Positions 1 to 64,000 of a stretch of DNA of 64,000 bases are shown one piece after another. How positions within the stretch are numbered: the first letter of the stretch is position 1; each line of letters starts with the position of its first letter. The DNA is taken from the NCBI GenBank assembly GCA_963971425.1, contig OZ020514.1, forward strand, positions 24,540,602 through 24,604,601. The letters are read 5' to 3'. The position numbers and the translations under genes are program-made. The DNA is from Bryoerythrophyllum caledonicum (taxonomy: Eukaryota; Streptophyta; Bryopsida; Pottiales; Pottiaceae). The notes under the pieces are model-generated. The model saw nothing but the letters and a program-made list of their open reading frames with translations. It was not told the DNA's origin and did not search any database.

Positions 1-128
1 TCATCTATGATTGGGCGAGCGACCGCGTCATCACCGAAACTTAGATCTGAAATAATTCAACAACTTCAACTAATCAGCTGTTGCGCACATAGGACAGTGA
101 TACAAGTCAGAGTCGTCAGATGTCAAGT

Positions 129-154
129 AGTTTAGTCCGAGTCGAGCTGAAGTG
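129..154. repeat. Isolated copy of the AGCTCGA palindrome (family 1)
   Basis: A diverged copy of the family-1 palindrome (half-site CACTTTAGCTCGA followed by its complement) lies just downstream of the end of the minus-strand gene remnant. It matches the copies in that gene's introns, which suggests it marks the 3' flank of the same element. Confidence 0.55.
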
Positions 155-249
155 CTCGCTGAGCACTGTAGTATTAACAAAAAATACTGGAGTACAAAAT
201 TGGACATTTACAAAATATTCCACCTCTACACACTCGCAACTACGTTACA

Positions 250-1926
250 CTAACCTGACGATGAGCTGGGAACATCTGCGACAGATACGTTCCGAACGGG
301 CGACTTCGAAGGGGAAGAGGGGTGGGTCGGCGGGGATGGGAGAACAGGAGGGGATTGAGCCCCCATGGAGACGGGGGAGGAACCCGCCGGAGACGGCAGC
401 AGGGCACCGCGGGACAGACTCCCAATCCCTTCTTCCTCTGAGAGGGGAGACTTGGGGATCGTAGTATTTACTGTGGGTGGTGTCGTGGCGTCAGCAGGCA
501 AATTTGCTGACATGAATCTCTGCATCATGAGCATCATGTCGGCATGCCTCCGATCTTGGTCCCTCTTCATTTCTATGTCACGCCTCCGGTGCAGATCCCT
601 GAGCTCCAGGTCACGCTCCGCCAGCCACTGCTCCATCAACCTCATCCGGGTTGCTTCTTCTTCGAGCTTCTTCTCGAGGGAGATCAACCTGCTGTCGTCC
701 TGTGCACTGCTTGCCGTAGCCAACGGAGAGCGGTCGCTCGCGCTAGCGACTTTCCTCTTCTTTGCAGCGGGCCGAGTGTGTGACCCACCCAAGGTGGGAG
801 CTGAATGAGGCCTGTCGGAAATCTCCAGAGAATCCAACTCTGGGAAGTCGAGTCGTTGCCGCGAGGAAATGATTGTGTCTCCCGCTTCAAATTAAGAGCC
901 ACTTTGAAACTCCGGCGGAGTGGCGGTATTGAAATCGTCATGGGACTCTTCATCCGGAGTGGCCGTGCTCGAGCTCGGGCACACAACCAAGGCACTCGGA
1001 GCTTCATCTTCCTCCTCATCGTTGAGGTCAATAATGGCTTTCCCCTTCCCCTTGGCAACGGCCTCTCCAAGCTCGGGGAAGATCTCCGCGTTGACGTGAT
1101 ACGCACCAACAACGAAATCGGCCCGATCCAACGTCAACACGACCTCCATGGCGTCGTCGAGGTCGTGCTCATCGGTGTCGTGGGAGATGGAGAAAGCCTC
1201 CACATCCAACATCTGCACACCAATGGATTTAACAAGTAACACTTTAGGTTGAATCGAGCTAAAGTGAATACAGAGGAACGCTGATACTAAAAGTCAGATA
1301 TTACAACTTAAAAGGAAAGGACGCGATTGAATGACTGCAAGAAAATCATTAAAAAATATGCCGGCACTTTAGCTCGACTCGAGCTAAAGTGCAACGCTAC
1401 ATAAGCATAAGAGACGACCTCTCTAACACCATCCATGCACAGTCAGAGAGGGTATCAACAGTTTAGCTTGACTCGAGCTAAACTGCAGGAAACTTACCAC
1501 ACTCGCAATCAGTAATTTCGTCCCGCCAAAGAGCTGGACAACTGCCTCCCCTTTCTTGTAGAACAGCTCCAGGACCTTAATGAAGAACTCCATCCTCAGC
1601 TCGTTCATGTTCATGGAGTACGCCAGCTCGTTGTACTTGCGCAGCTTGGTGTGCAATACATGCTTCGGAGCTGCGTAGGTTTTCTTTACGGCCGGGATCT
1701 GCATAAGCTCTTTCTTGAAGAGAAAGAGGAAGCGAACAGGGTCGAGAGCGTTGTTGCTCTTCGGCGCGAATCCTCCCAAGCGCTTTTTCTCGGAGGAAAG
1801 ATACTTCGACTGCAGCACATCGTAAGCATGGCACAGTGACGGGCCCTCAGCAAACGCTGTCACATGAAGGTGTAATTGCTCAAAGCCGCAAATGAAGAGC
1901 CAGGCTCGAAGATCGGTGAGGGGAGG
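250..1926 (-). pseudogene. C-terminal half of ParB-like/DNA-methyltransferase-like TE gene
   Basis: This continues, in frame, the coding remnant at 5506-8134; the two were separated by the insertion at 1927-5505. The first exon (1926 to about 1498) reads PPLTDLRAWLFICGFEQLHL at the junction, then a conserved HVLHTKLRKYNELAYSM stretch, then GEAVVQLFGGTKLLIAS. The last resembles the FxGxG motif of beta-class N4/N6 DNA methyltransferases, which lies C-terminal to the DPPY motif as it does here. A likely gtaagt donor follows at 1497. An intron of about 285 bp carries three palindromes, and the next exon starts near 1212 after TGTGCAG. That exon is acidic and low-complexity, then Lys/Arg- and coiled-coil-rich (residues such as LEKKLEEEATRMRLMEQWLA). 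It has one in-frame TAA near 892 and runs to 250. The methyltransferase assignment is motif-level inference; the gene is broken. Confidence 0.6.
1239..1486. repeat. Three family-1 palindromes inside an intron
   Basis: Palindromes at about 1239-1265, 1367-1393 and 1459-1485 share the half-site CACTTTAGCTCGA (variant CAGTTTAGC) facing its complement. All three fall within the predicted intron 1213-1497, so roughly a quarter of this intron is palindrome. The flanking exons lack the motif. Confidence 0.85.
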
Positions 1927-4900
1927 TGTCGGAACACGGTTGTTGCAAGTGCATCCCCTTGAGTGTTTTAGGTGACTAAAACACCCTAAGTGGTGACTCG
2001 TGTATCGTTCCAGGGATTCAAGTGAAGTTTGTCAGATTGGGACAACCCGGTTGTGACTCTTTCCTAACCTTCTTCCTATTCTTCTTCTCCAATCGGGCAG
2101 GATCTGGTTAGTTCACCTTCCCAGCTAGCCGATCTGCCCTTCCTTACTTTCCTGTTTCCGGTTATGAATTCGGATCCGGTAATATCTCACCACACGCACA
2201 CAAGTAGTCAGCTCTAGTTTTCCCTCATGGTCTTAGCTATCGGAGGACGCGTCCTATTTGGAAAGGGACGGTGTGCAAAACTCTCCCTTCGTAGATTAGA
2301 GTGGTGAAAGACTCCACTGGCAATCCTAACATCCTCTAAACATGACAAACACACGCACCAGGGTGGTGTCTACCTCCTCACAACTACGGGAGTGTTCCTC
2401 GGCAGCCGGTCACCCAGAAGGTATTCCGACCCTTCGCTTACTACAACGACAGGAATCCCAGAATATCCGGATCCGGGTACGACCAGTGACGGTTCCTAAC
2501 CTTTTCGCGGAATCCCGTAGAGACCCGGATCCCTCACCTTTTCCTCTCCACCCAGTTCAGGCTTCACAAAGGTTACACAACCATTCGGAATGGGGTACGT
2601 CCGTGACAAGGACCACTTTGGAGCTCACACAAACCGGGATAGATAGGTATCAAGATAGAAGGACACAAACTTAATATTTAAAAGTGGGCAACGCATCTCA
2701 TACAACCTTAGGAAGTGAAACCCGTAGTTGGGTGCTTGCAAACCCCCCTCTCTAACACTAAGATAACGGGAACCGGATTCTAGCTACAGTGGCGGCCTTG
2801 CAAGGCATTCGACCTACACACCAAAACCCTAAATTGCCCGGGTCCGTAATCTTTCCTGCTCTCACAATTAGGTCAACTAACAAGACCCTAACAGCCTTGA
2901 AACTAACAACTAAATACCCTCCCATCGGGAGTCAAAACACAAAACCCAAGAACCCACGTTCAAAACGGGCACTGACACTTGTCCACCACCTCCTAGCTAA
3001 ACGCGACCAAATCTGGAAGTTATGGATCCGATCCACCTTTTCCGGAACAGGTTCTGGATCCGGGTAAAATCCTAATAACCGGGTCACCATTGTGACCCCT
3101 TTAACTCTACCTCTAGATCTCTAACCCTCCACGGCTAGTTTCTGGGGCACAAAGCAGGAGAGCTATCCTACTTCTTGCCTTCTTGGTCTGATTCCTCGTC
3201 TTTCTCTGAATCTGAGAGCCTTACTGTTGATGTCCCGACTTGTAGAGAAACCGGTTCATCCTCTTCGATGCTGTCCTCCGTCTTCTGCACCTCGATCCGC
3301 TGGCTTGCAAGGGTCCTCTCCTCCGCTTCCCGAGTGATGGTCTGCGAAGCCGACTGGGTCTGCCGCATAGGGGTTACCTTCTCGGAAACGGACAAGGTCT
3401 GCTGCTTGGAGACTCGCGAATCAGGTGTGTTCATCTCCTCCTTACTCGTCTTCTCCTTTCGGACCTTCGTCTTTAGTTGAGACCGCGGTGGGAGCACATC
3501 CTTTCGTCCCTTGGGTTCAAGTCCCGGGGTCCGGAGTCCAGCTTTTGGATCCGAAACCGTCAGTACTACCGGAAGTGCCTCCTTCGGTTCGGGATCCGGG
3601 GACACCTTCTGCTTACCTTTCCCAACCTCCCGGAAGATCCATGCGTGGATCTTCCGGCACTCTTCCAGCACCTTCTCCATTTTGGAGTGGTACTCCAAAA
3701 AGACTCCGACGAGCTTCTTTGCCACCGGACCGTCAAACTTCCGGGCTTCATCGAATCCGGTATCAAATAGCCTCGCCTTCAGCAGCACGTCTCCGGGCTG
3801 CTGCACAAACTCTGTCACCCGGGTAAGAGCGAGTACGGAATCGTTAGCCTTACCCTTTGCTGCGGTCAGTTCCGTCTACTTCTGGCTCAAGGTCGTCTCC
3901 ATCTTCCGATTCCAATTTTCCATGGAGACGAGTCGAGCTTCCAACTCTTGCACATTCCGGGGTTGCAGGTTCCGCTCTAGGTGTCCACAAAGATCATTAG
4001 CCCCCACGTCTCCCGCAATCCGGCGCGTCTCAGCCAGGATGACCTCAATTCGCTCGTAAGTCTCCTTCGCTCTTTCGTACCCTTCCGCAATCATGTCGAA
4101 AGGATCCTCCTCTTCTGCCTCCTTGACGACCTTCTTCCGGGGGATGGGAGGTGTCGTGTCGCTCCTTTTCGTCTCCTTCCTCTTCTTCCTCGGGCTGACT
4201 GTTGCTGGCGGGTCGTCATTGTTGTTGTCGTCAGAACCCGCATCCGTATTTGAGTCCGAGTCCGGTGTATGCTCGGATTCCGCATCCGGCTTCGTGTCTT
4301 CCCAACCGTGGCTCGCCAACACCTTAGCCGTCTCGTAGGCGGTCTTCTCGTTATCGCGCAACAATTCTTCATGCTCATACAGGTTGTACAGGAATGGAGA
4401 GATTGGGGTAGGTCGCACCTTCCCCAATCCGGTCAGGAACTTACTTACCAATTCCTGCACGATGGTTCCCCATGCCACCTTCCGCTCACCCGAATAAGCT
4501 CCCCAGATTGTGTTGGCAAGGGTCGTGGTTGTCTTCGATGGCCGATCCGGATACAGGATTGGGAGCAGGAAATCATACACCCTCCTAGCCCTCGGATCCT
4601 TGCAATCCGCCACCGTCAAGCCATCCTTCGGATCCGCCTTCCGCGCAAACTTCCCATCAACAAAGCACTCCCAGCGCGAGCACATACCTTCTCCTCGAGT
4701 CGAGAATTCGTTGACCTCGCTCCACATCGTTGAAGTCCATTTTTCCGGCTTCCTGCGGATGGTGCCGTTGAATTCGTTGGAGACCCCATCCAGCAGCTCC
4801 CGGACCATTGCGTTGTCCCTGAAACCCCACGGCTGCTCCCGGAACCCGAAACACCCCATCCTCTTCAAGTCCGCATCCAACTCCTTCCGGTCACTCTCGG

Positions 4901-5505
4901 AATCAGGAACCACCGGAACCACATTCTGGAGGTTCACGATTGATTCCGTTGGTGCCCTACTGCTAGTCGCCTTCTTCAACCTCATCTCAACTATGCTCTC
5001 CTGGATACGATTTCGGACCTTTCCTAACGGATCCGCACAGAGGTCCGCAATCAAACCCTAACCCGCAAAGGCGGCGCTACCGACTCACCAAAACTCACCC
5101 TCACAAGTCTCAGCCACGCTCAATCGCTCACCTACCGCTAAACAACCCTAGAGATCACTAAGAAAGATGAGAGGAAGAACCCTGGGATTAACTATTTATG
5201 CCCGGTCCCGTAATCATTACCCGAATCCGCACCCACGGCCGGTTAGGGCCGTTAAACCCGGGAACGGTTCTAACCGTTAAATCCACATTCCGATTCCCAA
5301 CTGCCGAGACCGGAATCAGGCTAGAGATGCCCGGATTCTTCCTTAGTGATATTAGGGGTTTTAATTTTAGGCTATTGATGTTTACGATAGGTTTTAGTAA
5401 AACTATCTATTTATAATGGGGTTGTTCCAAATTCCCAAAAATTCACGGCCTATTTGCCCGTTAATTCCGTTAAGACTTTAATTTCGGAAAAACAAGGTTC
5501 CGACA
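1927..5505 (-). mobile_element. 3.58-kb insertion with TG..CA ends and 5-bp target duplication
   Basis: The element starts TGTCGGAAC at 1927 and ends GTTCCGACA at 5505, giving 9-bp inverted termini. It is flanked by GGAGG at 1922-1926 and 5506-5510, a 5-bp target-site duplication. Removing the element and one GGAGG restores an open reading frame across the junction in the interrupted minus-strand gene, which confirms both edges. TG..CA ends with a 5-bp duplication are typical of integrase-type insertion (LTR retrotransposons, Ginger-like elements). I could not match the two ends as direct LTRs by eye, so either the LTRs are very diverged or this is a non-LTR integrase-type or gag-only derivative. 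It carries one long minus-strand ORF (5054-3168) and no visible polymerase. Sequence inside is rich in GGATCC/CCGG strings, unlike the host gene. Confidence 0.8.
3168..5054 (-). pseudogene. Gag-like or element-specific ORF with one in-frame TAG
   Basis: This minus-strand frame is open from 5054 to 3168 apart from a single TAG at 3876-3878 (probably CAG in the ancestor), giving segments of 392 and 216 aa. The first about 200 residues form a globular domain (MGCFGFREQPWGFRDNAMV, later RRVYDFLLPILYPDRPSKTT and RPTPISPFLYNLYEHEELL). After that come an acidic/Asp-rich linker, a basic patch (PRKKRKETKRS), coiled-coil-like heptads, and a charged Ser/Lys/Glu-rich tail ending in stop. There is no zinc knuckle, protease or reverse transcriptase motif. 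It lies wholly inside the 1927-5505 insertion, so it is that element's protein. I do not recognise the domain with certainty; a capsid/gag-like role is a guess from position and shape. Confidence 0.65.
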
Positions 5506-8134
5506 GGAGGTTGTCCTTTTGATGCAAACATCGTCATAAACTCTTCGAAGAACGACCTCTCCAACGACGATGTTGCCTTCCCAGAGAAACGAGGGACATT
5601 CCGAAAGTCGATGATGCCGAGCTTCACGTTGCAGCCCAAGATGCGTCACGAATCGGAAGGCCACGTCCCAATCGAATTCGTCGCCGCCTTGTACGAACGA
5701 AAGTGTAGGGCTCCTTGAGGTGGAACGAACCGCGACCGCACATCGATGAAGACTCTGAAGAACTCCTTAGCATACGAAGAGATATCTTCACATTTGCAGT
5801 TGTGAAACTGCGTCTGCCTTGAGTCCTTGTAGAACGAATCCAGTGGACCCCAATCCAGAAGGACGCGCTTTGAGGCCTTGCTGACGTTGTAGTTCTTCTT
5901 AAACGACCGCTAGTTGGAACGACTGTACGCTCCAGAGCTGCTAAAGAAGGCCAACTCCGGCCTGATCAAATGAAGCTCCATTCGAGCAACCTCCTTCATC
6001 TTCCTTCAATCCATCCAGTCCCGGGCGGTGTAGCAATCCTCCAGTTCAGAAGTCGGCTGCTTTATAACCACCTTAGGGTAGGGCAATTTTCGAGATGGCC
6101 CTGATCAATTGAGAATGTACTTGCACATTTTCGCGTGATCGGCTTCGGTCATGTTGCCGAGAAACTTGAAGAACTCGTGCATCAGGACCCCATCCTTCTC
6201 AGGCACCCAAGACTTGGTGTCCTTGAACTTCGCCATGGGCGTCGAAGTCGAATCAACGTTGATGAGGTCGCCATGCGCCGCCGAAGAGATGACATCAAAC
6301 CAAAGCTTGAAGGTCTCATCGGTCGAGGTGATGATCTTCACCTTCTTGGTAATAGAAAGCTCATTCGCCTTTCCGGCTTTCTTGAGCGCTGCCTGGCTCT
6401 TAGCAACGTCAATTTTTGCGAAGCGCTCACAAACCGCGTTAAGAAATGGCTGCACAGAACATAAACATGGTTGATTGAGTTTAAAATTGAAGCAGAAAAA
6501 TAAACATGTCTAATAGGGTCCAACAACTCCAAGTTAGCTCGAGTCGAGCTAACTTGCAACCTTAGAGTAGACAATGAAAGCGAGTTGAATCTAAACACTA
6601 CAGAATATAGATATTCAGCAAGCATACACTTTAGCTCGAGTCGACCTAAAGTGCATGACCTTGGTTAAGATATATTACCTCAAACTTCTTGTCATTTGCA
6701 ATCTCCACTACCATTCTCCGACCTGACTTGTGAGACCCGCGAACGCCTGTGGCGGAGTGCTTTGGCATTGGTCTTCCCGCTTGGATCCACAAAGCACGGG
6801 AGCCAAGGATATTCGTTGCCCACGTCGGCTTGAATTGGACCAAGTGATTCACGCGATTATAATACGCGGAAATCTTCCTCAGCTTCTCTGGATCCTTCGT
6901 CCAGACAATGTAACACAGCCAAGTTCGGAAGTGCCTTCTCATCACCTCAGAGATGTTGTCGTTGATCATCTCCTTTGATGCAACAATGTTGTGCTAGCCG
7001 TTGATGATGTAGAAGTCCCAGTCGCTGAGCTCCTCCAGACTCGTCGGCATAGCATCGAGCTTTGGCATGACGCAGAGAGTCTGCCATTGTGTCTTGTCGA
7101 GCATTTGGAGGTAGTAATGCTTCAACTCGTCCATGCCCCGAGGCTCGAATGCACGGATCGTCCACTCTGGTGGTGCATTATGCAACTTCATCACGTCAAG
7201 CTTGATCTTCATCTCTCTGTCTCCTTTGAAGAAGCAGCTCTGACACTCCGTCTAGAATTTTTGGTAAATCTGTTGGACGTTGTTGTAGTCGATTGCCTCT
7301 CCGAACCCGAGCGCCAAAGGAAGCTCCGAGAGTGCAGAGGCCATCGAATTGGTCATCTCCTCCTCTGATACGAGCTTTGTCTTCTTCCTGGAAGAGGTTT
7401 CCGGCTTCTTGGCAGCTGAGCGCTTCTTGACGGGGGAAGCAGACAGAGTATTGCGCAGGGTGCTTCGACTTGTTCTTGCACCTGGTGTTCAAACCAAGAC
7501 CGACGCTTGACTCATATCCTCGCTACCGGTCACGGCCCCCAAAACCATTGAAATTTCTACCAGGGGTCTTGCCGCGATATTTTTTGCCTTATCTTGAGCG
7601 GCAAAGGTATTCATTCTTGATAGAATGACACGGAGTTTATTAGCTACAACCTTTGCTTTCAGCGGCTGACCACTACTAGTCTCCCATTTTTTTATAGAGA
7701 TTTTGTGGTCGATCTGAGCCACTATTTCATCAAATTTGGACCCCCTGAGTCTTGTATTCGACTAAATCAAACTTGTATTCGACTAAATCGTTGATACAAA
7801 AGGGAGATGAACTATTGTCCACTACAATAGTAAACAAGTACGGCTCTGCGGACTTAGTGGTTGTCTCACACGACAACTTAACGTGATCGTTATCTTCATG
7901 GACTACATCAGTAATTTTGGTCTTGAAGTCGATGTGCTGGAGTACAGCGATATCACCAGCGAAGGTCTGACCAAACACAAGATTGTCCGTAAACGTGGCC
8001 CACAGCAGCGTCCACTTTAGTGTCATCGATGGGTCTTTGAGCTCCCAACAATCCAAGTGGTTGTTGTCGTCTCCATCGTCATCATCAATGTCGACGGGCT
8101 TTGGCTGGAAGAAGTGCTGTAGCTGAGTCACCAT
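5506..8134 (-). pseudogene. N-terminal half of ParB-like/DNA-methyltransferase-like TE gene
   Basis: The likely start is ATG at 8134 (MVTQLQHFFQ). An acidic domain runs to about 7740, where a C5 homopolymer marks a frameshift. A Lys-rich nuclear-type linker follows, then a globular ParB-like region with SDWDFYIING-x-HNIVASKE (about 7020-6980) and a downstream conserved KLRKISAYYNRVNHL. ParB/Srx-fold proteins carry an equivalent (D/N)G(Q/H)HR loop. An intron at about 6450-6678 with two palindromes is followed by PFLNAVCERFAKIDVAKS. Then comes a region with RVLLDWGPLDSFY (near 5830-5865) and SYAKEFFRVF..PPQGALHFRSYK, which resembles the DPPY motif and following strand of beta-class DNA methyltransferases, and IIDFRNVPRFSGK before the insertion. 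Stops include TAG at 6994-6996 exactly at the Gln of GQH, TAG at 7252-7254 and TGA near 7488 and 6106; most are one C-to-T change from Gln or Arg codons. The protein is not expressible as read. Confidence 0.6.
6531..6653. repeat. Two family-1 palindromes inside an intron
   Basis: Palindromes at about 6531-6557 and 6626-6652 sit in the predicted intron 6450-6678 of the ParB-like gene. The intron ends are supported by a gtaat donor next to 6679 and a TTCTGTGCAG acceptor before 6449. One copy has a compensated change in both arms (AAGTTAGC..GCTAACTT), which argues that dyad symmetry itself is conserved. Confidence 0.85.
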
Positions 8135-8216
8135 CCTGTCCCTCTCAGATCTGTACACACACGAGACCGAATAAACATATAAGATTGTTGCATTGATCAT
8201 CCAATTAGAGAGGTTA

Positions 8217-9044
8217 CACTTTAGCTCGACTCGAGCTAAAGTGTAAGTGATTACTTTAGCTCGACTCGAGCTAAAGTGCTATTCCATAGAATGTAAATCT
8301 TTACAGTTCTGACAGTTACAATATTAGTTTAGGCGTTTTTGCAAGACGTTTTTATTTTATTCTTATCTACTTCTTGTTCAACTCCCAGAACTGTGAAAAA
8401 GCTTACCTACCGATTCAATCACTCACGAACCTCACTCTTTGAGGATCTCAAGTGGTTGGAGCGGGACTTAAGCTCTTACACACTTGTGAGAGGTGAATGA
8501 GAAGTATACTTTATTTAGGTCATCGATTGCGTCGTCAAACTTTACTAAAGGATTGTTATAAGGTCTGAACGTAGAGGTATTTGATATGTGCATTCAGTCC
8601 TTTGTTTTACAGTTTAACTCGACTCGAGGTAAAGTGTGTTGGCTTTGATGAAATGATTGAGATTGTTTAAAACCTAGAGTTTGAACGTAGACATTATGAT
8701 CACTTTAGCTGGAGTCGGGTATTAGCGTTACCAAAGACGCAATTTGTCGTACACTTTAGCTCGAGTCGAGCTAAAGTGTGACCTTCATAGTGCACTATTG
8801 AGTTGCACTTTAGCTCATGTCGAGATATAGTGGTCCTCCACTGTGCACTCTGGGCCACACTTTAGCTCGACTCGAGCTAAAGTGGTCTTCCAATGTGGAC
8901 TATGGGACCCACTTTAACTCAAGTCGAGTTAAAGTGCAGCCAAAAGAGCACACTGGAGAGCCCACTTTAGCTCGACTCGAGCTAAAGTGTGGCCAATGGT
9001 GTAATATGGAGGGCCCACTTTAGCTCGACTCGAGCTAAAATGTG
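8217..9044. repeat. Upstream palindrome array with ~53-bp period (family 1)
   Basis: At least ten copies of the family-1 palindrome lie directly upstream of the minus-strand gene start at 8134. Six of them start at about 8752, 8806, 8858, 8910, 8963 and 9016, a regular 52-54-bp step, close to five turns of B-DNA. The spacers resemble each other (short runs such as GTGGTC..CACTGTGGAC), so this is a tandem array of a ~53-bp unit, not unique spacers. The position suggests a promoter-proximal binding platform. Confidence 0.85.
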
Positions 9045-9239
9045 TTCTTTGAAAAGCTAATTAATTGCAGTTTGTGCAGATGTGTCTTTCGTTATATGAT
9101 ATTCAAGGCTCAGGGTTTAAGGCTCCTGGGTGAGTATGGATTTTACCTTTCACCCATCGATCATGAATTTTAATCCCAGACAAATTATGTTGGAACTAGA
9201 CGTCCTGCAACAACAATAACGAACCCACGCTCAGAAAAT

Positions 9240-9660
9240 CAATCAAAGTAGCACATGGAAACCAACACATTGAAACCAGAACATTGAAACCAACACATTG
9301 AAACTAGCACATTGAAACTAGCACAAAGCAGCACATTGACACCAGCACAAACTGCACAAATAAACCAACACATTGAAATCATTCACTTTGAAATCAACAC
9401 TTTGAAATCAGCACATTGAATTCAGTACATTGAATTCACCACATTGAAATTAGCACATTCAAACGAGCACATTGAAACTATCATTGAGGAGCACATTGAC
9501 ACCAACACAAACCAGCACATTTAATCTAGCACAAACCAGCACAAATCACCACAGACAACTACAAACCACCACAAACCACCACAAACCACCACAAATCACC
9601 ACAGACAACCACAAACCACCACAAACCAACACATTCAAACCAGCACATTGAATACACAAT
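9240..9660. repeat. CACATTGAAAC minisatellite
   Basis: Degenerate tandem copies of a roughly 15-bp unit, CACATTGAAACCAGC, grade into ACCACAAACC repeats. No gene is supported here. Confidence 0.85.
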
Positions 9661-9879
9661 TTCATCTACGTGCTCACACATATATGAAAAGCAATGCTAC
9701 ACATATATAATGATTCAACACATTATATCAAAAGCAATACTACACATATATCAAAAGAAATGCAAGAGTGAATGAGTTCACTTACCTTTAAAACTCAGAA
9801 ATCCGACTGTTAGAGCTGCAAATCTTCTTCCTCGTTCACGTCAATCCTCCGCGCACGGCCGTTTCAGACTCGACGTGCT

Positions 9880-10020
9880 CATAGAAACTCACAGAAACTT
9901 ACAGAAACTCACACAAGCTCACACAAACTCACACAAACTCTCACAAACTCACACAAACTCACATAAACTCACACAAACTCTCACAAACTCACACAAACTC
10001 ACACAAACAACCTTAAACTC
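9880..10020. repeat. CTCACACAAA minisatellite
   Basis: Tandem 10-bp units CTCACACAAA and single-base variants. The frame through it reads as a THTNSHKL repeat and is not a gene. Confidence 0.9.
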
Positions 10021-11082
10021 CAGCGCTACAGTATACATAAACTCATCTACGTGCTCACAAACTCACATAACCAGAATCGCACGTCCAAGAAACCCTATCT
10101 GCAGAAAACCCTAAACTCCGGTAAATTGCGCACGAAAGCCTGAACTGCAGCGCTAGAGTATACACGAACTTAACAAACCCTGTAGATAACGACAGTAACA
10201 CAAACCGCAAAGACGCAACGACGAACCTACGCATAAACTCACAAAACTCACAAAACAACAACGCGTAGAAGAACGTCCATAAAACTCGGACATCAACGAA
10301 AAGAGGGGAAAAAAAAGGTTGCCCCACGATTTCCGGGGGTACTTCCTGGGGCACCTAAAGCCGTGAGGGTCCAAACCCTGTGGCCGTGCGGTGCTCCCGA
10401 GATACCCTCGGGATATCCTTTCCGATAATGGGGTGAGACCCTCGGGTATTAACGGTGGATGCACCACAAATCATTCACCTTCGTTATTGATACTCGGAAT
10501 TTCAAGAACTCAATTTAATCTTACTAGAATAAGTTCAAAATATTATGCGCGTGTAGTATTTATGTACTTGTAGTTTCCCTGCACAATTTATCTGAGCCAT
10601 TAACACTACAATTTTGCATATTCTGGGGCAACAAGCAAGTAGCTAAGGAAAAGTGATTATTCCCAATTTCATTTGCATGATCTAAATTAAAACTTATAAA
10701 TTGACATTTTCTCAATAATACACAAACTTGGATCGTACAGAAGTGAACGATTATAGTGTTTAGTGTTAGAAACAGGATTACAGTGTTTAGTTTTCTTTAG
10801 CTTTTAGTAGATTTAGCTGGCTTTTAATTGACTCGATTTCAATTTCTGCTTTACACAAGGAGTAAATTCATTACCATCGATATATAAGTTCCTCCTAGAC
10901 CAGTTTCTAGGTGAAGCACACATAAGAGAGTTTTATAGCTACGATTTTAAGATTCTATTACTTTGAATTCAAGTTTTGCTTCTTTATGGGTTTGATATTA
11001 TTTACTATGAGAATCGAACAGACAATAAGTATGTTAAGACCACATCTTGCAATTGTATAAATTTCAAATAAATGCCAGTGCT
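10021..11082. other. Gene-free stretch with a short GC-rich patch
   Basis: I see no supported gene. A GC-rich patch at about 10320-10460 contains short inverted runs (for example GCCCCA..TGGGGC and repeated ACCCTCGGG) and may be the edge of an undefined element. The rest is AT-rich. Confidence 0.5.
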
Positions 11083-11180
11083 CACTTTAGCTCTATTGGA
11101 GCTAAAGTGTGCATATTTTCTTTTTAGTTTCCTACATTTAGTCATGGTGCACACTTTAGCTCTAATAGAGCTAAAGTGTG
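11083..11180. repeat. Two family-1b palindromes (AGCTCTA type)
   Basis: Two dyads at 11083-11111 and 11152-11180 keep the outer CACTTTAGCTC..GAGCTAAAGTG arms but have TATT or TAAT centres instead of GACT. The intervening text (ATTTAGTCATGGTGCA) is the same as in the arrays at 12.8 and 18.7 kb, so they form a subfamily with a unit of about 70-80 bp. Confidence 0.85.
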
Positions 11181-12769
11181 AATTTTTTCTCTTTTTTTCA
11201 CTTCATTTTGCTTTTACCGTAACAGTACAAATATTGTAGTTAGAGCATCTTCACCCCTGACGGAGAATTTCCCAGGCCAGCGGGAAGGTGCCCTAGTTTG
11301 AGATGAAGGGAGGGGGGTTACCCTTTTCCCCCCGCACTATCCCCGAATTGGCCACTCTGAAAGAACGCCAGCGTCCAACACTAATGTCATAGTAGGCTAA
11401 TTTTTTTTGGGGTTTTTATTCATTTTTTCAATTCCCTCGTGTCATTACATGATTGAACACATGCTCCCGAGGAGTTTTAGTATCCCTTGTACTTTTCGTA
11501 AATTTATTGTTTAGAAGAACCGGCGCCGCCACTTCATTGGGCCGAGACACCGGCCTAGGCCTTACGATGTGGGCTTTACCGTGTTTATTCTTGCAACCCG
11601 GTCCCTCTGCCGCGGTGGAGATTTTCTTTTTCTAGTACACTATTAATCAACAATTTGGCAATTAGTTTTAGCCACCATTGTCCTGAATATCATCCCTCAT
11701 TCGTTCACCTACTACAGTCCATTTCGTAATAGCCCTCAAACAAAACTCTACCCTAGCACACAAACTTGAATATTCAATGAATAGTGTTAGATCAGAATCT
11801 TCTGCCTACCGATCGCCATGCATTTATTCTTTGTCTCATCTTCAACCTCAATTTCTTATCGTCTTATCCACAACTATTCTCATTCCCATCTCTTGCATTA
11901 TTTCCTTTACATCATTTAATATTCTCTAATGAATATTTAATGTGTAATCATATATTTAGCCAATAACTAATGACTTTGTAATGAATTTTTATAGAATAAT
12001 TTATATATATTTGTATATTTGTAATTTTTTTATTAAAGAATATTTAAATATTATTTAATAAATGTTTGAAGTTTTGAAACTATAATATATGATAGTTTAA
12101 TTAATATTTGTATATTTAATGATTATTTAATAAGTATTTAATGTACTGCTAATGAAGTATTAATGAATAGTGCATAAATTTCTAATGTAAAATCATTGTG
12201 TATTTGAATATTCAATGAGTATGTAATGAATATTTACTGAATATGTAATGCACATTGAATGCATATGTGATGGATATCTAATGAGTATTTTACTTGTATT
12301 TCTATATTTATTGTATGTTTATGTTTTTTCTTTTTCCAGTATTCCTTTCTTTTCTCATTTTCGTTACCAGAAGAATGTTCTTATATTTCCAATCTTCTAC
12401 TTGTAGTTTCATTCTCCCTCCATATTTTACATTCTACTTTGTCCATTTTTTGATATTTTCCTTTTGCTCCATACCTACGTCCAATTATTCCCAAGCTCTT
12501 TCTTGCAAATTCTTGTTTTTCTACATGCACTCAACCCTTCTTTACTATGATGCTCAAGATGTAATGAAATCATGATTAAGGTTTCCTACAGTAACTGTCC
12601 ACAAGTAAAAAACTTTATGTTCCACTATTTACTAGGATTGACATTTAGAGTAGAAGTTCACATTTAGTGTTAGATAGTTTTGTCACTACACTTATTGTAA
12701 ATTTTACAATTACTGTATGGATTTCTATTTAGTGCCCACTACACTAAAGCCATCTTGTGTATACTGGAG
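11181..12769. other. AT-rich gene-free stretch
   Basis: A GC-rich patch at about 11240-11420 is followed by AT-rich DNA. At 11930-12290 there are many degenerate copies of a TTTAATGAATATT-like word. I see no gene. Confidence 0.55.
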
Positions 12770-13010
12770 TTACATAGTGCATTTTTGCTTTCTATTCCAC
12801 TCCATTTAGTGATGGTGCAAATCTTAGCTATAGTAGAGCAAAACCCTGCATATTTTCTTTTTAGTTCACTGCACCTACTGATGAGGCACATGTTAGCACC
12901 AGTGGAGCTAAGGTGTGTGCACACACTCCTTTTAGTTCATTGCACGTAGTGATGGTGTACACATCTGCTAAAAACTGAGCTGATGTATGTGCAATGTGTA
13001 TTTCCACTTC
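12770..13010. repeat. Decayed family-1b array
   Basis: Three or four diverged units of the form TTAGTTCACTGCACCTA..GATGGTGCA..AGCTA..GAGCTAA can be aligned with the 18.7-kb array. The dyads are partly lost. It could be the left subterminal array of the element carrying the gene at 15.5-18.35 kb. Confidence 0.6.
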
Positions 13011-15030
13011 TTCAAACAATCATTTTGAACTCCGTACTTCTCTTTATGGTTAAGTATTTCACAAGTGAAATAGTAATCTTTTGAATTTTAAAAGGATTTT
13101 CAAAATATGTGGACCTAAATCTCCAATAGTAATATTAAAAAGAAATATGACGATCTCCTAGTCTTTAGTGGATATGAAGTCTAAGTATTCTTGGTACCCT
13201 AAATCAATAATATGTGACAATGTGTGAAAATGTATGAATTGGGATATAATCTTATTTTTCACTAGAAAAATAACTTGTTTTTCCACAATATCATTCGTTC
13301 TAATATTACTTCTATATATTGAAAATATCACATTCCACACTGTGTCATAGCAAAAGGTTTTTTAGGTTGCTCGACGTGCCGGCAATCAGGAAGTTTCTCT
13401 TTTGGCTCGCATAACTTTTATTAAAGACGTTCAGTGAGAAAATAAATTACTTATAAATATGCCTCATGACTTTTATCATCCTTCTACAAAATTTTGAGAA
13501 TTTCAAATATAATTTGCGACCACTGGAACGTGCTCAAAAACTTATTATTCTTTTTTTGCATGTAAAAATAAATTCAAAATTACTTATATTACGAACATTA
13601 AAATATGCCTGATGCACTAAGTGATACACTTAGTATTAGTTATATGTTATATTTTTATTATCCTTTTTTTGTCATGAAGAGGTCTCTCCGTTTTTTGTTT
13701 AAATCTTTTAATATTGTTCCACTCTCTATGTTTTACAAATGACAAAGTCTTTAATTTCACGTCAAAACATGAAATAAATTGTGTATGGTCAAGAATTCTT
13801 CCATCGTTCATGTCATGCTTAGATTGCCACACCCTAAACTCATGATAATACAATGTGAACTCAAGAATAAGATATTTTAATCCAACTATTAGTTTGCGCA
13901 CATTTCAAGCCTTTGAGTACCTCTAAGTGAATAGTAACCAATTTCAATTCCAAATCCAGACCATGGGGACACTTGGTATTCTTACAAAAGAATGAACATA
14001 CTAAATTGATTTCAAAATACTAACATTATGCACATTTTTAAAATCCCAAAGAAATGATGTCCACAACATGTTTTAATACATACTTTTTGGCTCAAAATAC
14101 ACGTGCACATGTAATATGGTTTTTTTTTTTTTAATGCTACTCGTTTGTTAAGGTCTTTGCTTTCAACATAATAGATAAGTCCTATTTGGATTGTAATACA
14201 AATTCTTTCTAATCATCTCAATATCTTCTCTACATTTTCCTATACCTTGGTTGAATTGTCAGTATCATGAATCTTCAAAGTATTATTAAATTAAAATGAA
14301 ATGATATCAGAAGATTCCACCTAAACCAAGGACCCTAAACCCTGAAACCTAAATCTGAACTGAAATTCCAAACACTAAACCCTAAACCTAAACCTAACCC
14401 TTAGCGCTACCGTAAAACCATGTATATTATTTACATGTGCGAGTATATTCGAGGTAGGTACTCTTCCTTATTTTAGTCAACCAGGAAATAGTTGATTTAG
14501 TTTTCCGCTGAGATTTCAAATTTGCAGTTTTTCAAGGGCTGTGGAAAAGTTTCCTTCCGCCAATTTTGAAGTTTCCTCCCGCCAATTCTGAAACGGTCGT
14601 GTGTCCGTCAGTGACCTCGCCGATCCTCAAAAACTTTCATCATTTTTTCCTTCTCACTTTGGTTGCTGTCCAAGGTTGTTGTTGTGAGGCTTGGAGGTAG
14701 TACAACTGTCGGAGGTTGATAAGGGTAACATCTATAGGTTCCGCACGGTTGAGCAGGGCACTTGCGCGAGGCAACAACGCACTGGTTGTCTTCTTCATAA
14801 GGTACACAATGCATACTTCTTGCATTCTCCATGCACTCTAGCAATTAGGATGTGACAGTGTTTAGGGTTATTGCGCTGGTTCCAGTTGCTACTGTGATTT
14901 TGAAGCATCACTACGAGTATCTTGACGGCTAACGCAAAGATTTGGGTTCTAGTATACAAAGAGATAGAGTCATTGCCTGAAGAGTTTTCTCATATGAATC
15001 CCAAAAATGACGCCGAGAATCACGGAAGGG
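13011..15030. other. AT-rich gene-free stretch
   Basis: I see no supported gene. The only notable item is the telomere-like tract annotated separately; a short minus-strand ORF near 14.6-14.85 kb has no recognisable content. Confidence 0.5.
14318..14402. repeat. Degenerate interstitial telomere-like tract (CCCTAAA)
   Basis: Several CCCTAAA and CCTAAA words occur close together, interrupted by variants. This is the plant-type telomere word, on the C-rich strand. It is too short and degenerate to be a telomere. Confidence 0.6.
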
Positions 15031-15431
15031 CAGTTTAGCTCAACTCGAGCTAAACTGTCCTTCGAAAAATTGTAAGACAGTTTAGGTCGACTCGAGCTAA
15101 ACTGTCTTACCTTATATCCGAGGACAGTTTAGCTCGACTCGAGCTAAACTGTCATACCTTATTTTTTATGCTTGTTTACCTCGATTCGAGATAAATTGTC
15201 ATACCGTCTAACAGTCAACATTTCAGGTCGGGTCTTGCTAAAATGTCATTGTCAAGGATGAGAATATTTCATATTTGGATTAAAACTAATCGCATGAAAT
15301 TGCATTCTTGTCATATAATACCATATGTGTTTACCTCGAATAAAGCTAAATTTGCCTGTTCTACAATGTCAATTCAGTTGATTGCAAGTTCTTTTCAAGC
15401 GCCAGACCTTACCTCGATTCGAGCTAAATTA
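15031..15431. repeat. Family-1 palindromes upstream of the DUF7869-type gene
   Basis: Dyads at about 15031-15058, 15078-15105 and 15123-15152 have the CAGTTTAGCTCGA half-site. More decayed copies lie at 15171-15199, 15222-15246 and 15411-15430. They occupy the 500 bp immediately 5' of the gene at 15531, matching the layout upstream of the ParB-like gene at 8.2 kb. Confidence 0.85.
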
Positions 15432-15530
15432 CCCACTTCATAGGCTTCGTCATTGATTTCTATTCCTACAAGATATTCACCCATTCTTATTTGGCAGGAT
15501 TATGTAATATTTATCTCATTGGAATGCAGG

Positions 15531-18351
15531 ATGTCGACTTCGGAGGGCGACGATGATCATGTTGATGCTCCCGTGAACCTTGACCTTCCTGAGTTTGATG
15601 TTATTCCGCACCGTCTCTGGGTCGGGATGATTGTTTTGCTTCACAATGGTTCGGGTGTTCGCATTGCGGAGGGGTTGGTTCGCAATATCCGGTCTAGTGC
15701 AATTTTAGGTTCCTCTGTTCCTCTTGGGGATTCTAATGTTGTAGTACAGGTGTCCAGTACTTTAGTTCAGGAGGAAGCTCCTGATGAATGGAGGTACTCG
15801 TTTAAGTCCTGGCCAATTCAACAAGTCTTTTTAAACGGTGTGAGTCTCTTCCATCATTGCCTTAGGGACGTTTACAATGTCTGGTTGGTTGAGCGTGACA
15901 GACCTCTAGGTGGAAGCTCCCGTTCGTACAACAATTCCTCAAGGAATACTCGTCCAACAGTGTCCAGGAATGTTGAATTCCTCATGACCCCTCATTCCAT
16001 TAACGCTGTTGCGTGCAATAGTTGTTGCAGTCAAAGCTGTGTTCAACACTACCCTAGAGATAAAATAAAAGTACTCCGGACGTGCTTATACACTGAGACC
16101 ATTGCGCAGTTCAGAAATCATATCAAACTCGACGTTCATCGACAATTTCATAGAAACTCTGCGAATAGGAAGGTTGTGACCCTAGAGGGTGTGGATGTTT
16201 GTGCCCATGCCTCGATGAAAATCATGGGTGTGAGTTCGAGTACTTTCTATCGGAATGCAAAGGACGTTGCCGCTGGTCATGCGGCTCAACATCATGGGAA
16301 TACCGGTTTGCGTAAGCCTAGAGGTCATACGGTTGTGGCTACTGCCGCTCTTGGAGCCATCTTCGATACACATGCGGACCACATGCCTCACAAGTCTCGT
16401 GTTCTCCCTTCTGGCGAGAAGGCTGTGGCAAAGGTCTTTCCTGCAAGTTTTATGTGGAAGGATCAGATACCGCTTCTTGATGATAATCTTGCTGATTGTG
16501 GATTGCCACCAATCTCAACCTCAAGCTTGAGTAAGATTCGGCGAGTGAGCTTCCTGAATACTATGCCAAGAGAGGTGGAGACAACTTTGCCCGTTGTTCT
16601 ACGTGTAACAAATACTAGGATCAGAAGAAGCTTACTCAACCTGGGACACAAGCATCATTGCTATGGCAGAAGATGCAGGTTCACATCGATTCTGCTTTTG
16701 CACATCAGAACTTGTACTACCTGAACCGATTTCGATCAAAGTCATCGCCCCAGGAGGTTCTAACCATCATGCATGATAAGATGGATCACTCGAAGACCGC
16801 CTCCCCGGTTTTTTCACATAAAACAAAGCACTTAGATGGGCTTATGAAGTTGCCTCTTGCAGTCACAGGCATGCTTGCCCATGGTCATGTGGACCAGCGC
16901 TACGCCCATTACGGCCTTGATTTATACTCCCATGATGCCAATTACACGGTCGGGTCATTCGCAAAACTATTGCGTGACCTGTAGGCGCCCTATGAAATCA
17001 TCTTCCCGGCAACTTTTTCCTGAATCTAGTTCTCATCCATTGTATGTGGCGATTTTACAGGGTGCAGATATGTGTTTGGATCCATTAGGGCCAATTCAAG
17101 ATATCCCAGTTCCAGGGAGGCCTTTGCCTCCAATATTGAACGTGTAAATGGACAATGTTGTTGGTGACAACAAAAATAGATTTTTTTTCTATTTTTGGTC
17201 TCTCCTTGTTGCCAAACGCATCTTCTGCGAGGTACATGTTAATTTCATGCTAGTTGGTCATACACATGATGAGATAGATGCATTATTTGGATGTTAGAGT
17301 ATGACACTGAGGAAGGAGAGTTTTCCAACCATTCCTTTGCTCATGAGGTCGTTCATGAAAAATGAGAGTGTTCCCACATCTCATCCAAGAGGTTCCTGAC
17401 TTTAAGAAGTTCATTGGGCATATGATTGCGGACGGTGATGAAGCTTTGGAGGGTCATACAAAGGCTCATCAGTTCAAGTTTTATGTGGACTCTAGTGGTT
17501 GTCCGGTAATGAAGTATAAAATCCTTTGTCATGATGAGGATTGGCTTCCTAAGGGAGGGGAAGGTAGTGGCATCAAATTGTGGAAGGAGGATTCTGAAGG
17601 GAGGTCTTTATGGCCTCGCGGAGAACCTAATGCATTGAAGCCTTGTACGATGCGGCATCTCCATGAGGTGGTGAAGGGACTTTCAGGATTCATCGATCAC
17701 TGGGAGCAATCATCGCGGGAGTCTGTTGAAGCCCGTTCGCGTTTTGAGCCGCTATCGTACTATTGGCGCGATGTTAGAGATGCTCTGGCCCTTCCAATGG
17801 ATACGTCGATATCATTGGAAGACGGCTTTTGGCCAAGAACGCGAATTGCCCATGCCATTGAAGATGAGTTCTCAGCGGAGGGTGAGGTTTGCGAGGAGTA
17901 CCGTGAAGATGAGCATTTAGTTGGCCAGAGACGCGATCGTCCACCTCCTTCTTTTAGAGTTGGTCGTGATCTTTTTGCTGGCTATTTTGTTGCATTGCGG
18001 CCTTGTGATGGAGACGAGCGCCCATTTTGGATTGCTCAAGTAATTTCAGATCCTAATTCTAACCCGGATATGCCAAACACCGTGCGTATCCAATTCTTCC
18101 GCCCTATATCGCGCGATCAGGATGTTCTGAAGTTCTATATAGATTGGGATACAGATTGCAATCTTCGCTGGACAATTGAAAAGGGGATAGCCATAACGTG
18201 GAAGAGTACCGATTCAATCTTGACAGCATGGAAACCTAGGTCTTCAAAGAGGGATGGAGGTCATGTGCAAGATTCAACTACAAAAATTCCGAAGGGGCAA
18301 GTAGCGATTATCAAGGCCTCCTTGGAAGCACTTGCCAGGTTTGAGTCGTAG
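15531..18351 (+). pseudogene. DUF7869-type transposase-like gene (copy B)
   Basis: ATG at 15531 follows a GGAATGCAG acceptor-like site. The N-terminal part (VIPHRLWVGMIVLL) is of unknown type. Next come LEGVDVCAHASMKIMG and a HADHMPHKSRVLPSGEK region, a zinc-type FARCSTCNKY, HDKMDHSKTASP, KLPLAVTGMLAHGHVDQRY, MDNVVGDNKNRF and LVGHTHDEIDALFG. The last two carry the acidic residues expected of the RNase-H-like catalytic fold in DUF7869 proteins. The C-terminal open frame (17362-18351) includes LIQEVPDFKKFIGHMI and a BAH/tudor-like module (VALRPCDGDERPFWIAQV). Breaks: a one-base shift near 16545, TAG near 16620, a shift near 16981, TAA just before MDNVV (CAA ancestor), and TAG after FGC. The protein is therefore in at least three frames. 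It would have been the transposase or an essential TE enzyme of the family-1 unit. Copy C lies at 50.0-53.5 kb. Confidence 0.75.
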
Positions 18352-18660
18352 TGGACTTAGAATAATGGATTTTCTTCTTCCTAGATTTGGATTATGATGC
18401 GTAATACTTCATGTGTATGGTTAGATCCATTGGTACTGAGATTATAGATAATATTTGTATTTAATTACCCTCTGTATGACTATATGTGATGCCAATGATT
18501 GCTATAAAATATTCTCTCCATTGTTTTTGCGTATCGGTGATAATTTGCAGTATGTTTTATTTTCTTTTTAAAATAACAATGTGGTAAATTGCTTCTAATC
18601 TTGAAACCAATAATCCCAGTAATTGCCTTCATGGTGAATGATAGAAAGTAAATGTTGGTT

Positions 18661-18838
18661 CACACTTTAGCTCCACTAGAGCTAAAGTGTGAGCAAATCT
18701 TCTTATTTAGTTCTCTGCACTTAGTAATGGTGCGCACTTTAGGTCAAGTGGAGCTAAAGTGTGTGGAATTGCCTTTTTGAGTTCATTACACCTCTAAGTG
18801 ATGGGGACACTTCAGTTCAAAGAGAGCTTATGTGTGTG
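18661..18838. repeat. Family-1b array downstream of the DUF7869-type gene
   Basis: Three units at about 18661-18692, 18733-18763 and 18806-18838 show CACTTTAGCTC..GAGCTAAAGTG dyads with CACTA-type centres; the third is decayed. They lie 300 bp past the stop of the gene. Together with the 11.1 and 12.8 kb arrays they look like subterminal repeats. Confidence 0.8.
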
Positions 18839-19449
18839 CATTTGTTTTTCCACTTTTGAACATCATCACTTGAAACGCGTTACATATTTTTTTAGCCAAT
18901 GTGTATTCCTCAAGTTAAACTGAAATTCTTTTAAATAAAAAAAAGGCTCATCAGAATGTGTTTAGTGAATTCGTTACAAGTGGATAATTGTCCGTCATTT
19001 AGCTCACGTTTAGATAACTTGGAGCACGGGGTTAATCCAAGTTAGTATGATCGAGTGTGAATATTTAGATATTCATATTCAATGAGCACAATGCACATGT
19101 GATATAAAAGAAGTGTCAACTAATGTGTTCTTCTTTTCAATATTATAGTTAGATTTATAATGTTATTCGTAGTACTTATGTTTTTAGAGATTTTTGTAGT
19201 GAACATTACCTCCCAATTTAATGGAAACTCATATCCCTCCATATTGTAGAGTTTAGATGTGCACTTTAGCTCTTATGATCTACATGTATTAATTTGGGAG
19301 TCGCAAAATCTTCCAATATAACAAATATGGTATTATCTCCTGCCTTCTTCATTTGATACATTTGATACATTAGCATGAGCTTGTAGTTGCCTTTTACATT
19401 TGATACATTTGATACATTTGATGCAGTATTCCATCTACTTATTTTGACA

Positions 19450-20983
19450 TCAGGATTTCAACGATACACCATCTACATCCTTGTCTTGCTTCTCGGTAAC
19501 CTTCAAGTATACATCTACTGCAAGAATTTTATCAGCAAGCTTCATCAATTCCTCATCCCGAAGGCCAAAAATGCGTTGAAGGACGTCAAGGGTGAGGGCA
19601 CGTTGAGGGATTTTGAGGATAGTTTGGGGCTTCTTTTCATCTTCACCAATCATGTTGCTCCAATCACATGAGTCATACATTTCCCACCACTTGTTACAAA
19701 GGTCATTTAAGGCGAAGACAAGGGGCAGTTTCAAGGTGTCCTTCCTCAAGTCTTTTTCCAAAAAAAAGTTCTTTCTTGTAGCACTCCAACACAATGACAT
19801 AGAATACACTAACATGAGATCAACTTTAATAATGTTTGCTGGCAACTGAAAAAACGAAAGTCATAAAATTACCAAGCTAAATGTTGTATTGATGAGGAAT
19901 GGAGAGAAAAATTGCTTGATGAAGTGAAACATTACCTTCTACTTCTTGTAGTCGATTTTTTTGTTGAGTTGACCATGCTCAATCCACTTATCCCTCATCT
20001 TCCAGAGCTGCAACACAAAGGTCTCCTACGCTTTCTTGCCCTTCATTTCTATGTTTAAAAGGTTGCAAATCCTTTCAAGGTTTTCCGGATTCTTTGACCA
20101 CAATGGAATAGTGACTTGATCCAGGGAATAGTGGACAATGTCGAAAACCTTAGGCTTCGCGTTATCAAGTGCTCTGCATGCCAAGTAGGTGTGTTGGCCA
20201 CTTATAATGTATGAGTGACAGGTTGGTGAATTCCACCATTTGTAGTATAGTCCGTCAAGCACCACCTTGACGTTCATGGTTGCGAGAATCCTTGGAAGCA
20301 CAAGCTCTATCTCTTGTAGGTCCTATCCACTTCTTTTGTGTTTGGAGGTCTTTGCATGAATACACAGAATACAGGAGGTTTTGTTGCCATGGTCCGAAAT
20401 CCCTGTAGAGGAGGATGAGTTATTATGTTTGCTTTGGGATGATAGATTGGTACATCATCGAGTAGAGAATAAAGTGGACTTTTTAGAACGGAATTTTTGC
20501 TGGAAGAGTTTTCTACCCAAATGGAAAGCAATTGCTAAAACCATCATTTAACGCCTTGGACATTATGTCTAGCTCCTGACCACTTGTCTTGATTGTCAGG
20601 TGGTTTGCTAATAATAGCATATCTGCCATTGACTTCACCTTCGGCTCCTTCTTGGACGTCCTCTTATTGGGCACCTTTAAAGATGACTCTTTAGTCTTGA
20701 GAGTTCCAACACATTCGGTCACAACCTTGCTAGCCGCTTTCTTTGAGTTCTTGGGCTTCCTCTTTGATTTTGACTTTGAGGCCGTGATTCCAATCTTGGC
20801 ATCGTTCGCAAGTCTTACGTCTTTAGGTTCTCCAAAACAAGTTAAGTAATCTTCCCTATTTTCAAGAGCCTCATCAGGAAACTGCATATCCCTCTCTTGT
20901 GGAGTTATGCATGACTCTTGTCTATAGGTCTGCCAAAGGACCGCCATGACGTCAAGGTTATCATCCGCCATTTTGAACTTCAC
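19450..20983 (-). pseudogene. ParB-like TE gene remnant (copy D)
   Basis: Reading leftward from 20983, the first frame (MKFKMADDNLDVMAVLWQTY) leads into a Lys/Ser-rich nuclear-type linker. A second piece (20301-20026) contains CHSYIISGQHTYLACRALD followed by VTIPLWSKNPENLERICNLLN, the same (D/N/S)GQH loop and downstream KNPENLxxIxxxxN pattern seen in the gene at 7.0 kb. A third piece (19845-19450) reads CNKWWEMYDSCDWSN and QRIFGLRDEELMKLADKIL, and corresponds to the region after the ParB-like domain in the first gene. The pieces are in different frames, with a poly-T/A run near 19765. No methyltransferase-like part is left; the remnant stops about 1.1 kb from the convergent DUF7869-type gene. 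Function unproven; the fold assignment is by motif. Confidence 0.55.
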
Positions 20984-21469
20984 TTGAATTTAGAGTGTGA
21001 CTTTAGACTTGTCCTTGGGGTCTTCTTTCATGTCCAGCACCAAGACGAAGCTGCCACCCACAAAGGTTTTGCTGTTGTGGGTTTTGTTTATACCCAATTC
21101 TCTCCTTTCTCTACAAGATGCCCCCATGTAGTCAATTGTTGGTGTACCTCACATGTGACTCGCAGCTTGCATTTAGCCGGCCATCCCATGTCCGCTTTTT
21201 GGTCCACAATGGTCCTTACCAGCCATTTGGGCCTATTTGAAAATCCCACTCTACGTAATTACAAAACAAAACTTTGGTCCAATCTTGTGCCATATACTTC
21301 ATTGCCGGACAACCAACAACCATTGTTACATGGGTATTCTACATAACATGATACTAAGATACTCCTATAACGTCCTTGTAGGAGATAGTACTCTTTGATG
21401 AAACGTCACTACACCTTCTGCAAGTCACATGTGTGCGAAAATGGGACGAAGCTATCTTGCGTGCGGTGA

Positions 21470-21560
21470 GGCGTGAGCGGTGAGCGGTGAGGCATGAGCG
21501 GTGAGCGGTGAGGCATGAGCGGTGAGCGGTGAGCAGTGAACAGTGAGCGATGAGAAAGAA
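21470..21560. repeat. GAGCGGTGAGC minisatellite
   Basis: Tandem copies of a roughly 7-15-bp GTGAGCG/GAGCGGTGAGGCAT unit. Similar GAGCGG words recur in the inverted repeats at 53.7 and 60.7 kb. Confidence 0.9.
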
Positions 21561-21813
21561 GTTGGTGAAAAGTTTTTAAAAACTATAAAGTTTTTACTAC
21601 ATGTAGGTACTTTTACTATACAATAGTAATCAAAGTGCCGGATCCGAAACTTATGTTACCGAAAATAATTTGAAATAAGGATTCCATGGCAATTGTTCAG
21701 AATGAGCACTACAATTTCATGTAAATGATCATGGTCTTGTAACCGGATCATTTTCCTTCAAGAAGCATTTGAGGTCAAAATTAGAACGGATGATGGTCTC
21801 AGACGACCATAAA

Positions 21814-21875
21814 CTACTCGGGAGATAGTGTGGTATATCGAGAAGCATGAGGTCTAGGGTTCGATTCCTCGCTGT
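21814..21875 (+). mobile_element. tRNA-like SINE head
   Basis: A box-B-like sequence GGTTCGATTCC at about 21858-21868 is preceded about 30 bp upstream by a box-A-like TAGTGTGGTAT. The cloverleaf arms do not pair well enough for a tRNA gene. A purine-rich A tract follows downstream, so a decayed tRNA-derived SINE is the best reading. Confidence 0.4.
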
Positions 21876-21949
21876 AAAATAGTCTTCCAGTTGACAAGAT
21901 GGCCGGTAGTAGCCAATTACAGCAATGAATGTGACCTGGGAAAAACAGA

Positions 21950-22110
21950 AAGCGAAAAAAAAAGTGAAAAACAGTGAAAAAACAAAATAAAATGAAGATA
22001 AAAGTGAAAAGAAAAGAAAAGGTGAAAAGAAAAAAAAATGAAAAAAAAAAGTAAAAAAAAAGTGAAGAAAATAGAAAAAAGTGAGAAAAAAAAAAGTGAA
22101 AGCCACAGAA
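21950..22110. repeat. Poly-purine GTGAAAAAA tract
   Basis: A/G-only tandem repeats of GTGAAAAA-like units. The Phe-rich minus-strand reading frames through this tract are artefacts. Confidence 0.9.
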
Positions 22111-22561
22111 CGGTTCAAGTACAGTACAATTTTTTGAAATCATGATGGTGGCCCTATAGTCTCACCGTCTCTTACATAAAATAGAAAAAAAGTACAGTGT
22201 TGACTTCTTGAAATGAAACACTAGGTGCAGGCCTCTTTCTGAAGCAAGACTTAGAGAACACGCTTAATCTCGTTGAAGCTAAAACTAGGGGCATGCATAT
22301 AGACATCCACCTCTGGATCTAGCCCATACAATAGTGAAGATAAAATATAGGTGTTTGCAGTAACACCACTGAGGACGTTTCCCAAGAAACTTGTTGTACA
22401 TCTCTTTAAAGGACAGGCAGTCACAACTAGGAAATTGACTGATTGAGATCATGTAGTTAGAATCCTTAGTTATGGATTTTGACTGAAACGAGAGAATGCA
22501 GCTAAAGGCGGGTCAAGAAGCATAAGAAGGTTACTAATTTTTCCAAGAACAGAAAGCACAA

Positions 22562-25500
22562 ATGCGGAAGTATTCTAATGTTTGGTGGTTGGGGCCTTTG
22601 GATTTCGACGGATGTTCTTGCCAAATCTTCCCTTCGGATGCTCATATGAGTTCACCGAAGTTGGAACAAATTTCAAGTCAAATAAAGCACCATTGTGAAA
22701 GAACAACTTTCGGGGAGAAAGCATTACTCGCTCAACGAGTCGAAAACCAACATTTCCAAGACGTAGAATCTCGGCCTTCATAAGGGATGTGCCAGCTTTC
22801 ACCGATCAAATGTCAAGGATCGCCGGCTTTGAAATAAGCCACTCCTTCTTTAATCCCATCACACAGGAATGGATGTCATCGTTACAAAAGAAAAATTGCA
22901 TCTGATCAAGCTTTGTCTTCTTGTAGTTCTTCATCATGCCATTGTAGGTTGGTGCAGCAGTGTTATTGCTGTTCTTCACAACTTGAGCAGTACACTTCTT
23001 CTTGGTACCAGCCTGTAGTGCAAAACACGCTTTTGATGATGTCCTCGGAAGCCTTGCAATATGCCATTTGCTTTTGTTACATGTAGTCTCCAACACAGCC
23101 ATGATGTGGGTTACCCTTGTTGAAGTCCAAGTTTTTGTCAGACTGGCAAGGTTGGTTAGAGCTTCCGTTGCTTATGAATACATACAATCGTTAGTAGTAA
23201 GGTCCACAATAATTTAGGAGGACGCCCTTGTCTTGACCCTAGGACGTGAAACAATGATTTTGTCTGGACGATGAGAATCAAACTCACATCCAGGAGGAAG
23301 GTCGGGCTTCCATTTCAGGGACATGAAGACTTCCTCTCCTTCCACATGCAGAGGGCAAGTGCAAAACTCAGTAGCTTCAAGCATATTACCGAAAGCCTCA
23401 TGAAGTGCTTTGAGGGAAGGGTTGTCCCAGCCCTCTCTGTACAGAGGGAAGGGTTGCAATGCAATGAGCAGTATGAAGTCGAAGTTCTTCCTTTCCAAGA
23501 CCTTGTCTTCCTCGCTTTCCTTTTGAGTATTGATAGCAAGCCACGACTTGCATGAATGCACAAACCATGTCATCGACAATGGCAATGTACAAATCATTAC
23601 CATGTTTTCCTAATTTTGCAACCACTTATTGTGCACGGTCTCAACTAAATTGCAAGATGGCATTTCAACAAAATCTGATTCAGACATTTCTTGCAGACCA
23701 CAATTAAGAGAAAATGATCAAAGAACTTGTAAAAAGACAAGCATTTAATTGCCGCCAAGTGCCCATGAGCAACAAGGCAAGGCTGAACAACGTTGAAAGA
23801 TGTTCACCCAAAAATCTGCGTGTGTTCGACAAAGGGAAGCATCGACCGAGAACCCTGTGAAAGACCGGCAAGAAGGGAGGGGTCCAACCGCAGGAAGGTG
23901 TACCTGCAGCGGCACATCCATCTCCAAGGAGAAAGAACACGGGTCCGCAGGTCCAAAGAATTGCATGTGTCAATGGCGGCACATCAATACTAAAGAAAAT
24001 CAAACCGACAAAATGCACGTGCCCAATTGAGTGTGCCGCTGGCGGCGCGCCCCCATGGTGGCTGACTTCAAACAGAGCAATCATCACCAACTTGCGCTAC
24101 TATACTAACTTTGACACTTTTAGGGTCTTGACATCACAGGTGTTCCGTCAACGGCACACCCTATCAGACAACAAGATTTGGACTCCCGTTACATTGGTGC
24201 CATAATATGTCAATATCTAGATAATCAATCAAAAATAATTCAATAATTTTCAAATCAAAGTGCCATGAATGAAGAAAGAACATACCAATACTATAAACCA
24301 ATCCCACTGTCAGTATCGGTTATGCCAGAAGGGAAGCCATAAATCAAGACAAACAACACCACCATCAATTGTTGCCCCCGTAGATAACCACCACGGTTTG
24401 ATCGCCAAGTACTTTGCCTCGGCCTCCTCCATTGTCTTTGCATCTTCGTACTGCTTGTAGAGCTGACAATGTTGCTCCTGAAGGTCGACTCTAATGCTAG
24501 CCATCGTATGCTTTTCAACGGATTGAGTCCAGTGAAAAAGGCACGTTCTTTCCCAATTGTCCATCGGTACAGACGCATCACTGCTCCCGCAGAGAATGCG
24601 GACTGCATTCCAATTGGCCAGTGCGTTATCAGCCATAATTCCTTGAATGGAACTGTTGAAATATCGTGTCGAGCAACAACAGCATTCAAGTTCTTGAAGA
24701 ACTCAGGTTGGGCATTGACGTCCTTGGATTGCATGTCACTTACGGCAATTGTCATCACACAGCAGTAAGTGGAATCGTACACATGACAACCCATCATGGT
24801 CCATCCCTTTACTCGTTTGACATGGTCGAACATAATCCAGGAATCTCAAAGATTACCTCCAGGTTGCATTCGCTTCACAAGATCTACGCCGTTGCCACGA
24901 CCAAGTCCCGTCATCTTAAACACAAACACCTTGTCCAAATCAGCTCCTTGCCCCAAAAATCTATTCTCTTGTACAAAGGCTCAGTTGCTAAATCCCCGGA
25001 GTTTGGTGATGCTATCCATTACACCGAAGCGTTGCAAATATCTAAAAGTAGTAACCTCGTTTCAGATACTAGGCAATGTCATTTGCTTAAATTTTTCCAA
25101 GATTGGAACTAGTTCGTCTTAGAATAATGGCTTTTGTAAAACTCCCTTTGGACATAACAGTAACTCACCGAGGAACTCCTTACTTGCTTCCAAAATAATG
25201 GCAGAGTTTGTGGTAGTTGATGTCCGCTCCACTTGCTCAAAATCAGGCTCTTCAGCTTTGTCGCTGAATCTCTACAATTGCCTAATTTAACAGGATGCTC
25301 ATATGCTTGAATGTGCACACATAACCGAGTCATGTTGTCTGTCTCCAACACATAGTAAATTTTTGTTGGGCACGTACTCAAACATGAAGGTTGAACTCGG
25401 CAAAGTTTGCACACAAAGGTTGAACCGGAAGGAGAAGTCTCACCTACTCCAAAAATTGATGACAATGTTCCCTCCCACTCGGTCTCATTAACTTTCAACG

Positions 25501-26397
25501 CTCTATGTTTCTGGTCTAAGTGTTTGCACTGAGGATTTAAACATTGCAAATGTCCCAAACACGACAATGTCCTGAAGGTGAGGTTAGAAATATTTGCAAT
25601 GTGTGGTGATGGTTCTAGTCCAACTATGTCAATCATGTTTTTTATCCATACCGAGCAGTCGCCCGACCTGTGATGAAGCAATTCCTTTCCCAAGTAGTGG
25701 GAGCTCAAAGATGACATCTCCATTGAAAGTTGCTCGAAGGAAGTCAACCTTCTCAACTCTAATGGAATTAAAATCTATCTTGGTTAAGACAGATTTTGGC
25801 CTTGATTGAGACCCAAGATTTCAGAGACAACTGATAATGCTAGAAGATCAAACATGATTAGGAATAACAGCCGGCTTAGATCTTGGAGGCAGAGACGAAG
25901 TGGCAGCCGTTGTTAGAGCCATGGTCGGAAGTGGCGATTTCTCCTTGGATTTGGCAGAAGGATTGAAACCTAGACTATCACTATCGAAGTCATTTCTGAG
26001 AATGTCAACCAAGTTTCCTTCAGGTTCTAATTTCACTTTTCGTAGCAATGGTATCACATGGGGTGCTAGTTGACTGCTTTGGAGTTAACAAAAGAGAAGG
26101 GGAATCGTGAAGACTATCCCTCACACCATACACTCTGTACTTCCTAGGCTGAAGTGACCAGACTTCAGCATTGTTACAAATCGATGATGACTGAGCTACG
26201 GTGTGTGTTAGCTCTCTAGTAACCGTGTCAAATTCATCTTTTTCAACGTGCAAAGACCCTATTCAACAATGTGGACTTAATCGAAGGGAGCTAGCACTCG
26301 CAATTCCCTCAGAATCAGTGAAGAAACAGATTGGGACACCTGCACTATCTCCGCAGACTACGACGGATCCCGCCACATGATCCACCAAGGGAGCCAT
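22562..26397 (-). pseudogene. MULE-like transposase gene (copy F)
   Basis: The probable start is ATG at 26397 (MAPLVDHVAGSVVVCGD). A zinc-type region reads CLGHLQCLNPQCKHLDQKHR near 25.55-25.5 kb. The RNase-H-like core follows: FDHVKRVKGWTMMGCHVYD (24833), AVSDMQSKD, then MADNALANWNAVR with the second acidic residue, and RTCLFHWTQSVEKHT (24.65-24.45 kb). Downstream pieces at 23.6-23.2 kb and 23.1-22.6 kb end in GKNIRRNPKAPTTKH. This matches the arrangement of MULE-type transposases in non-flowering plants. Coding is in several frames with scattered stops. An intron-like gap at about 23.7-24.25 kb holds family-3 palindromes. It is divergently oriented to the ParB-like gene that starts near 27.27 kb, suggesting one two-gene element. 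A second, shorter copy lies at 58.6-59.7 kb on the other strand. Confidence 0.7.
23903..24160. repeat. Family-3 palindromes in the MULE gene gap
   Basis: Four copies of a GTGCCGCCGGCGGCAC-type dyad occur at about 23903, 23970, 24032 and 24141, each diverged at the centre. The same motif fills the intron and 3' flank of the ParB-like gene at 40.5-42.8 kb, which links the two genes to one element. Confidence 0.65.
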
Positions 26398-27271
26398 TCT
26401 AAACAAAATATGAAGTTGATAGTGAATGAAGAGAACAAAGACGAAACAAGAGGTCTCCCTTGTGCTGGCTAGAAGAAGTAGCATGGTACGCTCATCTCCC
26501 GATGAGCGCAATGTTAATGCATTAGCTACTTTGACATTAGAATGTGAAAAAGAAATCTAATCCGTTGTGAGGTTCAATTTTTGTGCACCAAATTAGATTG
26601 TGGAGAAATTCAAGACAAGAACATCGATTACATTATGATGTCAGGAATCTAATCAATGTAAGGAAATCGGATTTGAGGTCAATCCATATCACGGGATATG
26701 GGGAATGCGCTCAACTAAAAACCATTGAATTCAAGTCATTAAATACAATGTATTACAGATATTCGAGTTCAATATGGATATGAACTTGAAATTTTAATAA
26801 TGGTGGGAGTAAGATTGAGTGTTTTGGGTGTTTAGGCCACATTATAGCAATCAAATTGAAATTCAAAAAGGCAATGGCGATTTGTTGCATTAATGTTGTA
26901 CAAAGCCGGCGCTACGAGGGTGGGCTCGCTATAATGACCATTATTTGAAGTTGAAATAAGAGACGGGCTTGATGCATATTGATAAGGTCTCCAGGGTTTA
27001 GAAGATTCATTTCGAATAATGGAAGCAATCGTCTTTACGTGGAAGCCACAATATATGGAGCGAGGACAATTTGCCATTGAGGGTGGTTGATGATACGTCT
27101 TAAGCAATTTTTCCACTTACAACTTTGGTCCTTTGTCATTTTCATTGCGTGGAGTTCCAAGGTTCAATTGGTCTGCGATGTCTACTGCTGATTAGAATCC
27201 ATGGCGGCTGTTGGTGTCGTTGAAAAGGGTTTGCGTTAGAGTTTCTTCTAGTCTTTGTGCTTATGATGCAG
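26398..27271. promoter_or_regulatory. Shared upstream region of divergent MULE-like and ParB-like genes
   Basis: The 0.87 kb lies between the start of the minus-strand MULE-like gene and the first recognisable exon of the plus-strand ParB-like gene, so it probably held both promoters and 5' introns. I cannot name individual elements in it. Confidence 0.4.
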
Positions 27272-27365
27272 GTATTCATGACTTGCTCTAACGCGGCGGT
27301 TGCAGGGGATCGGTCGGAGCCTGCGGAAGAGGTTGACATCCATTAGCAAATGGACAATGGCTCCC
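27272..27365 (+). pseudogene. First exon (5' part) of third ParB-like gene, interrupted by CACTA
   Basis: The exon follows a GATGCAG acceptor-like site. An upstream ATG frame (MTCSNAAVAGDRSEPAEEVD) is closed by TAG just before a second ATG at 27350. From 27350 the frame runs into the CACTA insertion point and resumes at 40416, reading MDNGSPILEHRA up to a gtaagt donor at 40436. The target duplication CCC marks the break. The first ATG may be the original start, with CAG changed to TAG. Confidence 0.55.
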
Positions 27366-27390
27366 CACTACGACAGATTGCTACCTTTAT
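27366..27390 (+). repeat. Left terminal inverted repeat of CACTA
   Basis: 25 bp starting CACTACGACAGATTGC; perfect complement of 40388-40412. Preceded by target duplication CCC. Confidence 0.97.
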
Positions 27391-27399
27391 TGCAGGCGT

Positions 27400-28210
27400 T
27401 TATGACTGCGTAGAGTCATAAATTCACAGGAATATGACTACAGTGGTTTTTCAGAATATGACGCGCGCGGTGACAGGGTCTAGTAGTTACCGACGAGTCG
27501 CTTCGGACAGCCAGTCATTTGAATAAATACGCCTTGAAACGTATACTCAGCCCGAATGTACGTGCCACGTCAGCATTTCCGCCCCCAATTTGACCGGTCC
27601 CATTGACCAAGACTTTTCTTGACCTGCCCGGGCAGCTGAGGCCAAAATCCGACGTGGCATGTGACTCTGGCTAGTCATATTTTTTGCTGACGTGGATTAT
27701 GACTCCGTGGAGTCGTATTTTGCTGACGTGGCACCGCCACGTGGAATATGACAGCCAGTCATATTTTGGGCTGACGTGGAATATGACTCTGTGAAGTCAT
27801 ATTTTCGCTCATAATGTTGAGCACGTGAAATGTGTTTGCTAGTCATATTTTGTGCTGACGTGGAATACGACTCTGTGGAGTCATATTTTCAATCATAATG
27901 TTCAGCACGTGAAATGTGTTTGCTAGTCATATTTTGTGCTGACGTGGAATACAACTCTGTGAAGTCATACTTTCAGTCATAAAATCAGCCACGTAAAATG
28001 CGACTGCTAGTGATATTTTTGCTTACGTGGAATATGACTACGTGGAGTCGTATATGGGCCGATATGACGGTCCGTTATTCCTAGTGTTGTGACTACTTTT
28101 AGTCATGTTTTCCAGATCACTAGTCATATTTAAGTGCAAGAGATGGATAACTGGTTCCAGTCACATCAATTTAGCTGTATGACTTTGTGGAGTCATATAC
28201 TGAGAATCTA
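27400..28210. repeat. Left subterminal TATGACT/AGTCATA array
   Basis: More than a dozen TATGACT or AGTCATA words appear, many as dyads with a 5-7-bp spacer such as TATGACTCTGTGGAGTCATA. A longer tandem unit of about 80-90 bp includes GCTGACGTGGAATATGACT. In En/Spm, subterminal repeats of this kind bind TnpA; the same role is likely here. Confidence 0.9.
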
Positions 28211-28426
28211 AGAGCGAGAATTCAGAGATTCTGGCATCACAAATGACGGCGTGCTGTTATAGTTGCATTAGAGACAGTTGTTAACTACACTCCTGTATTC
28301 TTCTTCATCACAGGCAATGATGGCGCAATGTAGGGAAACGTAATGGGGTCCATCAACAAGAACTTTGTGCAAAAAAAGCCTCAATAGGTTGTATTTAGTT
28401 CTTGGAGAGGTCTTACGTACTATAGC

Positions 28427-31400
28427 TCACGCTGCCTTCAATGCAGCTACGGGCCATTTCGTAATGGAGTTGAGTGCATCCCCCAAGCGTTGCATTGGTG
28501 GATCATCGTCATTGTTAGGCTCGAACAAATAGAGCGTTTCCGAACCTGGGACAACCGATGAAATCATTACCGACGCATTATCTTCCTCAATCATCCGGCC
28601 GTGCATCGTGCCTCCTGCAAGGCTCACAATCGAGCCATGAGCCACAACTTTGTCAGTGGGCTCGTTATTATCGTCAAAATCCATGACGGCCACCTTCGAT
28701 TGCGGTGCCAACGTTGCAAGTGCCACCTCCCCTATCAACTGCACGGCTTCACGTTCCTGTGTCAAGAGTTGAAAGGTCCACCATATTAATGACTAGAAAA
28801 TACAACTAACAATTTCTAAAGCAAATACCTAACAATAGGATGGAGAAGAAAGGGAGAGAGAGCTTGCATGGTTTCATTATATGGCATATGAAGCGGTCAT
28901 GGACCTACCGGGATAAGTGTTATTGCAGCTAGGCGGATGTTCTTGCCCAAATATTCCACGCAATATTCCATGTCCGATGGGTTACGGGCTAAGGCCTGAA
29001 ATGGCTCTATTAGGCGGCTCAAGTAGTCGTCGTTAGGCTCTAGTGGGTCCCATCGTGGACAAGTGAGGACATTTGAGGGAGGAGACTCATTCGTTGCGGT
29101 TGCATCGCAATCGAATTGAAGGCAACGAGCTTTAATAGCTGATGACATAGGGACTGCGCTAAAGAAATCATGTAGATTTCTCTTACTACCGCCAATTTCC
29201 TTTCCCCACAAAAAACTCCACTTCACCGATGTGGAGTTTACCAAGAACTTAGCTACAATCTCGAGCAGACTATGCTCAATAGGCGACCATATCCCCACGT
29301 CAAATCGACTACGTAACATGGACAAGAAAGGGCCACAATCAGCCCTTTTCTTGATTTTGACCTTGTGGTCTTGATCGTAGTAGACCAGTAGATCTGCACC
29401 CCACTCTTGCCTATCGTGTAGTGGCCTGATATCACATAGAAGCCCCACAACATTCAAAACGATGACCTTTCTACGCAAATCATCACAAATCCTTACCGGT
29501 GGACATTTCCCCCCGCCTCTAGCCTTCTTCTTCTTAGCAGGACTACTTCCTTTGTTTGCCCGCTTCTTCTTTGCGGCAGGCTCCTCCTGGCTCTCTTCAT
29601 CATCCTTCGAGCACCACATCGCTTACATACAGTCAAACAATGGTTTCCCACAAACGAATGCATATATAACAAGACTCTGTGATACAGTGCTGTAGTGCAT
29701 TTATGACTAATACGTGTAATATACAGTGGAATTGTCACTGGATTGTGTCAGATTTTTGAGATACGTTACTCATACTTGTGACATTTCATTGCTTATATTA
29801 CTGTGTCTTGTCACATTCGCTCGGTATATTACTGATCCCTGTCACATTCGTTGGGTACATTACTGATCCCTGTAGCATTCACGTGGTTTATCACTAGTTC
29901 ATGCTAATCACAGGGTTGACTAATCCATACATTTAATCTACTCTCTCATACATTTCATGTATTTGGAAGTGGAAGGGTACCTTGTCCTTCGCGGTCGCGC
30001 GGCGCGTGGTACGACCTTTGCGATCCTCCAAGAGCTTCTCGGCCTCGCCCTTCCTCTTCTTCGGCGATTTTTTATCCTTCTTTGGCATTGAGGGGGGTTC
30101 CGGATCCGCACCTTCCTTAGAGTTTTTGGCAGCCTTGGCTGGTTCAATCTGAGAATTCAAACATACAACGCCCTCGGCGTCACCGGACTTCACAGTAGCC
30201 CCTTCCTCCTAATAGCAGACATCAAAGAGAAGTGAGTACAACAAACAACCTAACTGATTGACCAACCATCTATTAGCTTGATTCACTATTTTCAGTACGT
30301 TCCTGGGTGTTGAAGTCATACCTCTGCTGCTCCTTCAGCTACCTCATGACGAGTCATGTGGACCTCTTCATCCGTGTTTGTTGCGGTTTCATTTGTGCCC
30401 CACACAGGATCCATGATTGCCATAGAAACAACCGGCAATTTTGTTGATTGTGGATGGGCCTCCTCCAATCCCGTATTGCCCATTTCTGAGGATTCAGGTG
30501 CGGTCGATGGCAGCCGATGCTTCCGGAACTCGAGTAGCAGCTCCTTCATGCTGCTTTTCATGTCCTCTAACTCGCCTTTAACATCTTGTATGTGTGCCTC
30601 CACCTCGCTCCTTAAAGCTGCAAGGCCTCTTGGATTGGACCCTCCGCCTCTTGAAGTGGACGACTGTGGGCGACCTGATTTGCCGGGTGTCATGAGCTCT
30701 GCTTCGATTTCCAATTGCGTTGGAGGCCGATCCAACTGTACGGCCTGTGAGAGAAGCAACTGATCATCCATAAAGATCTATGCAATTATCAATACGGGTC
30801 AGAATCACAGTGAAGAGAAGCGTTTTATAATTGTACAGTGATATCACTATCTGCAGTCACCTAATTGTCTTGAGATTGGTAATATGACTCTATAACGTTA
30901 CAAAATCTAGTTGCATGTGGCTGGAGAATATGACTGCCTTCAGTCATTCTCTGTAGGAAATCTCACTGTCAGTAGTAAAGTGAATGTCAGCAAGCAGTCA
31001 TACCATCAAAAACATTTTAGCAGAAGTTGGTGAACGTGACTTACAAGGCGAGATCTCACTTCCCCTTCAGACCTCCCGGAGTGCGACACGTTCTGGACAA
31101 CTTGTCTCACGTTCTTCATACGTTCTGCCTCTGCAATCTTGTCTGTCCTTGCTATCAACTTCTTGAAGTTCTCCGCATGCTCCTTTTTCACGTACCCTGG
31201 CAGAGGCTCGCCCTTATCGAGAAGCCTCTTCATATTTGCCCTCTTTGTGCGCATTTGTTGACGCAATTCTTGGAAGAACACGTCCTCTGGAACATCCTCC
31301 AGCCCACTCCGGTATTCAAACTGTGCCGCCATCCTGTCCTTGATTGCCATGAGCAGCACTCGAGGATGCAATTTGAAGTTGTCCACGCTTCAGTCCAAGT

Positions 31401-33452
31401 CGCGGGAATAGCCACGAAGTTTGGTTAGCCAATTAGGCCTATGCGCTCCCGTCGGGCATCCCAGATTATCAACTTCAACCCACATTTGGGACTCCTTGTC
31501 TCCGGATCTCTTCATACTCCGCCTCAAATCCTTCAACTTGGACTGACGGTGTGGAGATGTTTCAAGATTCCGTACCTTCTTTCGTAATTCATTCGGATCT
31601 GCACCCTTTTGCGCCATCCGCCTCAAGACCCCAAGTTCACGTAATTCAATCTCATCAAGGAGTTCCGTGCATTGCTCCGGTGGTGCCTCCTCCTCTTCAT
31701 CTTCAGTGTACCGCTCTTCCTCGGCATCCTCTTCTCCTTCAGACCTTAGAAGGGTCTCATCTTCACCATCGGTTGTACTCCCCAGCATTGTCGAAGAAGC
31801 CATGTTGCTCTTCCTTGGACGAGATTGCACTCTCCAGGAGGTAGGCTTATCGCCAGAACAACGTACCCCCTATAGGAAATGATTGAGATGGAATTTAACG
31901 GGCGCCTACAGTATGACTGAAACCCGCTATGTTTATTCAATTATGACTTCACGTAGTCATAATCACAACAACATCACTACAGGTAGTCATATTCGACACT
32001 CAGCATGACTGAAACTAGTTATGTTGTACTCACCATGACCGAAACATATTTTGCACTCACCATGCCTTGCATCAAACCATATACTAAGGCAAAGTACAAG
32101 TAGTTTGGATTCTTGCCTTTCGTTTTTTTGTTTGTAACGGCTCTTCTACGAGTTCGTCCTCACCGTCGTCGTCTTTGCCGCTAACACCTTGTGGTAGTAG
32201 CCTCCTTTGCGTTGATCGGGTCCGCGATGGCTGAACACTGGAAGGCCCTTCGAAGGGCACATTATGGCTGCTCTCAACAACATCCGCAATCTCAATCGAA
32301 GTCATTTCCAAGACCGGCAAGGTAGTCGCAGGGAAACTAGCAATTGTTCGAAAAACTTCAATTTGTGCATGGTCCGATAGATTAGCAATGTCTCTTATCA
32401 CTTTTCCAACTAAATTAGCCATATCCACAGAATTTATGACTACTCCAAGTCACTGCTGCAGCTGAATGTGACTACAGAAAGTCACGATCTCTGCACATAC
32501 GACCCCACGGTCTCACAATATGAATTACAACTTCATTCATGATATTTGGGGTTTATGTAAATTACTGGGAATTCATTAATTTCTCATACATTATTCGAAG
32601 AAGACCCTAAACCCAAAAGAATAAACTCCAAAACTAACATGCATGGATTTGAAGCAATCGTTCAAGACCATAACATCTGACAACGAAAAGTTCAGATCCC
32701 CACCCACGAAAAACTTGACAAAGCAAGAACAAGGAGGCTCATGCTCGGGGGTATGAAGTTTGTGAGTGAGAGACAAAGAATGAGCAGTTGTTGAGCTAGT
32801 ATAGAGGCCTCGTGGATTATCGGTGGACCAAACCCTAAACTATCAATGATGGCACAACTCTAATCGAAGGCCATGAGGGCGACCTCACCCCAAAAAGGCT
32901 TCACCGCAGCAGCTCTGAGCTTGAAGGCCAGGAGGGCGACCTGATCACGGGTAGGAGGGCGACGGCCACACCCCCGAGCAACCAAGAGGGCGACGACACC
33001 ACCGGTGTTGACCTCGGCTATGGACGGCCACGAGGGCGACCAGGAGGGCGACGGCCACGAGGGCGACTAGGAAGGCGACGGCTACGAGGGCGACCAGGAG
33101 GGCGACCAAGAGGGCAACGGCCAGGAGGGCGACGGCCAGGAGGGCGACCAGGAGGGCGACGGCCAGGAGGGAGTCTTCTCCGAATTCGGCCATATCCTCA
33201 CCCCTGAGCGCAGGAAGGGCGACCTCACAACCGACATCGGAGCCTCGATGCTTTGCCCCTGTGAAACCCTAACTTCGGCCTGGACTCAAGACCAAGCAGC
33301 AAGGCGCACGAGGTTTCAACTCACCTCTTGTCTTGCGGTCGCTTGAAGGTCGTTGGTGCAGCCATAGGCAAGCCTAAACCACGCATCACCTCCTTGTTCT
33401 TGGCAATCGTGTTGTTTCTCAGGTTCTCGTAATCTGATTGCTCAGGGGCCAT
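28427..33452 (-). CDS. TnpA-like CACTA protein, multi-exon, with one in-frame TGA
   Basis: The first exon runs from ATG at 33452 ([16 protein letters not shown]) to a gtgagt donor after 33325. Later exons: about 32428-32084; 31872-31045 ([19 protein letters not shown], then [18 protein letters not shown] and [12 protein letters not shown], the layout of plant Transposase_24/Ptta proteins); 30774-30324 (coiled coil); 30214-29950 (Lys-rich); 29619-28911 (a domain of about 200 aa I do not recognise); and 28765-28427. The last ends in [16 protein letters not shown], which resembles the TNP1/En-Spm C-terminal domain (Transposase_23). Several junctions keep phase (for example 31045/30774, 30324/30214 and 28911/28765); the junction into 29619 is unsettled. 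A TGA at 31390-31392 breaks the Transposase_24-like part in frame. The product should bind the TATGACT subterminal motifs; the TGA would truncate it unless spliced around or read through. Confidence 0.75.
32930..33185. repeat. GC-rich GAGGGCGAC minisatellite in CACTA
   Basis: Tandem 9-18-bp units of GAGGGCGACGGCCAG type lie in the predicted first intron of the TnpA-like gene, near the divergent promoter region. GC-rich repeats in the first exon or leader are also a feature of maize Spm. The Ala/Val/Leu frame through it is not a gene. Confidence 0.85.
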
Positions 33453-34611
33453 CGTGCTTGGTCACACACTCCGCCTCTGAGAAGCGCACTAACGGCAGTC
33501 CAGGATGGTCGCTACAGTGCGCGGTAGGGTTTGTTAGTCGGCCACGTCGCCCTGGTCAACGTCCTTTGACCGATCCCCGCCGACCTGGTCTCGGTTACGG
33601 GCTCCAATTATACGTGTTACTACCTTTGGTCATTCGTATCTGTGTGACTGCCTTCAGTCATACGTATGACTCGCTATAGTCATGTGACTCCATCCTCCAG
33701 GCCGGGACAGGGGTGGAGAGCCCCTTGAATTTGGTATGGATTGGTTTCCTGTGATTGTGTGTAGAAAATTTAAACGACACAGTGTCGTCTCCGGCTTATC
33801 GCTCATGCAGTGCGTATGCCTCTCGGTGATTGGGTGTTAGATTATAATACCAATTGATTTTTAACTTTGTTGCTGTTTTTTCAGTAAAACTTCAATGGTG
33901 ACCGGTGTGGTGAGAAGCACCATTAATGTAATATGTTAGTGGGTGTCAAATTCCTGTTCATCTGAATCACTACCAAATCACATACACTACGTATAGCTTG
34001 CATGTCCTGATAAGCTAGTTTGAAGTTTGCAGTTTGGATGTAGAATTGTGTCTGCTTTCTTGTCCTGTGGTGCACGATAAGGTTTAGAGTAGGTACTTAA
34101 TTCTCAAATTTAGATAAGTCCATTATGATGTATGGTATAGATTTTTGTTCTATTCAATCATTAACAACTCACATATACTACACATGGCTTGCATGTGTTG
34201 ATAAGCTGGTTTGTAGTTTGGAATCAGAGCTTGTTTGTGTTGTGGTGTAGGATAAGTGTACGGTGGCTTTCTAATGTTAAGTAGGGGTTAGATTGTATGT
34301 GGGTACTTGATTAGATTGGGTGGTGAATGGTTTGATTCCTGATTATAGATTCTCAGAATTTTATGACAACTTCCAGTCATGTATGTGACATTCGGAAGTC
34401 ATATAACACCCTCTCGTCATTTGCATCACTATCTCTTGTAATAAATATGAGCGATTCCTCTTATATGACTTTCTCCGGTGATATTTCCGTTGCACAAAGG
34501 TATGCTCATTTCAATATCATAAGTGGCGTGTAATGTGTATAAGAATTGTATTGTCATTGCCTCCAAGAGCTCCTTGTCACCCTGAACGTGTGTTTTGGTT
34601 CTTTCCATAGG
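33453..34611. promoter_or_regulatory. Divergent promoter region between TnpA-like and TnpD genes
   Basis: This 1.16-kb gap separates the start of the minus-strand TnpA-like gene from the start of the plus-strand tnpD gene. It holds TATGACT/AGTCATA copies at about 33645-33690 and 34365-34475, so a TnpA-like protein could act on both promoters. No other gene is visible. Confidence 0.6.
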
Positions 34612-37600
34612 ATGGAAGAAGGGGAGCTCCAATGCTTAAAGCATCTACAATTATGGCAAGAGGAAGAGATTCAAGCGGATACCTTGCGATTAACAAAATA
34701 CCCATGTCCATGCACTGAATGTGCAGGAGGGAAAGTTCTTGATCGAGCCGCAATTCGGAAGCATCTTCGTAGTAGAAAAAGGGACCCCGTTTTTACAGCA
34801 TCGATCTTGGTAAGTGATTGCAACCAACCAGTCCTTCTAAATTAAAGCGATGTGGTTCTATGTACTGTTGTAGGGTTTAAAAGTTTGTGTTCATTAATTA
34901 TGTAGGATCGGTGGAGACCCGTTGTCAGATCAGCATGTTTAAAATCACTGACAACGTTCTTAAGTAAAAAAAAATCCTCCGATCACGCCATGATCACGCC
35001 ATATCCACACCTACATCCGCAAGAGTCAGTCGCTTGCAAAAGTGGCGTTCAGATGTGTACGACGGACAATGGTGCGACGGGCTCATTCCAAAGCTAACAC
35101 GATTTTCATATTGGAAAAGAGATTGGGAAGTGAAGGTGTCCAAATTTGGCTTCATGGGTTGGGGTCTATTTGCAATGCAACCCGCCAAAGAGGGTGAGGA
35201 ACTGCTTCCTTTCGTAGGACCACAATACACCTCGGCAGAATACAAAATATTGAGCAAGGCACAACCTCGAATGAAGTCGTACGTGATGCGTGCGGAGTCG
35301 GACTTGTACATTGACGGAGATGTAGTGAAAGGGAATGTCGCTGGATTCATTAATAGTTCCATTGGGCGCAGTGAGATAGGAAATGTTGTGTGGGAGTTTC
35401 GCATGTTTCCTAAACCGTGGAACACTTCGGAATGGGGATATGTGATTACCATAGCAACAAGAGACATCAGGGCTGGAGAAGAACTCTATGCGCATTACTT
35501 CCTACATCAGAGCACTGTGTGGTAAATGAGTAAATATAATGAAAGACTAGTTGAGGCCTGAACGGCAGAACTACAATCGGTGCATGTCTATGTAATATGA
35601 CTAGTATCAGTCAAGTTGTTTTCAAGATGACTACAAACAGTCACTATTCACTCCTGTAATGTGATTACTGTCAGTCATATTTTGCACAGCACGTCTTCAA
35701 TGAGTACCTTCTTTGTGTGAACAACACTTAACACATGGACACACTTGTCATGCACGTGGATGAATTTGCAGGATGAGTACAGCCCCCTGAATTTGGTCCA
35801 AAATATAGAGCGCAATGGTGAAGATAGCGAGTCTGAGTCTAATCATACATTGGACGGCGGAGAAGTTGGAGAAGTAGATGTTTTGCGCATGGTGGCAGAT
35901 TGCTTCAACAAGTATGACAATGTCAACTTAGGGGGGAGCGAGACAATCCCAACTCATGATGACGGAGTTGATGATGTGGTACTTGAAGCTGCGCACTGCC
36001 CGGAGGATGGCTTCGTACCGAGTGACAACGAAGGTAGCGATGACGAGACGGAGGAATGCAACAACCCCATGGAATCAAGAGGGACAACCATGAACATGAA
36101 CGACCCTAGCGGCATAGCCGTGGACATCCTATTACGTGATGCGAAGACTCCACTTTATGTAGGGAGCTCTTCCAACCGTCTCACCTCCACGCTCATGCTA
36201 CTTGTTTGTTGCACCACATTTGGCGTACCAAACAAATTTGTGGACGAGTTGTTGAAGTTATTACGGGAGACAATATTGCCCAAGGGCAACACACTTCCGA
36301 AAACATTTTACGAGGCAAAGTGTATGTTGATGAAATTGGGGTTGTCCTACGACTCTATACATGCGTGTAGAGATGGGTGCTGTTTATTTCGGAAAGATTT
36401 AGAGGATGCAACGGCGTGCCCTGTTTGCTACAAATCCCGGTATGTAGACAACTCCACCACAATACCTGTCAAAGTATTGAGACACTTCCCATTGATCCCT
36501 CGTTTGCGAAGAATGTACAGTTGCACACGTTTGGCAGAGCTCATGAAATGGCACGTAGGCGGAAAAAGCAATGACAAGGTTATGAGATCTGTGGTTGACT
36601 CAAAGGCATGGAATCACGTGAATAATAGATGGCCTGAGTTTGCAAATGAAGAACGTAATGTTAGGCTAGGCTTGGCACTAGATGGTGTTAACCCGTTTCG
36701 GAACCAAAGCCTTAGCCACTCAACGTGGCCCGTGGTCATGCTAAACTACAATCTTCCCCCTTGGCTAGTGACCAAAAACTTCTTCATGATGCTCACGTTA
36801 CTGATACCCGGAAAAGAGAGCGTGACGGATAAAAATGTGGATGAGTACCTAGCACCATTAATGGAAGAGCTACAAGAGCTATGGAAAGGGACCGATTGCG
36901 TAGATGGATCACAAAGAAACTCTATCAACAATACATTCAAACTCCGGGGCATGTTATTGTGGACGATGAACGACTGCCCGGCATATGGATTGATTTCTGG
37001 CCAAGTCACAAAAGGACATAAGGCGTGTACCGTGTGTGGCCCCAATGTAGTAACTCGGCCCTCAAAGGCACTGAAGAAGAATGTCTACCTTGGGCATAGA
37101 CGGCATTTGCCAATGGCGCACCAATGGAGACGACAAAGGGCCAATTTTGATGGCCAACCCAACATGAGACCTCCACCACGAAGGATGAGCGGTCGAGAGC
37201 AATTGCACTTCGCGAATGAGCGACAACTGTGGACAAGAAATAACCGCGAAAACGAAGGAGGACAGATGCCAGACCCTATACATGAACATGGAGTAAAGAG
37301 AAGGACATCTCTCTTTGACCTTCCGTATTGGAAAGTACGTGTGTCTAACGCACTGTTGTAGTGTGACATGACAGTATGTAGTGATGTTATGTTGCGTGGA
37401 CTCTACATTATGACTGTGCATAGTGATAATCAGTTTCATTGGCACTAATGTTTAGGACTCAATGTGCAATCATATACTGTGGAATGTGACTAAATATAGT
37501 TGTTGCTGTACTTCATGGAATCTAATTTGTGACTGACCGGAGTCACTGTACAGGATCTTCTAATCCGACACACGTTGGATGTCATGCACTGTGAAAAAAA

Positions 37601-39643
37601 CATCGCTGAGAATATCATGAAGACCATATTTGGAGAGAAGGACACCCTCGTAGCCCGCCTCGATATGAAGGAAGCGGGGATACGCAAACATCTATGGCCT
37701 GTACAAGGTAAGGAACCCGGCAGCGTCATATTACCTCGCTCATCGTATGTTCTTACGAAAGAAGAGCGACAGGTCTTTGTAAACCAAGTGCGTTCCTTGC
37801 GAACCCCATCTCAGTACGTTGGGCAGCTAAAGAAGCGTGTTAGCATGGATGGGAGTATCAAAGGTCTGAAATCACATGACTACCATGTCCTTCTCCAGCA
37901 AGTGTTGCCACTATGTGTGCGCACTACAATGGCCAAGGAAGTTCGTACGGCAATAATAATGTTGAGCCGGGTATTTCGGCGGATATGTGCTAAGTCCATT
38001 GATCCCAAGGCAATAGAAGATATGAGATGCGAAGCAACCATCGCTTTATGCATGTTGGAGAAGGTGTTCCCGCCGTCGTTCTTTGACATTATGAGTCACT
38101 TGGTTATACACCTTGTAGAGGAAATTGAAATTTGTGGACCCGTGCATACGCGATGGATGTACCCTATAGAGAGGTATTTGAAGACACTCAAAGGCTACGT
38201 TCGAAATCGATGTCAATCAGAAGGCACCATGGTTGAAGGCTATGCTGTAGTACAAGCATTGGGATTTTGCACCGAGTATATGCAAGAGTATACGACTACT
38301 ACACGAAGAGTGTGGGATGATAAAGAAGACCCGTCCATGTACGACGAGATACTTGAAGGCAACGAGCGTCCACGCAGATTGTCAGTTAACCTTCGGGGAT
38401 GGATTCACGAGTTCGTGGTGAATAACGCGGCGCCATTGGAAGATTGGCGCAGGTGAGTTAACATCACTATGGCTTACGTAGAATATGACTGCGACTATAC
38501 CTAGTATAATTGTATCCAGTGATGTTGATGATATTCATGACTACCTTCAGTGATGTTTACGACGACTCCTCGTGATATCAATGACTGCCCATAAATGTTG
38601 ACGTCTGCTTCTAGTGACATCACTGTTTGCCTTCACTGTTGGCTGTGACTGCACCCAATGATGTAGTTGTTGCCAAGACTGACCACAGTCAGCTACATAC
38701 TACCTTCTACTCTTAGACAATTTTGTGAAGGTGCACTGGACCATAAATAACTCTTCTATCCTACAGGCGACACGAAGATGACATGGCACGTCGAGAAGCA
38801 GAGCGACACGAGTACAGGCGCAAGAAGCGGAAGGGTAGGACAGCCTACCCGTCAGAGATGTGTGATGAAGATTTCCATGTCTGGTTTCCAAGGGCTGTGT
38901 TACGAGCTGTACAAGATGGAGACGAGCAGGTCCCTACCGACGTATTGGCCTTGATGGTACCTCCATCGGACGAAGCCAAGTCGTATCGGTCCATGTATGC
39001 ATTTGGAAACCACCTACGCGTGCGGAGTGCAGAGGCGCAACTCACAACCACAGACTCTAGAGTAGCCGCTACCTTTGGTCAACTTTGTCGCGCGGGTACA
39101 AAGGATACAAATCTTAGGGCTGCACAGTTGGAGTATGTGGGGTGGGTGGAGGAAATACTATCAGTGGACTATGGACAGTTTGAGGTGGTGGTCCTATATT
39201 GCAATTGGGTGGTTGCAAACATGAGAGGAGATGGCGCCACCATGAAGCGCGACGATTACGGTTTCAGCACCGTTAACTTTCAGAGATTGATCCCATACTC
39301 TGCACAGTCATTTGCCTTTCCCCTCCACATCGAACAAGTTTTTTTTGCACCAGACTTGGCGAAGCGTGGATGGGAAGTTGTGATGCGCAAAGAACCGAGA
39401 GGAGCTCGGTCATTCTCCAAACACCACTTCTCGGATGAAGTCCAATGCATATCATTGGGTAGAGCGTGTGACTTTCCCGGACTGAAATCTACGAGCCTAG
39501 ATTCGGATTCGATAGCACAGACACCTATTCTGGTTGGTGCGGTGGAAGTAGCCCCAGAGGTGGTCGCCACAACATTAGAACGCCTCAGAGAGGATGACAC
39601 ATCGGTAGATGATTTAGAGTACAGCGACTCAGAGGAGGATTGA
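34612..39643 (+). CDS. TnpD/tnp2 transposase of the CACTA element
   Basis: The first exon 34612-34809 encodes a transposase-associated zinc domain (CPCTECAGG..IRKHL) and ends at gtaagt. Exon 35772-37334, after TTTGCAG, carries the tnp2 catalytic domain: LLVCCTTFGVPNKFVDELL, CPVCYKSRY, LALDGVNPFRNQSLSHSTWP, MNDCPAYGLISGQ and KACTVCG. Exon 37554-38452 begins DLLIRHTLDVMHCEKN and continues through the DUF4218-type region (VHTRWMYPIERYLKTLKGYV). Exon 38767-39643 contains a DUF4216-type region (GWVEEILSVDYGQFEVVVLY, RDDYGFSTVNF) and ends at TGA. Junctions 37334/37554 and 38452/38767 are canonical gt..ag and keep phase. No stop interrupts these exons, so the gene looks intact. A SET exon lies between the first and second exons and may be part of the same transcript. 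Confidence 0.9.
34968..35525 (+). CDS. SET-domain exon/ORF carried by the CACTA element
   Basis: The frame is open from 34968 to a TAA at 35523-35525. Counted from Leu at 35034, GFMGWGLFAMQP (about 39-50) matches the SET N-terminal GxG motif, NVAGFINSS..NVVWEF (about 101-122) the pseudoknot Asn region, and ATRDIRAGEELYAHYF (about 141-156) the C-terminal GEEL..Y motif. No ATG precedes the first motif, so it is probably a spliced exon. An acceptor at 35042 (GCAAAAG) would join it in frame to the 34809 donor, giving a zinc domain-SET fusion. The junction onward to 35772 is less clear: gtaaat at 35522 is out of phase and a weak GT at 35517 is in phase. SET proteins are lysine methyltransferases, mostly on histones; the canonical NHSC is replaced here by INSS. 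The product could mark chromatin at the element. The SET call is strong; splicing and activity are inference. Confidence 0.8.
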   Translation, partial: KKILRSRHDHAISTPTSARVSRLQKWRSDVYDGQWCDGLIPKLTRFSYWKRDWEVKVSKFGFMGWGLFAMQPAKEGEELLPFVGPQYTSAEYKILSKAQPRMKSYVMRAESDLYIDGDVVKGNVAGFINSSIGRSEIGNVVWEFRMFPKPWNTSEWGYVITIATRDIRAGEELYAHYFLHQSTVW

Positions 39644-40117
39644 GTCTCGGTTCAATCATTGACAGTTCTATACATTTCAGTCGTTGCCATATCTATGTAT
39701 ACATATATTCACATATGCATATTTAATCAGCAACCTCACGGCTTGGGCAGATAATAAACATGCACTTAAACCTCTGTAACCAATATGCACCATTTTCAAG
39801 CCAATTGAAAACCATTACGACATGCATGCTCAAAATTATAAACTGAGCAAGCGCTCTTTTCCATATTCCATGCCAATGTAACCCCCCCCCTAGTTAGCCG
39901 AATTAAACAAAAAATTAATCATCATCTTTTCAAATTATATTCATGGACAATTCTAATAATGGTAAGGCACCTTAGAATTACTCAATTTGGGACATGAATC
40001 ATTTTTACTAACTAAATACACTAAATCCTCATACTATGCAGTGATTGGGAGGGCCAAAATACATGTAAACTGCCTAGGGCAGTGTATATAATATTGGGCT
40101 GCCCAAAAAAAAAAAAA
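39644..40117. other. 3' region of the CACTA element
   Basis: AT-rich 3' flank of tnpD with no ORF that I can support; it leads into the right subterminal array. Confidence 0.5.
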
Positions 40118-40390
40118 TATGACTACAGAAAAAATATGACTGCAAAATATGACCGCTGTGAAAATATGACTGTCAAATATGACTAGACGTTCCCTACGAT
40201 CGTTCCGATTTGTTCCCTACAAAGGTATACGACCCTCCCATGCATTTTATACGGTACAGCTGGCAAATATGACTGCAGAATATGACTGCCAGTCATATTC
40301 TCAAATTGGATTGCCACCGACAGTTTCAACCAAAAAAAATGTGACTGCCTCTAGTCGCCTGTCATCCCCAGTCATATTTTCCCAGTCATA
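40118..40390. repeat. Right subterminal TATGACT/AGTCATA array
   Basis: At least ten TATGACT or AGTCATA words precede the right terminus, mirroring the left end. Confidence 0.9.
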
Positions 40391-40412
40391 AAGGTAGCAA
40401 TCTGTCGTAGTG
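40388..40412 (-). repeat. Right terminal inverted repeat of CACTA
   Basis: Perfect 25-bp complement of 27366-27390, ending GTCGTAGTG, followed by target duplication CCC at 40413-40415. Confidence 0.97.
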
Positions 40413-40415
40413 CCC

Positions 40416-42044
40416 CTATTTTGGAGCATCGAGCCGTAAGTAAGAATTTTGCGAGAACCTAATGAGTTGTGATCGTTTTTTGGGTGGTTAGTGTTGCGTT
40501 AGGGTTGAGAGGATTATGCATCGAATGCTACTCCTCTCTGTACAAAGGGAAGGGTTGCGGCGGTGGGTGTGCCGCCGACAGCACACTCTCCGCCAAGTCT
40601 TTGACAATGTCGGCAAGGACATGGCGGGGAGTATGCCGCCGGCGGCACACCCACCGCCGCAACTCTTCCTTCTGTACAAAGAGGGTCGCGGCATTGGGAT
40701 GCCGCCGGCGGCACACCCACCGTCGGATCCTTCTCTCAAGAGGGGAGGGTTGCGGAGGTGGTTGTGCGGCCTGCCGCACACTCTCCGCAAGGTCCCTGTC
40801 AATGTCGAGGAGTGTGCCGCCTCCACTTACGGAGAGAGTGCAGGCGGCGGCTTAGCCACCGCCTCGGCCCTCTCTGAACTCCATCAAACTCTTGAATTTT
40901 TGGTTTGGTGTTTCGATGGACAATTTGCTATTGCCATGGAGATCTGAAGTAGTGGGTTTTATGTCTACTCTGCTCCATTTAATGTTTACTTTTATTGTCC
41001 TTGTAGAATTGCAGACCCAGTCCCACGTTATCGTTCGCTAAGAAGGAGTTGATACTGATATGGAGACTCGTGATTCATTGAATTCTGCCTCGCAGCCATT
41101 AGGTAATGCTTTGTTGTCGTCGAATTCAAGCGTGACTCATGGTATTAACATGATCAAGCAATTTAATTCTGGAAGAGAGTAAAGCAGCTGAGGATCTAAA
41201 TAATGATGATGGAGTGGAAAGTGATATTGTTGCCGAATTATCAAGCCTAGTTTGCACTCCATCAGAACCACTCTCTGTTCTCGATTTGGAGAAGCAGATG
41301 GATGATCTCGTTCTTAAAGAGACAGTCAATACAAATGCTATATTGGATGGACTTCGGTTTCAACCCAAGGAGAAATCCAAGCTTGACATCCCCCTCTATC
41401 GAATGATTGGGCTGCCTATTGTTTGACCTCATTTGAAAAATGATGTCATGGTGCTTGGATCTCATTTTTTGAATAGTGGATACATGGAAGGCTCAGGAGT
41501 TTTCTATGTTGTGACGGAAAACCACAAAGGAAAGACCGTTGATGTCACTGACGATGTCTTGAAGAATTGGAGTCCGGCGTGGATTACTGCAAATGAGGCG
41601 TTCAAGTCGAGGTTGAATGTAGACCCGGACAAGAAAGTCTTTTCCAAGAAGATGTTCCATGTCTGGGACGGCAACCATCCCGTCCAGGCATGGCTGCCAA
41701 TTATCAACCGTAATCACGGTGATGATCCTCATTGGCACTACGCGGTGGAGTCCATTCTGTTCAATGTCAATGGATACATGGCGGTCCTGCTTACTGCACT
41801 TCATCAAGTAAACAAGTGAGAATCATTGATCTCATGCTGAATCTCATACAACATTTCTACATCAATTTGAGAAAATGTCTTATTGGCTCGTTGATCCAAC
41901 TATGTACGCATAACCAGAAATCCTTCGTCACCACAAATTTGGTTCACAAGCTCTACTGCATCACAGGGATGGTTGGGCAGCCTCTAAAGTATTTGGAGAA
42001 GCTTGTTTCGAAGGCAGAAATCAAAGCGGCGGAAGCAGAGTAGA
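40416..42044 (+). pseudogene. Remainder of third ParB-like TE gene (copy E)
   Basis: The interrupted exon finishes at 40435 with a gtaagt donor. An intron full of family-3 palindromes follows, with an acceptor near 41006 (CCTTGTAG). A short exon (METRDSLNSASQPLG) ends at another gtaatg. The main part (41170-41819) reads LEKQMDDLVLKETVNTNAIL, IPLYRMIGLPIV, TGA (CGA ancestor likely), then HLKNDVMVLGSHF and FHVWDGNHPVQAWLPIIN. The latter is a DGNH loop like the (N/S)GQH loops of the genes at 7.0 and 20.2 kb, followed by LLTALHQVNK, matching the xxNRVNH element. A last piece (about 41900-42044) ends KAEIKAAEAE. No methyltransferase-like segment is present. The CACTA insertion and the stops make this copy non-functional. 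Confidence 0.6.
40540..40860. repeat. Family-3 palindromes filling the intron of copy E
   Basis: Three or four units of about 60-110 bp, each with a GTGCCGCCGGCGGCAC-type dyad (near 40571, 40631, 40692, 40763) and a recurring GTACAAAG(A/G)G flank. Overlapping ORFs on both strands here are by-products of the dyads. The intron is bounded by 40436 and about 41006. Confidence 0.85.
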
Positions 42045-42229
42045 ACTCCGTTAAGCGAACGTGGTACACGCTCACTTTGAAGTCTTTGAACTCCGTCCTT
42101 TATCAAATATAAATTCGGATCCATCAACTCATTACTTCAAATTCAGCCTTCGCAAATTGGTTCCAATACATGCACTGCTGCCTCCTTTCAACGTGGGCAT
42201 CGGCGCCGGCTTAGTCCATAGCGACGACG

Positions 42230-42810
42230 CAATGAAGTGTCCCGCCAGGGGCTCACCTCCGCTGCCCCTCTCCTTTAGAGAGTTGCGGGCCGCATAAGAG
42301 GTGTGCCGTTGGCGGCCCACCTCAAGCACATGCCCTTTGGCTTGCTCGCGATGCCAGAAGGGTGATTCTCTACACAGCGCGTAGACCAAAGGGCCTGCGC
42401 AATGGAGTGTGCCGCCAGCGGCACACCTTCGCCACCCCTCTCCTTTGAGGGGTTCGCGGGGCGTCGAGGTGGTGTGCCACTGGTGGCACACCCCATTGCG
42501 CAAGCCCTCTGGCTTGCTCACGGAGCCAGTGGAGTGTTTCCCCGCACCGCACTTAGGCCAAAGGGCCTACACAATGGGGTACGCCACCAGCAGCACACCT
42601 CCACTACCCCATTCCTTTAGAAAGTTCGCAGGGCGCGGCGGAGGTGTGCCGCTCGCGCCACACCCAAAGCACAAGCCCTTTGGCCTACTCGCGGTGTCAA
42701 AGGCGAGATTCTCCGCACCACCTTTAGGCCAAAGGGCCTGCGCAATGGGGTGTGCCGCCAGCGGCACACCTTCGCTGCCGCTCTCCTTTGAGAAGTTCGT
42801 GGGGTGTGAG
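42230..42810. repeat. ~180-bp tandem repeat with family-3 palindromes
   Basis: Three units of about 180 bp, each carrying two dyads of the GTGTGCCGCCAGCGGCACACC class, with shared text GGCCAAAGGGCCTGCGCAATGG. They lie just 3' of copy E, so this is probably the right subterminal array of that element. Reading frames through it are repeat artefacts. Confidence 0.85.
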
Positions 42811-42859
42811 CAAAATAAACTCCCTCCTAGTAGAAGATTCAATTTGAACACAAGGCCCT

Positions 42860-43794
42860 AACTTTAAGGATTCAGTCCTTGCACAATTAATGCTCAAAAC
42901 ATATACATACTAGTATCACAAGGATCTTTAGGTACTTGGTTGTTTTGCTTAGGACTATTCCTTCTTTAATGTTTATCATTTTTGTTGCCTTCCTTCTCTT
43001 CTTTTCTATATCTTTTTCTTTTCTTTATCTTTTTCTTTTCTTTAACTTACTCATATTTTATTTATTATATTCCTTTTTTTGAAAATTCCTTTTAATTCTC
43101 CCTCTCCCTTAATCTCTGTTTAAGCTTTGCTGATTAGGACTAAATTCTGCACTTGCCTTATGGCCCAACTTCAACAGCTCATATCTTTTGGCTTAGAACC
43201 CCGAATTCCAATGTTTTACCTCCTAGAATGATAAGAAGCTCATTATCAACTAGACCAAGCCATTGTAGTCCAAGTCTTGTCTAACCTAGGACCCCCACAA
43301 ACAGCCAGCAGCAGACAGCCTCCAATTCGCAATAATCCCAAAAATCTTAGTTGATCATAACTCCTTGGTGGTGACTCCGAATTGGACATTTCTACCACCT
43401 ATTCCTACTTATTTTTTGTGTTATTGTCAATGGGACTCTCAAAACATTCATTGGGCCTTGGTAATTTCAACATACAGATAGACAACAGTGATCCAGCCAA
43501 CACAATACACATTCACAACCGTCCATGCACATCCACATGCAACTCATCCAACCATTCATGAGCTAGTTACTAAGTGATTGATTATCATCCAATGGCAAGA
43601 TTCACGCCTAGATTCAAAAGGAAACCTAATTTTTTTGCAAAAAATTGGTAGCGCTTTCGCACAAATGTTAAGACCGGAATTTTTTTACCATTTGTAGACG
43701 CAAGGATTTACAACACAACTTTGGCCTTGATCAAGACAAGAGATCAATAGGATTGGGAGAGGGAAAGTTCCCTTATCAGAAGCCAAGTAACCTT
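42860..43794. other. Gene-free stretch
   Basis: AT-rich DNA with a T-rich TTTTCTTT run at about 42990-43060. No gene, RNA or defined repeat seen. Confidence 0.5.
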
Positions 43795-44075
43795 GCAGCT
43801 GATCTCCCCAACCTGTCGCCCACGTTTTGCTCGCCCTGCAACTCTCTCGCTCTTCGCGGTTGTCGGCTACGCGCTTTTAACACGGTTTCACGGCTGCTTT
43901 TCTCATTCCTTCAGCTCTCACGCACTTCTCTGCAGCCTCTCGCGCCGTAGCTCTTCTCGCTCTTCGCGGTTCAGCTTCGCTCGTTGATCGCAGTTGCGCT
44001 CCTCGTGGTTCAGCTCTCCTCGCTCTTTGGGGTGCAGCTGTCCTCGCCTTCGCAGTTCAATTGAAAGTCTGAACT
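43795..44075. repeat. CTCGCTCTTCGCGGTT repeat
   Basis: Degenerate tandem copies of a 16-30-bp unit around CTCGCTCTTCGCGGTTCAGC. It is the complement type of the GAGCGG words at 21.5, 53.7 and 60.7 kb. Confidence 0.75.
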
Positions 44076-44334
44076 ATCGTCTGAGGATAAGGGCCTACTA
44101 TCGTGGAATTCTTTAGAAAGTATGGATTGTTGTCCAAATAATGAATTGTCATGAAGATGATAGGTACCGTATGATCGTGTAAGGGTTACACAACATATTG
44201 TAATAGAAGGCGTATCTATATCTTATCTACCTATATAATAGGCGTCAGTCAGTCTGTCCGTCCGCCGCTCCCGGTCACATGACCTTTGGAATTGCCATTT
44301 GAATCAAATGTGCCTTTTGAATTGAATGTAAACT

Positions 44335-44520
44335 TTGAAAGAATCCTCCATATGTGCCCTTTGGAGGAATCCTTTATAGTGCTCTTTGGAGGAATCCTTT
44401 ACAGTGCCCTTTGGAGGAATCCTTTATAGTGCCCTTTGGAGGAATCCTTTACAATGCCCTTTGGAGGAATCCTTTATGGTGCCTTTTGGAGGAATCCTTT
44501 ATAGTGCCCTTTTATTCAAA
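44335..44520. repeat. 25-bp minisatellite TGCCCTTTGGAGGAATCC
   Basis: About seven head-to-tail copies of a 25-bp unit (TGCCCTTTGGAGGAATCC plus TTTATAG). The 79-aa frame across it is repeat-derived. Confidence 0.9.
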
Positions 44521-46019
44521 TTTGGCTTATTGAGTTTTGAAATTGTATTATGTATCAAAAATAAAAAAATAAAACCATATTTCCAACATATTGAAACTAC
44601 AAAATGTACTACCTCGGGTACATAAAATAAATGATAGTTATCTAAAGACAATAACACATATATAAAATAAATAATGGGTATTTAAAGTGAGTAGTAGGTA
44701 TATGTAGTACATAATGCATATATAATGGGTAAATTTTATTTTTCATTTACATATGTTTATTTAACTTGGGATTGCCCTGGTCAGTTGATGACAACGGGGA
44801 ATGTACTTGATTCGATTTAGATTCGATTTGAGCTTACAGGTTTTAAAATACAAAACATGCAAACGTAACTTTAACACACCACCCTCCGCTCTCCCCGTCG
44901 GGATGACGGGTACCAACCCTAGTGTAGTATGAAAAACTAGGAAATTGATTCCACACTTCACTAAAGCAGACAAAGAAGCCTTGAATTTAACCCCGAAAGG
45001 ACCAAGACATTTTCCCCTCAAAATCACTCCAAAATTGCCATTTTCAACGCATTCAGCACGAAATGATACAAAATGTTTTTTTTAAAATTAAAACCATAGG
45101 ATCTCATACTAGAGCTGTATGAGAGTGTGTGGTGAAAATTTTGGTAAGTTTGACTGCACGGATTGAAAGATATCAGCCTTTGAAGTGAGACATAATCTCT
45201 TTTTGAGGTCATACTAAACACCTTCAACAAACTTCGACCACCTTCTATGACGACTTTTTGCACTACGGGCCGTGAATTTATTATGTTAGCTTGAAAAAGA
45301 TCATGTTAGGCACATGTGCACCAAATTTTAGAAGTAGAAGAGGTGTAGAAGATGTCTTAAAAAATCCTGCAATGCAACTATGTGCTGAGAATCAACAATA
45401 CATTATATATTTTGCATATATCATATCCTTCTCAAATTTTTGAAATTCACAAATCCGTACAGTAGATGCAAAGATCTCATATCCTTTCAAAGGGGACATT
45501 TTTTTTCTTTTAAATGGACAAAAACTCGAATTTCTATTGAATTTAGAAATTATTAAAGTTTAGTGACAGTATTTGTAATATGTCACACTAAACTGCTGCA
45601 CTATTTGTATATGTAAGTGAAAATAAATTGTAACTTTTGAACCGTATGTCGGAATTCTTTGAAATTTGTGTCTACGCAAAGTTAATCAAAAGTTGTTCAT
45701 TCACTAAAAATTCTCAGAAAATAATGCTTAGAATTGAGAACGTGGTACCTTATCCAAACTCAAAATGTCCTTCGAGGGGACTTTGGTACTTTATGGGTTA
45801 AACATGCTTTTACTCAAATATGATCTAGGTTTTCTAGAAGATTTGAAGCTTCCTTGACCCAACGCATCTTTAGTAAGGGAGGTCCCTTATACCTACATGC
45901 CATGTGCACTGATTCGGAATGAATAGGGCGGTGTATAGGCATGTCGGATCTTTCTTCCTCTCCACTGAAATAATCTTGGTGTTTGGAAGGAATGCTATAG
46001 GCAGTACTCTTATTGAGCA
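44521..46019. other. Gene-free AT-rich stretch
   Basis: Short TATATAAAATAAATAATGGGTA-like repeats occur at about 44640-44730; otherwise I see no structure. Small ORFs here have no recognisable content. Confidence 0.5.
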
Positions 46020-46242
46020 GAATTGTTCCCTCACATTCTCACTTGGGCTCTACAACGTCCACTACATTGTCTTGCCTCTCCGCATTGCTCGCATCGGCCA
46101 TACCTGTCAGAAGTGCTTCATCCGTACAATCTTGCTCATCCTGATCTTCCCTATCAAACTTGTCTACCAATTATTCTAGCAACCCTGATGGGATGTAGAC
46201 ATCTTCGAGGGTGACAATCTCATCTTCACAAAAGTTAGCCAT
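46020..46242 (-). pseudogene. Acidic ORF start with in-frame stops, unknown function
   Basis: From ATG at 46242 the frame reads MANFCEDEIVTLEDVYIPS, then TAA (probably CAA), then LVDKFDREDQDEQDCTDEAL and VVDVVEPK, then TGA. The composition (acidic, no stops other than those reachable from Gln or Arg codons) is that of a real but decayed coding start. It does not match any family I can name. It could be an N-terminal exon of another TE gene. Confidence 0.4.
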
Positions 46243-47609
46243 TTCTACAAAACTAGTACGTAATGTTCCTCTAATACATTGTTGTAAACCGTCTTACTAC
46301 CAATAAAGGGAAGGAGATGCAATTCCTATAGGTAGGGAGTCTTTTAATTTGAGGTAGACATTCATTTTAGGTCATATCAATGTAGTACAAATGGAAGGGT
46401 CCTTACACCACAACTAAGGTGGGCCAATAAAACCTTATCGATTACGCCACATGGACATAAGAAAGCCTTGCAAATTAGTTGAATGTTAAAAAGGAACACA
46501 AACAAGACCAACAACAATCCTAGGAAGTTGAAAATCAAGTGTTGGGGGGAGGGGTGGCAGACACTCCAACATAGAGTGTTTTCTTGATTGACATCACGTC
46601 CACCGGGTGCACCTACTTTGTAGAAATTTTGTTGACGTGGACAACACCACAAGCGGCGGTGCTATTTTCATTGAAAGAAACCGAAGAAGAAAACAACTCA
46701 ACACTATCTTTGTAAACCCTGACATCCTAAATCATGTCCACGATTCTAGGGATTGATCCACATCAAAAACACTTCAAAACTGTTTAATTCTAATGCAATG
46801 AATCAAGAAGGAAAAAAAACTTTCATTTCTAGTTTTGACCAAAGGCTCTCAAATACGATTGAATGAGTAACATACTCACAGAATTTCATAAACTTTGACC
46901 GCAAGGATTGAAAGATTATAATGTTTAAAGTAAAACAAATGGTTCACTTCCTTTCCTGCGTTGAGTGGATCAACAAAGTTTGACTTCACTTGGTGTCAAA
47001 TATTTGCACTACTCAAGGTATAAACCCATTATTGTGTTGAGCATGATGTTAGGGAAAAAATAATTTTTTATGTGGAAAAGAAGAAGTTTTTTTGGTACCA
47101 ACAATGTGTGACAATAGAGTTTTCCTCAATGTACTCAGGGTTTAAATTCTGATTGTCACCCCGAAACGCTGATAGGGGTTGTACACCTGAAAGTCCACTT
47201 GTTTTTTAGTAACATGGTGGTTTGGTTAACTTTGGGGTTTATTTCATAAATTATGATCCTTTGTCAGCCAACCAACATGCTACAGGGTTAATCATCTAGG
47301 CACAATCACTGTCCAAACTAGATGCAAGGTGGCATTGGTGACTCCAAATTACTAATTTGGTTACATTAGCTTGTTGCATGCACGTGGCCCATAAAATATG
47401 GAGGGTGAGAATTTTCACCCTGCAAATATTGTCGTATTTAAATCTCATCTTGCTATAGTGAATAGAAAAAGACACAAGGTCGTTAAAGGACGCTACACCG
47501 GGTCTTTTTGGCTGACACAAGGTAGCCACCCTTTAAACTCAGACTTTCACAAAAAATCTAATGTGTTAAAATGTTTGATTTGGGTTAATAAGCTATTTTT
47601 TAAAGGCAC
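46243..47609. other. Gene-free stretch
   Basis: AT-rich intergenic DNA. No gene, RNA gene or repeat array that I can support. Confidence 0.5.
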
Positions 47610-47880
47610 CACGACCTTGGTGTAGTGGTAGTGGTCATGGCACACTAATGAGGTGGTTACAAGTTCAAGTCCTATTGCCGGTGTGGTGCCCACTACTATA
47701 GTCCACCCAATTATAGTGGGGGGTTCCAAGGCCTCGTTGTATGGGGACCCACAAAGCCCTTGGGGGAGATGACATGTCGGTTGTCTCTAAGGCAATTAGT
47801 GTAGGGAAGCACTTTGATTAGAAAAATATTTTTCCTCGGGAGGGGGAAGTAGTTCTATTACACTAGCCTATGTCCCGTGG
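47610..47880 (+). mobile_element. tRNA-derived SINE-like element
   Basis: Box-A-like TTGGTGTAGTGG at about 47618 and box-B-like AAGTTCAAGTCC about 35-40 bp downstream are spaced as in a pol III promoter. Unpaired acceptor arms rule out a tRNA gene. A GC-richer body of about 200 bp (GTGGGGGGTTCC..AGGGGGAAG) follows before AT-rich DNA. Boundaries are approximate, and no target duplication was identified. Confidence 0.5.
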
Positions 47881-48905
47881 GCATATGCTTAGTGAAGAGA
47901 ATGAACAAAGTTCACTACATTCACGCCAATCTCCTTTGGAAACCGTAGTTTTTCTATTTGTTATTTTTAATTAAAGACAAAAATTTATTCATACATTATA
48001 AAGGGGAAAATATTACTTGGTAGAATTGAAAATCTCACATTCAATAGAGTGTCCTAGCAAAAGTTTTTCGAGGAGCCCAAAGTGCCTACTTGCCCCATTT
48101 GAAATTCAAAAATCTATAATTTTTTCATTAAATGTCGAATTTAGGAAAAAAATGATCTCCCACTTAGGTCTTAGTAATGTCCTTCTACAATTAAAATTTC
48201 AAAGTAGATTGTTGGAAATTGACACCAAAAAAACCTGACCAAACTTTCAAAAAGCCTATTTTTGATACTTGGTCCTATAGGGGTTAAATTGGTCTTGAAA
48301 CCGTGACATATTAGAGTATTGTTCTAGATGAACACACCATGTACTTCACCACTTATTTTATTTGTGGAGGAACTTATATGTTGAGATTTTAGTATGCTTT
48401 ACACTTAAAAATAGAACGGGTGGTAGTAGAGATAAATTGTCAATCCATTTCCTTGCTGAAATTTTGTCAAAATTATTTGACATTCAATAAATTGCAATTC
48501 GTCGATTGGCATAATATATATTTCTCGACACCATTATAAAAGGTCATTATCTCCATTAGCACTCAATTATTTCATGTGTTTTTCATGAATTGTTATGGAT
48601 TTTATTGTATAAACATATATAAGGACAAAGATTTGAAATCAAATTGTGTAGGTTGGAGTCCCAACTCTATTTTGACCAAGTTATGCCTTATAGTTACCAT
48701 ATTTATTTGACCAATGATAGGGCTTTAAATGAAAACCCTACAACGTATGCAAACCAACTACAACAACAACGACTTTAGGTTGAGTAGAGCAAAGAACAAG
48801 GGAAAGAAGGGGTATTGAATGAGAGTATTTGCAAAGCAAATATAATATCTACATCAGTGGTTGTAATATTTTGCAGATATCTTGGATTATAGGAATGTTA
48901 GTTTA
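47881..48905. other. Gene-free AT-rich stretch
   Basis: No supported gene or repeat seen. Confidence 0.5.
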
Positions 48906-49118
48906 TCATGGCATGTCCTCAGAGCTTTCGCACGACGAAGAAATTACATGCAGCTCTACGTTAGCCTCATCGTCTATGAATTGAAGAACACGCGGATCAA
49001 GTGAACGTTTTCTACTTTTAGAACACGGGGATGATGCAGCTACCTGCCTAAGGGCCTCTTCTCCTTGCCATGGAGCCATAATGTAGTCTCTAGACAGGGA
49101 ACAAACGTTGGCCATCAT
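48906..49118 (-). CDS. Small ORF of unknown function
   Basis: A 70-aa minus-strand frame starts MMANVCSLSRDYIMAPWQGE and contains a basic stretch (CSKSRKRSLDPR) and an acidic, Ser-rich tail. Its composition is more protein-like than most short frames nearby. It is on the same strand as, and about 0.9 kb downstream of, the DUF7869-type gene. It could be a separate exon of that element or chance. No family recognised. Confidence 0.25.
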   Translation of the reverse strand: MMANVCSLSRDYIMAPWQGEEALRQVAASSPCSKSRKRSLDPRVLQFIDDEANVELHVISSSCESSEDMP

Positions 49119-50019
49119 TCTACAAATGCCACAATCAAAGTAGAGGAAACGTGAGAAGATGCCATATTTAACCCAATCTCGACATTTAAAAATCTAGATT
49201 GGTCAAAGTCCATAATTAGTCAAGGAATATCATGGTACAAAGTGTGGAAATGCTTCGAGGGATCTTTTACGGGATTCTTTGACTGGATCAAATTAGATAG
49301 TGATTAAAACTTTTGATTGGCAGAAAATGAGTTGTAGTAAAATTACAAGAATTGAAAGGAGTCATGATGTAGCGTGCGAACTAGGTCAACCAACAGGAGG
49401 ATCCACCGATGGGACTCAATTTACGTAGAGAAAATACAATTTCAATCCCACAGATGTTATTTGGCTCCTTGCAATTAATGAAGTACAAAACGTCATGCAA
49501 GTTAAAACATGGACATACACTATTATAGAAATATTGCAAAACAACAGTATGGCTAGATTTATTAGCAACAAGACTGATAAATAAGGGTCGTAGGATCCTC
49601 CGACGCAACAAAACAATAACATACAAAACGTTAGTTGATATTAATTGGCAAAGCGACGAAAATACATGGTAGTCGTGAATGTGAGGAGTCAAATGTTAAT
49701 TCATGCAACATACGTAAGAATCAAATGTAGCATGCACGCAGTTGCAGTAGGGACAAAAGTGTCTAGGAAAGGCTGATACATTGTAGACAATAAATGAGAA
49801 GCCACAAATGTTTATGCATGTGCATTAAAATTACAAGACATGTGAGATTCGTACATATGCCCTAGCTAGGTAGATCTACAATAATCGAACGATCCTCCAA
49901 ACGAATTGGAAAACTCCTATAGGGTAGAGGGCTTGCCTTGTTTCAATTGCATCGAAGGATCCATCGATTGAATTATAAACGACTATGTGGTCATGGGTCC
50001 GTGTTGTTTGCGGCTACAA
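49119..50019. repeat. Spacer with family-5 GATCC words
   Basis: Gene-free region with GGAGGATCCACCGATGGG (about 49395), GTAGGATCCTCCGACG (about 49590), GATCCTCC (about 49891) and AAGGATCCATCGATTG (about 49955). These resemble the GATCTCCATGGAGATC-type words upstream of the DUF7869-type gene at 53.5-53.7 kb, so both flanks of that gene carry the motif. Confidence 0.5.
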
Positions 50020-53000
50020 GGTTAATCATTGATGCAATTTTGTCCCTCTGTGGAATTGTCCGTGTCTTCGGATCCAATTTCTTTGACCAAGAGGCAAACA
50101 AGACGGCATCAACATGAACGCTAACTGGACGTCAATTTTCGGGAACCCACGTCGATGTCCAACAATCCTCGTACTTCTTTTTGTGGTCCTTGAACGCATT
50201 TCTTGGCTTCCAGAATTGGAAAATGAACTTTCCATACTCCTCATGTCCAACTTCTCTATTGACTATTGAATGCGCTCTTCCTAACCAGACATGATATATT
50301 TCAGGGTCTGAGGGACGGAGTAGGATCCATGATCTCGGTACGACATCTCGCCATGGATTCAACGACTCATTTGGCTTTTCCGAGCGTGGACCACAGTAAA
50401 TTTCAAGTTCGACGTCTTCAGGTGTGACATCTCCTCCAGCACTGAGATATAAGGGAGTTCGACTTGTCGCACTCTAGTCATGGATTGGCTAGAAGCCTTC
50501 TACCAGGGCCGAAGGAGTGGGAGGAAGAGGTTGTTCTAGTTTTGCAAGTATTGCATTCCAGTAATCGACATAAGGTGGAAAATCCCTTCGAAAGCCCTTA
50601 TATGAACACATCCCTTGTTCCCAGTATTGTATATAACCTCGTATTCTAGACTTAATGAACGACCTCTTATCGAGTATTTTGGCAGCTTTCTCTCTTGCCT
50701 TCACTTGATTGGCGATTGAAGAAGGAACCTCGTCTCCCCACAATCGCTTGAACGGAACTGGGTTTGGGAAGCCGAAAGGTATGATGGGATTGCCGTTGTT
50801 ATCCTCCTTCCAAAGACGTAAACATGGCTTGTTTTGAGGTAGCCAATGCTGATCAATTGTAGACATCTTGCAACGCATGACGGGCCAACCGTCTTCATAG
50901 ACGTTGAATTTGAAGAGGTGCGTCTCTCCAAAACCAATAAGACTTTGTGCACCATTACTTATATAACCAGAGACAAAAGATTTGAAATTTGCAACCTCCT
51001 GAACAAAGTCGGGCATAAACTCATCTCCTGCGATTCCATGAAGGACTTCATCAAATCAACAATGACAAATGAATTCTTATTCTTCAAGGCCTTGGAAAAG
51101 TGGCTGAAGTATGCATCAGTATCCTCATGTGTGTACCCGACTAATATGAAACCAACTTGGGTTTCCTTGAACACCCTTCGGTAGTCAACATAGATAAGAA
51201 CGCCATGAGAAATTGGTTCTCATTATCTTTTGCAGAGTTGTCTAGCTGCAAATATAGATTGTTTGGTAGTGGGATGGCTGTAGTTGAGTAGTACGGTACC
51301 ACCGTAGGTAAAACTTCCATACATCTAGACTTCCCTTTAAGCAATGCCACAAAGAATGACTTTGTTGGCTCGTAAGGGAAAAGTCGACCGGTGACGCGAA
51401 TGGATGGTTCCTCGAGACGTTGAAGTAATCTTGCAATGGACAAGATGGTATAATTTGAGTCTCCCGGCTACAAGTCAGTAGAATAGTGAGCGTCTCCATG
51501 TTCGTGCGTGACCATGCCAGTGACGTTCACCGGGAGCTGACCAAGACCTAAATTTTGTTTCGTGGTAACTCGCATACGAGGGATGGCAATCTTGGCAGTA
51601 TCCATTTTATTGTGGATAATGCAAATGATTTTGCCCTTCTTGCGTTTAGACTCCTCTCTCTAGGTATGGTACACACGCCTACACGAAACTTGGTGGTTCA
51701 AGTGTGCATGTCGTTGTTCAATTAATGACACATACTCGGCGGAGCCCTTCATGGATTTGCTAATGAATTGTTGAAGAGTATCACAGAGGGCGCACTTTGC
51801 AAACGAACTGCCCACATGTTTTACAGCAACATTGTTGAAGAATTCCTTCTTGATTCTACTTATAGCAGAGTGAGAAACCTTGGGCAACCCGTACTCCAAG
51901 TTTGTCTGCAAACATAGAGAAACAATGAGAATCAACAACATCAACATTGGGGCTACTATTGGCATTGAAAGATCCTTCGATCACATTAAAACTCGTATCG
52001 CTTCCAGTAACGGTGAGTACAGACATGTAGGCATCAAATACGACCAAGTGATCGTTTAGATATTGGAAGTTGCGAAAAGATTGCGTGAAGACAATTTCAA
52101 ATATGGATACGGGATCATTCATAATGAAGTGTAAGTGCTTTTGGTATCGCCGCGCAATGGGAGTGGTTGACCAAGAAGGGTTATTGGAGCAATGAGGTGG
52201 GTTTTATACATGTTTACCTCTCTGGCGTCAGCCTGAATCCTCTTCCAGCTATGACTTGATGGTAAAAACTTCACTGTGTCCGTCCGCCGTGGTAAAGTCG
52301 TCCACATTTGGTGAGGCATGTGATTGGCGTTCTCATTGATGATTGCTGAAATCGTACCCATTGCTTGCACGATTCCAAGGCGGGGACGTTTGACGCTTCT
52401 GTTCTCGTGCGTTGATGACAAGATACCCTTTTTGTATTGGTCAATATTGCTGTGGAATGTCGACTTTGGTATACCATGAATTTTATGCCACGCTGTTGCG
52501 CAGACATCTTGACCGAGCAAAGTAATGTAGGTCCGTTTTCGATTATTGCCCACGTGACGCAGTTGCCCGCCCACAGCAATTCCATATTCCCGCCGGTCAT
52601 CAAATTCCTTCGGAAACAAGGTATCTTGGGAAACAAGGTATCTTGGGGCCGAATTAATCGAACACAGTCGTCAGGGCAATATGATAGCGAACTGGCCGCT
52701 TGAACCACATCTTGACAAGTCTTCTTTGAGTACGCACTAAGCTTCTCCTCAATTCTCTTCTTGCAATGAATAAACCAATACGGTGCTTTTGGACGACCAC
52801 CAAGATGCGCATTTGGGTCCGATGCTTCAGGAATTCGGATGAAATGAGCAATCGTCTCGCTAAGGCCATAACCGCCCTCGAGTCTACATTCGTGGATGGG
52901 CCACCTTTGATGACTCATATTGTCATCTTGATCCTCGATGAATACGTCAAATACAGTAACGCCAATGTTTTCCTCCCCCAAAGTACTGTCCTGGAATGGC

Positions 53001-53497
53001 TCATCGGGTAGAGAGCAATTGACATGACCAAAGGCAATTAGATTCCCATCACAGCCATGCCGACGAACCACCATTCCCACCCATTTTGCCTAAGAGACAA
53101 AATGAGGGGCGCAAGTGGAACCGAATGTATTGTCTACGTCCGAGCCCATCAAAGGATCCCTCAATTGCAACACTACCTGCAATGCCTCCGAGACAACCGT
53201 TCTACCAATCAAATCCGCTAAGAGAGATACGCCTTCTTGCAACGGCCGAATAATAAGATTGCGGGCCTCATGAGATATCTCAGTAGGTCTAAGAAGAGAC
53301 ATTGCGACCATGGTGAGATTGATGTCGACACCAAGCCAATGCCTAGTGGGTATCGCTTCAATGACAATTCTCTTCCCAATAGCGCCATGGTTTGAGTAGC
53401 AAAGGGTAACTTCCATGCCGGGGCTAAATTCATTACGCCAGTTAGTGTCGCTAGCGACACCGCCTCTATACGTTGGATTAGCAAATACATCCGGCAA
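50020..53497 (-). pseudogene. DUF7869-type transposase-like gene (copy C)
   Basis: The reading frame enters at about 53497 (DVFANPTYRGGVASDTNWRN), with a TAG near 53091 (CAG likely) before AKWVGMVVRR, the counterpart of HRLWVGMIVL in copy B. Then come LLGQDVCATAWHKIHGIPKS, NENANHMPHQMWTTLP, SSFAKCALCDTL (zinc-type), SNYTILSIARLL, LQLDNSAKDNENQF and LVGYTHEDTDAYFS, the same ordered blocks as copy B. The C-terminal part has VQEVANFKSFVSGYI, YIQYWEQG and a module with ILLRPSDPEIYHVWLG. A 17-bp tandem duplication at 52613-52646 shifts the frame, and further shifts and stops follow. Divergence from copy B is high, so they are different families of the same superfamily. Its motif (family 5) also differs from that of copy B (family 1). 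Confidence 0.75.
52613..52646. repeat. 17-bp tandem duplication inside copy C
   Basis: Two exact head-to-tail copies of GAAACAAGGTATCTTGG. Seventeen is not a multiple of three, so it breaks the reading frame between VRLIRPQDTLFPK and the following EFDDRREYG block. Confidence 0.95.
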
Positions 53498-53509
53498 TCC
53501 TTAAGATGT

Positions 53510-53800
53510 AGACATCGATGGATCCTTTGATCCTAATTTGAACCCGATAATTCCGAAAATCTGCCTATGTATCCGAGTCACCCGGTATTAGACCCAGGAT
53601 CAAAGAATCGAGCGATCAACGTAGGGATCGGGGGATCTCTCGATCTCCATGGAGGATCCCTATGGAGGGGGAAAGCTATTTTGCGAGCGTAGAGCCGCGA
53701 GCGGAGAGCGGCAAGCCTTGGTTTGCAAGTGTAGAGCGCAAAAGAGATGAGATTTTGTACAAAAAGTAAAAGCGTAGTAAAATTTAAATTTAAAGTTAAA
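53510..53800. repeat. Upstream family-5 palindromes and inverted repeat arm A
   Basis: Words such as GATCTCCATGGAGGATCC, GGATCAAAGAATCGAGCGATC and GATCGGGGGATC lie just 5' of copy C. From about 53625 to 53790 the sequence (CTATTTTGCGAGCGTAGAGC.., GAGCGGAGAGCGGCAAGCC..) is the diverged complement of 60665-60850. Confidence 0.75.
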
Positions 53801-55127
53801 GGAAAATTGAAAATCAAGGTTTAGGATAGGGTCCTATAGCCGTGGAAATTGGACCACATTTGGAGATTCAGATGTTGTCATGATGTACTAGTTCACCACT
53901 TTAATTGAAATTAGATGAAGGTTTAGAGTTGACATGGGTATTACTATCCTATGATCGTGGTAGGAGTTGCCTAGAAGAAATTAGTTGATTGCAGCAAAGT
54001 AGGGGAGCAAAGTTGGATTCAAAATGAAATTTGAATTTGTTTTTCATTAGAATGAGTCAGAGGGTTTTTAAAGAGGAGCACTTCAAATTTAAATCAAGTG
54101 AAAATTACATTCATGAGTTTATGTGACTAAAGGTGTCATTCAATATTAACAGTATAAGTATAGAAATTATATTCTCTAAAGCAAAATTTAGAAACCAATA
54201 TGTCCTCAATGGACATGACAGAGAAAGAACAAGGTCTACTGCTAGAGGGACGGTGCACAAGGAGAGATATTGAGACAACTCTTTTGAATTGATAACATGC
54301 TGATAAAATGGTATTTAAAAGAGAAGAAAAAGGGAACCAAAACAAAGGACTTTACCACTAGTAAATTGTGGAAAGTCCATTCTATCAGATATGTTATAAT
54401 GAACTAAAATTGTGGAAATATGCGGGGGTGAAGCAATGGGCATCACGCCTATAGGCTGCCCATGTCAGCAATCTAGTGCACGTGCGCAAAGACCGATAGA
54501 ACTATTGGAGATATGGTTCCATACAGAATTCAGAAAACAACATCAATTTAGCCTCATATGTGGGAATAGCTGGAGATATGACGTTTAGGACATCTTGGAT
54601 GTAAAGATGAACCAGTAGGTTGGCTGTAAGGGCCTTGAATCAATTTTGGAAGTACAAATAATCCTCAACAACGTCTTCTTGTGGAAGCCTCATTTCGGAT
54701 AGTGGGATGGTCTATTCACGTAGGAGGTGACATGCATTAAAAGATGAAATAATAGGGTAAAAATGATCATAATGGTTTTAAATAGCGAAGTCGCAAAGGG
54801 AGGAGGCAAAGAAAAAAAGAGTGAAGAGAGGGAAGGAACGGCAAGAATAAAACAATGGGAGAAGAGAAGAAAAACGGCAAGAATAAAACAATCGGAGGAG
54901 AGGGGAGGAATTGCAAAAATAAAATAATGGGAGGAGAGAGGAAAAATGGCAAGAATAAAACAATGGAAGGAGAGAAGAGATACAACAAGAGTGATTTTGG
55001 AGGTATCTGAGAGAGGTGGTGCATATTTAGTAGTGCGAGAGGAGTGTCCAAATTACATGTAGGTGGGCGACATTATTTAAATTTGGCAAGAATTGTTGGA
55101 GAGAATAGTGAGACTGTAATTTAGGAT
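53801..55127. other. Gene-free stretch with a purine-rich minisatellite
   Basis: At about 54820-54990 there are four tandem copies of a roughly 40-bp GGAGAGAGGAAAAATGGCAAG-like unit ending AATAAAACAATGG. The Leu/Phe-rich minus-strand frames come from this repeat. No other feature seen. Confidence 0.65.
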
Positions 55128-55540
55128 GGCAAAATCCAGGCTGAACGTGGACTTGACCGAGCTGGTAAAAGAGGGACCTCATAGCACTGTAGAGCTTCTA
55201 TTCTGGAGAAATTACGAGATCCTGATAGAGCTAGAAGTAGAAGATAATGTTGACATGACATTTAATGCGATTGAGGGATCAATAAAAGCACACAAGTGAG
55301 TTTTCTTTGTACTCGCAAGTATTTAAAGCAATGTTCAAGCATGAGATGCATAAAGGAATAACTTCCATGGTGGATCCACCGAACATTTCCATCAACGGAT
55401 TAAAATTGTTCTTGGCGCTTTTGTAGATCATGAGTGGGATTTACTTTGATGGGCCTGAAAATTTGCTAAAAACCTCAGTTGAATTTGAGGACGTTGTAGA
55501 TGTCTACTATGATGATGGCCAATGGCTATGCAAACCCAAT
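55128..55540 (+). pseudogene. BTB/POZ-domain pseudogene
   Basis: From ATG at 55128 the frame reads MAKSRLNVDLTELVKEG, later VDMTFNAIEGSIKAHK, then TGA (CGA ancestor possible) and VFFVLAS. After a one-base shift it continues VFKAMFKHEMHKGITSM, NISINGLKLFLALL, TAG, IMSGIYFDGPENLL. The order D-x-T-F, I-x-AHK-x-V, S-x-VFKAMF-x-HEM and a downstream hydrophobic helix is that of the BTB/POZ core. BTB proteins dimerise and commonly act as Cullin-3 adaptors or transcriptional regulators. Two stops and one shift mean it is dead. It may be a captured host gene or a TE accessory gene. Confidence 0.7.
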
Positions 55541-56459
55541 GTGAATTTTCTAGTCACAAAATACAATCATCATGGATAAGCAAAGCAAAATTAGAAATAG
55601 ACAATGATAACATGGTGCAACAGTGCGTATCAACTGTGGCGGTGGTGTCAAGGACCACAACTCTCCCCTTTGTAAGGGCCGCAATGAGCGTGTGGAGGAA
55701 GATTCACTCTTTCTCGTGGGAGCCTCCTTATGAATGGAACCATTCATGGATTGAGACTCAAACAAAGAATAACTGAAGAAGACATTTGAATCCGAGACCT
55801 CCATTGTAAACTGCACGAGATCTTCATTTACAACAATTCAGGAGCAATCACCCTCCATCGCATTTTGGATGAAGAGAAGAATTTGAAATCATTGACATTG
55901 AAACAACATAGAGAAATAATTTGAAATGGAGTTAGAAACGGAGTTAGAAATGAAGCTCATTAGAAATTAATTGAAGAAAAGATAGGAGACAATGTGAATT
56001 GAATAGTGAAGCTAACCTTAACTCCCGGGTTTGCATAAGAGGAAAGAGGAAGGTCATTGATTCCCTACCACTCCCGATGCACTTTAAGATTATAGGCACC
56101 GCGTATGAAAAGACTTCTGTTGTGATATCAAAAACATTAAAGCAAAGACCAACATCTGCTTTGCAGAGAAAATTCTCTTTAAATTTGAACAAGTAATCCA
56201 CATCTTTAACTAAATACTTGTTCTAGAATAGAATATGAGTTGCATTCATAGATATTCCATGAATGGAGAGGCCATCCTTTACGTATGCTATAATCAAATC
56301 AAAGCAAAGTGTTTGCAGTGAAGGGATAGTGCGGCGCTTCAAGTCTGTTTCTTCAATTGTAGACGGGGTAAAACACCAGAGAATGAGAAAGGAAAAGGTG
56401 CAAATTAGTCATCACTAAGAACGAAGGTTGAGTACAAGGCCAAACATCTGCACACCTGA
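55541..56459. other. Stretch without a supported gene
   Basis: A plus-strand frame at 55999-56196 (RKVIDSLPLPMHFKIIGTAY) might be a further exon of the BTB pseudogene, but I recognise no domain. Confidence 0.35.
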
Positions 56460-57900
56460 ATAAAAGGTGCCTATGTCGGCGGCCACTCAACACTTGTGTT
56501 TGGTACAGTTACTATATCTCTCAGAAGTGTTGGAAATAGTGTTTCACTCAACAGAGATAGTTCACCAAGTTAAGTGGCCGCCAACATCCGCGCCCTTAAA
56601 ATCAAGGCGCTGCAAGTAGTAGTAATTCTCAATGAAAAAGATGCCAACGGGAAATTATGTTGACAACAATAAGTGAAAAAAAGTAAAGAAAGAAGTCCAA
56701 AGATTGATGAAAAGGACTCTACCTAATGCACAAAATTGTTCAGCTTTGTAAGGCACTTGTGATCTTTTGGCGGTTTCTCCATAATTTGTCGGATGCTCGT
56801 GCACTCACCAAGATGGAAGGGGATGAGACGTAACACAAAGACCACCTAATATACTAGTAGCCACCTTTTTTCATGAATTTAGTTGTGACAAACAACATGA
56901 GACTGGAGTCCAAAAGAAGAGCCAACATTGGCGCCCCTCTAGAGGACCTGTTAAATATATATTTAGGAAACATTCAAAAGAGGAGCCTACATTTGGGGCC
57001 CTCTAGAAGATCCCTAAATGTATATTAAGCGGATCTCCAAGAGAGGAGCCGACATCGGCGGCCCTTTAAAGGACCTCTTAAATGTATCTTAAGAGAACCT
57101 CCACAAAGGGAGCCGACATCGGCGGCCCTCTAAAAGATCCCTAAATGTATATTAAGGGGATCTCCAAAAGAGGAGCTGACATCGGCGGCCCTTTAAAGGA
57201 CCTCTTAAATGTATCTTAAGGGAACCTCCAAAAAGAGAGCCGACATCGGCCACCTCTTGATTGTTTAAACACGCTCTGGAGAATTTAAAGAGAATTCCGA
57301 AAATGGTATAACAATTTTATCATAGGACGATTTACGGATGAGTTATTTGCGAATGAAGTTATAGAATTCAAAACTTCATCTATTGATAACTCATCCGTAA
57401 AACATCCAATGATAAAGTGTAATACCATTTCGGAATTCCCTTTAAATTCTCTAGAGCGTGGTTGCACTATTGAGAGGCAGCCAATGTCGACTCCCCTTTT
57501 GGAGGTTCCCTTTAAATACATTTAAGGAGTCCTCTTGAGGGGTGGTGATGTCGGCACCTCTTTTGGAGGTTCCCTTTCCATACTTTAGAAGGGCCTTCTA
57601 GAGGAGTCTCGATATTGGCATCCCTTTCTAAGATTCTACTAATAAATATAATGGACCATGTAGTTGGATTTTAATGTCAACGTCTCTCCTAGAGGTTCTA
57701 ATTTGTATATTGGAGGGGCTTTTTAGAGGTATGCTGATGTCAGCACCCTTTATAGAGGTTTCCTTTCTAAACAATGTGAGGGCCCTCTTCAGGGTTGCCA
57801 ATATCGCCATCCGCTTTAAAAATATCCTTTTAAATTATTGTAAGGCCCCTCTAGAGGACTATTGATGGCAATACCCTTTTGAAAGTTCCCTTTCTACATA
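56460..57900. repeat. Foldback repeat with ~65-bp units and GCCGACATCGGC dyads (family 4)
   Basis: Tandem units of about 65 bp at 56915-57265 contain GCCGACATCGGC, CCCTTTAAAGG and AAATGTAT(C/A)TTAAG. Inverted, more diverged units follow at 57470-57900 (GGTGATGTCGGCACCTC, TTTTGGAGGTTCCCTTT). Together they flank a central hairpin. The GCCAACAT/GCCGACAT word also occurs at 56470-56600. The whole looks like a foldback or MITE-like element. I could not assign exact ends or a target duplication. Confidence 0.8.
57269..57461. repeat. Central ~92-bp-arm hairpin of the foldback element
   Basis: The left arm begins ACACGCTCTGGAGAATTTAA and the right arm is its complement with a few mismatches (CTCTAGAGCGTGGT at the end). 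The arms include AATTCCG..ATGGTAT and TTTACGGATGAGTTAT and meet around 57362 with only a few bases between. Confidence 0.9.
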
Positions 57901-58169
57901 TATGAAGGGCCCTTAAAAAAATATTGATGTTGAAGACCTCTTCTAGAAATTCTTTGAACCATTGGAAAAATATCTTCTGACAAGTAAGGTCAAAATTGTA
58001 TGCCCATTGACATCGGTAGTGCAATCTACTCTATCATTAATTTTCCCTTTTGGTTCCACGATGATGCACAACCAACATTGCCAGTGCACTTTTTAATTAT
58101 TTTTTTCTATTTTTTTCCCTAATCTTTTGAGAGTTCTCATTTCCCTGAATTTTCCTCTACCCCGATTAT

Positions 58170-58680
58170 AGGCCGCCAATATCAGCTGCCTATTCAGGGT
58201 ACTACAATTGTCCTTTGTTTTGCCAATTGAACGTAGCCGACATTCACAACGTTTTTGCCTATGGTCTTTGCTCCATCAACGCTTTCAATAGTATAGTCTT
58301 CAATTTTCTTTGGGTAGTATACTATCTCCATTGGAGCTTTCTACGTGGCCAATGTTGGCTGCCTAGAAGAGCCCGGTATGATATAGCATTCATCCATGAT
58401 GGCCGCAAATGATTTAGATTGGTCCTAGTCCTTAAGCATTGCCAACATTGAACACACTCTACCATGTCTTTTCCTATACTACAGTAATCACTTTGGATCT
58501 TTGTCTGCACTTCTAACTTTACATGTTAAGTCATTGCTAATAAAAGTTCTTCATGTAAGGTTTTGACCGATGCTAAGCTGGCGGAAATGTCGTCATGTAT
58601 ATTGACAAAGAATCTTACATGAAGAAGTTTTATTAACTAAAAAAAAACAATCTGCAAATCGCCAATGTTGATGACATGGC
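58170..58680. repeat. Scattered family-4 words upstream of MULE remnant G
   Basis: GGCCGCCAATATCAGC, GTGGCCAATGTTGGC, TGCCAACATTGAAC, CTGGCGGAAATGTCGTC and CGCCAATGTTGATGAC are diverged versions of the GCCGACATCGGC motif. They sit between the foldback and the MULE-like remnant. Confidence 0.5.
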
Positions 58681-59660
58681 TGCGCATTCATGCATGTTGT
58701 TGTCTACTAGCAGTTTCTCAAGGATGAGAAGCCGGGAGCTGGTCCTAACAAAGAAGAACTGCGACTTTGTATTGTCTATTGTATTGCTTAGCGCACTAGA
58801 AATGCAAAGATTTTTTGTACGACCTTGCCACAATGTCTAGTGCAGACAAATTCTGCACATAGGATCCTCTCTTGGAACGTTAAGAAGATTTATTTTGTTG
58901 AAACAAAAAGCCGAACTCCCTTGTGGTTTTGAATTTGACTCCCATGGCCGAGACAAGATCAAATTTTCCCGTCTACGGCTTACAAGACGGCATAATAATC
59001 TAAAGATCTCACATCCTATGACTCTGATACGCCCTCTAAAAACAAGCCTCTTTTAGCCAAGGTTGATTTGTCCAAGAATCCGCCTTCTTCGCCCCTTGTG
59101 CAGATTATCAAATCTGCTGAAGAGATTGATTGTGACAAAGAGCAATGGCACATTACATGACTTTTTAGGACCTCAACAAAAGCTTGCTTTGCCATGCATG
59201 GCATAAAAAAATGTATAGCAAGGATTTTTCAGAATGGGCAACCTACAGCTACTCCAACTTATACTAGCCTTATGGAAAATTACAAATAGACCAAACTAGA
59301 ATAGATGTAGTTCTTCTACAGAAATGTTATCCATTGTTGTGTCCACAGCCCTCAATGACCGTAGGTGGTTTCAAAACCCCTTGTCCTAGATGTCTCGCTG
59401 GTGAAGATGGGCACTAACCTTAGTAAGTCCAAGATACTTGCTTTTAAATGTGGCAGGTTTAGACTTGCCAAGTGTGTGGAGATGTATGAAGCGAAGCTGT
59501 TCGGCCAAGGCGTTTCATTGAACCTTGCAAATCATCCTTCTCCTCCTAATCCTTTGGACTACTCCACCAAGAGATTTAGAATGAACATCCGCAGGAATCC
59601 TAAAGCTCCAACTACTAAACACCATAATAGATGTGCCTCTCCACTATCAATAGGTGCAAA
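58630..59660 (+). pseudogene. MULE-like transposase remnant (copy G)
   Basis: This plus-strand series of short frames is collinear with the C-terminal part of copy F. A FDSHGRDKIKFSRLRL-like segment (about 58930) matches FDSHRPDKIIVSRPRV in F. FRTSTKACFAM (about 59170) matches LPRTSSKACFALQ. GLxxGRFxxNIRRNPKAPTTKHH (about 59570-59620) matches GKNIRRNPKAPTTKH. It is riddled with stops and shifts and lacks the catalytic half. Being on the opposite strand and highly diverged, it is a separate old insertion rather than part of F. Confidence 0.6.
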
Positions 59661-60664
59661 GTTCTGCAACATCCTTCTAGAACCGCCTTCATGGCTACAA
59701 TATTACTTTACAATCCAGTAGCATCTCAAAGGTTTCATGCTATATATTGACAATTGGCCGGTTCTCGTACTGTAACTATCTATCTTTCACAGAGATGCCA
59801 AACAAGTCAATTGGGATGTTTGGTGCGCGGACCTACTACAAGCACCTCCACTACATATTTACCATGATTTGTGGATTTGACCAGGACCTAGATGTCACCG
59901 TGCACACTCCTAGTTTCACGTAGAATGAGATTAAATGAGTCCTTTGGTTTTTGCTTCTAAAACACTACGGTGCTTAAATATACTTCAAAACTCTATAGGG
60001 TACTATTTTCTTTTACTTCTATGAAAATTGCAGTGAGACTAAAAGGGCAACGTCAACATTTTCTTCATGAGCACTTTCTTGTATATCACATGAAAATGAT
60101 GGAATGAATATTTAGTGCACATGTGTTCTATACCTGTAGAATTGTTTTAGGTCTCCCTACTCCTCTCTGTACCCCTCGGACCCTCGTTGTCCCTCTCACA
60201 AACATTATGTCCTAACTCAATCTCTATCAATCTTCCTGTAAACCGTATCTCTACTTTGAACTAACCCTTTCCATCTTTAATCCGTTACCCTCTCACTCTC
60301 CTTGATTCTCACCATTTTCCTACATGAACTCCCTTATCGAGACCAGTCAATGTCTCTCCATAACAGTGCTTCTCACTATCATTTAATTTATCCACCTCAA
60401 TTGTGTTCTTGCTACCGACATTTTGTCTACTCCCTCATTCTCTACCCATTTATCTTTACTTCTTCTTTATCTTCTCAACAATAGAAATCATAAATTCCCA
60501 TAATTAGATAACATTATCACCACGGTCATAGGCCTTCCTCTTGATGACTTGCAATTTTTTCTTCTTAAAATCCTTTTAGTGTAGAAAACTATTTTCGCTT
60601 GCGTGATGTGTCAAGCACCTACTCCACGATAATAGGGCCAATGATGTACTAAAATTAGTGCTTT
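59661..60664. other. Gene-free stretch
   Basis: Pyrimidine-rich runs (CTCTCAC, CCTCTC) at about 60150-60310 and a CCACGGTCATAGGCC word near 60519, similar to one at 53836. No gene seen. Confidence 0.5.
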
Positions 60665-60905
60665 TCTTTAAAATAATTTAATAAACTTTTACTTTTTCCT
60701 TAAAACTCTCTACTTTTTGCGCTTTAGGCTTACAAACCAAGGCTCGCCGCTCTCCGCTCGCAACTCTACGCTCCCAAAATAGCCTCGTCCCTCCATGGAG
60801 AATCTCTCGATCTCCACGGAGGATCTCCATGGAGATTCTCTCGATCTTCTTTGGGTTCGAACGATCAATGGATTGATATGTACGACCGGAGGATCCTTCG
60901 ATCTC
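60665..60905. repeat. Inverted repeat arm B and family-5 palindromes
   Basis: The sequence from 60665 to 60850 is the diverged complement of 53625-53800: AAACTTTTACTTTTT, GCGCTTTA, ACCAAGGCTCGCCGCTCTCC, ACGCTC..AAAATAGC. It ends in nested dyads: CTCCATGGAGAATCTCTCGA, GATCTCCACGGAGGATC and CTCCATGGAGATTCTCTCGA. Confidence 0.85.
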
Positions 60906-62059
60906 CACGGAACCTGCCGGGGTCTGCAAAAATTGGGATTCCTCCACATAAGACTGTACGGACCATAAAAGATGGTTGTACATTAATTGCAACGAGACCA
61001 AATGATATATTACAATATATTGAACCAATACCACTCTTATACCTTCCAATGTCAGACTTGGGGTGCATTAAATGAGGTTGAATCATGTTTAGCAGTACAT
61101 AACAAAATTTGTATCCCACATACCCTACACAAGAGTATCATTGTTCCAAATTCCATTCGCAAAGCGGCTGAATAATATATAAGAATTGATGTTGGACACC
61201 ATAGCTCACCAGTCAAAGAACGTTGCAATTACCTGTAATAAGGTCGGTAACCTAAAACTCCAACAAGCATCAGCCACTTGGCCAAAATAACCTACTTGCC
61301 ATCGATATTTCTTTGGTTAGTGTCCAACTAATTCAATCAAACATTCTCCTATGAAAAGAAAAATTCATAATGAATGAAGCGCACGATTTGCGAAACAAAG
61401 AGGAGTGTGATATCAAACGAGGACATCTAGATTCCCACATCGCGTACAAAATACCAAAGACAATAAACTCAAGGCATTCTATAGTAGACGACAACAGTAA
61501 ACGTGCTCAGGCGTATGGAATTGAAGCTCACGAAGTAAAACAAAGGCTACTTCGTCTAGAGGAGGACATAACTCAATCCCTCACTCACTGGCTGTCCAGT
61601 CTTTGAACAAACAAAAACCCTCGCATCCAATTCTGACCTGAAACGAACAAGAGCCTCAAGACTGCGAGAATAAACGCCCTTGTCTTTCAAAGTTGAGAGG
61701 GAAATTTGATGGTGATTCACTCTAGTTCATTTTGGCGAGATGGGATTCACTATCATTGTCTAGGTAGTAGATACTGGTTCTGTGCCTCTTGATAACTAAT
61801 GATACTAATTCGTACCTTCAAGTAAAAATGCCAACAAAGGGGGAAAAAAAGAATGACTAGTTCCTATGTTACTGCGGAAATGAGAACGTTGGATGATCAT
61901 GAGGATCCTATGGTTAAATAATTCAGATGAACATCGTACGGTTCAGAATGGATACGAGTCATGATCACCTAATATGCATAGGGACAAGGATCTAAGGTCT
62001 AGTGTTTACCAAGTTAACGGTACATGAGCTCTAGGGCATACGGTGCATGATACGTCCCG
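60906..62059. other. Stretch without a supported gene
   Basis: A 78-aa plus-strand frame at 61370-61606 (MNEAHDLRNKEECDIKRGHL, Lys/Glu/Arg-rich, helix-like end) is the only candidate, and I recognise nothing in it. A 123-aa minus-strand frame at 60678-61049 mostly reads the inverted repeat. Confidence 0.35.
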
Positions 62060-62460
62060 GTTAATAGGATACATCATGTATACGGTTTAGGGTTTCGTAA
62101 TCTGGGTTCAAGGTTCAAGGTTTCATGCTTAGGGTTCAAAGTTTAGGGTTCAAGTTTCAAAGTTCAGGATTCAAGGCTCAAAGTTCAGGGTTCACGGCTT
62201 AGAGTTCTTTGCGTAGGGTTCAGGGTCCAGGGCTTAGGGCTCAAGGTGCAGGGTTCACAATATAGGTTATAGGGTCTACGATCTAGGTTAAAGGATCTAC
62301 GATCTAGGTTATACTAAGGGTCTACAATCTAGGTTATAGGATCTACGATCTAGGTTATAGGGTCTACAATTTAGGTTATAGGGTCTACCATCTAGGTTAT
62401 AGGGTCTACGATCTAGGTTACAGGGTCTACCATCTAGCATTCGGGGTTCAGGGTGTAGGG
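62060..62460. repeat. Telomere-word-like and GGTTATAGGGTCTACGATCTA minisatellite
   Basis: The first half (62080-62250) is TTTAGGGTT / TTCAGGGTTCAAGG variants related to the plant telomere word. The second half (62260-62440) is about eight copies of a 20-24-bp GGTTATAGGGTCTACGATCTA unit. It probably arose by expansion of a degenerate interstitial telomeric tract. Confidence 0.85.
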
Positions 62461-63419
62461 TCTATTCATTGGCTTGTATACCCATAGCCTCTATGATATC
62501 TTTTTTGTGTTTAAAATTTTTCATAAATTCCATGGACTTGAGAGGTAGGCCAAATGAGGTGGAACTTGTTTAAAATACTTGTTCAGAATTGCATTGGCAA
62601 TAAAAAATTAATTACGTCTTTGTGCTTGAGATTTAAAGCTACCAAAGCATTGTGCATTATATTTAATATAGATGATGTGCATGGTAATAACTTAAATGCT
62701 CAATGAGACAAATATATCTTCATGTGGACTATTAAAGAGTTTGTAGACGTCGTTCAAATTATTATAGTTATTTGAATACCATTGTTATACATAAGAAGAA
62801 CAATGTTGCATTTTCAAACAATTTGTACAAGGAATACAAATGATAATATTTGCAATACATAACATTAATCAAATTTAAGTGATTTTATTTGCCTACGAAA
62901 TGTCCAAAATTCTTGATGTCCTAAACATTGAAAACTAATTTGTGTCTTTAATTTCTAATAGCCTTCATTGTTTCATCTTAAATCTACTAAGCATTGTTGA
63001 TTCAATGTTACTAATTTGTGAAATCAAAATATTAATGAATGGGAATGTTTTACACAATAATGTAGTCGAATAATAATTTGCACTACACAAGACCTAAATC
63101 CGATACCAACGTATCAAGCATGATGTTAGTTTCCTATTTGCCAATTTTATGATGTAGAAGAGGGGTTTATGCAAGGAAAGGGGGTTTAAAAATTGCCAAC
63201 GCACGTTTTATTTTTGTGTAAACTTAATATTTTTAGACTGATAATCCAAAAGGTCAATAGGAGGTTCATACCACATATAGTTGTGGAAAAAAGAAAAAGT
63301 TACAAATGAGAAGATCTCTAAGTTTCATAAGCAAATGAAGAAGTCTTTTTGGAACCTTGCCCGACAATGTGTTACAATGTGTGAAAATGATTGACTTGGG
63401 CTAGTATACTATTTTTCAC
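62461..63419. other. Gene-free AT-rich stretch
   Basis: No supported gene or repeat. Confidence 0.5.
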
Positions 63420-63610
63420 TGAAGACAAGAATTTTCTTTGACAATGTGAAAGGCATTTTTTTTTACTTGATAGTATTGAATTTTTTTTTGACAATACGAA
63501 AGGCATTTTTTTCACTTGATAGTATTGGAGTTTTTTTTTACTTGATGGTATTGAATTTTTTTTTTTGACAATACGAAAGGCATTTTTCTTTACTTGATAG
63601 TTTTGAAAAT
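63420..63610. repeat. ~60-bp tandem repeat with ACTTGATAGTATTGAA and GACAATACGAAAGGC
   Basis: Three units alternate ACTTGATAGTATTGAATTTT with TTGACAATACGAAAGGCATT. Each is joined by homopolymer T runs. The Lys/Ser-rich minus-strand frame across it is an artefact. Confidence 0.85.
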
Positions 63611-64000
63611 TATAAACCAGGATGTAATTAAACTTCAATCAAAAAGAAGAATTTTATTCTTAATAGAAAAAATTAGTTATTGAAAAGATAAACCAAAGTC
63701 TCGATTGCAATCATGATGAAGAAAGCATAATGATTAGAGCTAAATAGCACTCAGCGGTCGAGCTACTCAGCAGTACGAGGGCTACATCTAACTACGAGTA
63801 ATCATGTGTTGTAATAATTTTTTTCCGCGTGTGTCATCGTGTCCTTCCAGTTTCCGACTTCCTATCCCTCACTCTCACTTTGTCTCTCCTGTCTCTCTCA
63901 TGTCTCTCTCTCGTCTCTCTCACTCTCTCAATCCCGTTTTTCCTGTAGATTTTCATGTTGTACAAGCTCACAGCTTTGGATTAGGTTTACTTTTGCAAAT
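63611..64000. other. Gene-free end of window
   Basis: CT-rich CTCTCTCTCGTCTCTCTCACT tract at about 63870-63935; nothing else seen. Confidence 0.5.

Follow-up and report, generated by a model that had tools for sequence, protein, structure and literature searches.

What is a SET methyltransferase domain doing inside a CACTA transposon, and does it belong there? Plants keep transposons silent by marking their chromatin, and to our knowledge few elements are known to respond with a chromatin enzyme that they encode themselves. The locus lies in a stretch of 64,000 nucleotides of Bryoerythrophyllum caledonicum (contig OZ020514.1; hereafter the window), where a first-pass annotation had placed a SET frame between a zinc-domain exon and the tnp2 exon of a CACTA element with perfect ends.

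The element and its SET exon

The element occupies positions 27366..40412 (+; 13,047 bp), as delimited by its terminal repeats, a 3-bp duplication and its likeness to other copies. The ends are indeed perfect: the 25-bp inverted repeats at 27366..27390 (+) and 40388..40412 (-) are 100% complementary, with CCC on either side (27363-27365 and 40413-40415) as the 3-bp duplication. It is a CACTA element on the superfamily (CACTA/EnSpm) features found, namely terminal inverted repeats starting with CACTA, subterminal direct repeats near the left end (TATGACT-rich, 27644..28053, self-match at 77-82% identity), a tnp2 transposase accompanied by DUF4218 and DUF4216, and a 3-bp target site duplication in 10 of the 11 copies read, these being all the copies with both ends in the stretch. 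Short repeats of the GAGGGCGAC type lie within the element 5' of the transposase gene (33022-33171), and GC-rich inverted repeats of the GTGTGCCGCCGGCGGCACAC type are dense at 40533-42788, directly beyond its right end.

The transposase gene opens with the zinc exon (34612..34809, +; 66 codons from the ATG, phase 0 donor), whose Pfam scores are weak (U-box 21.5 bits against a cut-off of 21.4; Transpos_assoc 19.4 against 27.7) and whose frame is kept in all 11 aligned copies, including copy c08, in which ATA replaces the ATG. The tnp2 exon (35772..37334, +; 521 aa, phase 0 acceptor; Transposase_21 E 9.8e-69) is open throughout in 8 of 11 copies, that of the window among them; copies c11 and c02 carry a stop and copy c10 is cut. 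It is followed by Pfam-matched exons for DUF4218 (37554..38452, +; limits from GT-AG sites) and DUF4216 (38767..39643, +; limits read off the sequence). A second gene of several frames, also found in other copies, lies at 28897..31869 (-); one of its frames (28897-29622), present in all ten other copies read, weakly matches NIF, an FCP1/SCP-type phosphatase domain (20.9 bits at E 3e-4, slightly below the 21.8 cut-off), the DxDxT motif presumably being substituted by NVVGLL.

The SET frame does lie between the zinc and tnp2 exons, by Pfam matches of which the zinc one is weak, and it is real: the open frame in the window (34968-35525) matches Pfam SET with E 2.2e-11, its score of 44.6 bits lying above the 22.4 cut-off and the match covering 35157..35498 (+; residues 64-177 of the frame). 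It is not well formed in this copy, contrary to the first description, as an 11-bp tandem duplication (34981..35002, +) breaks it; this duplication is private to the window copy, being absent from the ten other aligned copies, and is the reason why the frame opens late here. According to the frames of other copies the SET exon spans 34906..35525 (+) and ends in its own stop; its 202-aa frame opens exactly at the 34905|34906 acceptor (AG at 34904-34905) in 9 of the 11 copies read, and 20 of 23 close copies in the genome match table have it open. The acceptor formerly proposed at 35042 is thus not needed, the window copy and c02 (one A missing from an A run) being simply frame-broken. The putative zinc-SET intron, read from DNA alone, is 96 bp long (34810..34905, +; GT-AG), and phase 0 holds throughout (zinc exon end 34809, SET start 34906, tnp2 start 35772), so that SET could be fused in frame to the zinc exon, as had been supposed, with the predicted junction at 34906 instead of 35043. 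No upstream ATG is seen in the window frame, as had been remarked, which is no defect in a downstream exon. A start at ATG 34935 was considered and rejected, since it meets a stop at 34965 in the window and the frame of intact copies opens at the acceptor. Since the predicted splices from the zinc exon to SET and to tnp2 both preserve phase, and SET has its own stop, one transcription unit can yield either zinc-SET or zinc-tnp2.

Copies, subfamilies and SET-lacking relatives

The first-pass annotation had made its proposal depend on the SET exon recurring in other copies with the same ends, and it recurs. The 437-Mb genome contains 39 exact matches to the 25-bp end (20 forward, 19 reverse; 0 for the reversed control), resolving into 18 facing pairs and 3 singles, and each of the 18 pairs encloses exactly one SET copy. 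The SET frame itself has 43 matches, 23 of them at 97-100% identity, five of these 23 falling outside exact end pairs. In the set studied closely, made up of the window copy and ten others read with their flanks, both ends are present in 10 of 11 copies (12.7-13.4 kb long, 0-1 mismatch per end), with matching 3-bp duplications that differ between insertion sites; the right end of the remaining copy, c10 (C12:23020368-23036677), is outside the fetched stretch. This copy is split: its tnp2 halves are separated by ~12 kb, as if by an insertion. Three same-end elements measure ~15.3-15.4 kb against 13 kb (C2:2847487-2862872, C839:157587-172924 and C843:104417-119802), and therefore an extra 2.3-kb piece may be common to them.

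Linkage was also followed from the transposase, among 83 tnp2 matches scored of 486 candidates. In this sample 23 of 24 tnp2 matches with at least 90% identity are preceded on their own strand by SET, at a distance of no more than 2 kb; the sole exception (C12:23023434) is limited to tnp2 residues 262-521 and supplies what is missing from the tnp2 of copy c10 (residues 1-269), ~12 kb away. SET is likewise within 2 kb upstream in 4 of 4 match rows at 60-90% (the rows representing three copies), in 8 of 36 matches at 50-60%, and in none of 19 below 50%, where a much diverged SET could be missed because the genome searches used one query sequence or Pfam. Conversely, a scored tnp2 lies downstream of 34 of the 43 SET matches. 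The other 28 matches at 50-60% have neither a SET match nor a SET-bearing neighbour, thus the spread of CACTA elements does not need SET. Three of these 28 loci were read upstream, and each runs from zinc exon to donor to tnp2 frame, this frame opening after 67 bp, with an in-phase AG after 94 bp and no SET in between; the zinc-to-tnp2 arrangement is therefore complete alone.

Three subfamilies place SET between the zinc exon and tnp2, with in-phase GT-AG sites. Compared with subfamily 1, that of the window element, subfamily 2 (C15) keeps all five exons in their order, and its SET is 79% alike and again exactly 202 aa from the acceptor; the matches to its zinc exon and to its tnp2 exon are each split over two frames, and another older copy (C2:32.5M) has a stop directly past the SET acceptor. 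In subfamily 3 (C4:5.61M) the order is zinc (54.5%), SET (52%), tnp2 (49% over 512 aa), DUF4218 (61%) and DUF4216 (47%). The zinc-SET intron measures 96, 97 and 94 bp in subfamilies 1, 2 and 3, each time GT-AG and phase 0, and the phase 0 tnp2 acceptor is present in all three. Four SET copies of subfamily 3 were also seen in tandem, with a spacing of 2,031 bp, close to a contig start (C1:50495-57049).

This layout bears on how SET would be expressed. Its position between two same-strand exons of one gene is what would be expected of a cassette exon in a single zinc-SET-tnp2 polyprotein; nevertheless, an in-frame stop ends SET in all three subfamilies, use of the donor-like G|GTAAAT at that stop in subfamily 1 would put tnp2 out of frame, and SET-lacking relatives go from zinc to tnp2 directly, leaving this the least probable of the explanations considered. 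SET might instead be made separately, without the zinc module, if a promoter or start codon for it lies downstream of the zinc exon and ahead of tnp2, as several outside relatives are predicted to begin at an ATG shortly 5' of the domain (P0001, P0002 and P0005 begin MAS.., in automatic gene calls). This we regard as unlikely: the frame of all three subfamilies opens at the AG, in phase with the zinc exon, and in subfamily 1 there is no in-frame ATG before residue 80 of 202. A zinc-SET isoform is, judging by these splice sites, probably made.

Age and constraint of the SET exon

Rates between subfamilies 1 and 2 were estimated by the Nei-Gojobori method. SET gave dS 0.917 and dN 0.137 (dN/dS 0.149), to be compared with dS 0.917 and a ratio of 0.186 for the zinc exon (59 codons), 0.959 and 0.095 for the C half of tnp2, and 0.716 and 0.266 for its N part; hence the silent-site divergence of SET equals that of the transposase and the constraint is alike. 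At the DNA level the same subfamilies are 79% identical in SET and 68% identical in the 96-bp 5' intron, and in the 3' intron they agree at 61% of aligned (40% of all) columns. Silent sites are saturated against subfamily 3 (SET pS 0.748, dN 0.387). Among ten young copies, c10 being excluded, the signal in SET is weak, with 8 silent events where 4.3 are expected, 8 changing ones and no stops (P 0.042), and no constraint was seen there in tnp2 (14 silent, 36 changing; P 0.587; 2 stops) or in the zinc exon (3 silent, 6 changing; P 0.444). Counted by cell, the SET core of 11 copies has 12 silent differences and 4 that are not.

Outside the genome, a protein search returned 27 SET relatives and a profile search 107; no related loci were found for SET or tnp2 in viral_contigs, nor for SET in genome_contigs. 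Linkage of SET to tnp2 in these sequences is indirect, taken from source sequences of equal length between 106 of the 107 SET rows (the remaining row lacking a length) and 120 tnp2 rows listed of 1794, which gave five equal lengths, three with the same source (shifted controls: mean 0.37, maximum 2, none over 20 kb). The weight rests on the two pairs over 20 kb, of 598,999 and 23,147; the 2,846 pair alone could be due to chance.

Trees of SET and tnp2 were built from six linked pairs, the three subfamilies and the three outside contigs. Both trees have the same deep split, subfamily 3 with 2846 and 23147 against subfamilies 1 and 2 with 598999 (support 0.986-1.0); the order within subfamily 1, subfamily 2 and 598,999 differs between them, two of the SET pieces being merely 93 and 114 aa long. 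In the midpoint-rooted tnp2 tree the SET-linked outside protein P0053 adjoins a SET-lacking clade, and C529, with no SET match and a partial tnp2 match, adjoins the SET-linked P0057.

Captured host sequence does occur in CACTA elements, according to PMC8616336, so SET could be a host gene fragment carried as a passenger without a role, in the manner of Pack-CACTA, and the weak signal within young copies would fit this. It is nonetheless very improbable, given the three diverged subfamilies with in-phase sites and open frames, the low dN/dS of SET at a dS near 0.9, and the agreement of the deep splits. Rather, the SET exon is almost certainly a standing, constrained component of this CACTA lineage's transposase gene, as its phase with the zinc exon and its substitution pattern argue, and the original view of SET as carried by the element is borne out.

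The predicted zinc-SET protein and its possible role

A structure model bears out the SET fold for the SET domain of an intact copy, which was modelled instead of the broken window frame (poor, pLDDT 43). By profile, the best matches among solved structures are Set1/MLL enzymes (best E 3.7e-06; ~20-27% identity), while structure comparison with Foldseek ties SETD8, SET7, EZH2 and MLL, the VIA listing re-examining Foldseek's own matches and giving no ranking of SET classes. The transposon SET has the SET fold, as the Set1/MLL class does, and differs from that class in its low identity, in having no post-SET match and in the NHS(C) motif of the SAM pocket, which reads NSS. Located through the MLL1 alignment, the Asn of this motif is kept in 53 of 55 aligned sequences and the His is Ser in 52 of 55.

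The Ser at this position, together with the lack of Pfam pre-SET or post-SET matches in the frame, would fit a SET that has lost catalysis and lets the element's protein bind a partner such as nucleosomes, SAM or the transposase. The conserved Asn, the tail Tyr after GEEL (GEELYAHY; Y177 in at least 90% of alignment A1) and the core SET motifs being the most conserved alignment columns point the other way, and we consider binding without catalysis improbable, slightly less so than separate expression. Methyltransferase activity is plausible from the motifs, and an active enzyme is the likelier case; taking all steps together, as far as a zinc-SET protein that is active, the odds appear a little better than even.

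How might such a protein work? We propose that alternative splicing joins one zinc module either to SET (66+202 aa) or to the tnp2-DUF4218-DUF4216 transposase, much as Spm/En makes tnpA and tnpD from one transcription unit. Through the shared zinc part the SET protein would reach the element, or chromatin bound by the transposase, and there methylate a histone, and the mark would keep the element unsilenced or help the use of its ends. Zinc-SET would then be a helper protein having its targeting part in common with the transposase and acting on the element's own chromatin. Such an anti-silencing or self-chromatin role falls somewhat short of an even chance. The full reading, to which we give a probability of roughly 0.4, is that one gene makes two proteins with a common zinc targeting module, the transposase and a self-directed histone methyltransferase that would mark element copies, kept for as long as silent sites measure. 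The long residence of the SET module within the transposase gene suggests that the element may be able to act on the chromatin that silences it. SET-bearing and SET-lacking CACTA elements in one genome offer a natural comparison of histone marks, escape from silencing and insertion sites.

Among known systems, Spm/En of maize and Tgmt* of soybean have CACTA ends, 3-bp duplications and tnp2 in common with the window element, which differs in having a SET exon ahead of tnp2, after the zinc exon. The tnpA and tnpD transcripts of Spm/En arise by alternative splicing, TNPA being a DNA-binding protein (PMC2613891). HarbingerS and MuDR of Phytophthora carry SET genes (Kojima and Jurka, Repbase Reports 2014, as stated in PMC12730594) and resemble our element as DNA transposons with a SET histone methyltransferase gene; they belong to other transposase superfamilies in oomycete hosts, and the window element, with SET beside tnp2, is not a HarbingerS. 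SETMAR, the primate SET-mariner fusion, also joins SET to transposase-derived sequence (PMC8616336), but it is a single-locus host gene to which a transposase was added, whereas here SET travels in a mobile, multicopy element with tnp2. VANC of VANDAL elements is a plant transposon-encoded anti-silencing protein reported to cause loss of DNA methylation (PMC5735166); it compares with zinc-SET in the proposed anti-silencing role alone, a SET fold here standing against DNA methylation loss there. We found no report of SET in CACTA elements in the literature on CACTA and SET-bearing transposons, covered mostly through open papers, with Repbase outside this scope. We class the CACTA SET with transposon-borne SET genes, and CACTA would join the transposon lineages known to carry them.

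Other dispersed SET families, unlike the CACTA one, were seen in the genome (L054:4691-5305 (-), L055:3722-4612 (+), L056 and L057). A Pfam SET scan gave 149 matches (150 scored of 327 candidates), among them 13 of 354 nt, 19 of 477 nt with 2 or 3 TGA, and 14 of 462 nt with stops. No tnp2 was found beside them in the four copies fetched. One copy of the 354-nt family is closest to EHMT1/SUV39 enzymes (E 3e-29), one of the 477-nt family has a Pre-SET match (E 7.7e-8), and copies of both have a weak RING-like frame upstream; these families may represent a different kind of mobile element whose SET is of the H3K9 type. Elsewhere in the window, the frames 17359-18351 (+), with a weak DUF7869 match alone (E 0.056), and 50489-51055 (-) resemble each other on visual inspection (..QEV..FK.F.., ..LWKED..) and may be parts of a further repeated element.
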